From the IMG/VR virus record IMGVR_UViG_3300046376_000109, positions 1 to 43,334 of that record: a stretch of DNA of 43,334 nt, one strand, 5' to 3'. Origin of the DNA: a virus. Of the stretch, positions 1 through 43,334 are shown in pieces. The translations under genes and the position numbers were made by a program. Under the pieces are notes generated by a model that was given only the letters and a program-made list of their open reading frames with translations, was not told the DNA's origin and made no database searches. Every line of letters begins with the position of its first letter. Within the stretch, counting starts at the first letter, position 1.

Positions 1-127
1 CGTGGGTCCTCGTGACCCTCTTCGCCGTCGGCGCCGTCCTGTTCCTCGCCGGCGCCGCCGGGATCATCCTCAAGCGCCGCACCCGGCGTCCCGCCCGCGT
101 CGACCCCGCCCCGGCGCCCCGGACCCG
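1..127. repeat. Left copy of 127-bp terminal identity
   Basis: Bases 1-127 are identical to 43208-43334. The reading frame entering at base 1 continues without break the gene that starts at 43123, so the two ends are the same locus. The length of exactly 127, a common maximum k-mer of short-read assemblers, suggests an assembly overlap of a circular or circularly permuted molecule rather than a physical direct terminal repeat. The unit genome is then 43,207 bp. Confidence 0.95.
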
Positions 128-320
128 CGCCGCGGCCCGCCGCGACCTCGACCGCGTCGAGCGCGAGCGGACCCGCGTCGCGCACATCGAATACGACACC
201 GGCGTCGCCGCCGATCTGCACGAGCTGCACGGCGAGACCCTCGCCCGGCTCGACGCCGAGTTCGAACGGTCGATGTCGATCCGGGCCCGGCACGCCGCCC
301 GCACCATGGCGGGCCGGTAA
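1..320 (+). CDS. Membrane-anchored small protein, 3' part (gene begins at 43123)
   Basis: This is the C-terminal part of a 134-residue protein whose start lies at 43123 and which crosses the circular joint. The frame runs from base 3 and stops with TAA at 318-320. It contains the end of a single hydrophobic span (around full-length residues 29-52) followed by a basic stop-transfer stretch (KRRTRR) and an Arg/Asp/Glu-rich cytoplasmic tail likely to be helical. The next gene starts immediately after the stop. Function unknown. Position at the head of the first early unit suggests an early host-interaction or accessory role, which is inference only. Confidence 0.85.
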   Translation, partial: WVLVTLFAVGAVLFLAGAAGIILKRRTRRPARVDPAPAPRTRAAARRDLDRVERERTRVAHIEYDTGVAADLHELHGETLARLDAEFERSMSIRARHAARTMAGR

Positions 321-662
321 ATGGCGGCGACCCGGAATCAGCTTCGCTGGCCCGATTTCAAGGTCGGGCTCGGCGCGGCGATGACGAAACAGGACGTCGC
401 CGACCGGCTCGGAATCCAGTACGGGACGCTCGAGACACGGCTCGGCCGCCGGGACCGGCCCCGGAAGGTCACCCGCGTTGACGGGGCGTCGACGCCGTTC
501 CCGTTCGAGGACGGTTGGGCGTTCCCCCCGGCCGGCGACGACCCGAACACGACCCGGCGTCTGCAGCCGGTGCCGTTCTGGTATGAGCGGACGATCAAGG
601 CGTACGGGATTCTCGTCGGTGACCTCGACGAGCAGGGAAAGATCAGGCAGAACGTCGCATAA
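321..662 (+). CDS. Small helix-turn-helix protein
   Basis: A 113-residue protein starting directly at the base after the previous stop. Residues 20-45 (MTKQDVADRLGIQYGTLETR) have the spacing of a helix-turn-helix: the ADRLGI segment, a turn, then a recognition helix, followed by a basic stretch (RRDRPRKVTR). The C-terminal half contains aromatic and charged residues with no recognised motif. It could be a DNA-binding regulator or an excisionase-like factor. It is one of only a few candidate transcription regulators in the genome, so it may act on the repeated operator element elsewhere; that link is untested. A second in-frame Met at residue 21 is an alternative start. Confidence 0.75.
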   Translation: MAATRNQLRWPDFKVGLGAAMTKQDVADRLGIQYGTLETRLGRRDRPRKVTRVDGASTPFPFEDGWAFPPAGDDPNTTRRLQPVPFWYERTIKAYGILVGDLDEQGKIRQNVA

Positions 663-666
663 GAAA

Positions 667-697
667 CGGGCCCGGTCACCCCGAGGGACCGAGCCCG
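667..697 (+). terminator. GC-rich hairpin between early units
   Basis: Bases 667-677 pair with 687-697 in an 11-position stem with one C-A mismatch and a 9-base loop. No U-tract follows. The site lies just after the stop at 662 and before a fresh ribosome binding site, so it may be an attenuator or a U-less terminator of the type reported in actinobacteria. Confidence 0.55.
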
Positions 698-712
698 CAC
701 CTTCCGGACCGT

Positions 713-734
713 CAGAAAGGCACCCGACATGCCC
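713..734 (+). promoter_or_regulatory. Ribosome-binding cassette, copy 1
   Basis: The 22 bases here, with the Shine-Dalgarno GAAAGG 8 bases before the ATG at 729, recur exactly at 8031-8052 before the lipoprotein gene. Such an exact match across spacer, start codon and first codon suggests a duplicated translation-initiation segment. Confidence 0.6.
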
Positions 735-1418
735 ACCAACAGCCGCAAGCGTACGGCACCGGCGGCCCGCCGGTCGATCACCGACCGGTTGCGTGATCTC
801 GCGACCCGGCCCGCCGACGCGTCGCGTTCCGTCCCGCTGACCGATCTCCTCGACGGGCGGACCGCGCACGCCGGCGACGAGCTCGCCGCCGCGTTCCGGT
901 TCGACGAGCCGCTCGTCCGCGCCGCGCACGTCGTCGGCCCGGCCGACTTTCAGGACCGGGCCCGATCGGGCGGCCGCGTTCCGGACACCGACCGGGCAGC
1001 GGCGACCCGGGCCCGCGTCGGTGACGTCGCCGACCGGTTCGGGCTTCCCGTCGTCGTCGACCCGAACGTGCCCGACAACACCGTCGTCATCGTCGCGGCC
1101 GCGCCGCGGCCGCCGGCCCGGCCGGTCGGACTGGCGCAGATCGTCGCCGAGCTGCTCGACGAGTGCGCCACCGACGACGGCGTCGACGCCCTCAAGCACA
1201 CCCCGGGCATCCCCGGGTCGGCCGTGATGAACCCGCTCTCGAGGGCGATCGCACACGCGACCGGCGGGCAGTGCTGGATCGGCGACGAGCACCGCTACGC
1301 CGTCGTCCAGCGCGGCGACGCCCTCGCCCGCGTCGAGCTCCCCGGCCGCCTGCAGGGGCTGCTCGACTCGATCGAGCTGCAGCCGGACCTGTACCGCGGC
1401 GTCCGGGTCCCGGCGTGA
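729..1418 (+). CDS. Conserved-type phage protein of unknown function
   Basis: A 229-residue protein with a clear Shine-Dalgarno (GAAAGG) before ATG 729. The N-terminus is basic (KRTAPAARR), followed by an Ala/Asp/Arg-rich region with several short predicted helices and a central beta-rich patch (LPVVVDPNV, TVVIVAAAP). No catalytic motif is recognised. It is the first gene of a long, tightly overlapping run that ends at 5359, with the next gene overlapping its stop by 4 bases (GTGA). Function unknown. Confidence 0.75.
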   Translation: MPTNSRKRTAPAARRSITDRLRDLATRPADASRSVPLTDLLDGRTAHAGDELAAAFRFDEPLVRAAHVVGPADFQDRARSGGRVPDTDRAAATRARVGDVADRFGLPVVVDPNVPDNTVVIVAAAPRPPARPVGLAQIVAELLDECATDDGVDALKHTPGIPGSAVMNPLSRAIAHATGGQCWIGDEHRYAVVQRGDALARVELPGRLQGLLDSIELQPDLYRGVRVPA

Positions 1419-1735
1419 CCCCCGACGACCACCTCACCGGGCAGCAGTACCGGCGCCGCGCCGCCCGCTACCGGGCCGTCGTCTTCCTCGCGCTCGTCAC
1501 CCGTCGCGTCGTCATCCCCGGGTGGGCTGTCGGCGTCGCCGCGGCCCTCGCGGTCGCCGCCGTCGGGCTGCGGCCGCTGACCCTCGAGTTGATCGCCAAC
1601 ATGATCAACGCCGTCTGTTTGCTTTTCGCCCTGCTGCGCTGGTGGCAGTCTGAGCGGACCGCCGCGATCGCGCGGCAGCTGTATCTCGACACGCGACCCG
1701 CCGGGCCGCTCGGATCGAAAGGCACCACACGATGA
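1415..1735 (+). CDS. Small two-span membrane protein
   Basis: A 106-residue protein starting at GTG 1415, which overlaps the preceding TGA (GTGA) and so is probably translationally coupled. Two hydrophobic stretches are visible: around residues 20-52 (AVVFLALVTRR... then AVGVAAALAVAAVG) and around 58-75 (LIANMINAVCLLFALL). The ends are basic. Function unknown. Small membrane proteins early in actinophage genomes are often host-takeover or exclusion factors, but nothing here proves that. Confidence 0.7.
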   Translation: MTPDDHLTGQQYRRRAARYRAVVFLALVTRRVVIPGWAVGVAAALAVAAVGLRPLTLELIANMINAVCLLFALLRWWQSERTAAIARQLYLDTRPAGPLGSKGTTR

Positions 1736-2007
1736 CGACGCACCCGCTCGACGCGCTGCGGCGCCTCCTCGAGTTCCTCCTCAACTGCGCGCTCGCGGTC
1801 CTCGACGCGATCGTCGCCCGGGTCGGTCGGCCCCGGTACGCCGGCGCCGACGGGTTCGGTTCGTACCTCGAGCCGTGGCCGACCGGCCGGCACTCGGCCG
1901 CCGCCCCGCCGACCGAAGTCCCGGCGACGTGGTCGCCGCTCGACGACTACGACCTCGCGCAGATTCTCGACGCCGTGTTCGACCGGGTCCCGGCGGTGGC
2001 GGCATGA
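1732..2007 (+). CDS. Hypothetical small protein with amphipathic N-terminus
   Basis: A 91-residue protein whose ATG overlaps the previous stop (ATGA). Residues 8-28 form a Leu/Ala-rich stretch that could be a membrane-associated helix (LEFLLNCALAVLDAIVA). The rest is Pro/Asp-rich, ending in a helix with acidic residues (DLAQILDAVFDRV). It lies between two small membrane proteins and may work with them at the membrane. Function not recognised. Confidence 0.65.
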   Translation: MTTHPLDALRRLLEFLLNCALAVLDAIVARVGRPRYAGADGFGSYLEPWPTGRHSAAAPPTEVPATWSPLDDYDLAQILDAVFDRVPAVAA

Positions 2008-2165
2008 GCACGGCGACGACGTACAGCCGCAAGCAGACCCGGCACGGACTGCACCTCGTGCTGACGGTGTGCACGTGCGGCGTGTGGGCTTTCACCGGCT
2101 GGCCGATCGCGTGGGCGTGGAACGGGCTCGGGCCGAGGGCGAAGACGACGACCCATGTCCGGTGA
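2004..2165 (+). CDS. Tiny membrane protein of an actinophage family
   Basis: A 53-residue protein starting at ATG 2004, overlapping the previous stop. The layout is a short polar N-terminus (TTYSRKQTRHGLHL), one hydrophobic segment with two cysteines (VCTCGVWAFTGWPIAWAW), and a basic tail. Proteins of this pattern, with the HGLHL element before a Trp-rich span, recur as very small membrane proteins in actinophage genomes. Role unknown. Confidence 0.7.
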   Translation: MSTATTYSRKQTRHGLHLVLTVCTCGVWAFTGWPIAWAWNGLGPRAKTTTHVR

Positions 2166-2382
2166 GCGGTGCGCGGTCACCGAGCTGCTCGTCGGGGAGT
2201 GCGCCGGGGAGTGCTGCCGGCCGACGCCGCGGCCGCCGGCGTTCGTCGCCCCGGCCGGCCCGGCACCGACGATCACCGCGGCGTACGGGGGTTGGTGCCC
2301 GAACTGCGGCGACCGGATCGAGGTCGGCGACCGGCTCGTCAAGGTCGACGGGGCGTGGTCACATCAGGAGGATTACGAGTGA
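2155..2382 (+). CDS. Small zinc-ribbon-like protein
   Basis: A 75-residue protein with an ATG at 2155 that overlaps the previous gene by 11 bases. It has two cysteine clusters: an N-terminal set (C6, C16, C20, C21) and a CxxC at about residues 48-51 (CPNCGDRI), with a His near the end (SHQEDYE). This spacing fits a small zinc-binding module of the kind used for nucleic-acid or protein contact. The ribosome binding site of the next gene (AGGAGG near 2366) lies inside its last codons. Function unknown. Confidence 0.7.
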   Translation: MSGERCAVTELLVGECAGECCRPTPRPPAFVAPAGPAPTITAAYGGWCPNCGDRIEVGDRLVKVDGAWSHQEDYE

Positions 2383-2639
2383 GACTGAACCCGCAACAGG
2401 TCCGTGACCGGCTCGAGGTCGTCGACGACGACCTCGGCACCGTCCGCCGGCGTCTCGCCGAGCTGCCGGGCCCGCTGGGCAAACAGGTTGAGGCGCTGAC
2501 CGGGGTCGTCGCCAACCTCGCCGCGGTCGTTTCCGCGCTGGCGCAGTCCGCGTCGGCGCTCGAGCAGGCCGGCGAGAACACGGCGAAGCAGCTCGAGGAA
2601 GTCCGCGGGCACCTGCTCGCCGGCGAGCCGCTGCTATGA
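2379..2639 (+). CDS. Small coiled-coil protein
   Basis: An 86-residue protein starting at GTG 2379 (GTGA overlap with the previous stop), preceded by a strong AGGAGG. The sequence is helical through most of its length, with heptad-like Leu/Val/Ala spacing (VRDRLEVVDDDLGTVRRRL then a long Ala/Val/Leu helix). It could form a dimeric coiled coil and act as an adaptor for neighbouring proteins. No enzymatic motif. Function unknown. Confidence 0.7.
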   Translation: MRLNPQQVRDRLEVVDDDLGTVRRRLAELPGPLGKQVEALTGVVANLAAVVSALAQSASALEQAGENTAKQLEEVRGHLLAGEPLL

Positions 2640-2974
2640 GTGGCGGCGACGAGCAGATCGGTCTGTTCTCGGCCGCGCCGATCGCGTCCGGTTCCGGCGG
2701 CCCGGGCGAGCCGGAGCGTCGCCGTCCGACGGCCCGGGTGTCGTCCGTCGACCGGCCGGCGTGGTCGTATTACAGCGGGCCGCACGCCGCCTGCACCGAG
2801 CACGTCCGGTTCCGGCACGAGGGGTTGTCGTCGCCCGACGGCGAGCTGCCCCCGGGTCGGTACGTCCGGAAACACAAAGGTCACACGGCGATCATGTGCA
2901 CCGGGTGCGCGCAGCATTGGCGGACCGCGGACGGCTACACGACGCCGCTCCCTTCCCGACCGAACCGAAAGTGA
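2636..2974 (+). CDS. Cys/His-containing hypothetical protein
   Basis: A 112-residue protein with ATG 2636 overlapping the previous stop (ATGA). The first 45 residues are Gly/Pro/Ser-rich and probably disordered. A cluster of Cys and His follows (HAACTEHV, HKGHTAIMCTGCAQHW), consistent with one or two zinc sites. It is coupled to the genes on either side. The zinc content is seen repeatedly in this early block and suggests nucleic-acid contacts, which is inference. Confidence 0.7.
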   Translation: MSGGDEQIGLFSAAPIASGSGGPGEPERRRPTARVSSVDRPAWSYYSGPHAACTEHVRFRHEGLSSPDGELPPGRYVRKHKGHTAIMCTGCAQHWRTADGYTTPLPSRPNRK

Positions 2975-4326
2975 GCAACCCCGACATGACAACCGAACCA
3001 TTCGACCCGGGCGACGCCGTCGAGGTCGAGCTCGTCGTTCGTCTTCCCCGCGGCCGGCAGCTCTCCGTGCGCGAGGAAGCGCCGGCGTCCCGGCTGTCCG
3101 GCGGTGACGACGTGACCGCGCTCGCCCTGATCGCGACGGCGGCCCGGGCCGCGGTGACCCGCTACGCCGGCGGGCTGCAGGCGCCGGCCGACCTGCTCGC
3201 CGGGCTGCGCGACGCGGTCGGGCTCGTCGTCGTCCCGGCCGTCCGGGCATGGTGCCGGGCGTGCGGGCACCTGCAGCACGACGACCGGCCCTGCGAGGCG
3301 GACATCACCGCCGACAACGACGGTGCGACAAACGCCCGGTATGCGTTCGGGGTGTGCATGTGCGTGCCCGAGACCGCGCACGGCGGCGAGGAACCGGCCG
3401 CGGTGGCGCTGCAGCGGCTCGCCAGGCAGCTCGACGACGTCCGCCTCGCTCTGAAGGGTGGCGGCGTCGCCTATGAGGGCGACCCGGTCGAGGGGGTCGG
3501 CGCGCTGATCTCCGCTGTGTACGACATGGCCCGGGCCGCCGGCGTCGACAACATCGGCGCCGCGTCGATTTGGGACACGATCGAGGCGATCAAAAAGTAC
3601 GTCCACCAGCACCCGTCCGAGGCCGGGATGCTGCAGACGGAACGGAACAACCTCGCCCGGATCGTGACGCGCGCCCGGGCCGAGTTCGCCGGCACCGAGT
3701 TCCCGCTCGGCCCGGGCGTCGAGCATCTTGCCGGCCCGATCCGGCAGCTGCTGCTCGAGCACCGGCGGCTCGTCGACAACCGGGAGGCCGAGCGCGGCGA
3801 CGTCGACGCTGACCGGGCCGCGCTCGCCGTCGAGGTCGAGCAGCAGCGGGCCCGGGCCGAGCGCGCCGAGGGCGACGTCGCCCGCTACCGCGCCGAGCTC
3901 GAGCAGCTGTCGATGCCGGGGACCCCGGCCGGGATCCAAAAACTCGGCCGGACCGCGGCGTCCGCGGCCGCCGACGCGGCCGGGCTGCGGCGGGAGATCG
4001 CCGCGACGTGGCAGACGCTCGCCGGCGACGGCGAGTCCGTCGAGGCCCGGCCCGGGAAACTCCCCGGCGCTGTCCGGGACGCGCTCGGCGAACGGTCGTG
4101 GGCGAACGCCCGGGCCGCTCTCCGCTCCGGCAGCGAAATCCTGCCCGTCGACGTCCGCACCGCCGGCGGCGGGCTCGTCCTGCGCATCACCGCGCCCAAC
4201 GTGTCCGGGTCCGTCAGCGTCTATCTCGGCGACGCCAAGGACGGGGTGATCGTCGCCCGCGAGGACGCTCGCCGGGTCTTCCTCGCCGCCATGCGGACGC
4301 TGTACCCGACGACGGTGATCCGATGA
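2971..4326 (+). CDS. 451-residue zinc-binding, coiled-coil early protein
   Basis: Start chosen at GTG 2971, which overlaps the previous TGA; ATG 2986 is an alternative five codons in. The N-terminal 90 residues are beta then helical. Residues about 92-135 carry a Cys/His cluster (CRACGHLQHDDRPC, then CMC) that may bind zinc. Residues about 265-330 form a long charged coiled coil (AALAVEVEQQRARAERAEGD). A C-terminal beta-rich domain (residues about 370-450) ends in VYLGDAKDGVIV and a helix. No known family is recognised. It immediately precedes the RuvC-like resolvase with a 4-bp overlap, so a role in DNA metabolism is plausible but unproven. Confidence 0.7.
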   Translation: MSNPDMTTEPFDPGDAVEVELVVRLPRGRQLSVREEAPASRLSGGDDVTALALIATAARAAVTRYAGGLQAPADLLAGLRDAVGLVVVPAVRAWCRACGHLQHDDRPCEADITADNDGATNARYAFGVCMCVPETAHGGEEPAAVALQRLARQLDDVRLALKGGGVAYEGDPVEGVGALISAVYDMARAAGVDNIGAASIWDTIEAIKKYVHQHPSEAGMLQTERNNLARIVTRARAEFAGTEFPLGPGVEHLAGPIRQLLLEHRRLVDNREAERGDVDADRAALAVEVEQQRARAERAEGDVARYRAELEQLSMPGTPAGIQKLGRTAASAAADAAGLRREIAATWQTLAGDGESVEARPGKLPGAVRDALGERSWANARAALRSGSEILPVDVRTAGGGLVLRITAPNVSGSVSVYLGDAKDGVIVAREDARRVFLAAMRTLYPTTVIR

Positions 4327-4925
4327 TCACGGCGAAGGTCGCGGCGATCGACCTGTCGCTGACCGGGACCGGGATCGCGCACACGATCGTCGACACCGCC
4401 CCGATGCTGTCGTTGGTGAAGCTCGGCATCCCCACGGGGCAGGCGACCGGCGGGCCGCTCCGGGACCGGCCGGCGCTGCTCGACGAGTTCGCCGACAACG
4501 TCGCCCGGGCCGTCACCCACTCCGGTGTGTTCGCGGGAAACGGGCTACCGGGCGGGGTCGGCGGGCCCGAGTTCGTCGCGATCGAAACGCCGGCGCTGTC
4601 GAAAGCTCGGGGCGGCGTGTTCGAGCGCGGCTACGTCTGGTATCGGGTTGTCGGGCTGCTGCAGGTGCAGGGGATCACCGTCGTCGGGGTCAGCCCGGGG
4701 CAGATCAAGCAGTACGTGACCGGCAAGGGCAACGCGTCCAAGGGCGCCGTGATCGATGGGCTCGCCCGCCGTTTCCCCGCGTTCGAGCACGGCGGCGACG
4801 AGGACCTCGCCGACGCGGCCGGCGCCGCGGCTCTGCTCTGCGCGGTCCTCGGCTACCCACTGGCGAAGCTGCCGGCGGTGCACAACAAGCCGGTCGTCGA
4901 GGTCCGGAAGGCGGCCGGGCTATGA
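4323..4925 (+). CDS. RuvC-like Holliday-junction resolvase
   Basis: A 200-residue protein with the RNase H-fold acidic core of RuvC-type resolvases. D10 lies in the first strand (AAIDLSLTGTGIA), a Glu near residue 88 ends the fourth strand (EFVAIETPALS), and a C-terminal acidic pair sits in the helix DEDLADAAGAAAL (about residues 158-170). A Lys/Gly-rich segment (TGKGNASKGAV) between them matches the RuvC region that contacts the junction. The enzyme would cut branched replication or recombination intermediates before packaging. Length fits phage RuvC-like proteins. The ATG overlaps the previous stop. Assignment to the superfamily is strong; exact substrate is inferred. Confidence 0.85.
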   Translation: MITAKVAAIDLSLTGTGIAHTIVDTAPMLSLVKLGIPTGQATGGPLRDRPALLDEFADNVARAVTHSGVFAGNGLPGGVGGPEFVAIETPALSKARGGVFERGYVWYRVVGLLQVQGITVVGVSPGQIKQYVTGKGNASKGAVIDGLARRFPAFEHGGDEDLADAAGAAALLCAVLGYPLAKLPAVHNKPVVEVRKAAGL

Positions 4926-5359
4926 ACGCCCCGGGCGACCATCCGCACACCGACCCGGGTGACGGCCGGACCGAATGCAACGCGTGCGGGAAGTTCGTAT
5001 GGCCAGTGATCCACTCGTGTAAGCGCGTTCCGGTGACGGACGCAGCCCGGGCCCGGGCGGGTATCGCCGAGGTCCCGCCGCCGGTGACGGCCGAGACGAT
5101 CGTCGAGCAGATGGACGCGATCAACAAGGCGCTCGAGCAGGCGCGCCGCTCGTACCACGAGACGCTGTCGACGATGGGTGCGCACGGCGCGCCGGCCGAG
5201 GCCGTCGTCGAGTTCGCGATGCGGTGGCGGCTCGAGCAGGTGCCGCGGCGGCCGGCGTTCGGCGACCCGGGTGTTGCCGGGCTGCTCGGCCCGTCGATGG
5301 CGGATATGGCGAAACTCGTCGTCGACGCGCTGCACGAAACCGGGCACATTCCGGTCTAG
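4922..5359 (+). CDS. Small zinc-finger-like hypothetical protein
   Basis: A 145-residue protein with ATG 4922 overlapping the resolvase stop. Residues 18-33 include CNACGKFVWPVIHSC, a CxxC plus HxC arrangement able to bind one zinc ion. The middle is a charged helix (IVEQMDAINKALEQARRSY), and the C-terminus is helical (MADMAKLVVDALHETG). It is the last gene of the unit begun at 729, followed by a hairpin. Function unknown; the zinc site and the position next to the resolvase suggest a DNA-processing accessory. Confidence 0.7.
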   Translation: MNAPGDHPHTDPGDGRTECNACGKFVWPVIHSCKRVPVTDAARARAGIAEVPPPVTAETIVEQMDAINKALEQARRSYHETLSTMGAHGAPAEAVVEFAMRWRLEQVPRRPAFGDPGVAGLLGPSMADMAKLVVDALHETGHIPV

Positions 5360-5370
5360 GCTCTACCGTG

Positions 5371-5413
5371 CGGCCCGCCGGCCGGGTCCCCCCGTACCCG
5401 TCCCGGCGGGCCG
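5371..5413 (+). terminator. GC-rich hairpin after first long early unit
   Basis: An 11-bp perfect stem (5371-5381 with 5403-5413) encloses a 21-base loop that can itself pair in part (GGGT with ACCC). The bases TCTTACT follow. It sits between the stop at 5359 and the next ribosome binding site, so it is a likely terminator or attenuator. Confidence 0.6.
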
Positions 5414-5441
5414 TCTTACTACCCCGAAAGGATCAACCCCG

Positions 5442-5648
5442 ATGACCCGACACATCGTCACGGCGAGCAACGACAGCAGCTCGCCACCGTCCACCATCCA
5501 CATTGCGTGCGACGCCGAAACCTCCGGCGTTCCGATGCTGCAGCACGGGTCGCTCGACTTCCCGCTCGACGATGCCGCCCTCACCTTCCTCGCCGGGCTG
5601 CTGCGCGAGCATGGCTACGGTGTGCGCCCAGGCCCGGTGTCGCCGTGA
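5442..5648 (+). CDS. Small hypothetical protein
   Basis: A 68-residue protein with ATG 5442 behind a good Shine-Dalgarno (GAAAGGA, 9 bases upstream). The N-terminus is Ser/Thr-rich (ASNDSSSPPSTIHI), followed by an acidic stretch and a short helix (DDAALTFLAGLLREHGYG). No motif is recognised. It leads the second early unit and is coupled by a GTGA overlap to the Cas4-like nuclease, for which it might be an accessory. Confidence 0.65.
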   Translation: MTRHIVTASNDSSSPPSTIHIACDAETSGVPMLQHGSLDFPLDDAALTFLAGLLREHGYGVRPGPVSP

Positions 5649-6910
5649 GCGCGGAACAGGACGGGCTGCGGCTGCTGCAGGTGGCGCTCGGCGCGACGAC
5701 CCTGTTCGGGCCGCCGTCGCCGACCCTGCCCGCGGACCTCGACGACGCCGACCTGTTCGCCGTCGGGTGCTGCGGCGGTTGGGTCGGCCCGGCCGGCGCC
5801 GAGGTCTGCAGCGACTGCCCCGTCGGGCTGCGCGCCCGGTTCTACCCGCCGTCGCCGCACCTGACCGCCGAGCTCGTCGACGAGCAGCGGCCCGCTTTCC
5901 TCGCCCCGGCCGCCGTCGGCGACCCGCTCGTCGAGGCGGGGAAAGAGGCGATCGCCGGGGCCGTGTGCGTCCGGGCGTCCGGGCCGCTGACCGACGCGGA
6001 CTATCGCGCGGTTGGAGAGTTCGCGCAGCAGCTGCAGATCAAGGATGGCGGCCCGGACCCGCTCGAGGACCGCGGCCGCGCGATCGTCGCCGCGGTCGCC
6101 GGCGGCCCGGCCGCGTTCCTGGCGCCGGCGCCGGGCGGGGCGAAGTCGTGGCAGGGCGACGCCCTTTGGCAGGAGTTGACGAACGCCGTCCGTCTGTTCT
6201 CCCTCGAGGACCCGCGTTCGAAACAGGTCGAAATCGGCCCGTCGGAAATCGGTCACCCGTGTGACGCGCGGGTGCTGCGGACCCTGCTCGGTGTCGAGCG
6301 CGTCAACCTCGACGCGGACCCGTGGGCATCGTTCGTCGGGACGGCGGTGCATGCCCGGCTCGCCGCCGCGTTCGATTGGATGAATCGGCAGCTCGGCCGC
6401 GAGCAGTACCTCATCGAACGCCGGGTGTACGTCAGCGACGGCGTGTTCGGTTCGTGTGATCTGTTCCGGGACGGGATCGTCATCGACCACAAGATCGTGG
6501 GGACGACGACGATGCGGGACCTCGACCGGCACGAGCTCGGCGCGAAGGGCGGCATCTACCGGGTGCAGGGCCACTCGTACGGGCTCGGCTGGCAACGCGC
6601 CGGCGAGCAGGTGACCGAGGTCGTTATCGCCGCATGGCCCCGGTCGGGGTTCCTGTCGGGGCTGCGTCTGTTCCGGGAGCCGTTCGACGCGTCGATCGCT
6701 GAGGCGGCGCTCGACAGGATGGCGCGGTTGTCGGCGTCGGCGCTCGAGCCGGACGTCGACTGTGACACGGATCGGTTTTGGGAGACGGTGCCGGTGACGC
6801 CGAGCAAGCAGTGCGGGTTCTGCTACTGGTATGACCCGACGCATGATCCGGACGTCCCGGACCGGTTGCACTGCGGCGCCGGCCGGGCGGTCAGGCAGAG
6901 TGCGCCGTGA
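5645..6910 (+). CDS. Cas4/RecB-like PD-(D/E)XK exonuclease
   Basis: A 421-residue protein from GTG 5645 (GTGA overlap). The C-terminal 220 residues carry the RecB/Cas4 nuclease signature: a His in the helix TAVHARLA, an Asp near 271 (GSCDLFRDG), the catalytic D-x-K as VIDHK near 279-282, and a Gln/Tyr motif (VQGHSYGLG). Four cysteines, C205 (GHPCDAR), C389 and C392 (CGFC) and C410 (LHCGAG), match the Cas4 iron-sulfur cluster pattern. The N-terminal 190 residues are extra and contain a further CC...CSDC cluster. Cas4-like phage nucleases make 3' overhangs for recombination or replication. No CRISPR array is present, so this is a phage replication or recombination enzyme. Confidence 0.82.
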   Translation: MSAEQDGLRLLQVALGATTLFGPPSPTLPADLDDADLFAVGCCGGWVGPAGAEVCSDCPVGLRARFYPPSPHLTAELVDEQRPAFLAPAAVGDPLVEAGKEAIAGAVCVRASGPLTDADYRAVGEFAQQLQIKDGGPDPLEDRGRAIVAAVAGGPAAFLAPAPGGAKSWQGDALWQELTNAVRLFSLEDPRSKQVEIGPSEIGHPCDARVLRTLLGVERVNLDADPWASFVGTAVHARLAAAFDWMNRQLGREQYLIERRVYVSDGVFGSCDLFRDGIVIDHKIVGTTTMRDLDRHELGAKGGIYRVQGHSYGLGWQRAGEQVTEVVIAAWPRSGFLSGLRLFREPFDASIAEAALDRMARLSASALEPDVDCDTDRFWETVPVTPSKQCGFCYWYDPTHDPDVPDRLHCGAGRAVRQSAP

Positions 6911-7149
6911 TCGCCGAGCACGGCACGGCGAAGCGGTACGAGTACGGCTGTCGCTGTAAAGACTGCAGGAACGCACACCGGATCAAGCAGCGGCGACACC
7001 GTCTCAACCGGGTCATCCGCGGCGCGCTCAACCCGGCGTTGATCCCGCACGGAAGCCGGGCCGGGTACGGCGGTTGGGGCTGCCGGTGCGACCGCTGCAA
7101 GGAAGCCGAGCGCCGCTACTACGTCAACCGTCGGGACGATGCCCAGTGA
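6907..7149 (+). CDS. Double zinc-knuckle protein with duplicated HG(T/S)..Y..CRC..C motif
   Basis: An 80-residue, strongly basic protein starting at GTG 6907. It contains two copies of one motif: HGTAKRYEYGCRCKDCRNA at residues 5-23 and HGSRAGYGGWGCRCDRCKEA at about 47-66. Each has one His and three Cys in the order H-x(9-10)-CRC-x2-C, a spacing known from small actinobacterial and actinophage proteins and suited to one zinc each. The basic linker suggests nucleic-acid binding. It is coupled to the Cas4-like nuclease and to the next gene by 4-bp overlaps. Confidence 0.75.
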   Translation: MIAEHGTAKRYEYGCRCKDCRNAHRIKQRRHRLNRVIRGALNPALIPHGSRAGYGGWGCRCDRCKEAERRYYVNRRDDAQ

Positions 7150-7307
7150 GGCGCAGGGCGCCGCTGTCGGCGCGGTTCTTCGGCGGGTTGATGATCGTCG
7201 CCGGGCTGTATGTGATCGGCGCCGGCGCGGCCGCGCATAACCTCGGCGTCGCCGGGTTCGGCGCGGCCGGGGTCGTGCTCGGCATGTGGGTGAGGCGGCC
7301 GCAGTGA
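7146..7307 (+). CDS. Tiny two-span membrane protein
   Basis: A 53-residue protein starting at GTG 7146, overlapping the previous TGA. A basic N-terminus (RRRAPLSAR) is followed by two hydrophobic stretches (FFGGLMIVAGLYVIGAGAAA and VAGFGAAGVVLGMWV) and a basic end, a helical-hairpin layout. The start is supported by coupling and by the positive-inside charge pattern. Function unknown. Confidence 0.6.
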   Translation: MRRRAPLSARFFGGLMIVAGLYVIGAGAAAHNLGVAGFGAAGVVLGMWVRRPQ

Positions 7308-7456
7308 CGTTCCGTCTGGCCGAGCCATGGGAGCAGCGGCCGCTGCTCTGTTCCTCGCGTCGCACGCGGCGGGGAAAGGTCGTCTGTGATCGGATGGCGC
7401 TGCACCCCGGCCCGCACTGTGGCCGGTCGTCGCGGGGGGCGTGGTTCTTTTGGTGA
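7304..7456 (+). CDS. 50-residue basic protein with Cys/His
   Basis: A short frame from GTG 7304 (GTGA overlap) to TGA 7454-7456 encodes 50 residues. It is rich in Arg and holds C16, C28 and the segment HPGPHCGR, a possible metal site. It lies in a chain of three very small genes, each starting on a GTG that overlaps the previous stop (7146, 7304, 7453), which argues that it is translated. No known family is recognised. Confidence 0.5.
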   Translation: MTFRLAEPWEQRPLLCSSRRTRRGKVVCDRMALHPGPHCGRSSRGAWFFW

Positions 7457-7587
7457 GGCATTGGTCGCGGCCGCGGGCCCGGCAGCTCGAGGGCGTCGAC
7501 CTCGACCGGGCGCGCTGGTTGGCGCGGTGGCTGCAGGCGGGGCTGCTCGACGTGCCCGCGTTCCGCGCGGCGTGGCGGATACGATAG
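7453..7587 (+). CDS. 44-residue basic helical protein
   Basis: The frame from GTG 7453 (GTGA overlap) to TAG 7585-7587 encodes 44 residues rich in Arg, Trp and Leu (ARWLARWLQAGLLDVPAF). It is the last gene of the second early unit, followed 22 bases later by a strong bidirectional hairpin. Its coding status rests mainly on coupling to its neighbours. Confidence 0.5.
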   Translation: MRHWSRPRARQLEGVDLDRARWLARWLQAGLLDVPAFRAAWRIR

Positions 7588-7609
7588 GTCGGCGAGAGGT
7601 CCGCATGGC

Positions 7610-7641
7610 AGAGCCCCCGGGAAGCGGGTCCCGGGGGCTCT
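7610..7641. terminator. Bidirectional intrinsic terminator
   Basis: A perfect 13-bp stem (7610-7622 with 7629-7641) with a 6-base loop, AGAGCCCCCGGGA paired to its complement. It lies between the converging ends of the rightward unit (stop 7587) and the leftward gene (stop 7656), so it can serve both directions. Confidence 0.85.
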
Positions 7642-7655
7642 TGTCTGTCCGGGGG

Positions 7656-7892
7656 TCAGCAGGCCCCGATGCGGCCCTCCCAGCCGGAGAGCTGACCGAG
7701 CCGGGCGGCGGACGCCACCTGGGCGCGGCGGCCCTTGTTGCCCATGTCGCGGCTGACGCGGGCGGCCCGGCCGAGCCACATGGCGAGGTCGTTCTCGGTG
7801 CGGCCCTCGACCTTGCCGGCGAGGCGCCAGGCCCGGTCAAGCTTCGCGATCTTGCGGATCGTCTTGCCGTTGCGGCGCTCGATCTTCAGCAT
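7656..7892 (-). CDS. Leftward basic helical protein, candidate regulator
   Basis: The only leftward gene, 78 residues, start at 7892 on the minus strand. It is basic (many Arg and Lys) and predicted helical throughout (KTIRKIAKLDRAWRLAGKVEG, then LAMWLGRAARVSRDMG). No helix-turn-helix or other family is clearly recognised. It has its own sigma-70-type promoter (7922-7949, minus), transcribed divergently from the lipoprotein gene, with one copy of the conserved 18-bp element in that promoter. A divergently transcribed small basic protein next to repeated operators is the usual place for a phage regulator, so a regulatory role is a reasonable guess, no more. Confidence 0.72.
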   Translation of the reverse strand: MLKIERRNGKTIRKIAKLDRAWRLAGKVEGRTENDLAMWLGRAARVSRDMGNKGRRAQVASAARLGQLSGWEGRIGAC

Positions 7893-7921
7893 CTCCGTCA
7901 GCCTCTCTGTTGTGTATGTTC

Positions 7922-7949
7922 AGTATACACGTCGTGCGGGTTGAGTCAA
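7922..7949 (-). promoter_or_regulatory. Leftward promoter with operator-like element (site A)
   Basis: On the minus strand: -35 TTGACT (7949-7944), a 16-base spacer, and -10 TATACT (7927-7922), which fits TAnnnT. The conserved 18-mer ACGACGTGTATACTGAAC (7935-7918 minus) spans the spacer and -10, so a bound protein would block RNA polymerase. Transcription would begin about 25 bases before the leftward gene start. The bases 7914-7928 also form the imperfect dyad GTAT...ATAC. Confidence 0.75.
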
Positions 7950-7988
7950 CACGGAATCGAGCACGTCCATCGATCCCCCGTGTGCGCC

Positions 7989-8014
7989 CACTTGACACGT
8001 CGTGTATGCTGAGC
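7989..8014 (+). promoter_or_regulatory. Conserved promoter/operator element (site B), rightward
   Basis: Contains TTGACA (7992-7997), the odd dyad ACACGTCGTGT, TATGCT (8005-8010) and the 18-mer ACGTCGTGTATGCTGAGC (7997-8014). The first 24 bases (7989-8012) are identical to 42837-42860. TTGACA and TATGCT are only 7 bases apart, so they cannot be one ordinary -35/-10 pair. Either TATGCT works alone as a -10, or TTGACA pairs with a weak -10 (TGCAAG, 18 bases on). It precedes the lipoprotein gene by about 35 bases. Confidence 0.65.
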
Positions 8015-8030
8015 ATGCAAGTAACCGAGA

Positions 8031-8052
8031 CAGAAAGGCACCCGACATGCCC
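8031..8052 (+). promoter_or_regulatory. Ribosome-binding cassette, copy 2
   Basis: Exact 22-base match to 713-734, covering the Shine-Dalgarno GAAAGG, the spacer, the ATG at 8047 and the following codon. Confidence 0.6.
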
Positions 8053-8676
8053 GACGCGAGGAACGACGGCAAGCCGTCGCAGCCCCCGAAGAACAACCCG
8101 AAGGGCGACCCGCCGACCCGGCCGGCGCGACAGCACCCCCCGAAGACGCCCCCGCCGCCGAAGACGGGAGCGCTCGTCGCCGCGCTGCTCGCCGTCCTCG
8201 CCTGCCTGACCCTCGCAGGGTGCGACCCCGAGGGCGCGTCGCCGACCGGGCCGAAGCACGAGAAGCCCCCGGCCGCGACCGCCGGTGCCGGCGAGCGGAA
8301 GCACGAGAAGCCGCCGACCGCCGGTCCCGAAGCGAAGCACGAGACCGACCCCGGCGAAATCGATCTGCACGTTGAGTGGATCTCCGAGAACGCCAAGAGC
8401 CCGGCGTGCGAATGGTCCCTGAACAAGCCGGGCGTGCACGAGCAGTGCAGCGGCGTCGGGCCCGGCGTTCAGGAGCCCGGCGAGGTCGACTACATCGGGC
8501 TGTGGGAGTACACCGTCCTCGAGCTCGGCCACTCCGGCGACACCGTCGAGCTGTACGCGGAGGGCAACATCGGCGCCAAGTCGATCCGTTGCTACGTCGC
8601 GTGGAAGAACCGCTATCACGAGCTGCCGTACGACGACAGCAAGCGCCGCTGCGGCGGCAGCTACAAGCTGAACTGA
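8047..8676 (+). CDS. Phage-encoded lipoprotein, candidate superinfection-exclusion factor
   Basis: A 209-residue protein. A long Pro/Lys-rich N-terminus (about 39 residues) precedes a hydrophobic segment (residues 41-58) ending in the lipobox LAGC, with the lipidated Cys at residue 59. After that comes a low-complexity linker with the repeat KHEKPP, then a C-terminal domain of about 120 residues with four cysteines (PACEW, EQCSG, RCYV, RRCGG) likely to form two disulfides outside the membrane. Phage lipoproteins expressed early or in lysogeny often block DNA entry or receptor use by other phages; that function is inferred. It has its own promoter-like element and is bounded by hairpins, so it is a single-gene unit. 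The long pre-signal region is unusual. Confidence 0.75.
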   Translation: MPDARNDGKPSQPPKNNPKGDPPTRPARQHPPKTPPPPKTGALVAALLAVLACLTLAGCDPEGASPTGPKHEKPPAATAGAGERKHEKPPTAGPEAKHETDPGEIDLHVEWISENAKSPACEWSLNKPGVHEQCSGVGPGVQEPGEVDYIGLWEYTVLELGHSGDTVELYAEGNIGAKSIRCYVAWKNRYHELPYDDSKRRCGGSYKLN

Positions 8677-8683
8677 CCGACCC

Positions 8684-8723
8684 ACACCCGGCCGGTGCCC
8701 TTGCTTCCGCGCCGGCCGGGTGT
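8684..8723 (+). terminator. Hairpin ending the lipoprotein unit
   Basis: A perfect 12-bp stem (8684-8695 with 8712-8723) and a 16-base loop start 7 bases after the lipoprotein stop. The 3' arm overlaps the first base of the -10 of the next promoter-like element (8723-8728), so termination and initiation share sequence. Confidence 0.65.
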
Positions 8724-8728
8724 ATGCT
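8701..8728 (+). promoter_or_regulatory. Promoter-like element (site C)
   Basis: TTGCTT (8701-8706), a 16-base spacer and TATGCT (8723-8728) have the same geometry as sites A and D. The preceding GTG matches, but the upstream ACGnCG half of the conserved element is missing. It would drive the 26-residue membrane peptide at 8776. Confidence 0.5.
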
Positions 8729-8775
8729 CGGCGGACGTTGTCCCATTTACCGCGAGATCCCGGAAGGGGCAACCG

Positions 8776-8856
8776 ATGCGCGAGAACCTCGCGAAGCTCG
8801 GCACCGTCGCGATTGAGCTGATCCTGCTCGTCGCGGCCCTGTTCCTCATCATCTGA
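8776..8856 (+). CDS. 26-residue single-span membrane peptide
   Basis: ATG 8776 to TGA 8854-8856 encodes a 26-residue peptide: a charged start (MRENLAKLG) and a continuous hydrophobic helix (TVAIELILLVAALFLII). A good Shine-Dalgarno (GGAAGGGG) lies 9-10 bases before the ATG. It stands alone between a promoter-like element and a strong hairpin, which suggests that it is a deliberate one-gene unit. Such micro-proteins often modulate a membrane partner. Function unknown. Confidence 0.6.
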   Translation: MRENLAKLGTVAIELILLVAALFLII

Positions 8857-8860
8857 CCGC

Positions 8861-8896
8861 CCGGCCGCGCGGAACACGGGGCGTCCGCGCGGCCGG
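8861..8896 (+). terminator. Strong GC hairpin after the micro-gene
   Basis: A perfect 13-bp stem (8861-8873 with 8884-8896) and a 10-base loop lie 4 bases after the stop of the 26-residue peptide. There is no U-tract. The rest of the gap to 8983 shows no further motif apart from the GAGAGCAGGA ribosome binding region before the next GTG. Confidence 0.7.
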
Positions 8897-8983
8897 CCCC
8901 GACGTCGAGCCCCGCCATCACACGGCCACAGCGACAGCCCCGATGGGCGACAGCACCGGCCACTCTGCAGAGAGCAGGATCAC

Positions 8984-9892
8984 GTGACCTACCCCAACCA
9001 GTACCCGCCGCAGCAGGGGTACGCCCCCGCCCCCGGCGGCTACCCCGACCCGGCGCAGCAGCAGTATCCGCCGCAGGGCTACCCGCAGCAGCAGCCCGCC
9101 TACGGGCCGCCGCCCGGCTACCCCGCCGGCCCGCCCCCGCAGCAGTTCGGCCCGCCCGCGCAGCAGCAGGCCCCGGCCGGCCCGCCGCCCGGGCAGCCCC
9201 CCGCCGGCGCCGGCGGGTTCAACGCCCCCGCCCCGTCGCAGGGCGACCGGCTCAAGCCCGAGAACGTCGACGGGCACCTGCTGATCGTCGCGCCGCTCGA
9301 GTTCCTCCCCGAGTTCTTCAAGGCCCGGACCAACCCCGACGGGACGGTCAAGCCGGCCGCGAACGGCGTCAAGCTGAACGCCGTCGACCTCGACCAGCCC
9401 GGCCCCGACGGTCAGCCCGGCGCCGTGTTCCGCGAGGCGATCTGGGGACAGAAGGCCCTGGCCGCGTCGCTCGAGCGGACCCTGCGCGAGCAGGGCCCCG
9501 GGTCGCCGGTCCTCGTCCGCATCGGCAAGGGCACCGCCAACAGCGGCCAGTCAGCGCCGTGGATCTTCCTCGACGCGACCGGCGACCACCAGGCCGTGCA
9601 GCGCGCGACCGAGTTCGTCGGTCGCCGCCCCGGCTGGCAGTCCGAGCCGATCGTCGACCCCCGCGCCGCCGCGGTCACCGGCCCGCACCAGTGGCCGGCC
9701 GGTGCGCAGCCGCCGCAGCAGCAGGGCGGCTACCCGGCCGGGCCGCCGCCGCAGTCCGTGCCCCCGCAGCAGGGCTACGGGCAGCCGCCGGCCGGGCCGT
9801 ACCCGCCGCAGGGCCCGCCGCCCGGCTACGCCCCGCAGGGCTACCCGCCGGCCGGGTACCCGCAGCAGGGCTACCCCGGGTACGGGCAGTGA
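8984..9892 (+). CDS. ssDNA-binding-like protein with Pro/Gln/Tyr/Gly-rich arms
   Basis: A 302-residue protein from GTG 8984. Residues 1-85 are almost only Pro, Gln, Gly, Tyr and Ala, with repeats such as PQQGY and PPGYPAGPPPQ. Residues about 86-225 are a normal globular domain (NVDGHLLIVAPLEF, VKLNAVDLD, VLVRIGKGT, SAPWIFLDATG) resembling the small beta-barrel SSB-like proteins seen near actinophage replication genes. Residues 230-302 return to the same low-complexity composition. The symmetric disordered arms resemble prion-like domains that promote phase separation. The beta-barrel reading is from pattern only; an alternative is a structural or surface protein. It heads a short unit of four genes. 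Confidence 0.65.
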   Translation: MTYPNQYPPQQGYAPAPGGYPDPAQQQYPPQGYPQQQPAYGPPPGYPAGPPPQQFGPPAQQQAPAGPPPGQPPAGAGGFNAPAPSQGDRLKPENVDGHLLIVAPLEFLPEFFKARTNPDGTVKPAANGVKLNAVDLDQPGPDGQPGAVFREAIWGQKALAASLERTLREQGPGSPVLVRIGKGTANSGQSAPWIFLDATGDHQAVQRATEFVGRRPGWQSEPIVDPRAAAVTGPHQWPAGAQPPQQQGGYPAGPPPQSVPPQQGYGQPPAGPYPPQGPPPGYAPQGYPPAGYPQQGYPGYGQ

Positions 9893-10062
9893 CCCGGGCC
9901 GGCACCGCGGCGCACAGCGTCCGCTGTGACGTCGCGATCTCCGGGGAGTGCTACTGCCCCGGCGACGGTGAGCAGGCGCTGCCGTGCGGGCACCTGCCCG
10001 AGGTCGGCTGCGACTGCGCGGACTACGTCGACGAGTACGCCGACATGGGCGGGCCGGCGTGA
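9889..10062 (+). CDS. Cys-rich 57-residue protein
   Basis: Starts at GTG 9889, overlapping the previous TGA. It contains six Cys and one or two His in a compact region (VRCDVAISGECYCPGDG, LPCGHLPEVGCDCADY), enough for two zinc sites, and an acidic tail. Coupled to the SSB-like gene, so it may be a partner of it. No known family recognised. Confidence 0.65.
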   Translation: MTRAGTAAHSVRCDVAISGECYCPGDGEQALPCGHLPEVGCDCADYVDEYADMGGPA

Positions 10063-10406
10063 CGCCGGCCGAGCACGTCGCCGACGCCGCCGCGGTCGCA
10101 CGGGCCCGGCTCATCGCCGACCCGGCCGCCCTCGAGGCCGGGCTCGCCCGGCTCGGCGCGCACCTCCGCCGCACGTTCGAAGCGGCCGCCGAGCAGCTCG
10201 GCATCAGTGCCCGGAAGATCGGCGCCGCCCTCGCCAAGATGCGGCTCGCGTTCCTCGCCGAGCAGGCACGCACCGAACGCCGGCGCCTGCAGTATCTGCA
10301 GCGGACCGCCCGACCCGACTGGGCCCGGACGACGTCGCCGCAGTTCCGCGCTGGTACCCGACGCACGAAACGGGCATCGGGGAGGTGGCGGCGGCGTGGA
10401 AAGTAA
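10059..10406 (+). CDS. Small basic helical protein
   Basis: A 115-residue protein from GTG 10059 (GTGA overlap). It is helical and Ala/Arg-rich; residues about 43-62 (AAAEQLGISARKIGAALAKM) have the helix-turn-helix-like pattern of a short DNA-binding helix pair. The C-terminus is strongly basic (RRTKRASGRWRRRGK). It may bind DNA near the replication genes. Function not established. Confidence 0.6.
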   Translation: MTPAEHVADAAAVARARLIADPAALEAGLARLGAHLRRTFEAAAEQLGISARKIGAALAKMRLAFLAEQARTERRRLQYLQRTARPDWARTTSPQFRAGTRRTKRASGRWRRRGK

Positions 10407-10482
10407 GGACCGTCTCGCCCTCGCCGTGATCTGCGTCGTCTGCGCGACGCTCGTCGCGATGACGTGGCTCATCGCCCGCTGA
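10396..10482 (+). CDS. 28-residue single-span membrane peptide
   Basis: GTG 10396 to TGA 10480-10482 encodes a 28-residue peptide: a charged N-terminus (MESKDR), then one hydrophobic helix (LALAVICVVCATLVAMTWLIA) with a final Arg. A GGAGG lies about 10 bases before the GTG, inside the previous gene, which it overlaps by 11 bases. It resembles the 26-residue peptide at 8776 in size and design. Function unknown. Confidence 0.55.
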   Translation: MESKDRLALAVICVVCATLVAMTWLIAR

Positions 10483-10489
10483 ACAACCC

Positions 10490-10520
10490 GACGGGCCCGG
10501 TCGACCCGGCCGGGCCCGTC
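10490..10520 (+). terminator. GC-rich hairpin before the 10548 unit
   Basis: A perfect 11-bp stem (10490-10500 with 10510-10520), 9-base loop, no U-tract. It lies between the stop at 10482 and the Shine-Dalgarno GAGAGGAAA before ATG 10548, like the other early-unit hairpins. Confidence 0.6.
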
Positions 10521-10547
10521 TCCAACCCCGAGAGGAAACCGAACATC

Positions 10548-11630
10548 ATGGCACAGATCGACAACGGTCACATCTACGGCGGTCCAATCGACGACGATGA
10601 CCGCGACCCGTTCGAGCAGGCGCGGCTGCAGGCGGCCGAGGACCCGGGCGACCGGGTCGCCGCCGACCGGATCGACGACGCCGGGGCCGTGCTGCGCGAG
10701 CAGCGCCGCCTGAACCGCGAGGGCGTGCCCGACTTCCGCGGGCCCGGCGACCTCGCTGACGCGACCCGCTACGCCGACGAGCAGCACGAGCGGGACCTCG
10801 CCGCCGTCCGCGGCGAGGTCGACTGGGCGACCGCCGACGAGCTGCTCGAGCGGACCGGCGGCCGGATCGTCGATGCCGGGCCCGTCGAGCTCCGGCCGAC
10901 AACCCCGGCCGCCGACCGGCACATCCTCGACGGGAACCCGCTCGTCGAGGACATCACCCCGCCGGCCGCCGGGCCGATCACCAACGGGCTGCAGGTCGGC
11001 GACACGATCGTCATCGAGCTGCCCGACGAGCGGATCGCCGGCCGGATCACCGCTGTCGACGACGACGGCGGTTTCACGTTCGCCCCCGCTTCCACGCCGA
11101 ACCCGGTCGTCACCGGCCCCGACGAGCCCCGGCACGTCCTGATCGGCGGAGGATCGGCGGCGACCGCCCTCGATGACACCGGCATCGACCCGACGACGGC
11201 GGCCGCGGTCATCCTCGCGCAGACCGTCGACCGGCTCGAGCGGCTCGCCACCAACCGCGGCCGCATGAACGTCGTCGCCCTACAGCGGCAGATCGCCGCG
11301 ACCGCCGACGCGATCCGGTCCGGTATCTACCCGCAGGGGAAGCTCGTCACCGCCGACGTGCTGCTGCGCACCGACGGGCAGCAGTTCGAGGCCCGCATCG
11401 ACGGCGGCGTCGTCCCGTGGCCGCTGTACATCGGCAAGCCGATCACGGTCGACAGCCTCACCGACGGGCTGAACGTCGTCTACCTGCCGATCATCGCGCA
11501 CCGGGTGCTGCTCGTCGACGAGCGCGGCGTGCAGGCCGGGCCGGTCATGCCCGGCGAGCCCGACGCCGACGGTGCCGTCGACGTCGGCGCGTTGGCGGCC
11601 GAGCAGGCACGGAAAGAGGGCAAGCGGTGA
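10548..11630 (+). CDS. 360-residue hypothetical protein with acidic N-terminus
   Basis: Start at ATG 10548 behind GAGAGGAAA. The first 70 residues are very acidic and helical (IDDDDRDPFEQARLQAAED). Residues about 140-185 form a small beta region of SH3-like pattern (LQVGDTIVIELPDERIAGRITAVDDDG). After a helical middle (VVALQRQIAATADAIRSG), a C-terminal beta domain follows (TVDSLTDGLNVVYLPI, HRVLLVDERG). No enzyme motif is recognised. It overlaps the next gene by 4 bases and belongs to a three-gene unit directly before the primase. Function unknown. Confidence 0.7.
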   Translation: MAQIDNGHIYGGPIDDDDRDPFEQARLQAAEDPGDRVAADRIDDAGAVLREQRRLNREGVPDFRGPGDLADATRYADEQHERDLAAVRGEVDWATADELLERTGGRIVDAGPVELRPTTPAADRHILDGNPLVEDITPPAAGPITNGLQVGDTIVIELPDERIAGRITAVDDDGGFTFAPASTPNPVVTGPDEPRHVLIGGGSAATALDDTGIDPTTAAAVILAQTVDRLERLATNRGRMNVVALQRQIAATADAIRSGIYPQGKLVTADVLLRTDGQQFEARIDGGVVPWPLYIGKPITVDSLTDGLNVVYLPIIAHRVLLVDERGVQAGPVMPGEPDADGAVDVGALAAEQARKEGKR

Positions 11631-12808
11631 CCCCGCGCCGGGAACTGATCCTGTCCGAGCGGCGCCGGACCGAGTTGCGGCGCGTCATCGACGCGACCCT
11701 GCGGCCGCGGACGCCGCTGTCCCATGACCGGCTCGGCATGGCAGTCGAGGCGCTCGTCGACGCGCTGCAGGCCGACGAGCTCAACCGGGCGTCCCGGCCG
11801 GCCGCGGCCCCGGACGCAGCGACGCGGCGAACGCTGCTGCACAGTGCGGTCGCCGGTGCCCTGTTCGGGCACCTGCACAACGACCGGGCCGTCGATGACG
11901 CGGCGGCCGCCGTCATCGACGAGCTCGAAAGGCTGATCCCGTACGCCGACGAGCAGCTGCTCGTCGGCGGTGATCACGACCCGAACCGGGCGCACAAGGA
12001 CCGGCCGTCGGTGCAGATCATCGCCGACGCGATCCTGCAGCGGACGAACGGGATCACCCGGTCCGTCGCGCTGGTCATCGGGATCGCCGCGGTGCAGGCC
12101 CTGCTCGATCGCCGGCGACTCGAGGCGGAATCGGGCACGGCCCCGTATCGGGCTGGCAACCCGTATCTGTCCGGCAGCATCAACCACGAGCGGTACAACG
12201 CCGGGTTGCCGATGTTCCCGGCACCGAACACGTCGTCGCGCAGCCTGCTCGAGCGGGCCGTCGCCGGCGCCGAGAACACCCCGGACCAGTGGGCGCCGCA
12301 CGTCTGGTCACAGCTCGCCGCCGCGGCCGTCGCCGTCGAACGCGGCGAGCGGGAAGCCGAGCTGCACCCGCTCGTCGTCGAGGTGCAGCGCCGCTTCACT
12401 TCCCCGCCGCCCGAGCGGCACACCGAGAAGCCGCTCGTTCCCGTCGACGACCCCGAAACCGCGGCCGCGATCCTCGTATCCGCCGAGCAGTTCGCCCCGG
12501 CATGGGTCGTCGCGCTCGTCGACGCCGCCGCCGGCGACGGACCGCTCGACTTCGCCGGGCAGCCGATCCCGGCGTGGGTCCGGGAGCGGCTCGAGGACGG
12601 TGTCGCCGCGGGCCGGCTCGGCGTCGCCCCCGCCCCCACATTCGGCGACGGGAACGGCGCCTGCAGCTGCCCGACCCCGATCGGCCGAAACCCCGAATGC
12701 GTCGTTCACGGCGACGACGCATGCACCTGCGCTTCCCTGCCCCTCGACGCCGGCGACGCCCCCGCCCACGACGACGGGAACCCCGCCTGCCCGAGGAACC
12801 ACCGATGA
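11627..12808 (+). CDS. 393-residue hypothetical protein with Cys-rich tail
   Basis: From GTG 11627 (GTGA overlap). The N-terminal two thirds are helical and hydrophilic with conserved-looking segments (ELRRVIDATLRPRTPLSHDR, ALFGHLHNDRAVDDAA). The last 60 residues hold a Cys/His cluster (CSCPTPIGRNPECVVHGDDACTC) suited to a zinc site. No catalytic motif is recognised. It sits between two unknown genes with 4-bp overlaps, so the three products probably act together. Function unknown. Confidence 0.7.
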   Translation: MTPRRELILSERRRTELRRVIDATLRPRTPLSHDRLGMAVEALVDALQADELNRASRPAAAPDAATRRTLLHSAVAGALFGHLHNDRAVDDAAAAVIDELERLIPYADEQLLVGGDHDPNRAHKDRPSVQIIADAILQRTNGITRSVALVIGIAAVQALLDRRRLEAESGTAPYRAGNPYLSGSINHERYNAGLPMFPAPNTSSRSLLERAVAGAENTPDQWAPHVWSQLAAAAVAVERGEREAELHPLVVEVQRRFTSPPPERHTEKPLVPVDDPETAAAILVSAEQFAPAWVVALVDAAAGDGPLDFAGQPIPAWVRERLEDGVAAGRLGVAPAPTFGDGNGACSCPTPIGRNPECVVHGDDACTCASLPLDAGDAPAHDDGNPACPRNHR

Positions 12809-13308
12809 TCACCCGACCCCCCGCAACAATCGCGAAGTCCGTCCAGTCGGCGTGGTCGCTGCTGAAACAGCAGATCGGCAACATCCACGGCGAACCCCGA
12901 ATCAAATACGGGCCGACGTGGCGGCCCGAGGAAGGCGGCGGTTTCGGCCGCCGTACCGGCGCCGTGTGGTTCGTCGACATCGCCGGGACCCCGAAAAACC
13001 ACAACCTGTCGATCACCGAATACGGTCACCTCGACCGGCCGTCCCACTGGATCATCGAAGGCGGCCGGCACGGCGGGATCATCACCCACGTCGCCTACGA
13101 CGTGCGCGGCGTGTTCCCCGTCGAGCTGCTGCACCTCGCAGCCCGCTCGGTCGGGCTGCTGCCGCCGGCGCACACCGACGCCGACGACCTCGACACAGTC
13201 CGGGAAATCGCCGCCCGGGCCAACGGCAACGCCGAGCAGCTCGACCCCGGCGTCATCCTCGACATCGTCGGGTGGCCGTCAACTGCCGGGGACCGCATTC
13301 CCACATAG
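12805..13308 (+). CDS. Small beta-rich hypothetical protein
   Basis: A 167-residue protein, ATG overlapping the previous stop (ATGA). The middle is beta-rich with several aromatic and His residues (AVWFVDIAGTPKNHNLSITEYGHL, HWIIEGGRHGGIITHVAYD), the C-terminus helical (TVREIAARANGNAEQLDPG). It ends the unit before the primase and is followed by a strong hairpin. No family is recognised. Confidence 0.7.
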   Translation: MITRPPATIAKSVQSAWSLLKQQIGNIHGEPRIKYGPTWRPEEGGGFGRRTGAVWFVDIAGTPKNHNLSITEYGHLDRPSHWIIEGGRHGGIITHVAYDVRGVFPVELLHLAARSVGLLPPAHTDADDLDTVREIAARANGNAEQLDPGVILDIVGWPSTAGDRIPT

Positions 13309-13327
13309 CCCGGCCCGGGCACGAGCA

Positions 13328-13363
13328 GGGCCCACCGTCCGACCCTCCCCGGACGGTGGGCCC
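13328..13363 (+). terminator. Strong hairpin before the primase-helicase gene
   Basis: A perfect 13-bp stem (13328-13340 with 13351-13363; a 14th G-C pair can form inside) with a loop of 8-10 bases, followed by GACCCTTT. It separates the 10548-13308 unit from the primase gene, whose Shine-Dalgarno-like GAGGGG lies near 13399. Terminator or attenuator. Confidence 0.75.
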
Positions 13364-13414
13364 GACCCTTTCCCGGACCATGATCGACACAAGTGAATCG
13401 AGGGGCCCGACCAC

Positions 13415-16306
13415 ATGAGCACCGCACCATACGACGCGCGCGCCGCCGCCCACCAATGGCGCGTCGCCGGCTGCACCACCATCCCCATCCGACCCGACCG
13501 GTCCAAGGCCCCCGCCGCGGAACGGTGGCGCGACCTCTACCCCGCCCCCGCGGTCGTCGACACCGACCACCTGTTCGCCACCGCCGTGCAGCAGCACGGA
13601 ACACAGGTCGGCGTCGCCGTCCTCACCGGCACGTCCAGCGGCGGGCTCGAGCTGCTCGAAATCGAAGGCCCACCGCAGCAGGCGGCCGCGCTCATGCGGC
13701 AGCTCGGCGACCTCGCCGGCCGGGCCGGGCTCGGCGAACTGTGGCAGCGGCTCGCCGGCGGCTACGTCGAAAGCTCACCGAAAGGCGGTGTCCACTTCCT
13801 CTACCGCCTCACCGACGGGCCCGTACCCGGGAACACGAAACTCGCCCGCCGGCCCGCCCTCGACGTCGAGCTCAACGACGCCGAACGCCGGCACGTCGAA
13901 CGCCGCCCCGGACACATCTTCGGCCGCACCACCATCGAAACCCGCGGACAGGGCGGGTACGTCATCGTCGCCCCGACCCCCGCCGAATGTTCCGGCGCCG
14001 ACGGGCCCGCACAGCCCTGGTCATTCCTCGCCGGACAGCCGCACACCATCCCCGCCATCACCAGCGCGGAACGCGGCGAGCTGCACAACCTCGCCCGTGC
14101 GTGCGACACCATGCCCGGGAAAGACGACGCCGGCGCCGAAGTTGGCCAGCAGCTCCGCATGCCCCTGCCGCAGCACACCGCCGGCGACACCCGGCCCGGG
14201 GACCGCTACGCCGCCGAAACCCCGTGGGCGAACATCCTGCAGCCCCACGGGTGGCGCCGCCTGTGGGAGAACGGCGGGAAAACGTACTGGTGCCGGCCCG
14301 GCAAAAGCCACGGGGTGTCGGCGACGACCACCGACACCGGCCCCGGCGACCCCGGCGGCATGTGGGTGTTCAGCTCGAGCACCACATTCGACACCGAGAC
14401 GCTGTACACCAAATTCGGCGCCTATGCGCACCTCGAACACGGCGGCGACATGGTAGCCGCGGCCCGGGCCCTCGCCGGCGTCGGCACCGAAAACGTCGTC
14501 CCGCTCCGGCCACTTCCGGGCCCGGCGGCCGGGGCTTCCCCACACCCGGCCCCCGGACCCGCAGCAGGGCCCGCGTCGCCCGCGAAAACGACTCCAGACC
14601 CGCCGGCAGCGCTACCGGCTGCCGCACCAGCCCCGGGGGTCGTAGGGCCGGACGGCGGGCCCATCGTATCCGCCCCACCCGTCGACCGGCGCCCCACATG
14701 GCTCGGCCGCACCGGCGCCGAACTGACCGCCGTCCTCGACGGAACGTGGCAGCAGCCCCGCGCCGAGCTGCTCCCCGTCAACGGCGGACACGGACTCCTC
14801 TACCGCGGCCGCACCCACTCGTTCTACGGCGAAAGCGGCTCCGGCAAAAGCATGGTCGCGCAAGCCGAATGCGCGCGCATCCTCCGCGACACCCTCGAGC
14901 GCGTCGCCTACGTCGACTACGAATCCGACATGCCCACCGTCGTCCGCCGACTCTTCGCCATGGGCGCCCCCCGGGAAAAGATCGAGAACGGGCTCATCTA
15001 CATCAAGCCCGAATTGACGCCCTACGCCATTGGCGAAGCCGAAACATTCCAAATGCTACTTGGCACACCACTGGCGCTCGTCGTCATCGACGGTGTCACC
15101 GACGCGCTCATGTACGAGCAGATGAAATTCGGCGGCCCCGGCATCGACCAAAACACACTCGTCACCGGATGGGCCCGCCGCGTCCTCGACCCCATCGCCC
15201 AATACACCGGCGCCGCCGTCGTCACCATCGACCACGTAACAAAGAACTCCGAGGGAAAGACCGCATTCGCCATTGGTGCACAGGCGAAACGTTCCGTGCT
15301 CTCCGGCGCCGCCTACGCCGTCGAAGTCTGGGATAAGCAGAAACTCGGCCGCGGCAAGATCGGCCGCGTGTCGCTCCGGCCGACCAAGGACCGCGACGGC
15401 GGCATCGAAATCGTGACGAGCCCGTCCGGGGCGACCGAGCTCGCCGCGATCGTCACGTTCGATTCCCTCGCCGACGACGGGACGATCGGCGTCACCGTCG
15501 ACCGGCCGACGTTCAACAGCGGGGAATCGAACAGGCCCGGGCTGACGCCGTTCACCGCCGGCGGGGAAGCAAGGAAGCAAGCGGACCGCGACGGCGCGCT
15601 CATGGCCGAGATCTGCGTCGCCCTCGCCGGCATCCCCGGACAGGTCGCGCTGAGCGTCGTCGACCTCGCCGAGCGGATGGGTTGGCCGAACACCGACGGG
15701 AGCCGCGGCACCGAGCTTCGCCGGGCCCTCGACCGCCTCGCGTTCGGCGGTCACATCGTCCGGACCAAGGGCGCGCGCAACTCGGTCAATATCCATCTGA
15801 AAGAGACGTACCGGTATCAGCCGGACGGCGACAGTCCGAGTCCGTCCGAGTCCGTCCTGGACGGACTGCCGGACGGACTCGGACGGACTGACGGACACAC
15901 AACCTCGAGTCCGTCCGTCAGTCCGTCCGACGGGCCCTACGTAGTAGAGGGCCGTCGGACGGACGGACGGACTGACGGAGTGTCGGCAAGATCAACAAAA
16001 CTGACTGACGACACAGCAACCGCCGCCCCCGCTTCCTCGCCCACCGATACCCATGAGGCCACAACCCCGACACTGGCCGCCGCCGAGCCCGACGAGCAAC
16101 CCGCGACCCCCATCGCCCCGCCCGTCTTCCTCGCCCCCGCCGCGCCCCTCGCCGCCGCCCCCTCGAGCCCCCCGGGACGCCTCACCCGACGACGCCCCGA
16201 CGAAGTGCTCTGCCCCTGCGGCGAAGCCGTCGATCCCGGACTCGTCGCCCAAGACCCCGACCGGCCCCGCCACTTCGGATGCGAGGACCGCGAATGGCCG
16301 ACCTGA
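13415..16306 (+). CDS. Primase/polymerase-helicase fusion (replication initiator)
   Basis: A 963-residue protein. Residues about 1-285 look like a bifunctional primase-polymerase (prim-pol) domain (TTIPIRPDRSKAP near residue 22, GVAVLTGTSSGGLELLEIEG, ESSPKGGVHFLYR). Residues about 425-700 are a RecA/RepA-type helicase ATPase: Walker A GESGSGKS near 472-479, YVDYESD, Walker B LALVVIDGVTD near 550-560, and TIDHVTK. A predicted winged-helix segment follows (about 720-800, VVDLAERMGWP). Residues about 806-853 are low-complexity because the DNA there is an iteron array, and a Pro/Ala-rich tail ends with a zinc-like CPCG...CEDR. It would prime and unwind DNA at the phage origin. Domain calls are strong; initiator role is inferred from the internal iterons. 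Confidence 0.85.
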   Translation: MSTAPYDARAAAHQWRVAGCTTIPIRPDRSKAPAAERWRDLYPAPAVVDTDHLFATAVQQHGTQVGVAVLTGTSSGGLELLEIEGPPQQAAALMRQLGDLAGRAGLGELWQRLAGGYVESSPKGGVHFLYRLTDGPVPGNTKLARRPALDVELNDAERRHVERRPGHIFGRTTIETRGQGGYVIVAPTPAECSGADGPAQPWSFLAGQPHTIPAITSAERGELHNLARACDTMPGKDDAGAEVGQQLRMPLPQHTAGDTRPGDRYAAETPWANILQPHGWRRLWENGGKTYWCRPGKSHGVSATTTDTGPGDPGGMWVFSSSTTFDTETLYTKFGAYAHLEHGGDMVAAARALAGVGTENVVPLRPLPGPAAGASPHPAPGPAAGPASPAKTTPDPPAALPAAAPAPGVVGPDGGPIVSAPPVDRRPTWLGRTGAELTAVLDGTWQQPRAELLPVNGGHGLLYRGRTHSFYGESGSGKSMVAQAECARILRDTLERVAYVDYESDMPTVVRRLFAMGAPREKIENGLIYIKPELTPYAIGEAETFQMLLGTPLALVVIDGVTDALMYEQMKFGGPGIDQNTLVTGWARRVLDPIAQYTGAAVVTIDHVTKNSEGKTAFAIGAQAKRSVLSGAAYAVEVWDKQKLGRGKIGRVSLRPTKDRDGGIEIVTSPSGATELAAIVTFDSLADDGTIGVTVDRPTFNSGESNRPGLTPFTAGGEARKQADRDGALMAEICVALAGIPGQVALSVVDLAERMGWPNTDGSRGTELRRALDRLAFGGHIVRTKGARNSVNIHLKETYRYQPDGDSPSPSESVLDGLPDGLGRTDGHTTSSPSVSPSDGPYVVEGRRTDGRTDGVSARSTKLTDDTATAAPASSPTDTHEATTPTLAAAEPDEQPATPIAPPVFLAPAAPLAAAPSSPPGRLTRRRPDEVLCPCGEAVDPGLVAQDPDRPRHFGCEDREWPT
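15832..15978. repeat. Iteron and inverted-repeat cluster, candidate replication origin
   Basis: About ten copies of the octamer GTCCGTCC (or its complement GGACGGAC) lie in 150 bases, at 15840, 15850, 15859, 15871, 15881, 15909, 15921, and three overlapping at 15957-15972. Bases 15839-15857 and 15871-15889 form a perfect 19-bp inverted repeat with a 13-base loop. Bases 15921-15937 and 15949-15964 form a second dyad with one bulged base. A less GC-rich stretch follows (about 15985-16020), a possible unwinding element. The placement inside the initiator gene recalls the lambda O gene and its origin. Confidence 0.7.
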
Positions 16307-16620
16307 GATCGAACACGCCATGCCGAAACGAACCATGCCCGCTCTGCTCGATTTGGCTACTCGTCGGGCTCGTCGACGGCGCCCGAACCGCCGTCGACGC
16401 CCGACCCGTCACCGACCGAGCCGAACGGCTCTACCGGCTCGCCGGCGTCGGCGCCTACCGACTCGAACACGGCGCCCTGCACTGGGCACCCCAATACCGA
16501 CCCGGCACCGCCGTCTTTCCCCGCCACCGATGCGGGAAAGCACCACCCCGCGGAATGCTCGCCCCCGACCCGACCCCAAAACCGCGGCCGCCCACATTCG
16601 AGGGCGAATACCCATTCTGA
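16294..16620 (+). CDS. Small hypothetical protein with N-terminal Cys cluster
   Basis: A 108-residue protein, ATG 16294, overlapping the end of the primase gene by 13 bases in another frame. The N-terminus has three Cys (CRNEPCPLC) followed by a hydrophobic patch (SIWLLVGLVDGA). The C-terminus is Pro/Arg-rich. It reads like a small accessory of the replication block; function unknown. Confidence 0.65.
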   Translation: MADLRSNTPCRNEPCPLCSIWLLVGLVDGARTAVDARPVTDRAERLYRLAGVGAYRLEHGALHWAPQYRPGTAVFPRHRCGKAPPRGMLAPDPTPKPRPPTFEGEYPF

Positions 16621-16629
16621 GAGAACGCC

Positions 16630-16848
16630 ATGCCAGAAACGATCACGATCAACGAATTCGCCCTCGAGCATTCCCTATCCCGACCCGCCATCGCCAGAAA
16701 GATCCGCAGAGCCAAAATCAAGCCCCTATTCGTCACCCGGAAAAAAGCCGGACATCCACTCGGCCACTACCGGCCTTCCGACCTGACCCCCCTACTCGTC
16801 GACCGCAGATACCGCCCCCGTCCCCGAAACACCCCACCCCCCGAATGA
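16630..16848 (+). CDS. Helix-turn-helix DNA-binding protein
   Basis: A 72-residue protein from ATG 16630. Residues 5-30 (TINEFALEHSLSRPAIARKIRR) match the winged-helix or excisionase-type helix-turn-helix, followed by basic strands (RAKIKPLFVTRKKAGHPLGHY) typical of the wing. It lies between the primase and the HNH nuclease, just before the late region, a place where a late-gene activator or a packaging accessory would fit. The exact role is not determined. Confidence 0.75.
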   Translation: MPETITINEFALEHSLSRPAIARKIRRAKIKPLFVTRKKAGHPLGHYRPSDLTPLLVDRRYRPRPRNTPPPE

Positions 16849-16854
16849 GCAACC

Positions 16855-17280
16855 ATGCCCACCCGGCCACCAAAACCATGCACCCGGAAACAACACCCCC
16901 CATGCCCCGAATACGCCAAACCGGGAAGCGCCCTATGCGAGGGCCACGACAAGGAACGCAAAAACGAGCAATCCCGTGCCCGGGGCACATCCGCAGCACG
17001 CGGCTACGGGCACAAGCACCGAGCACGCTTCCGCACCGCCGTCCTCGCCAAGCACCCGATCTGCGTCTGCGACCTCGAGCGGTGCCACGGCGACGGACGC
17101 TGCCTGCAGGCAAGCACCAGGGCCGACCACTGGCCGAAGACGCGACGGCAGCTCGTCGCCGAGGGTGCCGACCCCCTCGACCCTGCTCGAGGTCGAGGCT
17201 TGTGCGAGAGCTGTCACAACAGGCACACTGCGAGGTCGACACCCTCGGGCGCGATCACACGCAGCCACCGAACGGGGTAG
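16855..17280 (+). CDS. HNH endonuclease (packaging-associated)
   Basis: A 141-residue protein from ATG 16855. The N-terminus has a Cys/His knuckle (CTRKQHPPCPEY, ALCEGHDKE). The C-terminal half has the HNH core: DH in STRADHWP near residue 90, and LCESCHNRHTA at about 116-126 with the CxxC zinc pair, Asn and final His. HNH proteins directly before the terminase genes assist terminase at cos sites in HK97-type phages (established for that family). It is followed by the 146-base gap that may hold cos. Confidence 0.85.
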   Translation: MPTRPPKPCTRKQHPPCPEYAKPGSALCEGHDKERKNEQSRARGTSAARGYGHKHRARFRTAVLAKHPICVCDLERCHGDGRCLQASTRADHWPKTRRQLVAEGADPLDPARGRGLCESCHNRHTARSTPSGAITRSHRTG

Positions 17281-17426
17281 GGGGGTCACAATCCGTAAGC
17301 ACCTTGCCATCAGTGACCGCCACGGTGGTGAAGCTTTCGCCCCCTCGACTCCCCGGGCTGCCTCTCGAATCGAGACTCAGCCTCCGGGGTCGCGGCCGCC
17401 GGGCGGGGCGTGCTACGGTCGCCGCC
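17281..17426. other. Non-coding gap before the late operon, candidate cos region
   Basis: This gene-free stretch begins with a G-run (TAGGGGGGTCACA) right at the HNH stop, contains the broken dyad ACCGCCACGGTGGT near 17320, and a perfect 13-base odd dyad TCTCGAATCGAGA (17363-17375), then an extended -10 promoter. Cos sites of HNH-carrying phages lie beside these genes, and a G-run after HNH is common in such phages. Cleavage positions cannot be read from sequence. Confidence 0.45.
17411..17419 (+). promoter_or_regulatory. Candidate late promoter, extended -10, leaderless start
   Basis: TGCTACGGT is an extended -10 (TGn then TAnnnT) with its end 7 bases before ATG 17427, so transcription would start at or next to the ATG and give a leaderless mRNA, which is common in actinobacteria. 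No clear -35 is seen, as expected for extended -10 promoters. No Shine-Dalgarno precedes the ATG. Confidence 0.55.
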
Positions 17427-17729
17427 ATGACCACCCCGACGCCCGGCGGCATCGTCACCCTTCGCGGGCTCTACGCCCGGTCGAACGGCGCCGACGAGTG
17501 CCCGGCGATGATCACCCGGGTGTGGGGTGAGGTCGACGGCGAGCAGGGCCCCGAGGGTTGGTCGATCAACGCGACGGCGTTCCCGGACGCGAAGATGCCG
17601 CAGCCCGCGACGTCGGTCCGGCTGTGCGTCGACCGGGCGGCCGCCGACGCGTACGTCGCGGCAATGGCGGCCCGCGGTGTCGCGAACCCGGCCGACATCT
17701 CCGTCGCCCACTGGCCCGACCGGGTCTGA
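17427..17729 (+). CDS. Small hypothetical protein at the head of the late operon
   Basis: A 100-residue protein, ATG 17427, with no Shine-Dalgarno but a candidate leaderless promoter just upstream. Mixed beta/alpha content (GIVTLRGLYARSNG, MITRVWGEVDGEQGPEGWSI, then helix AAADAYVAAMAARG). It resembles small proteins that sit before the small terminase in actinophages, but no family is recognised. Could be a packaging accessory. Confidence 0.65.
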   Translation: MTTPTPGGIVTLRGLYARSNGADECPAMITRVWGEVDGEQGPEGWSINATAFPDAKMPQPATSVRLCVDRAAADAYVAAMAARGVANPADISVAHWPDRV

Positions 17730-17731
17730 TC

Positions 17732-18040
17732 GTGGCGGCCGAGCTCGACGCGGTCCGCGTCCCGATTGAGGCCGAGCCCGATTCGCTCGCCCGTTTCCGC
17801 GCTGTGATCGAGCAGTCCGCGTTCGAGGCGACGTCGGCCGGGGTCGCCCGGGCGCAGCGTCTCGCCGGTTTCGCCCCCACCGATCCTGTCGCCGCGGCTG
17901 ACCGCCGCGGCTCTTTCGCGTATCAGGCGTTCGTCCGGGTGTCCGGCACCGATTCGACATCGCCGGGTTGGTCGGCGATGTCGGACGATGCGCGCCGGCC
18001 GTGGATTGCGGCGGGGAACGCCGCCGCGGCGTCGGGCTGA
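17732..18040 (+). CDS. Small hypothetical protein upstream of terminase
   Basis: A 102-residue protein from GTG 17732, two bases after the previous stop. Helical, with Arg/Ala/Asp-rich segments (SLARFRAVIEQSAFEATSAGV) and a C-terminal aromatic stretch (WSAMSDDARRPWIAAGNAA) that has the look of a small helical domain ending on RPWI. It precedes the small terminase by two bases, so they are probably co-translated. Function unknown. Confidence 0.65.
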   Translation: MAAELDAVRVPIEAEPDSLARFRAVIEQSAFEATSAGVARAQRLAGFAPTDPVAAADRRGSFAYQAFVRVSGTDSTSPGWSAMSDDARRPWIAAGNAAAASG

Positions 18041-18042
18041 TC

Positions 18043-18543
18043 ATGGGTGGCAAGGTCCCGGCGCCGGCCGCGTTGCGGCTGCTGACCGGCCGCAGCCCGG
18101 GCCGGGATTCCGGCGACCGGATCGTCGAGCAGCCGCCGCCGTTCAAGCGCGGCGGTGTTGAGGTCCCGGTCGAGGTCGAGTCGGACCCGCGCGCCCTCGA
18201 GATTTGGAACGACACGCTGCCCGAGCTCGAGCGGCTCGACATCGTCAAGCCCGAGGACCGCGGCGCGTTCGCGAATTACTGCTTGACGACGGCGGCCCTG
18301 TTCCGCGCGCACGTCGAGTGGCGGAAGCTCGGGTGGCCGATGACGGGGAAGACGTCGCAGGGCGAGTCGGTGCACCCGCTCGTCCGGGTCGTTGCCGAGC
18401 TGTCGGGCCGGCAGATCCGGTCCGCTGAGCAGTTCGGGTTGACGCCGGCGGCCGAGTCGAAGCTCGGCGACTGGTCGACGCGCGGGCAGGCGAAACCGGC
18501 CGCGGCCGCGGCCGGTGACAGCCCGTTCGCCGGTACCGGCTGA
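18043..18543 (+). CDS. Small terminase subunit (P27-like)
   Basis: A 166-residue protein from ATG 18043. Its core (ALEIWNDTLPELERLDIVKPED, AFANYCLTTAALFRAHVEWRKLG, HPLVRVVAELSGRQIRSAEQFGLTPAA) matches the pattern of P27-family small terminases, with the typical end ...FGLTPAAESKL. Small terminase recognises viral DNA at the packaging site and delivers it to the large subunit. Position directly before the large terminase agrees. The ATG region lacks a strong Shine-Dalgarno, so coupling to the previous gene is likely. Confidence 0.88.
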   Translation: MGGKVPAPAALRLLTGRSPGRDSGDRIVEQPPPFKRGGVEVPVEVESDPRALEIWNDTLPELERLDIVKPEDRGAFANYCLTTAALFRAHVEWRKLGWPMTGKTSQGESVHPLVRVVAELSGRQIRSAEQFGLTPAAESKLGDWSTRGQAKPAAAAAGDSPFAGTG

Positions 18544-18553
18544 CCGTCGCCGA

Positions 18554-18582
18554 TTGGGTCGGACGCTTCCCGGCCGTACCCT
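18554..18582 (+). promoter_or_regulatory. Candidate promoter before the large terminase
   Basis: TTGGGT (18554-18559), a 17-base spacer and TACCCT (18577-18582, TAnnnT) would start transcription about 7 bases later, at the ATG at 18590, giving a leaderless message. The arrangement mirrors that before 17427. It may be a secondary late promoter or a chance match. Confidence 0.4.
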
Positions 18583-18583
18583 G

Positions 18584-20422
18584 ATGACCATGACGACGGA
18601 AGGCGCGACCCGACCGCGCCCGACGCGGACCCCCCGAACCCGGCCGCGGGTCAGCGGGTCCCGGCTGCTCGGGGTCAACGACGAGCAGCTCGCCGAGCTC
18701 AAACTCTCGCGCGAGGTCGCCTGGTATCTGGTGTCCCGCGGGCACAAGCTGCCCGAGCGGTGGCAGCGGCCGCGGTGGAAGACGCCCGAGCCGGGCGAGG
18801 TCGACAAGACGGCGATCTTCGATCCTGAGCGCGTCGACCGGGTCGTCAAGGCGTTCACGCACCTCCGGCACACGAAGGGTCAGTGGGCCGGCCGGGCGTT
18901 GACCCCGGACGTGTGGCAGATCGCCTACATCCTGGCGCCGGTGTTCGGTTGGGTGGCACCGAACGCGGACCGCCGCGACGAGTCCGAGCCCGAGCTGTTG
19001 CGGATCATCCGCAACTTGTACGTCGAGGTGCCGCGGAAGAACGGCAAATCGACGCTGCTCGGCGGGCTCGGCATCTACATGTCGTGCGCCGACGGCGAGC
19101 AGGGCGCGGAATGCGTGACCGGGGCGACGACGAAAGAGCAGGCCGGGTTCGTGTTTGACCCGGTCCGGCAGCTCGCCTCGAGCTCGCCGGCGTTGAAGCC
19201 GTTCGTGCGGCCGCTGAAGTCCCGGATCGTGCACAAGCCGTCCGGCTCGTACTTCCAAGCAATCTCGTCGGTCGCCGAGGGCCAGCACGGCGCGAACCTG
19301 CACTTCGGGTGCATCGACGAGCTGCACGTCCACAAGACGCCGGACCTTGTCGAGGCGATCGAGACGGGGACCGGGTCGCGGCTGCAGTCGCTTATCTGCC
19401 TGATCACGACCGCCGACGACGGCAAGCCGGACACGATCTACGTCATGCGCCGGAACCGAATCACCGGGCTCGCGCAGCGCTTGTTCATCGACGCGTCGAC
19501 GTACGGCGTCATCTGGGCGGCCGCCGAATCCGAAGACGAGCTGCGGCAGCTCGGCGTCGACCCGTTCTCCGTCGAGGCGCACCGGCTCGCGAACCCGGGG
19601 TTCGGGGTGTCGCCGACCCGGGCGTACCTCGCCGGCGCGGCGAGGAAAGCGCAGCAGTCCCCGGCCGAACTGTCCGGGTATCTGCGGCTGCACCTTGGGA
19701 TCCGCACCAAGCAGTCGGTGACGTACCTGTCCCTCGACGCGTGGGACCGGAACATGGGGCTCGTCGACGAGCTCGGGCTGCGCGGCCGGGTCGCCTATGG
19801 CGGGCTCGACCTCGCGTCGACGTCGGACCTCACCGCCTACTGTCTGGTTTTCCCCGCCGACGACGGTTCGTTCGACGCGCTGTGGCGGTTTTGGCTGCCC
19901 GAGCGGGCGTACGACAAACTCGTCAAGCGGACATCGAAAATGGCTGAGGTGTGGCGGCGCGAGGGCCGGATCATCGTCACCGACGGCGATGTCGTCGACG
20001 ACGAGCGGGTCGTTGCCGACATCCTCAAAACGAACGGACAGTTCAAGATCGCCGAGGTCGGCTACGACCCGTGGAACGCGTCGGCGATCACGAACGCGCT
20101 GAGCAAGCAGCGGGTGCCGCTCGTCGAGGTCCGGCAAGGGTTCGCGTCGCTGTCGCCGCCGCTGAAGGAAGTGCACCGGCTGCTGCTCGCCGGCCGGCCT
20201 GAGAAACCGATGCTTCGGCACGGCGGTCAGCCGGTCGCCCGATGGTGCGTCGGCAACCTCTCCGTCGTGATGGACGAGAACGGCAACGTCAAGCCGGACC
20301 GGAAACGGTCGGCGGACAAGATCGACGGTGTCGCGGCCCTTACGATCGCGATGCAACGTGCAATGACCCGGACCGCACCGCGGAAATCGGCTTACGAAGA
20401 TCGAGGGGTTGAGGTGGTCTAA
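18584..20422 (+). CDS. Large terminase subunit
   Basis: A 612-residue ATPase-nuclease that drives DNA packaging. The ATPase has Walker A in EVPRKNGKSTLLGG (about residue 150), Walker B FGCIDELH (about 242) and a coupling motif LITTADDG. The nuclease half has acidic strands GGLDLASTSDLT (about 405-415), VGYDPWNA (about 492) and KIDGVAALTIAM (about 578), as in Terminase_1-type enzymes. Start at ATG 18584, with ATG 18590 two codons on as an alternative that fits the leaderless promoter. It overlaps the next start by one base (TAATG). Confidence 0.95.
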   Translation: MTMTTEGATRPRPTRTPRTRPRVSGSRLLGVNDEQLAELKLSREVAWYLVSRGHKLPERWQRPRWKTPEPGEVDKTAIFDPERVDRVVKAFTHLRHTKGQWAGRALTPDVWQIAYILAPVFGWVAPNADRRDESEPELLRIIRNLYVEVPRKNGKSTLLGGLGIYMSCADGEQGAECVTGATTKEQAGFVFDPVRQLASSSPALKPFVRPLKSRIVHKPSGSYFQAISSVAEGQHGANLHFGCIDELHVHKTPDLVEAIETGTGSRLQSLICLITTADDGKPDTIYVMRRNRITGLAQRLFIDASTYGVIWAAAESEDELRQLGVDPFSVEAHRLANPGFGVSPTRAYLAGAARKAQQSPAELSGYLRLHLGIRTKQSVTYLSLDAWDRNMGLVDELGLRGRVAYGGLDLASTSDLTAYCLVFPADDGSFDALWRFWLPERAYDKLVKRTSKMAEVWRREGRIIVTDGDVVDDERVVADILKTNGQFKIAEVGYDPWNASAITNALSKQRVPLVEVRQGFASLSPPLKEVHRLLLAGRPEKPMLRHGGQPVARWCVGNLSVVMDENGNVKPDRKRSADKIDGVAALTIAMQRAMTRTAPRKSAYEDRGVEVV

Positions 20423-20625
20423 TGGCGATCAAACTTCGCCGGCCGCGCGCGGTGCTGAATCTCGTCACCGGCAAGACCGTCATCGGCGACCTGGCGTGGT
20501 CGTGGCCATGGTCGTATCGGCTGCGCAACGCCCGGGTCGTCGAGCACGGCGCCGAGCCGGTCGCCGTCGACGGGGTTGTCGTCGTCCCGGCCCGGGCCGT
20601 CGAGTTCGCGCAGATCGTCGACTAG
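20422..20625 (+). CDS. Small hypothetical protein between terminase and portal
   Basis: A 67-residue protein; the ATG shares its A with the terminase stop (TAATG). Basic N-terminus (AIKLRRPRAVLNLV), then a beta-rich middle (GDLAWSWPWSYRLRNARVV, VDGVVVVPARAVEFAQI). Such small genes between large terminase and portal occur in many actinophages without known function; they may be packaging or portal accessories. Confidence 0.7.
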   Translation: MAIKLRRPRAVLNLVTGKTVIGDLAWSWPWSYRLRNARVVEHGAEPVAVDGVVVVPARAVEFAQIVD

Positions 20626-20634
20626 GGGGACCCC

Positions 20635-22725
20635 GTGGCGTTCGTACTTTCCCGCGGCGAGCTGTCGTCGATCGAGCCGCGCGGCGGCCCGAACGGCGGA
20701 TGGTTCCCCCCGTACCGGCGCGGCGTCGCCGTGTCCGCGGCCCTCTCATTCACCTACGGCCAGATTTACCGCGCACAGCCCGCCGTCCGCACCTGTGTCT
20801 CGTTCCTCGCCCGGAACATCGCGCAGTTGGGCCTGCACACCTTCCGGCGGTTGCCGAACGACGACCGGAAGCGGCTCCGTGACACACCGCTGTCGAACCT
20901 GTTCGACGTCCAGCCGAACCCGACGACGACGCCGTACCGGCTCGTCTACGCCCTCATCGCCGACCGGGCGATCTACGACGTCGCGTTCTGGCTGAAGGTC
21001 CGCGGCGAGGCGCCGGCCCTCGGCGGCCGCGGCGAGCTGCTCGGGCTGCGACGCGTCTCGCCCCGCCGCGTCCAGCCGCTCGAGGGCGACTGGCTCGAGG
21101 TCGACAAGTTCCGGATCCACGGCAACCGCGGGCACCGCGACGTCGACCGCGAGGACCTCGTCGTCTTCCCCGGCTACGACCCGGAAGAGGAGTCCGCGTC
21201 GGGCGCGTCGCCGATCGAGGCCCTGCGGTTGATCCTGGCCGAGGAATACTCGGCGCAGCAGTACCGCGAACAGATGTGGCGCAACGGCGCCCGGGCGTCC
21301 GGGTACATCAAGCGGCCGCTCGACGCGCCGGAGTGGTCGAAGACGGCCCGGACCCGGTTCCGTGAGGAGTGGCAGGCGCAGTACGCCGGTGACAGCCCGA
21401 ATGCCGGCGGGACGCCGATCCTCGAGGACGGCATGGAGTGGCTCGCCGCCGGCGTCACCCCGCGGGAGGCGCAGTACGTCGAATCGCGCAAGCTGACCCG
21501 CGAGGAATGCGCCGCCGAGTACCACATTCCGGCGCCGTTCGTCGGGCTGCTCGAGCACGCCACGTTCTCGAACATCACCGAGCAGCACAAGCAGCTGTAC
21601 ACCGACACCCTCGGCCCGTGGACCGTCGGCGCCGAGGAAGAGATCATGCTGCAGCTCGTCCCCGAGTTCCCCGGCCGCGGCGTCTACGTCGAGTTCAACT
21701 ACGCCGAGAAACTGCGCGGCTCGTTCGAAGAGCAGGCCGAAGGGCTGTCGTCGGCGATCGGCCGGCCCTACATGACCCCGAACGAGGGTCGGGCCCGGCT
21801 CAACCTGCCCCGCGTCGACGGCGGCGACGAGCTGCTCGTGCCGCTGAACATGGGCGACGCCGGCGGCGACCCCGACGACGCCGGCGACGAGCTCAAGCCG
21901 GACCCGGCCGCCGAGGGCGGCGACGACCCGGCCGCCGGCGGCGAGGACGACGACGCGACCCCGGCGCCGAAGCGCTACCGACCCGGCCGGGCCGCTCGAG
22001 GCAGCGGAACCAAGCAGATCGCCGGGCCCGATCATCTCGCCGAGCACGAGTCGATGCTGCGCGCGACGTTCGACCGGCAGCAGCGGTCCGTCCTCGCCCG
22101 GGCCGGCGCGAAGGCGGCCGGCCGGAAAGCGACCGCTGCCGAGCTGTTCGATCGGGCCCGATGGGACCGCGAACTCTCGGCGGACCTCCGGGCCCTCGCC
22201 CCCGGGGCGGTCGCCGACGTCGCCGGCGCCGCCCTCGACGCGCTCGGCGTCACGGTGCCGTTCGACCCGACGCAGGTCGAGCACTTCCTCGACGCCGAAA
22301 CGACCCGGGTCGCGACGCAGGTCAACGCCGTCACCGAGCAGCAGATCGCCGCCGCCGTCGAGCAGGCCCAGGAAGACGAAGACGCTGTGCTCGGCGAGCT
22401 GCTCGCCGCGGTCTTCCTCGCCGCCCTCGCGAAGCGCGTCGCCGACATCGCGCTGACGCAGATCACGAACCTGTCCGGGTTCGGGACCGTCGAGGCGGCC
22501 CGGCAGACCGCCCTGCGGAACCCCGACGCGACCGTCACGAAAAAGTGGATCACCGGGAAGAACCCGCGGCCGACGCACGCCGCCATGGATGGGCAGACGG
22601 TCGCCTACGACAAGTCGTTCAGCAACGGCGCGTCGTGGCCGGCCGACGCGGCGCACCTCGACGTCGACGAGGTTGCCGGCTGCAACTGCGACGTTGAGAT
22701 CGAACTGCACGAGGATGACGAGTAG
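20635..22725 (+). CDS. Portal protein fused to MuF-type head morphogenesis domain
   Basis: A 696-residue protein from GTG 20635 with GGGGGA before it. Residues 1-420 are HK97-type portal (AVRTCVSFLARNIAQLGLHTFRR; LYALIADRAIYDVAFWLK-like region; HIPAPFVGLLEHATFSNITEQHKQLY; MTPNEGRARLNLP). Residues 420-465 are acidic and disordered. Residues about 465-696 are a MuF/SPP1 gp7-like domain ending in TAMDGQ-type motif (HAAMDGQTV) and GCNCDVEI. In most relatives these are two genes. The portal forms the 12-fold gate for DNA; MuF domains are minor head proteins. A bound fusion would put 12 MuF copies at the portal. Confidence 0.88.
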   Translation: MAFVLSRGELSSIEPRGGPNGGWFPPYRRGVAVSAALSFTYGQIYRAQPAVRTCVSFLARNIAQLGLHTFRRLPNDDRKRLRDTPLSNLFDVQPNPTTTPYRLVYALIADRAIYDVAFWLKVRGEAPALGGRGELLGLRRVSPRRVQPLEGDWLEVDKFRIHGNRGHRDVDREDLVVFPGYDPEEESASGASPIEALRLILAEEYSAQQYREQMWRNGARASGYIKRPLDAPEWSKTARTRFREEWQAQYAGDSPNAGGTPILEDGMEWLAAGVTPREAQYVESRKLTREECAAEYHIPAPFVGLLEHATFSNITEQHKQLYTDTLGPWTVGAEEEIMLQLVPEFPGRGVYVEFNYAEKLRGSFEEQAEGLSSAIGRPYMTPNEGRARLNLPRVDGGDELLVPLNMGDAGGDPDDAGDELKPDPAAEGGDDPAAGGEDDDATPAPKRYRPGRAARGSGTKQIAGPDHLAEHESMLRATFDRQQRSVLARAGAKAAGRKATAAELFDRARWDRELSADLRALAPGAVADVAGAALDALGVTVPFDPTQVEHFLDAETTRVATQVNAVTEQQIAAAVEQAQEDEDAVLGELLAAVFLAALAKRVADIALTQITNLSGFGTVEAARQTALRNPDATVTKKWITGKNPRPTHAAMDGQTVAYDKSFSNGASWPADAAHLDVDEVAGCNCDVEIELHEDDE

Positions 22726-22750
22726 CGCGCGAGCGCGGAAGGTAGGACAG

Positions 22751-23584
22751 ATGCGCACCAAGACCGCGCCGGCGCTCGTCAAGGCGGCCGGCACCGCCGA
22801 TGGGCTCGCCGAGGGTGAGTTCATCGCCCTGGTCTCCGTTTTCGGGAACAAGGACTCGTATGGCGACATCGTCGTGCCGGGCGCGTACGCCGAGGACATC
22901 GCCGAGTGGAAGCTCTCCGGCGACCCGCTGCCGGTGATCTGGTCGCACGACTGGTCGGACCCCGAGTCGCACATCGGTGCGGCCAAGGACTGGCGCGAGC
23001 TGCTCCCCGGCGACGCCGAGCTGCCGGAGAAGCTGAAGCCGTACGGTGGGCTGCTCGTCCACGGGCAGAACGACGTCGCCGACAACGCCCGGGCCGCTCG
23101 GGTTTCCAAGCTGCTCGCCGGCCGCCGTGTCAAGCAGTTCTCGTTCGCCTATGACGAGCTCGAGTCCGGGTTCGGGACGTACAACGGGCTCGAGGGGTGG
23201 CTACTCAAGAAACTCCATGTGTTCGAGGTTGGCCCGACGCTCGTCGGCGCCAACCAGGCCACCGACCTGCTCGGCGCCAAGACGCTGATCATCGACCTTG
23301 CCCGGGTCGCCGTCGAGCGGCGCAAGCATGGCGCTCGACAGCCGGATTCGGTCGCAGCTACCCTGGCAGAGATCAAGGCGGCCCTCGCTCTGCTCGAGCA
23401 GGACGAGACCGCCGACAGCGACAACTCAAGCCGCCAGGACGGAACCGGGCAAGGTGGGGACGGCGTTGCCGATGCCACCGAGGACCCCACGCCGGACCCC
23501 GCCGCCGACGATGCCGCGCTACGTCAGCAGCTCGACGACGCGAACCTCATGCTCACGCTCGACGACGCTGACGTTTCCGACTGA
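22751..23584 (+). CDS. Prohead protease (HK97/S78 type)
   Basis: A 277-residue serine protease that trims the scaffold and capsid during head maturation. The S78-type core is present: GEFIALVSVFGNKDSYGDIVVPGAY near residues 22-46 (first strands), the catalytic His in IWSHDW (about 66), and the Ser in KQFSFAYD (about 130). The rest of the fold follows to TLVGAN. Residues about 200-277 are charged and disordered, a tail that is likely self-cleaved or serves as scaffold. It directly precedes the capsid gene as usual. Confidence 0.93.
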   Translation: MRTKTAPALVKAAGTADGLAEGEFIALVSVFGNKDSYGDIVVPGAYAEDIAEWKLSGDPLPVIWSHDWSDPESHIGAAKDWRELLPGDAELPEKLKPYGGLLVHGQNDVADNARAARVSKLLAGRRVKQFSFAYDELESGFGTYNGLEGWLLKKLHVFEVGPTLVGANQATDLLGAKTLIIDLARVAVERRKHGARQPDSVAATLAEIKAALALLEQDETADSDNSSRQDGTGQGGDGVADATEDPTPDPAADDAALRQQLDDANLMLTLDDADVSD

Positions 23585-23607
23585 ATCGAGCAACGGAGGA
23601 TCGGGCA

Positions 23608-24918
23608 ATGACCCGGGAGGAACTCAAGGCGGCGATCGCCGCGAAGCTCGCGCCGGCGAAGGCGATCGCCGATCTCGCGACCAGCGAGAACCGGCAGTTC
23701 ACCGACACCGAGCGCAAGACCATCACCGACGCGGTCGCGTCGGCCGAGCCGTTCAAGGAGCAGCTCAAGGCCCTCGACGCCGACAAGGCCGCGCGCGCCG
23801 CGATCTCCGGCATCGAGGACGGCATCGGCGTCGACTTCACCGACCGCGGCGACCGCAAGACCGCCGGCGGGCTGCTCGTCCCCGGCGCCAAGACCATCGG
23901 CGAGCTGTACTGGGAGTCCGACGCGCACCGGAAGCTGCTCGCTTCCGCGCCCGGCGGTCGCTTCGGCGAAAAGCAGCACGTCAACGGCGACAGCGTTGGG
24001 TTCAAGTCGCTGTTCCATCGTCCGCAGGTCAAGACCCTGATCACCGGCGGGTCCGACACGTCCGGCGGCGCGCTCGTCGTCAACGACTACATCGGCATGC
24101 AGGTCGGGCTCGGCGCCTTTCAGCGGCCGCTGACCGTCCGCGACATCGTCACCAACGGCACGACCACGTCCGACACCGTCGAATACGTCCGGGTGACGTC
24201 GACGACGAACAACGCGGCCCCGGTCGCCGAGTCGACGACGACCGCCGACCCCGGTGCGATGACCGCGGCGAACGGCGTCAAGCCCGAGAGCGCCATGGCG
24301 CTGCAGAAGGTCACCGAGACGGTGAAGACGATCGCGCACTGGCTGCCGGCGACGAAGCGGGCTCTGTCCGACGCGGGTCAGGTCCGGACCCTGATCGATC
24401 AGTTCCTGCGGTACGGGATCGAAGAGGAGCTCGAGGACCAGATCATCTCGGGCAACGGTTCCGGCGAGAACTTCACCGGTATCGCGTCGACGTCCGGTGT
24501 GCAGGCCCAGGCGTGGGACACTGACGTGCTCACCACGACCCGGAAGGCCCGGACCAAGGTTCGTACCGTCGGCCGGTCGATCCCGACGGCCTACGTCCTC
24601 AACCCGTCCGACTGGGAGATGATCGACCTCCTGCAGGACAACGACGCCCGGTACTACTTCGGCGGCCCGGCCCGGCTCGGCCAGCCGACCCTGTGGGGTC
24701 TGCCGGTCATCGAGTCCGAGGCCGTCCCGGCCGGCACGGGCTACGTCGCCGACTGGCGCAAGGCGGTCCTCTGGGACCGCGAGGACGCGTCGATCACGGT
24801 CAGCGACTCGCACGCCAACTTCTTCATCCGCAACATGGTCGCGTTCCTCGGCGAGATGCGCGCGGCTTTCGGCGTGCTGCAGCCGAACGCGTTCGTGTCG
24901 ATCGATCTGACGGCGTAA
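23608..24918 (+). CDS. Major capsid protein (HK97 fold)
   Basis: A 436-residue protein with strong Shine-Dalgarno (GGAGGA) before ATG 23608. The N-terminal ~100 residues are helical and charged (REELKAAIAAKLAPAKAIADL), the scaffold-like delta domain removed by the protease. The rest matches the HK97-type capsid pattern: GGALVVNDYIGM, EYVRVTSTTNNAAPVAE, ALSDAGQVRTLIDQ, ISGNGSGENFTGIAS, and the C-terminal strand region ending in FGVLQPNAFVSIDLTA. This is the highest-copy structural protein, consistent with the strong ribosome binding site. Confidence 0.95.
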   Translation: MTREELKAAIAAKLAPAKAIADLATSENRQFTDTERKTITDAVASAEPFKEQLKALDADKAARAAISGIEDGIGVDFTDRGDRKTAGGLLVPGAKTIGELYWESDAHRKLLASAPGGRFGEKQHVNGDSVGFKSLFHRPQVKTLITGGSDTSGGALVVNDYIGMQVGLGAFQRPLTVRDIVTNGTTTSDTVEYVRVTSTTNNAAPVAESTTTADPGAMTAANGVKPESAMALQKVTETVKTIAHWLPATKRALSDAGQVRTLIDQFLRYGIEEELEDQIISGNGSGENFTGIASTSGVQAQAWDTDVLTTTRKARTKVRTVGRSIPTAYVLNPSDWEMIDLLQDNDARYYFGGPARLGQPTLWGLPVIESEAVPAGTGYVADWRKAVLWDREDASITVSDSHANFFIRNMVAFLGEMRAAFGVLQPNAFVSIDLTA

Positions 24919-24930
24919 GGAGAAACGATC

Positions 24931-25197
24931 ATGGGCTACCTGCTGCCGAACGCCGCCGCGGCCCGCGGCGCCGCCGTCCCGGATATCGGTGCGGTCACCT
25001 CTTCCGCGCCCGCGGCGATCACCTCCGTGGTCGCGGCCGGCGCCAACCCGACCAAGGCTGAGTACGACGCGCTGCGCGCCGACGTCGTTGCCCTGCGGAC
25101 CACGGTCGCGGCGGGTGTCGTCGACATCGCCGCGGCCCGGGCCAAGATCCTCGCGCTGCAGGACAGTCTGCAGGGCGGCGGGGTCATCGCCCCGTGA
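24931..25197 (+). CDS. Small head protein, head-fiber-like
   Basis: An 88-residue protein, ATG 24931 behind AAGGAGAA. Gly/Ala-rich N-terminus followed by a single long helix (PTKAEYDALRADVVALRTTVAAGVVDIAAARAKILALQDSL). The PTKAEYDALRADV phrase resembles the head-fiber proteins that follow the capsid gene in some phages. A trimeric coiled coil on the capsid surface is plausible. The match is by pattern only. Confidence 0.6.
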   Translation: MGYLLPNAAAARGAAVPDIGAVTSSAPAAITSVVAAGANPTKAEYDALRADVVALRTTVAAGVVDIAAARAKILALQDSLQGGGVIAP

Positions 25198-25685
25198 CAC
25201 AGCCTGTTCGCCGGTGCCCGGTCTGCGGGGAAGCGCACGCGTCGTGCGGCGACCCCCGCGGGGCGGGCACCGGCGTTCCTATCGACGCCGGACTGTACGA
25301 GAAAGGACGACCCGCCGTGAGCAACAGCATCGTCGAGCGCCGCTGGATCGAGACCAACGGCCAGTGGCACCTGTTCAAGATCAACCAGCAGGACCCGCGG
25401 TACGGCGACTCGCAGCCGTACGACACCGAGCAGCCGAACAACGGCAAGCCGACCCTCACCCTCGCCGAGATTCGCGACGGCGCGACCGAGCCGGCCGAGC
25501 CCGTCGGCGCAGTGAAGACCGCCGACCGGCAGCCCGCGACCAAGAAGGTCGCCCCGGCCAAGAAGGCGACCGCCAAGAAGGCGACCGCCGACAGCAGCTC
25601 GAGCGGCGACAGCAGCACCGGCGACGCGACCCCGCCCGCCGACGACAACGGCACCGGCGACACGCCGGCCGCCGACCAGCAGTAA
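25194..25685 (+). CDS. Head-module protein with CxxC and Lys/Ala/Asp-rich tail
   Basis: 163 residues from GTG 25194, overlapping the previous stop (GTGA). The N-terminus has a zinc-knuckle pattern (CPVCGEAHASC). An alternative start, GTG 25318, has a better Shine-Dalgarno (GAAAGGAC) and would give a 122-residue product without the knuckle. The middle (ERRWIETNGQWHLFKINQQDP) is globular; the C-terminal 60 residues are low-complexity (KKATAKKAT then acidic/Ser/Thr). Lys/Ala tails are often DNA- or capsid-associated. Function unknown. Confidence 0.65.
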   Translation: MTQPVRRCPVCGEAHASCGDPRGAGTGVPIDAGLYEKGRPAVSNSIVERRWIETNGQWHLFKINQQDPRYGDSQPYDTEQPNNGKPTLTLAEIRDGATEPAEPVGAVKTADRQPATKKVAPAKKATAKKATADSSSSGDSSTGDATPPADDNGTGDTPAADQQ

Positions 25686-25697
25686 GGGGCCCGGGCC

Positions 25698-26324
25698 GTG
25701 GCCGACAACCTCACCGACAACGCAGAGTCCCGGGCCCTGAACTGGCTCACCGGGAACACGACCACGGCCCCGACCCTGCCCCTCAAGGCGCGGCTCATGA
25801 CCGTTCTCGGCAGCGACAGCGCCGCCGGGACCGAGGTCGTTGGCGGGTCGTACGCCGCCCCGTCGATCGCGTTCGGCAGCTCGTCCAGCGGCGCCCCCGC
25901 GACGAACTCAGCCGACGTCGACGCGACCGGCATGCCGAACACCGGCGCCGCCCCCGTCATCGGGCTCGAAATCTGGGACTCGGCCGGGACCCCGTTCCGT
26001 TGGTGGCACGGCCCGCTCTCCGGCGGCAGCTACTCGTTCGTCGCGTCGACGGACATTTTCACGTCCGCATCGCATGGTTTGTCCGCCGGCGACCGGGTCG
26101 CGTTCGCTTCCGGGCAGGCGCCGACCGGGTTCACCGCCGGCACGTCGTACTACGTCATCGCGACGAACCTCGCGACGAACACGTTCATGCTGTCGGCGAC
26201 CCTCGGTGGGTCGAGCGTCAACGGGACCGTCGACCTGTCCGGCACCTACATCCGTGCCCGCGAGACCGGGTCGGGCGACACCCTGCGGCTCGCCGCCGGC
26301 ACCGTCTCGCTCGCGCTCGGCTAG
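25698..26324 (+). CDS. Structural protein with inserted beta repeat, fiber/decoration-like
   Basis: A 208-residue protein from GTG 25698. The N-terminus (ADNLTDNAESRALNWLTGN, LPLKARLMTVLGSDSAAGTEVVGG) fits a family of phage structural proteins annotated as tail-fiber or head-decoration. A beta-rich insert in the middle (DIFTSASHGLSAGDRVAFAS, FTAGTSYYVIATNLATNTF) looks like a separate Ig- or adhesin-like module. It lies between the capsid and connector genes, so it may decorate the head rather than the tail. No Shine-Dalgarno stronger than GGGGCC is seen. Confidence 0.6.
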   Translation: MADNLTDNAESRALNWLTGNTTTAPTLPLKARLMTVLGSDSAAGTEVVGGSYAAPSIAFGSSSSGAPATNSADVDATGMPNTGAAPVIGLEIWDSAGTPFRWWHGPLSGGSYSFVASTDIFTSASHGLSAGDRVAFASGQAPTGFTAGTSYYVIATNLATNTFMLSATLGGSSVNGTVDLSGTYIRARETGSGDTLRLAAGTVSLALG

Positions 26325-26335
26325 GGCCGGCGCGC

Positions 26336-27685
26336 ATGGCCGCGCCCGTCTTCCAGTCCGCCGGCACGTGGGCGCAAACCGCCGGCGGTAACCCGGCGGC
26401 GAGCATCACGTTCAGTGCGCCTGCCAGCATCGCCGCCGGCGACCTGCTGCAGGCGCACTTCACCATCGACAACGTCACCCGCGGCATCACCCCGCCGTCG
26501 GGGTGGACGCAAGCCCCCGACTCGCCGCAGATCATCAACAGCGGCGGAAATCAGCTGCTCGCCGTCTACTACAAGTGGGCGACCGGCAGCGAACCGGGGA
26601 CGTACACGTTCAATTTCACCGGCGGGAACACATTCGCCGAGGGCGTGATCCTGCGGATCACCGGCGCGGCCGGCAGCGGCAACCCGTACAACATCACCAA
26701 CGGGGCGACGAACCCGTCGAGCGGCTCGACCAGCACCCCGGCCGTGTCCGGGACGACCAACGTCGCCGACACGCTGCTCATCAACGCCTACACGAGCGTC
26801 AACAGCGGGGCGTGGACCCCGAGCGCATCCCCGGCGTTCACCACGGCCGCGTCTGGCGGGTTCAACACCGCCGGGGTGTCGTACCGGACGCAAACGGCGG
26901 TCGGCCCGACCGGGTCGATTCAGGCGACCAAGGCGACGACCGATCAGAAGACGGCGTGGCTCGGCGCGGTCAAGCCGCCCGGGGCGAACATCGTCAGCGC
27001 CGGCAGCATCGCGTTCGCCGCTGACGCGGCACTGACCGCCCCCGCCGTCCGGCTCGCCCCCGCCGCTTCCGCGCTGACCGCCGATGCCGCCCTCGCCGCC
27101 GCCGGTCGCCGGCTCGGCGTCGCCGCGGCCGCCCTGACCGCCGACGCCGCCCTCGCGGCGGCCGTCGCACGCCGGGTGAGCGCCGGCGCCGCTCTGGCCG
27201 CTGACGGGACGCTCAGCGCCGCCGCGGCCCGGTCCGGGCTCGTCGCGGCCGTCTTCACTGCCGACGGGCAACTCACCGCCGCTGCCCGCCGGCTCAACGC
27301 CGCGGCGGCGGCGTTTACCGCCGACGGGCAGCTGCTCGCCGGCGCCGGCGCACGGTTCGTCCCCGGCTCGAGCTCGTTCACCGCCGACGCCGCCCTCACC
27401 GCCGCGGCGATCCGCCGCACCGCCGCCGCGGCCGCCCTCACCGCCGACGGCATCCTCGGCGTCGCCTACCAGGCCGTCCCCGTCGTGCAGCTCGGCGCTG
27501 TTGCTTTCCGCGCCGACGCGGTCCTCACCGCCGGCGGCCGCCGGGTCATCGCCGTTTCGGCAGCGTTCACCGCGACCGGGTCGCTTACGATCTCCACACC
27601 GGTGCAGCCGCCCGCGGGCACCCCACGGCGCAGCAGCACGGCGACCGGCCGGCGCGCCGGCGTCGCCACACCACGTAGGGGGTAG
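26336..27685 (+). CDS. Ala-rich repeat surface protein with carbohydrate-binding-like N-domain
   Basis: A 449-residue protein from ATG 26336. Residues 1-225 are a beta-sandwich-type domain (AGDLLQAHFTIDN, PPSGWTQAP, YYKWATGSEPGTYTFNF, GVILRITGA) whose pattern recurs in the 1157-residue tail protein at 34726. Residues about 222-420 are about ten tandem units of 20-22 residues around the phrase AALTADAALAAAARR, with strong Ala bias. A basic tail ends the protein (RRSSTATGRRAGVATPRRG). Located in the head module, it may form fibers or surface decoration on the capsid that touch the host or the environment. Role inferred. Confidence 0.65.
   Translation: MAAPVFQSAGTWAQTAGGNPAASITFSAPASIAAGDLLQAHFTIDNVTRGITPPSGWTQAPDSPQIINSGGNQLLAVYYKWATGSEPGTYTFNFTGGNTFAEGVILRITGAAGSGNPYNITNGATNPSSGSTSTPAVSGTTNVADTLLINAYTSVNSGAWTPSASPAFTTAASGGFNTAGVSYRTQTAVGPTGSIQATKATTDQKTAWLGAVKPPGANIVSAGSIAFAADAALTAPAVRLAPAASALTADAALAAAGRRLGVAAAALTADAALAAAVARRVSAGAALAADGTLSAAAARSGLVAAVFTADGQLTAAARRLNAAAAAFTADGQLLAGAGARFVPGSSSFTADAALTAAAIRRTAAAAALTADGILGVAYQAVPVVQLGAVAFRADAVLTAGGRRVIAVSAAFTATGSLTISTPVQPPAGTPRRSSTATGRRAGVATPRRG
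27001..27600 (+). repeat. Ten tandem 20-22 residue repeats within the protein
   Basis: The DNA encodes successive units containing (A/S)(A/S)(L/F)(T/A)AD(A/G)xLxAAxxR. Examples: SALTADAALAAAGRR, AALTADAALAAAVARR, AVFTADGQLTAAARR, SSFTADAALTAAAIRR. Unit length is nearly constant, which fits a regular beta-solenoid or fiber repeat. Confidence 0.75.
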
Positions 27686-27688
27686 ACC

Positions 27689-28300
27689 ATGATCGTCGAA
27701 CGGACCCCGTTCGCGACCGCCCGAGACTTCGCGACCTACGCCCGGCGGGACCTGTCCGCCAAGGACACGGCGACCGTCGTCCAGCATCTCGCCGGCGTGT
27801 CCCGCCGCATCCGCAGTTTCTGCGGCTGGCATCTCTGGCCGAAACACGTCGATGAGACTGTGCGCGTCGAGGGCGTCGGCAGCCGCCTGCTCGTCCTGCC
27901 GACCCTCGCCCTCGACGCTGTCGGTTCCGTCGTCGAGGACCCCGACGGCGACGCGACCATCCTCGACTCGACCGCCTACCGCATGTCGGCGGCCGGGATG
28001 CTGCGTAGGATCGACGGTGGTTTCTGGGCCGGCGAGTTCGTCGCCTACGACGTGACGATCACCCACGGGTACGACGACAACCCTGATCCGCCCGAGGACG
28101 GCTCGGCCGCGCCCGAGGACCTCGTCGAGCTCGCCTGCCAGGTTGTCGGCCGGGCGTTCGTTTCGCCGACCGGCGCGATCCGGGAACAGTCCGGGACGGT
28201 GTCGATGACGTACTCGCAGACGGGGCCGGCCGCGTCGGGCGGGATCGCCCTGCTGCGCGCGGAAAAGGACGCGCTCGGGCACTACCGGACCGGTGACTGA
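27689..28300 (+). CDS. Head-tail connector / adaptor (gp6-like)
   Basis: A 203-residue protein, ATG 27689. N-terminal helices (ARDFATYARRDLSAKDTATVVQHL, VSRRIRSFCGW) and a C-terminal helix (VELACQVVGRAFVSP) flank a beta region, as in HK97 gp6-type adaptors, which form a ring under the portal. It is placed right where the connector series (28300, 28680, 29000) begins. It overlaps the next gene by one base. Confidence 0.75.
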   Translation: MIVERTPFATARDFATYARRDLSAKDTATVVQHLAGVSRRIRSFCGWHLWPKHVDETVRVEGVGSRLLVLPTLALDAVGSVVEDPDGDATILDSTAYRMSAAGMLRRIDGGFWAGEFVAYDVTITHGYDDNPDPPEDGSAAPEDLVELACQVVGRAFVSPTGAIREQSGTVSMTYSQTGPAASGGIALLRAEKDALGHYRTGD

Positions 28301-28674
28301 TGTATCCCTCGTTTTGGACCGACACGGTCGACGTCGAGCAGGCCGAGCTCGTCGACGACGTCGACGGCTCCAACTACGGCGATCAGACCCTCGACTGGGA
28401 AAACGCGACGACGACGACTCTCGACGGGCTGCACGTGCAGCCGGTCGCCGAGGGCGAGCAGCTCGCCGCCGGCCGGGACGCCGTCGTCACCCGCTGGCGG
28501 CTGCAGATGCCCGCGGACGTCGCCGCTTCCTTGCCGGCCGGGGAACTGCGCGCGACGGACCGGGTCGTCTACCGGGGGAAGACGTACGACATCGACGGTC
28601 AGCCGGAGGCGTGGCCGTCGCCGTCCGGGACAATGGATCACGTCGACGCGTTCCTCGTGCTGACGGAAGGGTAG
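28300..28674 (+). CDS. Head closure / stopper protein
   Basis: A 124-residue protein; the ATG shares a base with the previous TGA (ATGA-type). It is beta-rich (FWTDTVDVEQAELVDDVDG, GLHVQPVAEGEQLAAG, TRWRLQMPADVAA, RVVYRGKTYDIDG), the pattern of head-tail joining stoppers (SPP1 gp16-like, HK97 connector). The order after the adaptor supports it. Confidence 0.7.
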   Translation: MYPSFWTDTVDVEQAELVDDVDGSNYGDQTLDWENATTTTLDGLHVQPVAEGEQLAAGRDAVVTRWRLQMPADVAASLPAGELRATDRVVYRGKTYDIDGQPEAWPSPSGTMDHVDAFLVLTEG

Positions 28675-28679
28675 GGCCG

Positions 28680-29000
28680 GTGCGGATCACGAAAGTGCGG
28701 ATCGCGCTCAACTCGGAGGGCATTCGCGAGATGCTGAACGAGGTCGGTGTCGAGGCGGACCTCGCAGCCCGGGCCGAGCGGGTCGCCGCGCAGGTCAACG
28801 CCACCTATCCCGGGGTTGAGCACCGGCCGCCGTATGGCCCCGACCTGCCCGGCGCCGAGGTCCCCGTCGCCGTTGCGAGCGTCCGCGGCCGCGGCGCTCG
28901 AGCTCGGGCCCGGGTCGCGGTGCTGCATCCGTCGGCGCCGGCCGTCGAGGCGAAGTACGGCATCCTCGGCGCCGCCCTCGACGCCGGCCGGGACCTCTGA
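28680..29000 (+). CDS. Tail-completion / neck protein (HK97 gp10-like)
   Basis: A 106-residue protein from GTG 28680. Helical and charged N-terminal half (SEGIREMLNEVGVEADLAARAERV) and a short beta end with the phrase HPSAPAVEAKYGIL, a common end of gp10-type neck proteins (often HxxxxxVExKxG). Position between stopper and terminator proteins agrees. It overlaps the next gene by one base. Confidence 0.7.
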   Translation: MRITKVRIALNSEGIREMLNEVGVEADLAARAERVAAQVNATYPGVEHRPPYGPDLPGAEVPVAVASVRGRGARARARVAVLHPSAPAVEAKYGILGAALDAGRDL

Positions 29001-29464
29001 TGCGCCACATCGACGCCGAGCTCATTCTCGCCCCCGACGCGGCGCTCGTCCTCACCCACTACCTCCGGGGCCGGCTCTCCGCTTCCGCGCTGCCGTACGC
29101 CGCTGGCGTCGCCGTGTCCGGTTCACTGCCGCCCGGCCGGAACGTCGTGAAACACGTCCGGGTGCGCCGCACCGGCGGGGTTATGGCGAATCTCGTCGAG
29201 GACGCGCCGCGCATCGATGTGCAGGTGTGGCACCTCGACGACCGTCAGCGGATGGACCTCGCGAACCTCTGCCGGGCGTTCGTGTGGCAGGCGACCGGGA
29301 CGGTCGTCAACGGGGCCGGGATGACGGGCCCGTGCACGATCGGCCGGGTCGCTGAGTTCGCCGGCCCGAACGAGCTGCCCGACCCGAGGGTGACGGCGTC
29401 CCCGGAATCGGCGATCATACAGTTCACGGCTGAGATCAGACTGCGCGGCGCCGCCGCGGCATGA
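29000..29464 (+). CDS. Tail terminator protein
   Basis: A 154-residue protein; ATG shares one base with the previous TGA. It has the alternating beta pattern of tail terminators (SGSLPPGRNVVKHVRVRRTGG, DAPRIDVQVWHLDDRQ, FTAEIRLRG) and sits directly before the major tail protein, where the terminator is expected. Such proteins cap the tail tube at the head joint. Confidence 0.75.
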   Translation: MRHIDAELILAPDAALVLTHYLRGRLSASALPYAAGVAVSGSLPPGRNVVKHVRVRRTGGVMANLVEDAPRIDVQVWHLDDRQRMDLANLCRAFVWQATGTVVNGAGMTGPCTIGRVAEFAGPNELPDPRVTASPESAIIQFTAEIRLRGAAAA

Positions 29465-29490
29465 CCGACCAAGAGAGGCAGGGATAGCTC

Positions 29491-30054
29491 ATGGCAACTT
29501 CCGCGGCGAATGTGCAGGTCGCAGTCACCGGCGCGGTATACGCGTCGGGGGCGGGGACGACCGTCACCGCGCCGACGACGGCGACGTCGTCGCTCGACAC
29601 GGACCTTATCGACCTCGGGTACATCGGCGAGGAAGGGATCGTCGAGCACTACGAGGAAGACACGACGGAGATCAAGGCGTGGCAGGGCGGCGCGATCGTC
29701 CGCACCATGATCTCGAGCTCCAAGGCGACGTTCGCGTTCACGATGATCGAGAACAAAGAGGCGACCGTCGAGCTGTACCACAAGGGCAGCACGATGGCGT
29801 CGGACGGCGCATCCGGTTTCAAGATCGACGTCAAGACGCCGAACGCCGACCCGCGCGTGTTCGTCATCGACGTACTCGACGGAACCGAACACCTCCGGAT
29901 CTACATCCCGCTCGGCGAGGTCACCGAGCGCGGCGACATCACCTACGTCAACGACGGCGCGATTTCCTACCCGGTCGTCGTGACCGCCTACCCGAACAAC
30001 GGCGTCGTCTGCACCAAGTTCACCGACATCGCCGCGTGGGGCCCGGTCACCTGA
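29491..30054 (+). CDS. Major tail tube protein
   Basis: A 187-residue protein, ATG 29491 with AGAGAGGCAGGGA before it. The beta-rich core (IDLGYIGEEGIVEHYEEDTTEIKAWQ, then STKATFAFTMIEN-like segment, VFVIDVLDGTEHLRIYIP, ISYPVVVTAYPNNGVV) is typical of siphovirus tail tube proteins. The position before the tail chaperones and tape measure supports it. Confidence 0.85.
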   Translation: MATSAANVQVAVTGAVYASGAGTTVTAPTTATSSLDTDLIDLGYIGEEGIVEHYEEDTTEIKAWQGGAIVRTMISSSKATFAFTMIENKEATVELYHKGSTMASDGASGFKIDVKTPNADPRVFVIDVLDGTEHLRIYIPLGEVTERGDITYVNDGAISYPVVVTAYPNNGVVCTKFTDIAAWGPVT

Positions 30055-30100
30055 CCGGTACCGTGATCGGCAACTGCAGCACCGGACCGAGAGAGGCATC

Positions 30101-30601
30101 ATGCGAAGCAACCCGACAGCAGCACCAGCCGACGACGAGCCGGCCGGCGGCCGCGGCACCGAGGTTTTCGACCTCGACGCCGCGGTCGCCGACGCCATGG
30201 GCGACGTCTTCCCGTTCGTCTACAAGGGGGAAGAGTGGGAGATGACGCATCCCGGTAGCGTCGACTACCGGGATGCCGAAGCCGCCGACGGCGGCGACGT
30301 CGAGGCCGTCCGGACCGTCATCGCCGTCGCCATGGGCGCCGAGCGGCACGAGACGAACGGCGGCGTCGAGTTCGCCGGCGAGCAGTGGGAGGCGTTCGAC
30401 CGGCTCGACATGCCGACCGTCGGGCTCGACCGCCTGTTCCGTGCGTGGCTGCAGCACTACGGCGTCGCCCCGGGGGAATTGCCGGGCTCTGCCGCACGAT
30501 TCGGCGGCACGGCAGCGCCCTTGAATCGAGCCTCGCGCCGTTCGGGCTCGAGCTCGGGACGCTCGTCGCGGCGGGCCGCTGGCGGTACCTCACGTCGCTG
30601 A
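30101..30601 (+). CDS. Tail assembly chaperone, short form (G)
   Basis: A 166-residue protein from ATG 30101 (GAGAGGC before). Acidic, helical N-terminal domain with FDLDAAVADAMGDVFPFVYKG, EEWEM and LFRAWLQHYGVAPGELP. Residues after about 126 become a basic low-quality stretch (RASRRSGSSSGRSSRRAAGG) that is mostly the shadow of the overlapping frame, which fits a programmed frameshift: most ribosomes make this form, a few shift at 30472-30478 into the longer product. Chaperones of this kind help the tape measure fold. Confidence 0.8.
   Translation: MRSNPTAAPADDEPAGGRGTEVFDLDAAVADAMGDVFPFVYKGEEWEMTHPGSVDYRDAEAADGGDVEAVRTVIAVAMGAERHETNGGVEFAGEQWEAFDRLDMPTVGLDRLFRAWLQHYGVAPGELPGSAARFGGTAAPLNRASRRSGSSSGRSSRRAAGGTSRR
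30472..30478 (+). other. Candidate -1 programmed frameshift site
   Basis: The 0-frame codons are CCG GGG GAA, i.e. the heptamer G GGG GAA. After a -1 slip, GGG re-pairs perfectly and GAA re-pairs as GGA with a middle G-U. Reading then continues in the frame that runs from ATT 30478 to the stop at 30880-30882. The downstream frame has no start of its own, and the fused sequence ...GVAPGEIAGLCRT... is smooth. Confidence 0.7.
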
Positions 30602-30882
30602 TCGGCAAACTCGGGCGCGACAGCGCGTTCGCCCGGGAGCTGCTCGGCGACGACCACGTGTGGACGATCGAAACGCACCTGCTCGCCGGGATCAACGACC
30701 GGCTGGCGAGCGCGAATTGGCAGCGCGGCGGCGGCAAGGGCCCGAGACCTAAGCCGATCCCGCGGCCCGGAAACCGCAAGGAACGCAGGTACGGCAAGGT
30801 TCCGGTCGGGCGCACGACGCAGGATGTGAAAGCGATGCTCGCCCGGGCGGCCGGGCGCAGCCCGATTCCCTCGGGGGAGTGA
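30478..30882 (+). CDS. Tail assembly chaperone, frameshift extension (T)
   Basis: No usable start codon begins this frame, so it is read only as the -1 frameshift extension of the gene at 30101, giving a fused protein of about 260 residues. The extension (IAGLCRTIRRHG, FGLELGTLVAAGRWRYLTSLIGKL, then the basic KPIPRPGNRKERRYGKVP) has the look of the GT-type C-terminal half, with an amphipathic region and a Lys/Arg-rich end that would bind the tape measure. It ends 6 bases before the tape measure gene. Confidence 0.8.
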   Translation: MAGLCRTIRRHGSALESSLAPFGLELGTLVAAGRWRYLTSLIGKLGRDSAFARELLGDDHVWTIETHLLAGINDRLASANWQRGGGKGPRPKPIPRPGNRKERRYGKVPVGRTTQDVKAMLARAAGRSPIPSGE

Positions 30883-30888
30883 ACTCGC

Positions 30889-33798
30889 ATGGCGGTAGAG
30901 GTCGGCACCGCGTTCGTGACGATCGTGCCGTCGGCGAAGGGTTTCGCGAAGAAGCTGCAGCAGGCGATCGGCGACGACTTTTTCGAGGGCATGAAGAAGC
31001 CGGCCGACGACGCCGGCGACAAGAGCTCCAAGTCGTTCGCGCAGCGTTTCTCGACGGGGCTGAAAAGCTTCCTCGGGTCGGCGCTGCAGGCGGTACTCAA
31101 GCCGGCCCTGTTTTCCCCGCTGATCGCCGCGGCGGCCGGGTCGCTTGTGCAGGTCATGTCGCTCGTCGGCCCGGCCGTCGCGGCTGCAGGTGGCGCTCTC
31201 GCCCTGCTGCCGGCGGTCGGGCTCGCCGGCGCCGCGGCCCTGCAGACTTTGAAGATCGCGTTTGCTGGGCTCGGCCCCGTCATCGGTGAGGCGATTTCCG
31301 GCGACCTGACCAAGGCCAAAGAGCAGCTCGCCGAGCTGCCGCCGGCGGCCCGCGAGGTCGCGCAGGCGTTCATCGGCATGCGGCCGGCGATCGACGCGTT
31401 CCGGACCGCGATCTCCGGGGCGGTGCTGTCCGGGCTCGGCGCCGAGCTGCAGAAGATCGGCGCGACCTACCTGCCGGTCATCTCGGGGCAGCTGTCGCAG
31501 ATCGGTGCGAGTTTCAACACGGCGTTCAAGCAGACCGCCGCGGTCGTGCAGACCCGCGACTTTTTCGTCGGCATTCAGCAGGCGTTGATCAACGTCCGGG
31601 CCGCGGTCGCCCTGCTGACCCCGGCTATCGCGCCGCTCGTCGCCGCGTTCGCGCAGGTCGCGATCGTCGGGTCGGACTTCCTACCGGCGCTCGCCGGCGG
31701 GCTCGGCACCGCCGCGACGTCCCTCGCCGAGTTTCTGACCGCGGCCGCACAGTCCGGGAAACTCAGCGAGACGATCGGGAACGCCCTCGGCGTCCTCGGG
31801 TCCCTGTTCGGGGTCGTGCAGCAGATCGGCGGGATCGTCGTCGCCGTGTTCGGCGCCGCGCAGCAGGCCGTCGGCGGCTTCCAGACCCCGCTCGTCGAGC
31901 TGCTCCGCAACGTCAACGCGTTCTTGTCCGCCGGCGAGGGCCAGGCGGCGCTCATCGCCGTGTTCTCTGCCCTGTCCGCCGCGGCGACCGCGCTCCGGCC
32001 CGTCATCGGGACCGTCCTCGCCGCCCTCGGGCAAGGGCTCGCCGCGCTCGCGCCGGCGTTCGCGCCCCTGATTCAGGCCGCCGGGACGCTCGTCACCGCC
32101 CTCGCCCCGATCCTCCCCGTCGTCGGGCAGCTCGCCGGCACCCTCGCTTCCGCGCTGACCCCCGTCATCGCCGCTCTCGCCCCGGCCCTGTCCGGGCTCG
32201 TCACCGGACTGACGTCGATCTTCGGCCCGCTGCTGCCCGTGATCACGCAGATCGGGACGACGCTCGCCGCGGTGCTCGTCCCCGTCGCGCAGACCCTCGG
32301 CGTCGTCTTCGCGCAGATCGGCGCCGCCGTCGGCCCGATTATCGCGCAACTCGGGACCGCGCTCGCGCCGATCCTGTCCGTCCTCGGCCCCCTAGTCACG
32401 CAGCTGCTGACCGCCCTCGCGCCGCTGTTCCCGGTACTCGCGGTCCTCGCCGACCCGATCGTGCAGATCGTCGTCGCGTTGACCCCGCTGATTCAGCTCG
32501 CCGCGTCCCTGCTGTCGCTCGTCGTCGCGATCGCCGCCCCGCTGATCAAGCTCGTCGCGGTGTTCGCCGCGTGGCTGACGAGCAAAGCCGTCGTCCCGCT
32601 CGTCAACAGCCTCGCGCAGGCGTTCGGGTCGCTGGCGCAGTTCCTCGCCCCGGTCGCCGGGTGGCTGCAGAAGGTCGCCGACTGGATCAATAACATCGAC
32701 TGGGGTAAAACCGGCACGGCGATCAAGGACGGGTTTGGCGCCGCGCTGTCGTGGCTCGGCGATTTCTTCAGCGGCCTGTGGTCGACGATTACCGGCGGGC
32801 TGTCGACCGCCGTCGACGCCGTACTCGGTTTCTTCGCCGGGCTTCCCTCGAGGATCGGCGCCGCAATCGCCGCGCTGCCCGGGATCATCGCCGACGCGTT
32901 CAAGCGGGCGTCCGACGGGGCCCTGTTCGCCGTCGGCTACCTCATCGGGTTCGTGATCAAGGGATTCATCGAAATGCCGGGCCGGATCGCCGGCGCCGTG
33001 TCCGCGCTGTGGTCGTTCGTCACCGCGCAGTTCCAAGCCGGGGTGCAGCGGACGATCGCGTTCTGGACACAGCTCGTGCCTTCGATCATCGCGAAGGCGA
33101 TCGCCCTCCGGGACGGCGTGATCACGTGGATCGGGAATCTCGTCAGCTCGTCGATTTCGTTCTTTGTCAACCTCGCGAACCGGCTGCCGTCCCTCGCCGC
33201 GGAAGCGTGGAACCGGGTCAAGTCGACGGTCGCGGCCGGCGTCGACGCCGTCGTCGGGTTCGCGCGCAGCCTCCCGACCCGGGCCGCCGACGCGATCTCG
33301 TCCCTGCGTGACAAGCTCGTCGGCGTCGCGCAGCGTTCCGTCGACGCGTTCAAGTCCATCGGTGGCAACATCATGTCCGCGCTCGCCGACGGGATCCGCA
33401 ACGCCGTCGGCCGGGCGATCGACGCCGCGGTCAACGCCATGAAACGCGTCCTCGACGGGGCAAAGAAAGCCCTCGGCATCTCGTCGCCGTCGAAAGAGTT
33501 CGCCGCGCTCGGCAAGAACACGATGCTGTCGTACGCCGCGGCGACAACGAAGTACGCCGACCACGCCGAGAACGCCGTGCTTGACGCTCTCGCGCCGCCG
33601 TCGGTCGCGGTGGTCACTGCCGCGGCGGCCGGCGCCGGCGGGACGGTGGCGCTCCCCGGGGCGGCCGGCCCGATCTACGCTGTCGTCCGGGTCGGTGATC
33701 AGCCGGTCCGTGAGATGGTGTCGGCGGAGATCACCAACAACCCGCAGATCGTCGCTGAGGCCAATGAGATCGGCGAGCTGCAGCGTAGCCGCCGGTAG
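30889..33798 (+). CDS. Tape measure protein
   Basis: A 969-residue protein from ATG 30889. Charged N-terminus, then a very long Ala/Leu/Val/Ile-rich region (about residues 50-700) with repeated helical hydrophobic stretches and proline-spaced segments (TALAPILPVVGQLAGTL, ALAPALSGLV), and a C-terminal basic helical part (about 780-870; NAMKRVLDGAKKALGISSPSKEF) with the typical GISSPS phrase of tape measures. It sets tail length; at about 0.15 nm per residue this suggests a tail near 145 nm (estimate only). Confidence 0.92.
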   Translation: MAVEVGTAFVTIVPSAKGFAKKLQQAIGDDFFEGMKKPADDAGDKSSKSFAQRFSTGLKSFLGSALQAVLKPALFSPLIAAAAGSLVQVMSLVGPAVAAAGGALALLPAVGLAGAAALQTLKIAFAGLGPVIGEAISGDLTKAKEQLAELPPAAREVAQAFIGMRPAIDAFRTAISGAVLSGLGAELQKIGATYLPVISGQLSQIGASFNTAFKQTAAVVQTRDFFVGIQQALINVRAAVALLTPAIAPLVAAFAQVAIVGSDFLPALAGGLGTAATSLAEFLTAAAQSGKLSETIGNALGVLGSLFGVVQQIGGIVVAVFGAAQQAVGGFQTPLVELLRNVNAFLSAGEGQAALIAVFSALSAAATALRPVIGTVLAALGQGLAALAPAFAPLIQAAGTLVTALAPILPVVGQLAGTLASALTPVIAALAPALSGLVTGLTSIFGPLLPVITQIGTTLAAVLVPVAQTLGVVFAQIGAAVGPIIAQLGTALAPILSVLGPLVTQLLTALAPLFPVLAVLADPIVQIVVALTPLIQLAASLLSLVVAIAAPLIKLVAVFAAWLTSKAVVPLVNSLAQAFGSLAQFLAPVAGWLQKVADWINNIDWGKTGTAIKDGFGAALSWLGDFFSGLWSTITGGLSTAVDAVLGFFAGLPSRIGAAIAALPGIIADAFKRASDGALFAVGYLIGFVIKGFIEMPGRIAGAVSALWSFVTAQFQAGVQRTIAFWTQLVPSIIAKAIALRDGVITWIGNLVSSSISFFVNLANRLPSLAAEAWNRVKSTVAAGVDAVVGFARSLPTRAADAISSLRDKLVGVAQRSVDAFKSIGGNIMSALADGIRNAVGRAIDAAVNAMKRVLDGAKKALGISSPSKEFAALGKNTMLSYAAATTKYADHAENAVLDALAPPSVAVVTAAAAGAGGTVALPGAAGPIYAVVRVGDQPVREMVSAEITNNPQIVAEANEIGELQRSRR

Positions 33799-33816
33799 GC
33801 GAGGAAGGGACCGAAC

Positions 33817-34704
33817 ATGCTGCTCGGCAAGCCCGGCATTTTCACGACCCTCCCCGCACCGACGGGCGGGGTTACCGCCGCCCCGGACCTTGGCGAGGCG
33901 GTGCACGAGCTGCTCGACGGCGGCGCCGCCGTCGACTACGCCGGCGGGGACGTGAAGACCCGTTGGGCTTTCGAGTGGGAAGGGCTCGGCGCCGACGACG
34001 CCGGCGTGCTACGCGCGTTCTTCACCCGGCAGCGCGGCCGCGGCCCGTGGGTCATGTACTTGCCGGAGACGCGGCACAACGTACTGCCCCCGAACGTCGC
34101 ATCGTGCGGCGCCGCGCTCGGCACGACGGCCGGGTGGGGGATCGGCGCCGGCGCCGGCGAGACGCTCGTGACGACGCTGCCGGGGCTCGGCCGGACCGTC
34201 GCCGAGTCGATCCTCGAGTGGTCGCTGCCGGCGTCGGTGACGAGCGGCATCCTCCGCGTCGACTCCCCGGCCGCGGACCTGTTCGGGTTCCCGGTGCAGC
34301 CGGGCATGGTGTGGTCGGCGGCGGCGTGGGTCCGGACGAGCCCGGCCGGCGCCGACACCGCGTACAACGCCCGGGCCGGGATCACGTGGTATGACTCGGC
34401 CGGGGCGGTGCTGTCGTCGTCGACGGGCACGTACACCGCGGTGACGTCGACGTACGGGATGATCACCGTCACCGGGACCGCCCCCGCTTCCGCGCAATAC
34501 GCCCGGCCGTACCTGCAGGTCGACCCGACCACCATCTCTGGCACCGCTGTTGTCCGGGTGTCGGGCGCGCACCTCGAGCTCGCCCCGTCCGTCGTTTCCG
34601 TGCTCCCCGGCGACGGTCTGTCCCGGGTGTCGATCCTCGCCCCGGGCCGCGACCTCCCAGTTGCCGAGTGGTCCGTGATCAAGGCGCAGTTCCAAGAGGT
34701 CTGA
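33817..34704 (+). CDS. Distal tail / minor tail protein with carbohydrate-binding-like domain
   Basis: A 295-residue protein from ATG 33817, right after the tape measure. Residues 1-100 fit the distal-tail type (AVHELLDGGAAVDYAGGDVKTRW, FEWEGL, RGPWVMYLPETRHN). Residues about 110-260 form a jelly-roll or carbohydrate-binding module (MVWSAAAWVRTSPAGADTAYNAR, WYDSAGAVLSSSTGTYTAV, YARPYLQVDPT, GAHLELAP). It probably lies at the tail tip and contacts the cell surface. Confidence 0.75.
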   Translation: MLLGKPGIFTTLPAPTGGVTAAPDLGEAVHELLDGGAAVDYAGGDVKTRWAFEWEGLGADDAGVLRAFFTRQRGRGPWVMYLPETRHNVLPPNVASCGAALGTTAGWGIGAGAGETLVTTLPGLGRTVAESILEWSLPASVTSGILRVDSPAADLFGFPVQPGMVWSAAAWVRTSPAGADTAYNARAGITWYDSAGAVLSSSTGTYTAVTSTYGMITVTGTAPASAQYARPYLQVDPTTISGTAVVRVSGAHLELAPSVVSVLPGDGLSRVSILAPGRDLPVAEWSVIKAQFQEV

Positions 34705-34725
34705 CGGCCCGCCATACTCGGGGGC

Positions 34726-37700
34726 ATGCGCAGTGTTTCCGCCGCCCTCGCCGCCGCGATCACGTCCGCCGAGCGGGTCATCAGGCACCGGCTGACCGTC
34801 GACTGGGACGACGACGGGTACAACGGCGACGGCACCATCGACGATCTCACCGGGAACGCCGGGCAGATCAAGTCGACGCAGCAGCTGCAGACGCAAGTCC
34901 CCGAAGCGGTCCGCGTCGTCGCCGGCGCCGCGGCCGCGCAGCTCGACGTCGACCTCGCCCGCGGCAACGTGATCAACAAAGCGGTCCCGGTCGCGTGGCG
35001 GGGCTGGGCAGCGAACGGCGGCAGCACGAAAGCGATCGCGATCGACGCGCCGACGACGCAGCCCGGCGACGTCGTCCTCATCTCGATCGTCTACCAAAAC
35101 GCGACCCTCAAATTCCCGGACCTCCCCAACGGCGGGAACGTCGCGTGGACGCTGCTCGGAACCCGCGGCGAGTCGCAGCCGCCCGGGTCGTTCACCGAGC
35201 GGGCCGAGTCGGTGCTGCTCACCCGGCGGGCTGTCGCCGGCGAGCCGTCCGGCGCCGGCGCCTACACCTTCACCGCCGCCGACGACATCACGTGGATGGC
35301 CGCGGCCATGGTCATCGGCGAGGCCGGGATCGCCGGAATCCATGCCTATGTGTCGAACGGGCAAGACGACGGCGTCTACCGGTCGACGATCACGAACGCT
35401 GCCGTCCCCGTCACCCTCCCCGGGGCGATGCTCGTCTCGTTCCACTGGGGCTGGCTACCGACCGGCCGGAGCGTCGGCAGCGTCACATCCCCGAACGGGG
35501 GGACGCTCATCCTCGGCTCGTCGCCGATGGGGACCGGCAACCTCGTCGGTTCCGCGCAGTACCGGGCGAACGTCCCGGCTGGCAGTCACGCCGAAGCGCT
35601 GACCCTGAACCCGCCCACCATCCTGAACACAAACCCCGACTTCGAGGTCAACCTCACCGGGTGGGGATCGACGGGCACCGTCGGGTCGATCGCACAGTCG
35701 ACGGCGGTCGCGCACCGCGGCACCGGGTCGATGAAGATCACCCCGAACGGGGCGTCGTCGACCGCTGAGGCGGGCAGCGACCCCGTCAACGTCACCGTCG
35801 CCAACGTCTACACCGCGTCCGGTTGGCTGTACTGCCTCGACGCCCGGAACGCGTCGATCGTCATCGACTGGCTGACCGCCGGCGGCGCGCTCGTCTCGTC
35901 GTCCGTGTCCACCGTCGCGATCGCCGCGAACACGTGGACGTACTACCAAGTCACCGGCACCGCGCCGGCGACGACGGCGAAAGCGTCGATGAAAGGACGG
36001 ATCTCCGGGACACCGCCGGGCACGACAGCGCTGTACGTCGATCAGATGATGCTGCGCGCCGGCGCGAACTCGGCTGACGTCGACGTCCGCGTCGAGGTCG
36101 GTTTCACGGTCGCGCTCGCCCCGGCGGTCGCCGGCAGCGACGCGCAACACGCCGCGTGGACGTTCTCAGAAATGAACCCGTTGTCGCCGTACGCGGGCAA
36201 GTCCCGGCTCGGCCGGCGCGTCCGCTGGCTACTCGAGTACGCGACGTCGACAGGCTTCCAGTCGATCCCCCTGTTTACCGGGCTGTCCCTCGACGCGTCC
36301 GGTTCCTCGCGTGGAAGGGCGGCGACGCTCCGCGCGCTCGACAACCGCGAGGTGTGGCGCGACCCGGTGCAGGAACTCCCCGAAGTGCTCGCCGAGTGGC
36401 CGACGACGCCGGACTTGGTATGGGGCCCGAACCGGCCCGGGCTCGACTCGACGTGGCTCGTCAGTTGGCTGTTCTCGTTCGGGCTGGTCGCGTTCGACAC
36501 GTCGGGGGCGTTCCGGCCCGAGCAGCAGGGCCCGTCCCGCGGGTGGGGCTACTTCGCCGCCCCCAACTTCCGGTCTGGTAACACGCCGATGCTCTACGCC
36601 CCATTCCACGGGTCGGCGACGCCGTTCGTCGGCCGGGGCCGCTGGGCATACACGTCCGCCGGCGCGCAGCGACGCATGCAGTTCGACGTCGGCCCGTACG
36701 TCGGCGCGACCGAACCGACACCGGGGGCGACGGTTGTCGTTGCCGGGTTCACCCCGAACGTCGTCACCACGGTGTGGACGTCGACGGGCCAGTCGGCGGG
36801 CCGGTTCGAGTACTGCGTGCGGGTCCCGGTCGGGACGACGGGGCAGGCGTTCGTCACCGCACAGCACGTCACGTCGTACCTCGATCAGTACTGCCGGCTC
36901 GAGGTGTTGACGACCCGGCAGTTGCAGCTGACGCTCGGCGTGCCCGGGCCGACCGTCACCCGGACCGTTGCCGGCCCGACCTTGCCGAACGACGGGGCGT
37001 GGCATTGGATCGGGTGTCATTGGGATTCGACGACCGGGAACGCGAAATTCTCCATCGACGGGGTCGACACCGTCGTGGCGTTCTCGACGTGGACGAACCG
37101 GGCCATCACCAACGATTTGGTCGATATCTATGTGCGGGCCGCGACTGGCGGGCAGGTGTCCGACGTCCACGTCACCGGCGGGGTCCGGCAGTCCGACAAC
37201 AACATCGGCGGGACGCCGGCGCTGCCCTACGCCGCGGCGTGGATCCAGACCGGTTTCACCCCGACGGCGTTCATCGACAAGAGTGACAACCTGCTCGACG
37301 CGGCGCCGGCCGTGTCGAGCGACGCCGACGCGTGGGACATCGTCACCGCGATCGCCGAAGCCGAGTTCTCGTCCGTCTTCTGGGACGCGGACGGGCGGCC
37401 GCACTTCCGGACGGTCCGCAGCGACACGTCGACGGTCGGGCAGACGGTGCAGCGGACCCTGTCGGCGACGTCGGCCCTGAAAGAGCTCGACTACGTCTCC
37501 GGGATCACACAGATCCGCAACTCGGTCACCGTCGAGTACACCGGCGCCGAGGTCCACCTCGGCGAACCGGTCGTCATCTCCGGCGTCTACCGCGTCCCGG
37601 CCGGCGGGTCCATCTCGATCCCGTTCTCGATCCCCGGCCGTGCCTATTCCACGCTGACCGGGCAGACGAACGACGCGACCGCCGCGAACACGCAGCCCGA

Positions 37701-38199
37701 CGGGTCCGGGACGAACGTCACCTACGGCACGTGGACGACGTTCGTGTCGTACCCGGTCGGCCGCTCGAGCGGGTTTTTCAACGTCAGCAATGCGAACATC
37801 TTCGATATCTGGTTGGTCGACACGTCCGGGCAGTCGTCGATCGTGATCACCGAGTCGTGGGTGCAGCCGTCGTCGACGGCGTCGACGACCGTCGAGGACG
37901 TCGACTCGATCCGGGCCTACCGCCGGCAGCCGCTCGGCATCACCACGAACCCGTTCCGGCAGCGCGCGGAATCCGCGGCCGCGATCGCCGCCCGGGTCGT
38001 CGCCGACCTGAAAGACCCGCACCCGACGCTGCGCAACATCAAGATCGTCGGTGATCCGCGGCTCGAAATCGGTGACCTTGTCCGCGTCGTCGACTCGAGC
38101 GGGCTCGGCGTCGACGGTAACTTTCGTATCACGGGGCTCGCCCCGACGAGCTCGGCCCGCGGCGGTTTCGAACAGACGATCACCGCGCGCGCCGCCTGA
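34726..38199 (+). CDS. Large tail tip protein with several beta-sandwich domains
   Basis: A 1157-residue protein, ATG 34726. Residues 1-85 are hub-like (DWDDDGYNGDGTIDDLTGN). About 100-290 is a beta-sandwich repeated in the head-module protein at 26336. About 300-460 is carbohydrate-binding-like (NPDFEVNLTGWGSTGTVGS, SGWLYCLDARNASIVIDW). About 480-620 returns to hub-like sequence (ARWLLEYATST, SLDASGSSRGRAATLRALDNREVWRDP). About 640-835 is LamG/concanavalin-like (MLYAPFHGS, AGRFEYCVRVPVGTTG, WHWIGCHWDSTTGNAKFSIDG). The end is baseplate-type (IRAYRRQPLGITTNPF, LEIGDLVRVVD). It probably forms the tail tip and binds the host surface; the receptor cannot be told. Confidence 0.75.
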   Translation: MRSVSAALAAAITSAERVIRHRLTVDWDDDGYNGDGTIDDLTGNAGQIKSTQQLQTQVPEAVRVVAGAAAAQLDVDLARGNVINKAVPVAWRGWAANGGSTKAIAIDAPTTQPGDVVLISIVYQNATLKFPDLPNGGNVAWTLLGTRGESQPPGSFTERAESVLLTRRAVAGEPSGAGAYTFTAADDITWMAAAMVIGEAGIAGIHAYVSNGQDDGVYRSTITNAAVPVTLPGAMLVSFHWGWLPTGRSVGSVTSPNGGTLILGSSPMGTGNLVGSAQYRANVPAGSHAEALTLNPPTILNTNPDFEVNLTGWGSTGTVGSIAQSTAVAHRGTGSMKITPNGASSTAEAGSDPVNVTVANVYTASGWLYCLDARNASIVIDWLTAGGALVSSSVSTVAIAANTWTYYQVTGTAPATTAKASMKGRISGTPPGTTALYVDQMMLRAGANSADVDVRVEVGFTVALAPAVAGSDAQHAAWTFSEMNPLSPYAGKSRLGRRVRWLLEYATSTGFQSIPLFTGLSLDASGSSRGRAATLRALDNREVWRDPVQELPEVLAEWPTTPDLVWGPNRPGLDSTWLVSWLFSFGLVAFDTSGAFRPEQQGPSRGWGYFAAPNFRSGNTPMLYAPFHGSATPFVGRGRWAYTSAGAQRRMQFDVGPYVGATEPTPGATVVVAGFTPNVVTTVWTSTGQSAGRFEYCVRVPVGTTGQAFVTAQHVTSYLDQYCRLEVLTTRQLQLTLGVPGPTVTRTVAGPTLPNDGAWHWIGCHWDSTTGNAKFSIDGVDTVVAFSTWTNRAITNDLVDIYVRAATGGQVSDVHVTGGVRQSDNNIGGTPALPYAAAWIQTGFTPTAFIDKSDNLLDAAPAVSSDADAWDIVTAIAEAEFSSVFWDADGRPHFRTVRSDTSTVGQTVQRTLSATSALKELDYVSGITQIRNSVTVEYTGAEVHLGEPVVISGVYRVPAGGSISIPFSIPGRAYSTLTGQTNDATAANTQPDGSGTNVTYGTWTTFVSYPVGRSSGFFNVSNANIFDIWLVDTSGQSSIVITESWVQPSSTASTTVEDVDSIRAYRRQPLGITTNPFRQRAESAAAIAARVVADLKDPHPTLRNIKIVGDPRLEIGDLVRVVDSSGLGVDGNFRITGLAPTSSARGGFEQTITARAA

Positions 38200-38213
38200 C
38201 CCCGGGAGAAACC

Positions 38214-39086
38214 ATGACCTACCGTGTCGCCCGTTCCGTGCTCACCCTGCACAAGCAGCTGAAGCGTGGCGCGCCCCGTGCGGCGCCGCCGGCGACCGAC
38301 CCCGACTCGTGGGGAACGCTCGGCGACGTGCTGCACGACACCACCTCAGACCACGCCCCGCACGACCTCCCCGGGCTCGGCGACGACGTCGTCACCGCCG
38401 GGGACTTCCCGAACGTCCCCGGGCTCGGGCTCGACGCGCACAAGGTCCTCGACGACATCCGCCGGTCCCGGGACGGTCGGGCGAAGTACGGCATTTCCAA
38501 CGATCAGATTTTCAGCAACCATGCGGTGACGCAGGACGGAGTGCTGTACCCCGCGTGGACGTGGCGGCCCTACCTGCCACACGACCCGAAGCGGGACCGG
38601 CATTACGAGCACGGGCACCTGTCCGTGGTTGGTGACGCTCGAGCTGACGGCGACCAGCCGTGGCAGACGATTGGCGGGCCCGCGAACGCCGCGGCCGCCG
38701 GGGAGGATGACAACGACATGGGTGCATCACTTGGTCCGATCGAGATTCAGCGGGAGGGCGTGACGTCGCTGACGATCCCGCCCGTCGAGGCCGGCGCCGC
38801 CGACCCGCGGCCCGCGTGGCTGAACGTCTGTAACGACCTCGGCGACCACCGTCTGACGTTGCGGATTTGGTGGACGTCCGGGAACGGTGTGTGGACGGCG
38901 CTCGGCACCGCCGACGGCGGGATCTACGTCACCGAGAACGGGAAGCGGATTTCGATCGATCTGCCGAAGGGCTGCTGCGCGCTGACGATCTCCCGGCAGC
39001 CGACGAAACTCGGCAACCGGGTCATCGAAGACGTGTTCACAGGGCACGCGACGGTGTGCGTCGAGCGTGGCGCGCTCGTCCGCTGA
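38214..39086 (+). CDS. M15-like peptidoglycan peptidase (endolysin candidate)
   Basis: A 290-residue protein from ATG 38214 (GGGAGAAACC before). Residues about 30-155 show the zinc-peptidase pattern of actinophage M15/VanY-like lysins: TLGDVLHDTTSDHAPH with a ligand His near 46, VVTAGDFP with a ligand Asp near 63, RSRDGRAKYGISNDQIFS, WTWRPY, and HYEHGHLSV near 130-138 with catalytic and ligand His. It would cut the peptide part of the cell wall. The C-terminal ~125 residues are a beta-rich domain of unknown type that may bind the wall. Position between tail tip and small membrane proteins fits an endolysin; a tail-associated lysin is the alternative. Confidence 0.78.
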   Translation: MTYRVARSVLTLHKQLKRGAPRAAPPATDPDSWGTLGDVLHDTTSDHAPHDLPGLGDDVVTAGDFPNVPGLGLDAHKVLDDIRRSRDGRAKYGISNDQIFSNHAVTQDGVLYPAWTWRPYLPHDPKRDRHYEHGHLSVVGDARADGDQPWQTIGGPANAAAAGEDDNDMGASLGPIEIQREGVTSLTIPPVEAGAADPRPAWLNVCNDLGDHRLTLRIWWTSGNGVWTALGTADGGIYVTENGKRISIDLPKGCCALTISRQPTKLGNRVIEDVFTGHATVCVERGALVR

Positions 39087-39141
39087 GCTCGGCCAACTGC
39101 ACAAGGCGATACCGGCAGCGCGCCGGGGAAACGGACACGGT

Positions 39142-39447
39142 ATGGATCTCGACGCGCTGCCGCTCGTCGGCGACCTGCTCAAGGGCGCCGGGTGGGCGAG
39201 CGGGTACATGGTGCTCGTCTGGGTACTCATCAGGCACAACGCCAAGATCACACGGGGCGACTTGGTCCCGCGGAAGACGCATGAGGATGCCTTGACGACG
39301 ATCGCGCTGCAGAATGCCCGGCTCGACCTGCAGGCCGAAAGCGGCCGCGACATGGCCGACGCGTTGGAGACGGTGCAGCAGTTCATCGGGGCCCTTCCTC
39401 GCGATGCCGGGCCCGTGCGCCGGCCGACGAAAGGGGTCCGTTCGTGA
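39142..39447 (+). CDS. Single-span membrane protein of the lysis cassette
   Basis: A 101-residue protein; start chosen at ATG 39142 (GTG 39067 would add 25 residues and overlap the lysin). An N-terminal hydrophobic span (GWASGYMVLVWVLIRH, about residues 16-31) is followed by GDLVPRKTHEDAL and a coiled coil (LQNARLDLQAESGRDMADALETVQQFIGALP). Small proteins with a span and LVPRxTHED are found beside actinophage endolysins. It may be a holin-associated or spanin-like component; the exact role is open. Confidence 0.75.
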   Translation: MDLDALPLVGDLLKGAGWASGYMVLVWVLIRHNAKITRGDLVPRKTHEDALTTIALQNARLDLQAESGRDMADALETVQQFIGALPRDAGPVRRPTKGVRS

Positions 39448-39650
39448 TGTGGCGGCGCACGGTTCGCAGGGAAGACGCCGCCCGGGCCGCCAAGCTGCGC
39501 GCCGCGGCGGCCGAGCAGCTCGAGGCGGAACGCGAAACGACAGCCGAGCGGGCACAGTTGGCTGATCAAGTACGCGCCGGCGGCGCGCAGAATGGATTCT
39601 CGGAGGCGATGGAACGCCTGTACCGCCGGCACCTTGGAGCGACCCCGTGA
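39447..39650 (+). CDS. Small charged helical protein in the lysis cassette
   Basis: A 67-residue protein; ATG 39447 shares the A of the previous TGA (GTG 39444 is one codon earlier). A basic start (MWRRTVRREDAARAAKL) and a charged helix (AAEQLEAERETTAERAQLADQVRAG) end in a basic tail (ERLYRRHLG). Similar small proteins sit downstream of the single-span protein in actinophage lysis cassettes. Function unknown. Confidence 0.7.
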   Translation: MWRRTVRREDAARAAKLRAAAAEQLEAERETTAERAQLADQVRAGGAQNGFSEAMERLYRRHLGATP

Positions 39651-40414
39651 GACTGCTCGACCTGCTGATAACCGTCGCCGCCGGGGCCGCCGCCCTCGGC
39701 GGCGTTGTCTTCCTCGTCCGCTACCCGGTGCGGACCGGCGGGGCGTGGAAGCGCCACCCGTGGGGCGTCCACGTCATGTTGTTCACGGTCGCGCTCGTGC
39801 TGCTCGAGCTGCAGCCGGTCGCGTTCCGTCTGTTCGGTGACTGGCCGTGGCGTGAGCCGCTGCTGCTCGCGCTCATGGTCGGGCTCGTTGGTGCACACTG
39901 GCACCGGGTCGTGCTGAACGAGCGCGACCTGCAACCCCGACAGAGAGGCCGTCACGTCATGACCGACCAGTCCCCCGGGCCCGCCCCGGTCGCCCCTTCC
40001 TCGCGTCCCCGGCCGGTGCTGCTGCTCGCCGCGCTCGTCGCCGGGCTCAACGCCCTTGCCCTCGCCGGCGACGCGGCGAACGTCATCCCGGGCGAGGTGT
40101 TCAAGTGGATCGTCGTCGCGTCGATTTTCGTGACCGCGTTCGGTGCGGTGCTCGTGCAGGGCGCGGTGACGCCGCTATCGGATCCGCGGAACTCGGCGGG
40201 TCAGCCGCTCGCCCCGATCGGGTTGCTGCAGGCGCCGGTGCGGGCCGCGGCCCGGGCGGGGGCGATCGCCGGCGCGGCGGACGCGATCGCCGCGGCGGGG
40301 CTGCCGGCGGCCGAGCCCGACCCGGTCGACGACCACGCCGACACGACGGTGCGTGAGCCGGCCCGCCGGGCGTCGCCGTTCGACGACGATTGGCCGGGGC
40401 GGATCGCCCGTTGA
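39647..40414 (+). CDS. Membrane protein, apparent fusion of two lysis-cassette genes (holin-like second half)
   Basis: A 255-residue protein from GTG 39647. Part one (1-104) has three hydrophobic spans (LLDLLITVAAGAAALGGVVFLV, HVMLFTVALVLLELQPV, REPLLLALMVGLVGAHW) with RTGGAWKRHPWG between, a pattern seen as a separate small gene in other actinophages. Part two begins with Met105 (ATG 39959), preceded by an internal Shine-Dalgarno (GAGAGG, 9 bases upstream), and has two spans (RPVLLLAALVAGLNALALAGDA, VFKWIVVASIFVTAFGAVLV), followed by a soluble charged tail, a class II/III holin-like layout. Both a long product and a short product from ATG 39959 seem possible. Confidence 0.72.
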   Translation: MRLLDLLITVAAGAAALGGVVFLVRYPVRTGGAWKRHPWGVHVMLFTVALVLLELQPVAFRLFGDWPWREPLLLALMVGLVGAHWHRVVLNERDLQPRQRGRHVMTDQSPGPAPVAPSSRPRPVLLLAALVAGLNALALAGDAANVIPGEVFKWIVVASIFVTAFGAVLVQGAVTPLSDPRNSAGQPLAPIGLLQAPVRAAARAGAIAGAADAIAAAGLPAAEPDPVDDHADTTVREPARRASPFDDDWPGRIAR

Positions 40415-40441
40415 CCTGCCGTTGCTTGACCTGCACCGCCT

Positions 40442-40469
40442 GCAGCCCCCGTCCGTCGACGGGGGCTGC
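40442..40469 (+). terminator. Strong terminator closing the late operon
   Basis: A perfect 12-bp stem (40442-40453 with 40458-40469) with a 4-base loop, followed by GCTCGTTT. It lies 27 bases after the last late gene and before promoter site D, as expected for the end of a long operon. It is the only such hairpin seen from 17427 to 40469. Confidence 0.88.
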
Positions 40470-40482
40470 GCTCGTTTCGGTG

Positions 40483-40514
40483 TTGACTGAGCACACACGG
40501 CGTGTATGCTCAGC
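40483..40514 (+). promoter_or_regulatory. Promoter with operator-like element (site D)
   Basis: TTGACT (40483-40488), a 16-base spacer and TATGCT (40505-40510), the same geometry as site A. The 18-mer ACGGCGTGTATGCTCAGC (40497-40514) covers the -10 and half the spacer; the odd dyad ACACGGCGTGT (40495-40505) lies inside it. It drives the 760-residue protein at 40542. Confidence 0.78.
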
Positions 40515-40541
40515 TTGCAAACACCGACGAGAGGAACCCCG

Positions 40542-42824
40542 ATGACGGACCCGACGACCACCCGACGCCCGACAGCCAAGCAGCGCGAGTTCCTGCTCGC
40601 CGCCCTGACCGGCGGGTCCCTGTCCGCTTCGATGGCCGGCTACCAGCAGCGCACGACCGACGCCATGATCGCCGACGGCTGGATCGTCGAGCTCTCCCCG
40701 AACATCGGTGCGATCACTCTGCAGGGCGCCGTCGCCGTCGGCAAGCGCATCGAGTTCAGCAACGAGCAGGACCGCATCGCCGCCGCGACCCCGACGAGCG
40801 CGCAGGCCACGATCACCGGCTGGAAGTACGCCAAGCTCGGCACCGCCCCGGCTGCGTACACCGGCCCCGCCGCCGACTTCACCCACACCTGCGACTCGTG
40901 CGGCCGCCGGTTCGTCGGCGAGTTCGACACGTGGAACGACCGTTGCGGGTTCTGCACCCACAAGACCCACAACGGCATGCCCGCCCACCTTGGCGGCATC
41001 CGCCCCGGCACCGTCGTGCACGCGTCGCAGCCCGAGACGGTGACCTCGCGGTGCGCGTACGACCCCATCGCCCGCGCATTCCAGTACGACGCGTGGGAGA
41101 TCGGCGAGAACGCGTGCATCACCACCGCCACCGACGCCGTCACCTGCCCGCTCTGCAAGGTGCTCAACGCGTGGGCCGCCGGCCGCCTCACCGGTGCCGC
41201 CTTCCACGCCGAGCTGACCCGCGTCGGCGCGAACCCGGCACCGCTGCCCGTCGACGAGCCCGTTGACGTCGACCCGGCCCCGGGCACCGTCGACAACCTG
41301 CTCGGACTCGTCGACCTCTGTGTCGGCGAGCTCGTGCAGGCCGCGTTCACGAACGGCGACGAGCAGGCCGCGCACAACGCCCTCGCCCTGCAGCACCGCG
41401 AGCAGATCGAGACGATCGCGCGGAACCTGCTCGCCGAACCGGTCACCGATGTCGAGGCCGAGCGCGCCGGCGCCCGGGCCGTCGACTACCCCGACGCCGG
41501 GCAGCACAACGCGTGGCTGTCCGGCGCGATGACCGCGCTCGAGCGGGTCGCCGCGACCGGCGTCGTCGGCGGGGCGCAGCTGACGAACGCGCGGAAAGGG
41601 ATCGCCGGGATCGTCGCCATGGTCGCGAGGTCCGCGTTTGAGCACGGCCGGCAGTCCGCCGGCCCGGTCGACATCATCGCCCGCCGGTCCGGTCACCCCG
41701 ACCAGATTCTCGCCCTCACCCCGCGGCACTGGCAGCACGCGGCCGCCGTCGACGGCGCACCGCTGTCCCTCATGCTCGCCGCCGGCTACGACGGGTACGT
41801 CGACCCGCAGCCCGGGGCGAACCCCGACGACGAGCTGCCCGCGCTGCGGCCCGTCGAGGTCGTCGAGCTGCCCGAGCACGACGTCGCCCCTTCCTCGCTG
41901 TCGGCGGCGTTCGTCGAGGCGGTCGGCGCCGACCCGCTCGTCGACGTCGGCGACCGGTGCGTCGAGCACGGGAAGCCCGGCCACGACCACGACGGCGAAT
42001 ACGTCGGCCCGGGCGGGACCTACCGGATCGGCGCCGAGGTCGAGCCCCCGTCCGGTGAGTGGCCGACCGACCCGGCCGCCCGGGCGCGCGAGGAAGAGGC
42101 GACCGCGGCCGCGTTCCCGGTCGGCCGGCGCGTCTCGTGGCAGGAGGGGCGCATCGGCTACGTCGGTGAGGTGAAGACCATCTACCCCGGCGGCCGCGGG
42201 TTGTGGGTCGTCGACGACAACGGGTTCGGGCACACCGTCGCGCCGTCCGCGGCGACGCTCGAGGACGTCGTCGACAAGCAGCTCGTCGCGCTCAATGAGA
42301 TCTTGTCGACGCAGCCCGACGGCGTCGACGGCGAGCAGGTGTTCGTCTACACGTTCGGCGCGAACCACGAGGACCCGGTGACGGGCGAGTCGTTGAACAA
42401 CTGCTACACCGTCGTCGTGGCCGACGACCGGGCGGCCGGGGACCGGGACATGTTCGCCCGGTACGGCGATGAGTGGTCGTTCGGCTACGACCTCAACGCC
42501 GGCGTCGACATGATCGTTCGGTTCCCCGAGATGCGGCAGGTGCGGATCGCCGACCTGCTGCCACCGGTCGCCGTCGAGCGGCTCGGGCTCGGCGTCAACG
42601 GCTACACGCTGCGCGGGCAGAACGGGGCGACGCTCGTCCGGGCGTCGTGGTCCGGCGGTACCGACCGGGTCCGGCTCGACTCGGACGTGCCCGGGCTGCA
42701 CTTCGATGGCGAGTCGATCGACGCCGAGCTCGCCGATGGGCTCGTGTCGTTCCGGCTGCAGCAGTGGCTGCGCGGCGTGTTCGGGCTGCGTGTCCGGGTC
42801 GTCATCGACGACGCCGGCCGCTAG
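40542..42824 (+). CDS. 760-residue zinc-ribbon protein under its own promoter
   Basis: Start at ATG 40542 with GAGAGGA 7-8 bases upstream; an upstream ATG at 40506 would lie inside the promoter -10 and is not used. Residues 9-57 (TAKQREFLLAALTGGSLSASM) look like a winged-helix-type region. A zinc ribbon follows (CDSCGRRF...CGFCTH, about 110-130), then a second Cys pair (about 205-208, CPLC). The middle is helical; about 515-560 is a small beta-barrel-like region (GRRVSWQEGRIGYVGEVKTIYPGG). The C-terminal part is beta-rich (VFVYTFGANHED, RDMFARYGDEWSFGYD). No known family is recognised. Its own promoter, after the late terminator, suggests an early or regulated role, not a virion part. Confidence 0.75.
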   Translation: MTDPTTTRRPTAKQREFLLAALTGGSLSASMAGYQQRTTDAMIADGWIVELSPNIGAITLQGAVAVGKRIEFSNEQDRIAAATPTSAQATITGWKYAKLGTAPAAYTGPAADFTHTCDSCGRRFVGEFDTWNDRCGFCTHKTHNGMPAHLGGIRPGTVVHASQPETVTSRCAYDPIARAFQYDAWEIGENACITTATDAVTCPLCKVLNAWAAGRLTGAAFHAELTRVGANPAPLPVDEPVDVDPAPGTVDNLLGLVDLCVGELVQAAFTNGDEQAAHNALALQHREQIETIARNLLAEPVTDVEAERAGARAVDYPDAGQHNAWLSGAMTALERVAATGVVGGAQLTNARKGIAGIVAMVARSAFEHGRQSAGPVDIIARRSGHPDQILALTPRHWQHAAAVDGAPLSLMLAAGYDGYVDPQPGANPDDELPALRPVEVVELPEHDVAPSSLSAAFVEAVGADPLVDVGDRCVEHGKPGHDHDGEYVGPGGTYRIGAEVEPPSGEWPTDPAARAREEEATAAAFPVGRRVSWQEGRIGYVGEVKTIYPGGRGLWVVDDNGFGHTVAPSAATLEDVVDKQLVALNEILSTQPDGVDGEQVFVYTFGANHEDPVTGESLNNCYTVVVADDRAAGDRDMFARYGDEWSFGYDLNAGVDMIVRFPEMRQVRIADLLPPVAVERLGLGVNGYTLRGQNGATLVRASWSGGTDRVRLDSDVPGLHFDGESIDAELADGLVSFRLQQWLRGVFGLRVRVVIDDAGR

Positions 42825-42836
42825 AACGTGCACGCT

Positions 42837-42862
42837 CACTTGACACGTCGTGTATGCTGAAC
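42837..42862 (+). promoter_or_regulatory. Conserved promoter/operator element (site E)
   Basis: The 24 bases 42837-42860 match 7989-8012 exactly. Contains TTGACA (42840-42845), the dyad ACACGTCGTGT, TATGCT (42853-42858) and the 18-mer ACGTCGTGTATGCTGAAC (42845-42862). As at site B, the 7-base spacing rules out TTGACA/TATGCT as one -35/-10 pair. It drives the small protein at 42892 and perhaps the unit that crosses the joint. Confidence 0.65.
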
Positions 42863-42891
42863 CTGTAAGTATCGGACAGGGAGGAAGCATC

Positions 42892-43059
42892 ATGGCGAAG
42901 AACGACCAGCCCGACGAGCTGCCGAAGCGGACCGACAAGGCACAGCGCAAGGCGGACCAGGAGCGGGCCGCCCGGGTCGAGCGGGACTCGTTCAGCGTCC
43001 CGGACCGGCCCGGCCGCCCGAAGGGCGAGGACGGCTACAACTACAACCGCGAGAGCTAG
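42892..43059 (+). CDS. Small highly charged protein
   Basis: A 55-residue protein; ATG 42892 preceded by GGGAGGA. It is almost entirely charged and polar (KNDQPDELPKRTDKAQRKADQERAARVERD), ends in a Gly/Asn/Tyr stretch (GEDGYNYNRES), and is probably disordered. It is under site E and followed by a hairpin. It may be an inhibitor or adaptor of a host protein. No family is recognised. Confidence 0.68.
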   Translation: MAKNDQPDELPKRTDKAQRKADQERAARVERDSFSVPDRPGRPKGEDGYNYNRES

Positions 43060-43068
43060 ACCCGAACC

Positions 43069-43099
43069 GGCCCGCCCCCATCTGAAGTGGGGGCGGGCC
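43069..43099 (+). terminator. GC-rich hairpin before the joint-crossing gene
   Basis: A perfect 12-bp stem (43069-43080 with 43088-43099) with a 7-base loop, no U-tract. It lies between the stop at 43059 and the AGAGAAGAAA ribosome binding region before ATG 43123. Confidence 0.65.
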
Positions 43100-43122
43100 C
43101 CGGCTCCCCGAGAGAAGAAACC

Positions 43123-43334
43123 ATGATCGACACCATCCTCGAGTGGTTCGCCGCCCTCCCCGGGCAGCTCGCCACCATCGCCGGACAGGTCACCGCCGTC
43201 ACCCCGACGTGGGTCCTCGTGACCCTCTTCGCCGTCGGCGCCGTCCTGTTCCTCGCCGGCGCCGCCGGGATCATCCTCAAGCGCCGCACCCGGCGTCCCG
43301 CCCGCGTCGACCCCGCCCCGGCGCCCCGGACCCG
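43123..43334 (+). CDS. Membrane-anchored small protein, 5' part (continues at base 1)
   Basis: ATG 43123 begins a 134-residue protein whose 3' part is at 1-320 once the circle is closed. N-terminus amphipathic (IDTILEWFAALPGQLATIAGQV), then a single hydrophobic span from about residue 29 (TWVLVTLFAVGAVLFLAGAA) and a basic stop-transfer (KRRTRR). It is the first gene of a unit that carries on through the helix-turn-helix gene at 321. Confidence 0.85.
   Translation, partial: MIDTILEWFAALPGQLATIAGQVTAVTPTWVLVTLFAVGAVLFLAGAAGIILKRRTRRPARVDPAPAPRT
43208..43334. repeat. Right copy of 127-bp terminal identity
   Basis: Identical to 1-127; see that entry. It is the overlap used to close the circle. 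Confidence 0.95.

Follow-up and report, generated by a model that had tools for sequence, protein, structure and literature searches.

The replication origin of this virus very probably lies at the 3' end of its own putative initiator gene, in an array of short repeats directly 3' of the part that encodes a predicted winged helix. This prediction draws on the repeats and their hairpin, on their position at the 3' end of the gene, on the recurrence of this layout with different words, and on the co-variation between word and winged helix. A candidate origin had been put forward here in a first-pass annotation of the DNA; it is the best reading of our data too. Relatives show the layout again, likewise where their helicase gene ends.

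A primase-helicase gene in a whole virus record

The window, by which we mean the whole stretch of DNA analysed, comprises a virus record in full (43,334 bp). It carries an exact 127-bp direct terminal repeat (1-127 = 43208-43334) as would be expected of a complete genome, circular or terminally redundant, although assemblers often use a k-mer of 127 as well. A GC content of about 71% and the best protein matches suggest an actinobacterial host. The gene call at 13415-16306 is correct, and its product carries Prim-Pol (Pfam, 5e-8) and AAA_25 (7e-8) domains. The winged helix is taken from an AlphaFold2 model with a mean pLDDT of 84.7, the input for which left out rows from phage and plasmid records; in the numbering of the model its elements are helices H290-311, H321-327 and H336-350 and strands E354-358 and E364-368. 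Whole-protein searches found no relatives in the genome contig collection and a sole relative among viral contigs (L003), with which only the primase half is shared. The features of the region, in window coordinates, are as follows.

13415-16306, plus strand: putative initiator gene with Prim-Pol, AAA_25 RecA-type helicase and winged helix, running through the array into a Pro/Ala-rich tail (Pfam, translation)
13439-13984, plus strand: Prim-Pol domain, residues 9-190 (Pfam)
14789-15250, plus strand: AAA_25/RecA-fold ATPase core, residues 459-612 (Pfam; fold matches to KaiC and RecA)
15563-15799, plus strand: predicted C-terminal winged helix, proposed reader of the iterons (AlphaFold2 model)
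15834-15980, no strand: iteron array, with partial copies in addition to ten GGACGGAC/GTCCGTCC octamers that face both ways (repeat searches)
15839-15889, no strand: perfect 19-bp dyad with a 13-nt loop (inverted-repeat search)
15913-15972, no strand: long hairpin, inverted iterons around a core (hairpin search, folding)
15935-15951, minus strand: hairpin core, CCCTCTACTACGTAGGG on the minus and CCCTACGTAGTAGAGGG on the plus strand, GTA triloop at 15941-15943; common to L016 and L037/L053
15986-16015, no strand: AT-rich flank, possible unwinding element (57% AT)

Iterons and dyads directly 3' of the winged-helix coding part

The first-pass annotation had counted about ten octamers, and exactly ten copies of GGACGGAC/GTCCGTCC lie within 15840-15972, starting at 15840, 15850, 15909 and 15921 on the minus strand and at 15859, 15871, 15881, 15957, 15961 and 15965 on the plus strand. 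The true span of the array is 15834-15980, followed by the AT-rich flank up to about 16015, the 15986-16015 part of which stands at the 99.8th percentile of genome 30-mers for AT. What is unusual is the clustering of the octamers and not their number across the window: the maximum count of any 8-mer per 150 bp is 10 at the array versus 3-5 in 30 shuffled genomes, whereas the octamer total over the whole window (13 versus 7.9 expected) is less striking. When the genome was scanned for repeats in both orientations, the array ranked top with a score of 131, the next cluster scoring 66 and the highest shuffle 37. No GC-skew turn, which had been suggested as a check, is visible at 15832-15978, and skew therefore lends the site no support.

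The perfect 19-bp inverted repeat with a 13-base loop that had been described was recovered at 15839-15857 and 15871-15889, as was a second dyad of 28 nt at 89% (15909-15936 and 15949-15976); there is an additional perfect 18-bp inverted pair at 15879-15896 and 15913-15930. These dyads are not independent features, because iterons in opposite orientations produce dyads. Folded as single-stranded DNA, the array reaches -67.5 kcal/mol versus -35.6 +/- 3.3 in shuffles (z = -9.8). A (GGAC)n tetranucleotide microsatellite that expanded by chance or mutation in a GC-rich genome could be invoked for such an array, and the words are indeed tetramer-periodic in places (15957-15972). However, the two orientations, the perfect dyads and the fold z-score argue against expansion, as does the recurrence at the same place of unrelated words in the cross-lineage survey described below, and we regard it as highly improbable.

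The coding signal changes where the array begins. GC at codon positions 1, 2 and 3 is 0.66, 0.51 and 0.87 in the 630 bp upstream of the array and 0.70, 0.64 and 0.68 within it. Since this codon-position bias, strong until 15830, is gone in the repeats, the protein-coding signal is lost in the array; the peptide encoded there is of low complexity, in keeping with the earlier view that the DNA rather than the protein seems to be under selection. In most relatives a comparable array sits 3' of the helicase stop codon, while in the window, plasmid pKRAD02, L185 and Dagobah it falls wholly or partly within the 3' coding end. Given the position after the stop in most relatives and the loss of coding bias, the reading frame across the candidate origin looks incidental, or at least tolerated.

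The hairpin and its core

In the predicted fold, the CTAC-GTA-GTAG core of the window hairpin closes with a GNA triloop, a type of loop that gives unusually stable DNA mini-hairpins when it sits on a G-C stem (PMC4686876). A 17-nt core of the form CCCTCTACTNCGTAGGG, with N variable, is seen at 15935-15951 in the window, at 2299-2315 in L016 and at 2836-2852 in L053 (the contig of L037, read along the strand of the helicase gene); these are three very different primase-helicase loci, and the core occurs in either orientation, that of L016 being inverted relative to the window and L053. The L016 core, CCCTCTACTTCGTAGGG, is nearly the same as that of the window and is located shortly 3' of the helicase stop. 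At the triloop position the matching strand reads GAA in L016 and GGA in L037. Searching the whole collection for CCCTACGNAGTAGAGGG gave 13 matches, most of them within unrelated coding-like sequence and near the level of chance, and iterons surround the core only in L016, L037 and L040. In the last two, GTGGGCA iterons flank a core of the window type beside a BT4734-like/AAA_25 primase-helicase.

Hairpins are common at the surveyed loci, the best one exceeding every shuffle in 39 of 50. Usually there is one hairpin, with inverted iterons as the outer stem; its core, described partly by eye, typically runs from a C-rich arm through a loop that ends in TA to a G-rich arm, as in CCCCTATAGGGG and CCCCTCTTATAGGGG. 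We hypothesise that such a structured single-strand core serves as a site of helicase entry or as an ssi-like priming site. The position at a gene end and the strong, GC-rich stems would also suit a transcription terminator of the replication operon, with the repeats as by-products. However, no T-run was found 3' of the survey hairpins, a terminator scan at the window hairpin found none, and the array is within a reading frame in the window, pKRAD02 and L185. As a terminator would moreover leave unexplained both the iterons in two orientations and their match with the winged helix, we consider this very unlikely.

The same layout in other helicase loci

A DNA-only pattern, GTCCGTCC-GTCCGTCC-GGACGGAC, searched for in IMG/VR with no protein information, was found in 27 contigs, and in most of these, which represent few lineages, the repeats lie 3' of a large ORF. 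Four scanned representatives (L004, L008, L012 and L027) are AAA_25 helicases, L016 is a DnaB-N/RecA-type helicase resembling the window ATPase, and L009 is VapE-like. In L009, GTCCGTCCC repeats at 13728-13758 lie just 3' of the VapE-like helicase, suggesting that the layout extends beyond RecA-type helicases.

Two further surveys, of AAA_25 (RecA-type) helicases, relied on protein alignments only, A2 with 80 loci in 17 clusters and A3 with 59 loci in 25 usable clusters; a third alignment, A1, was very diverse and held no stretch conserved enough for use as a search query. With five shuffles, the top repeat cluster was significant and at the helicase 3' end in 12 of the 17 A2 clusters and 17 of the 25 A3 clusters. 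Under a stricter test with ten shuffles the counts were 11 and 16, that is 27 of 42 versus 5.6 expected if clusters are placed randomly within each locus (P = 2.6e-16). The iteron word differs from lineage to lineage, and the words that recur at this same 3' place are unrelated and mostly non-periodic.

The first-pass annotation had named, as the finding that would count against it, relatives in which the protein linker is kept and the repeats are lost. We looked for these among the relatives and saw the opposite: iterons and a hairpin are retained where the helicase gene ends, while nothing of the linker peptide or of the iteron sequence stays the same. In the closest Prim-Pol relative, L003, with 51% across the primase half, the words are different ones (ATTCCGG), and a CCCCTATAAGGGG hairpin is found close to the stop. 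The primase part also varies under a constant layout, being Prim-Pol, BT4734-like, a DnaB N-domain or no recognised primase domain, and the layout is still present in RootBeer, whose helicase is of the Prim-Pol/D5_N type. The AT-rich flank, in turn, was no significant general feature across relatives. Among the words themselves, CTCGTCC(C) or a near copy appears in L138, L140, L141, L046 and L151, the ATPases of which are often only about 40% identical, suggesting module exchange or convergence.

Named phages and plasmids show the same arrangement. The records found with P0001 were scanned either whole or as long stretches. Their strongest repeat cluster falls at the end of the primase-helicase gene (3') in Dagobah (ACCGGTT), MinS1 (CCTCGTCC), a circular Streptomyces element (GCAGGGA), P8625 (TATCGGCA), plasmid p-XQ-29-C (GGCAGGT) and plasmid pKRAD02 (GGTTCCC; scanned whole). 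In RootBeer it lies about 280 bp downstream of the primase-helicase gene (TGTCACT), and in Hendrix the cluster at the 3' end is weak. An array at this position is absent from the relatives KimJongPhill (L047), Dulem virus 38 (L052), L100, L135 and L188, which presumably have their origins at another site. In KimJongPhill, a CAGAACG cluster is located about 1 kb upstream of the primase-helicase gene.

Partition and packaging sites are also made of repeats, and the array might be a centromere or a pac/cos site. However, it adjoins the helicase gene and not partition or terminase genes (the window terminase gene is at 18515-20422), and the layout is found on plasmids as well as phages, pKRAD02 and p-XQ-29-C being plasmids without packaging genes among their annotated features; a partition or packaging role thus seems most unlikely. 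Alternatively, the array could be a regulatory site, with replication starting elsewhere: it might be a locus for incompatibility or copy control, or act as an operator to which the winged helix, or some other regulator, binds. Iterons often control copy number too, and the next gene (16279) is close to the array. Against this, most relatives have the array where the helicase gene ends and not at its promoter, a scan for promoters of the sigma-70 types found no such site near it, and regulation would leave the single hairpin core unexplained. We therefore consider regulation in place of initiation unlikely, albeit the least improbable of the alternatives, and continue to favour an origin.

Co-variation of iteron words and winged helices

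In a set of 50 loci, the similarity between iterons goes with winged-helix identity (r = 0.41) more closely than with ATPase identity (r = 0.30). With ATPase identity and GC fixed, the partial (Mantel) correlation of iteron with winged helix is 0.285 (p = 0.0003), and inside the A3 family it is 0.276 (p = 0.0007). The reverse partial correlation, of iteron with ATPase given winged helix and GC, is 0.055 overall (p = 0.053) and 0.245 in the non-A3 set (p = 0.001). These comparisons of sequences moderately support the winged helix as the probable reader of the iteron words, and part of the correlation could stem from inheritance of the whole 3' module.

Comparison with known systems and a model for initiation

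The first-pass annotation saw in this site the design of the lambda O gene. In lambda, however, the O protein is no helicase and the iterons lie mid-gene, between the parts that encode its domains. The likeness holds in that iterons lie inside an initiator gene; it fails in that the array here follows the last domain, that an AAA_25 helicase is present, and that in relatives the array is usually outside the gene. By analogy, SaPI/SCCmec, P4, pRN1 and RSF1010 appear closer.

The C-terminal domain of SaPI Rep is reported to recognise iterons directly downstream of its own gene, and binding of SCCmec Cch2 to direct repeats downstream of its gene has been shown; inverted repeats lie nearby in these origins (PMC7581432). 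Similarly, the iterons in our relatives are directly 3' of the helicase gene, and in the window they are within its extended 3' coding end. In contrast, Cch2 represents a different type of initiator helicase, with 3'-to-5' polarity, whereas the domains assigned here are a RecA-fold AAA_25 helicase fused to Prim-Pol. In pRN1 a stem-loop 3' of the gene for an AEP primase-helicase-winged-helix protein is required for replication, and a similar 3' stem-loop has been proposed for phage BIP-1 (PMC4234260). The window shares with pRN1 the primase, helicase and C-terminal winged helix and the stem-loop at the gene 3' end (in the window, within the 3' coding end). However, pRN1 has an SF3 helicase and a large stem-loop without iterons, with no specific binding detected (PMC4234260), whereas the helicase here is AAA_25/RecA-fold and iterons form the stem.

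The oriV of RSF1010 (IncQ) combines iterons and ssi hairpin priming sites with a ring helicase and a dedicated primase (PMC4234260). There, RepA, RepB' and RepC are three separate proteins, while here a single polypeptide would carry its own predicted reader. RSF1010 RepA and solved RepA structures were absent among the sequence matches and the 50 best fold matches (a Pfam AAA_25 match is present), and no RepC-like counterpart was found among the part of the window proteins searched. In phage P4, the alpha protein is likewise a primase-helicase, and its winged helix binds repeats of the origin (PMC4234260); its primase is of the Toprim type, unlike that of the window, and the likeness is one of description. 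The window would appear to combine the iterons of SaPI/SCCmec/P4, the 3' stem-loop of pRN1 and the iterons and ssi hairpins of RSF1010 with a RecA-type helicase. We found no paper in the open-access literature that describes this layout for RecA-type phage primase-helicases.

Our model, in which binding, loading, melting, priming and origin function itself are what we infer from the layout, is as follows. First, winged helices would bind the GGACGGAC iterons in both orientations and so nucleate helicase rings around the hairpin core. The dyad would then extrude, or the AT-rich flank at 15986-16015 would melt, allowing the helicase to be loaded on single strands. The tethered Prim-Pol could make the first primers, perhaps at the CTAC-GTA-GTAG hairpin in the manner of RepB' at the RSF1010 ssi sites. 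Finally, forks would depart from the site.

Beyond this virus, we tentatively propose, at slightly less than even chances, a widespread and undescribed class of origins in phages and plasmids with RecA-type primase-helicases. In such a class the protein's own winged helix would read a lineage-specific iteron, one hairpin with a conserved core (C-rich, TA, G-rich) would serve for helicase entry or priming, typically at the 3' end of the gene, and word and reader would co-evolve. Were this true, word and reader would evolve together, and replication specificity and incompatibility could therefore be predicted from sequence. For most environmental phages, to our knowledge, the replication origin is unknown, and if it could be expected wherever an AAA_25 primase-helicase gene ends, many uncultured viruses and cryptic plasmids would gain an origin that can be tested. 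Furthermore, pairs of winged helix and iteron word form a natural set for learning how such proteins recognise DNA, and the recurrence of the hairpin core points to a common priming or loading site that could be assayed with one purified protein.

Two minor observations concern the sequence beyond the array. The end of the helicase ORF is a Cys-containing tail (CPCG...GCED), possibly a fused neighbour, and small, often Cys-rich proteins are encoded after the array in the window (16279-16620), L016, L031 and L045.
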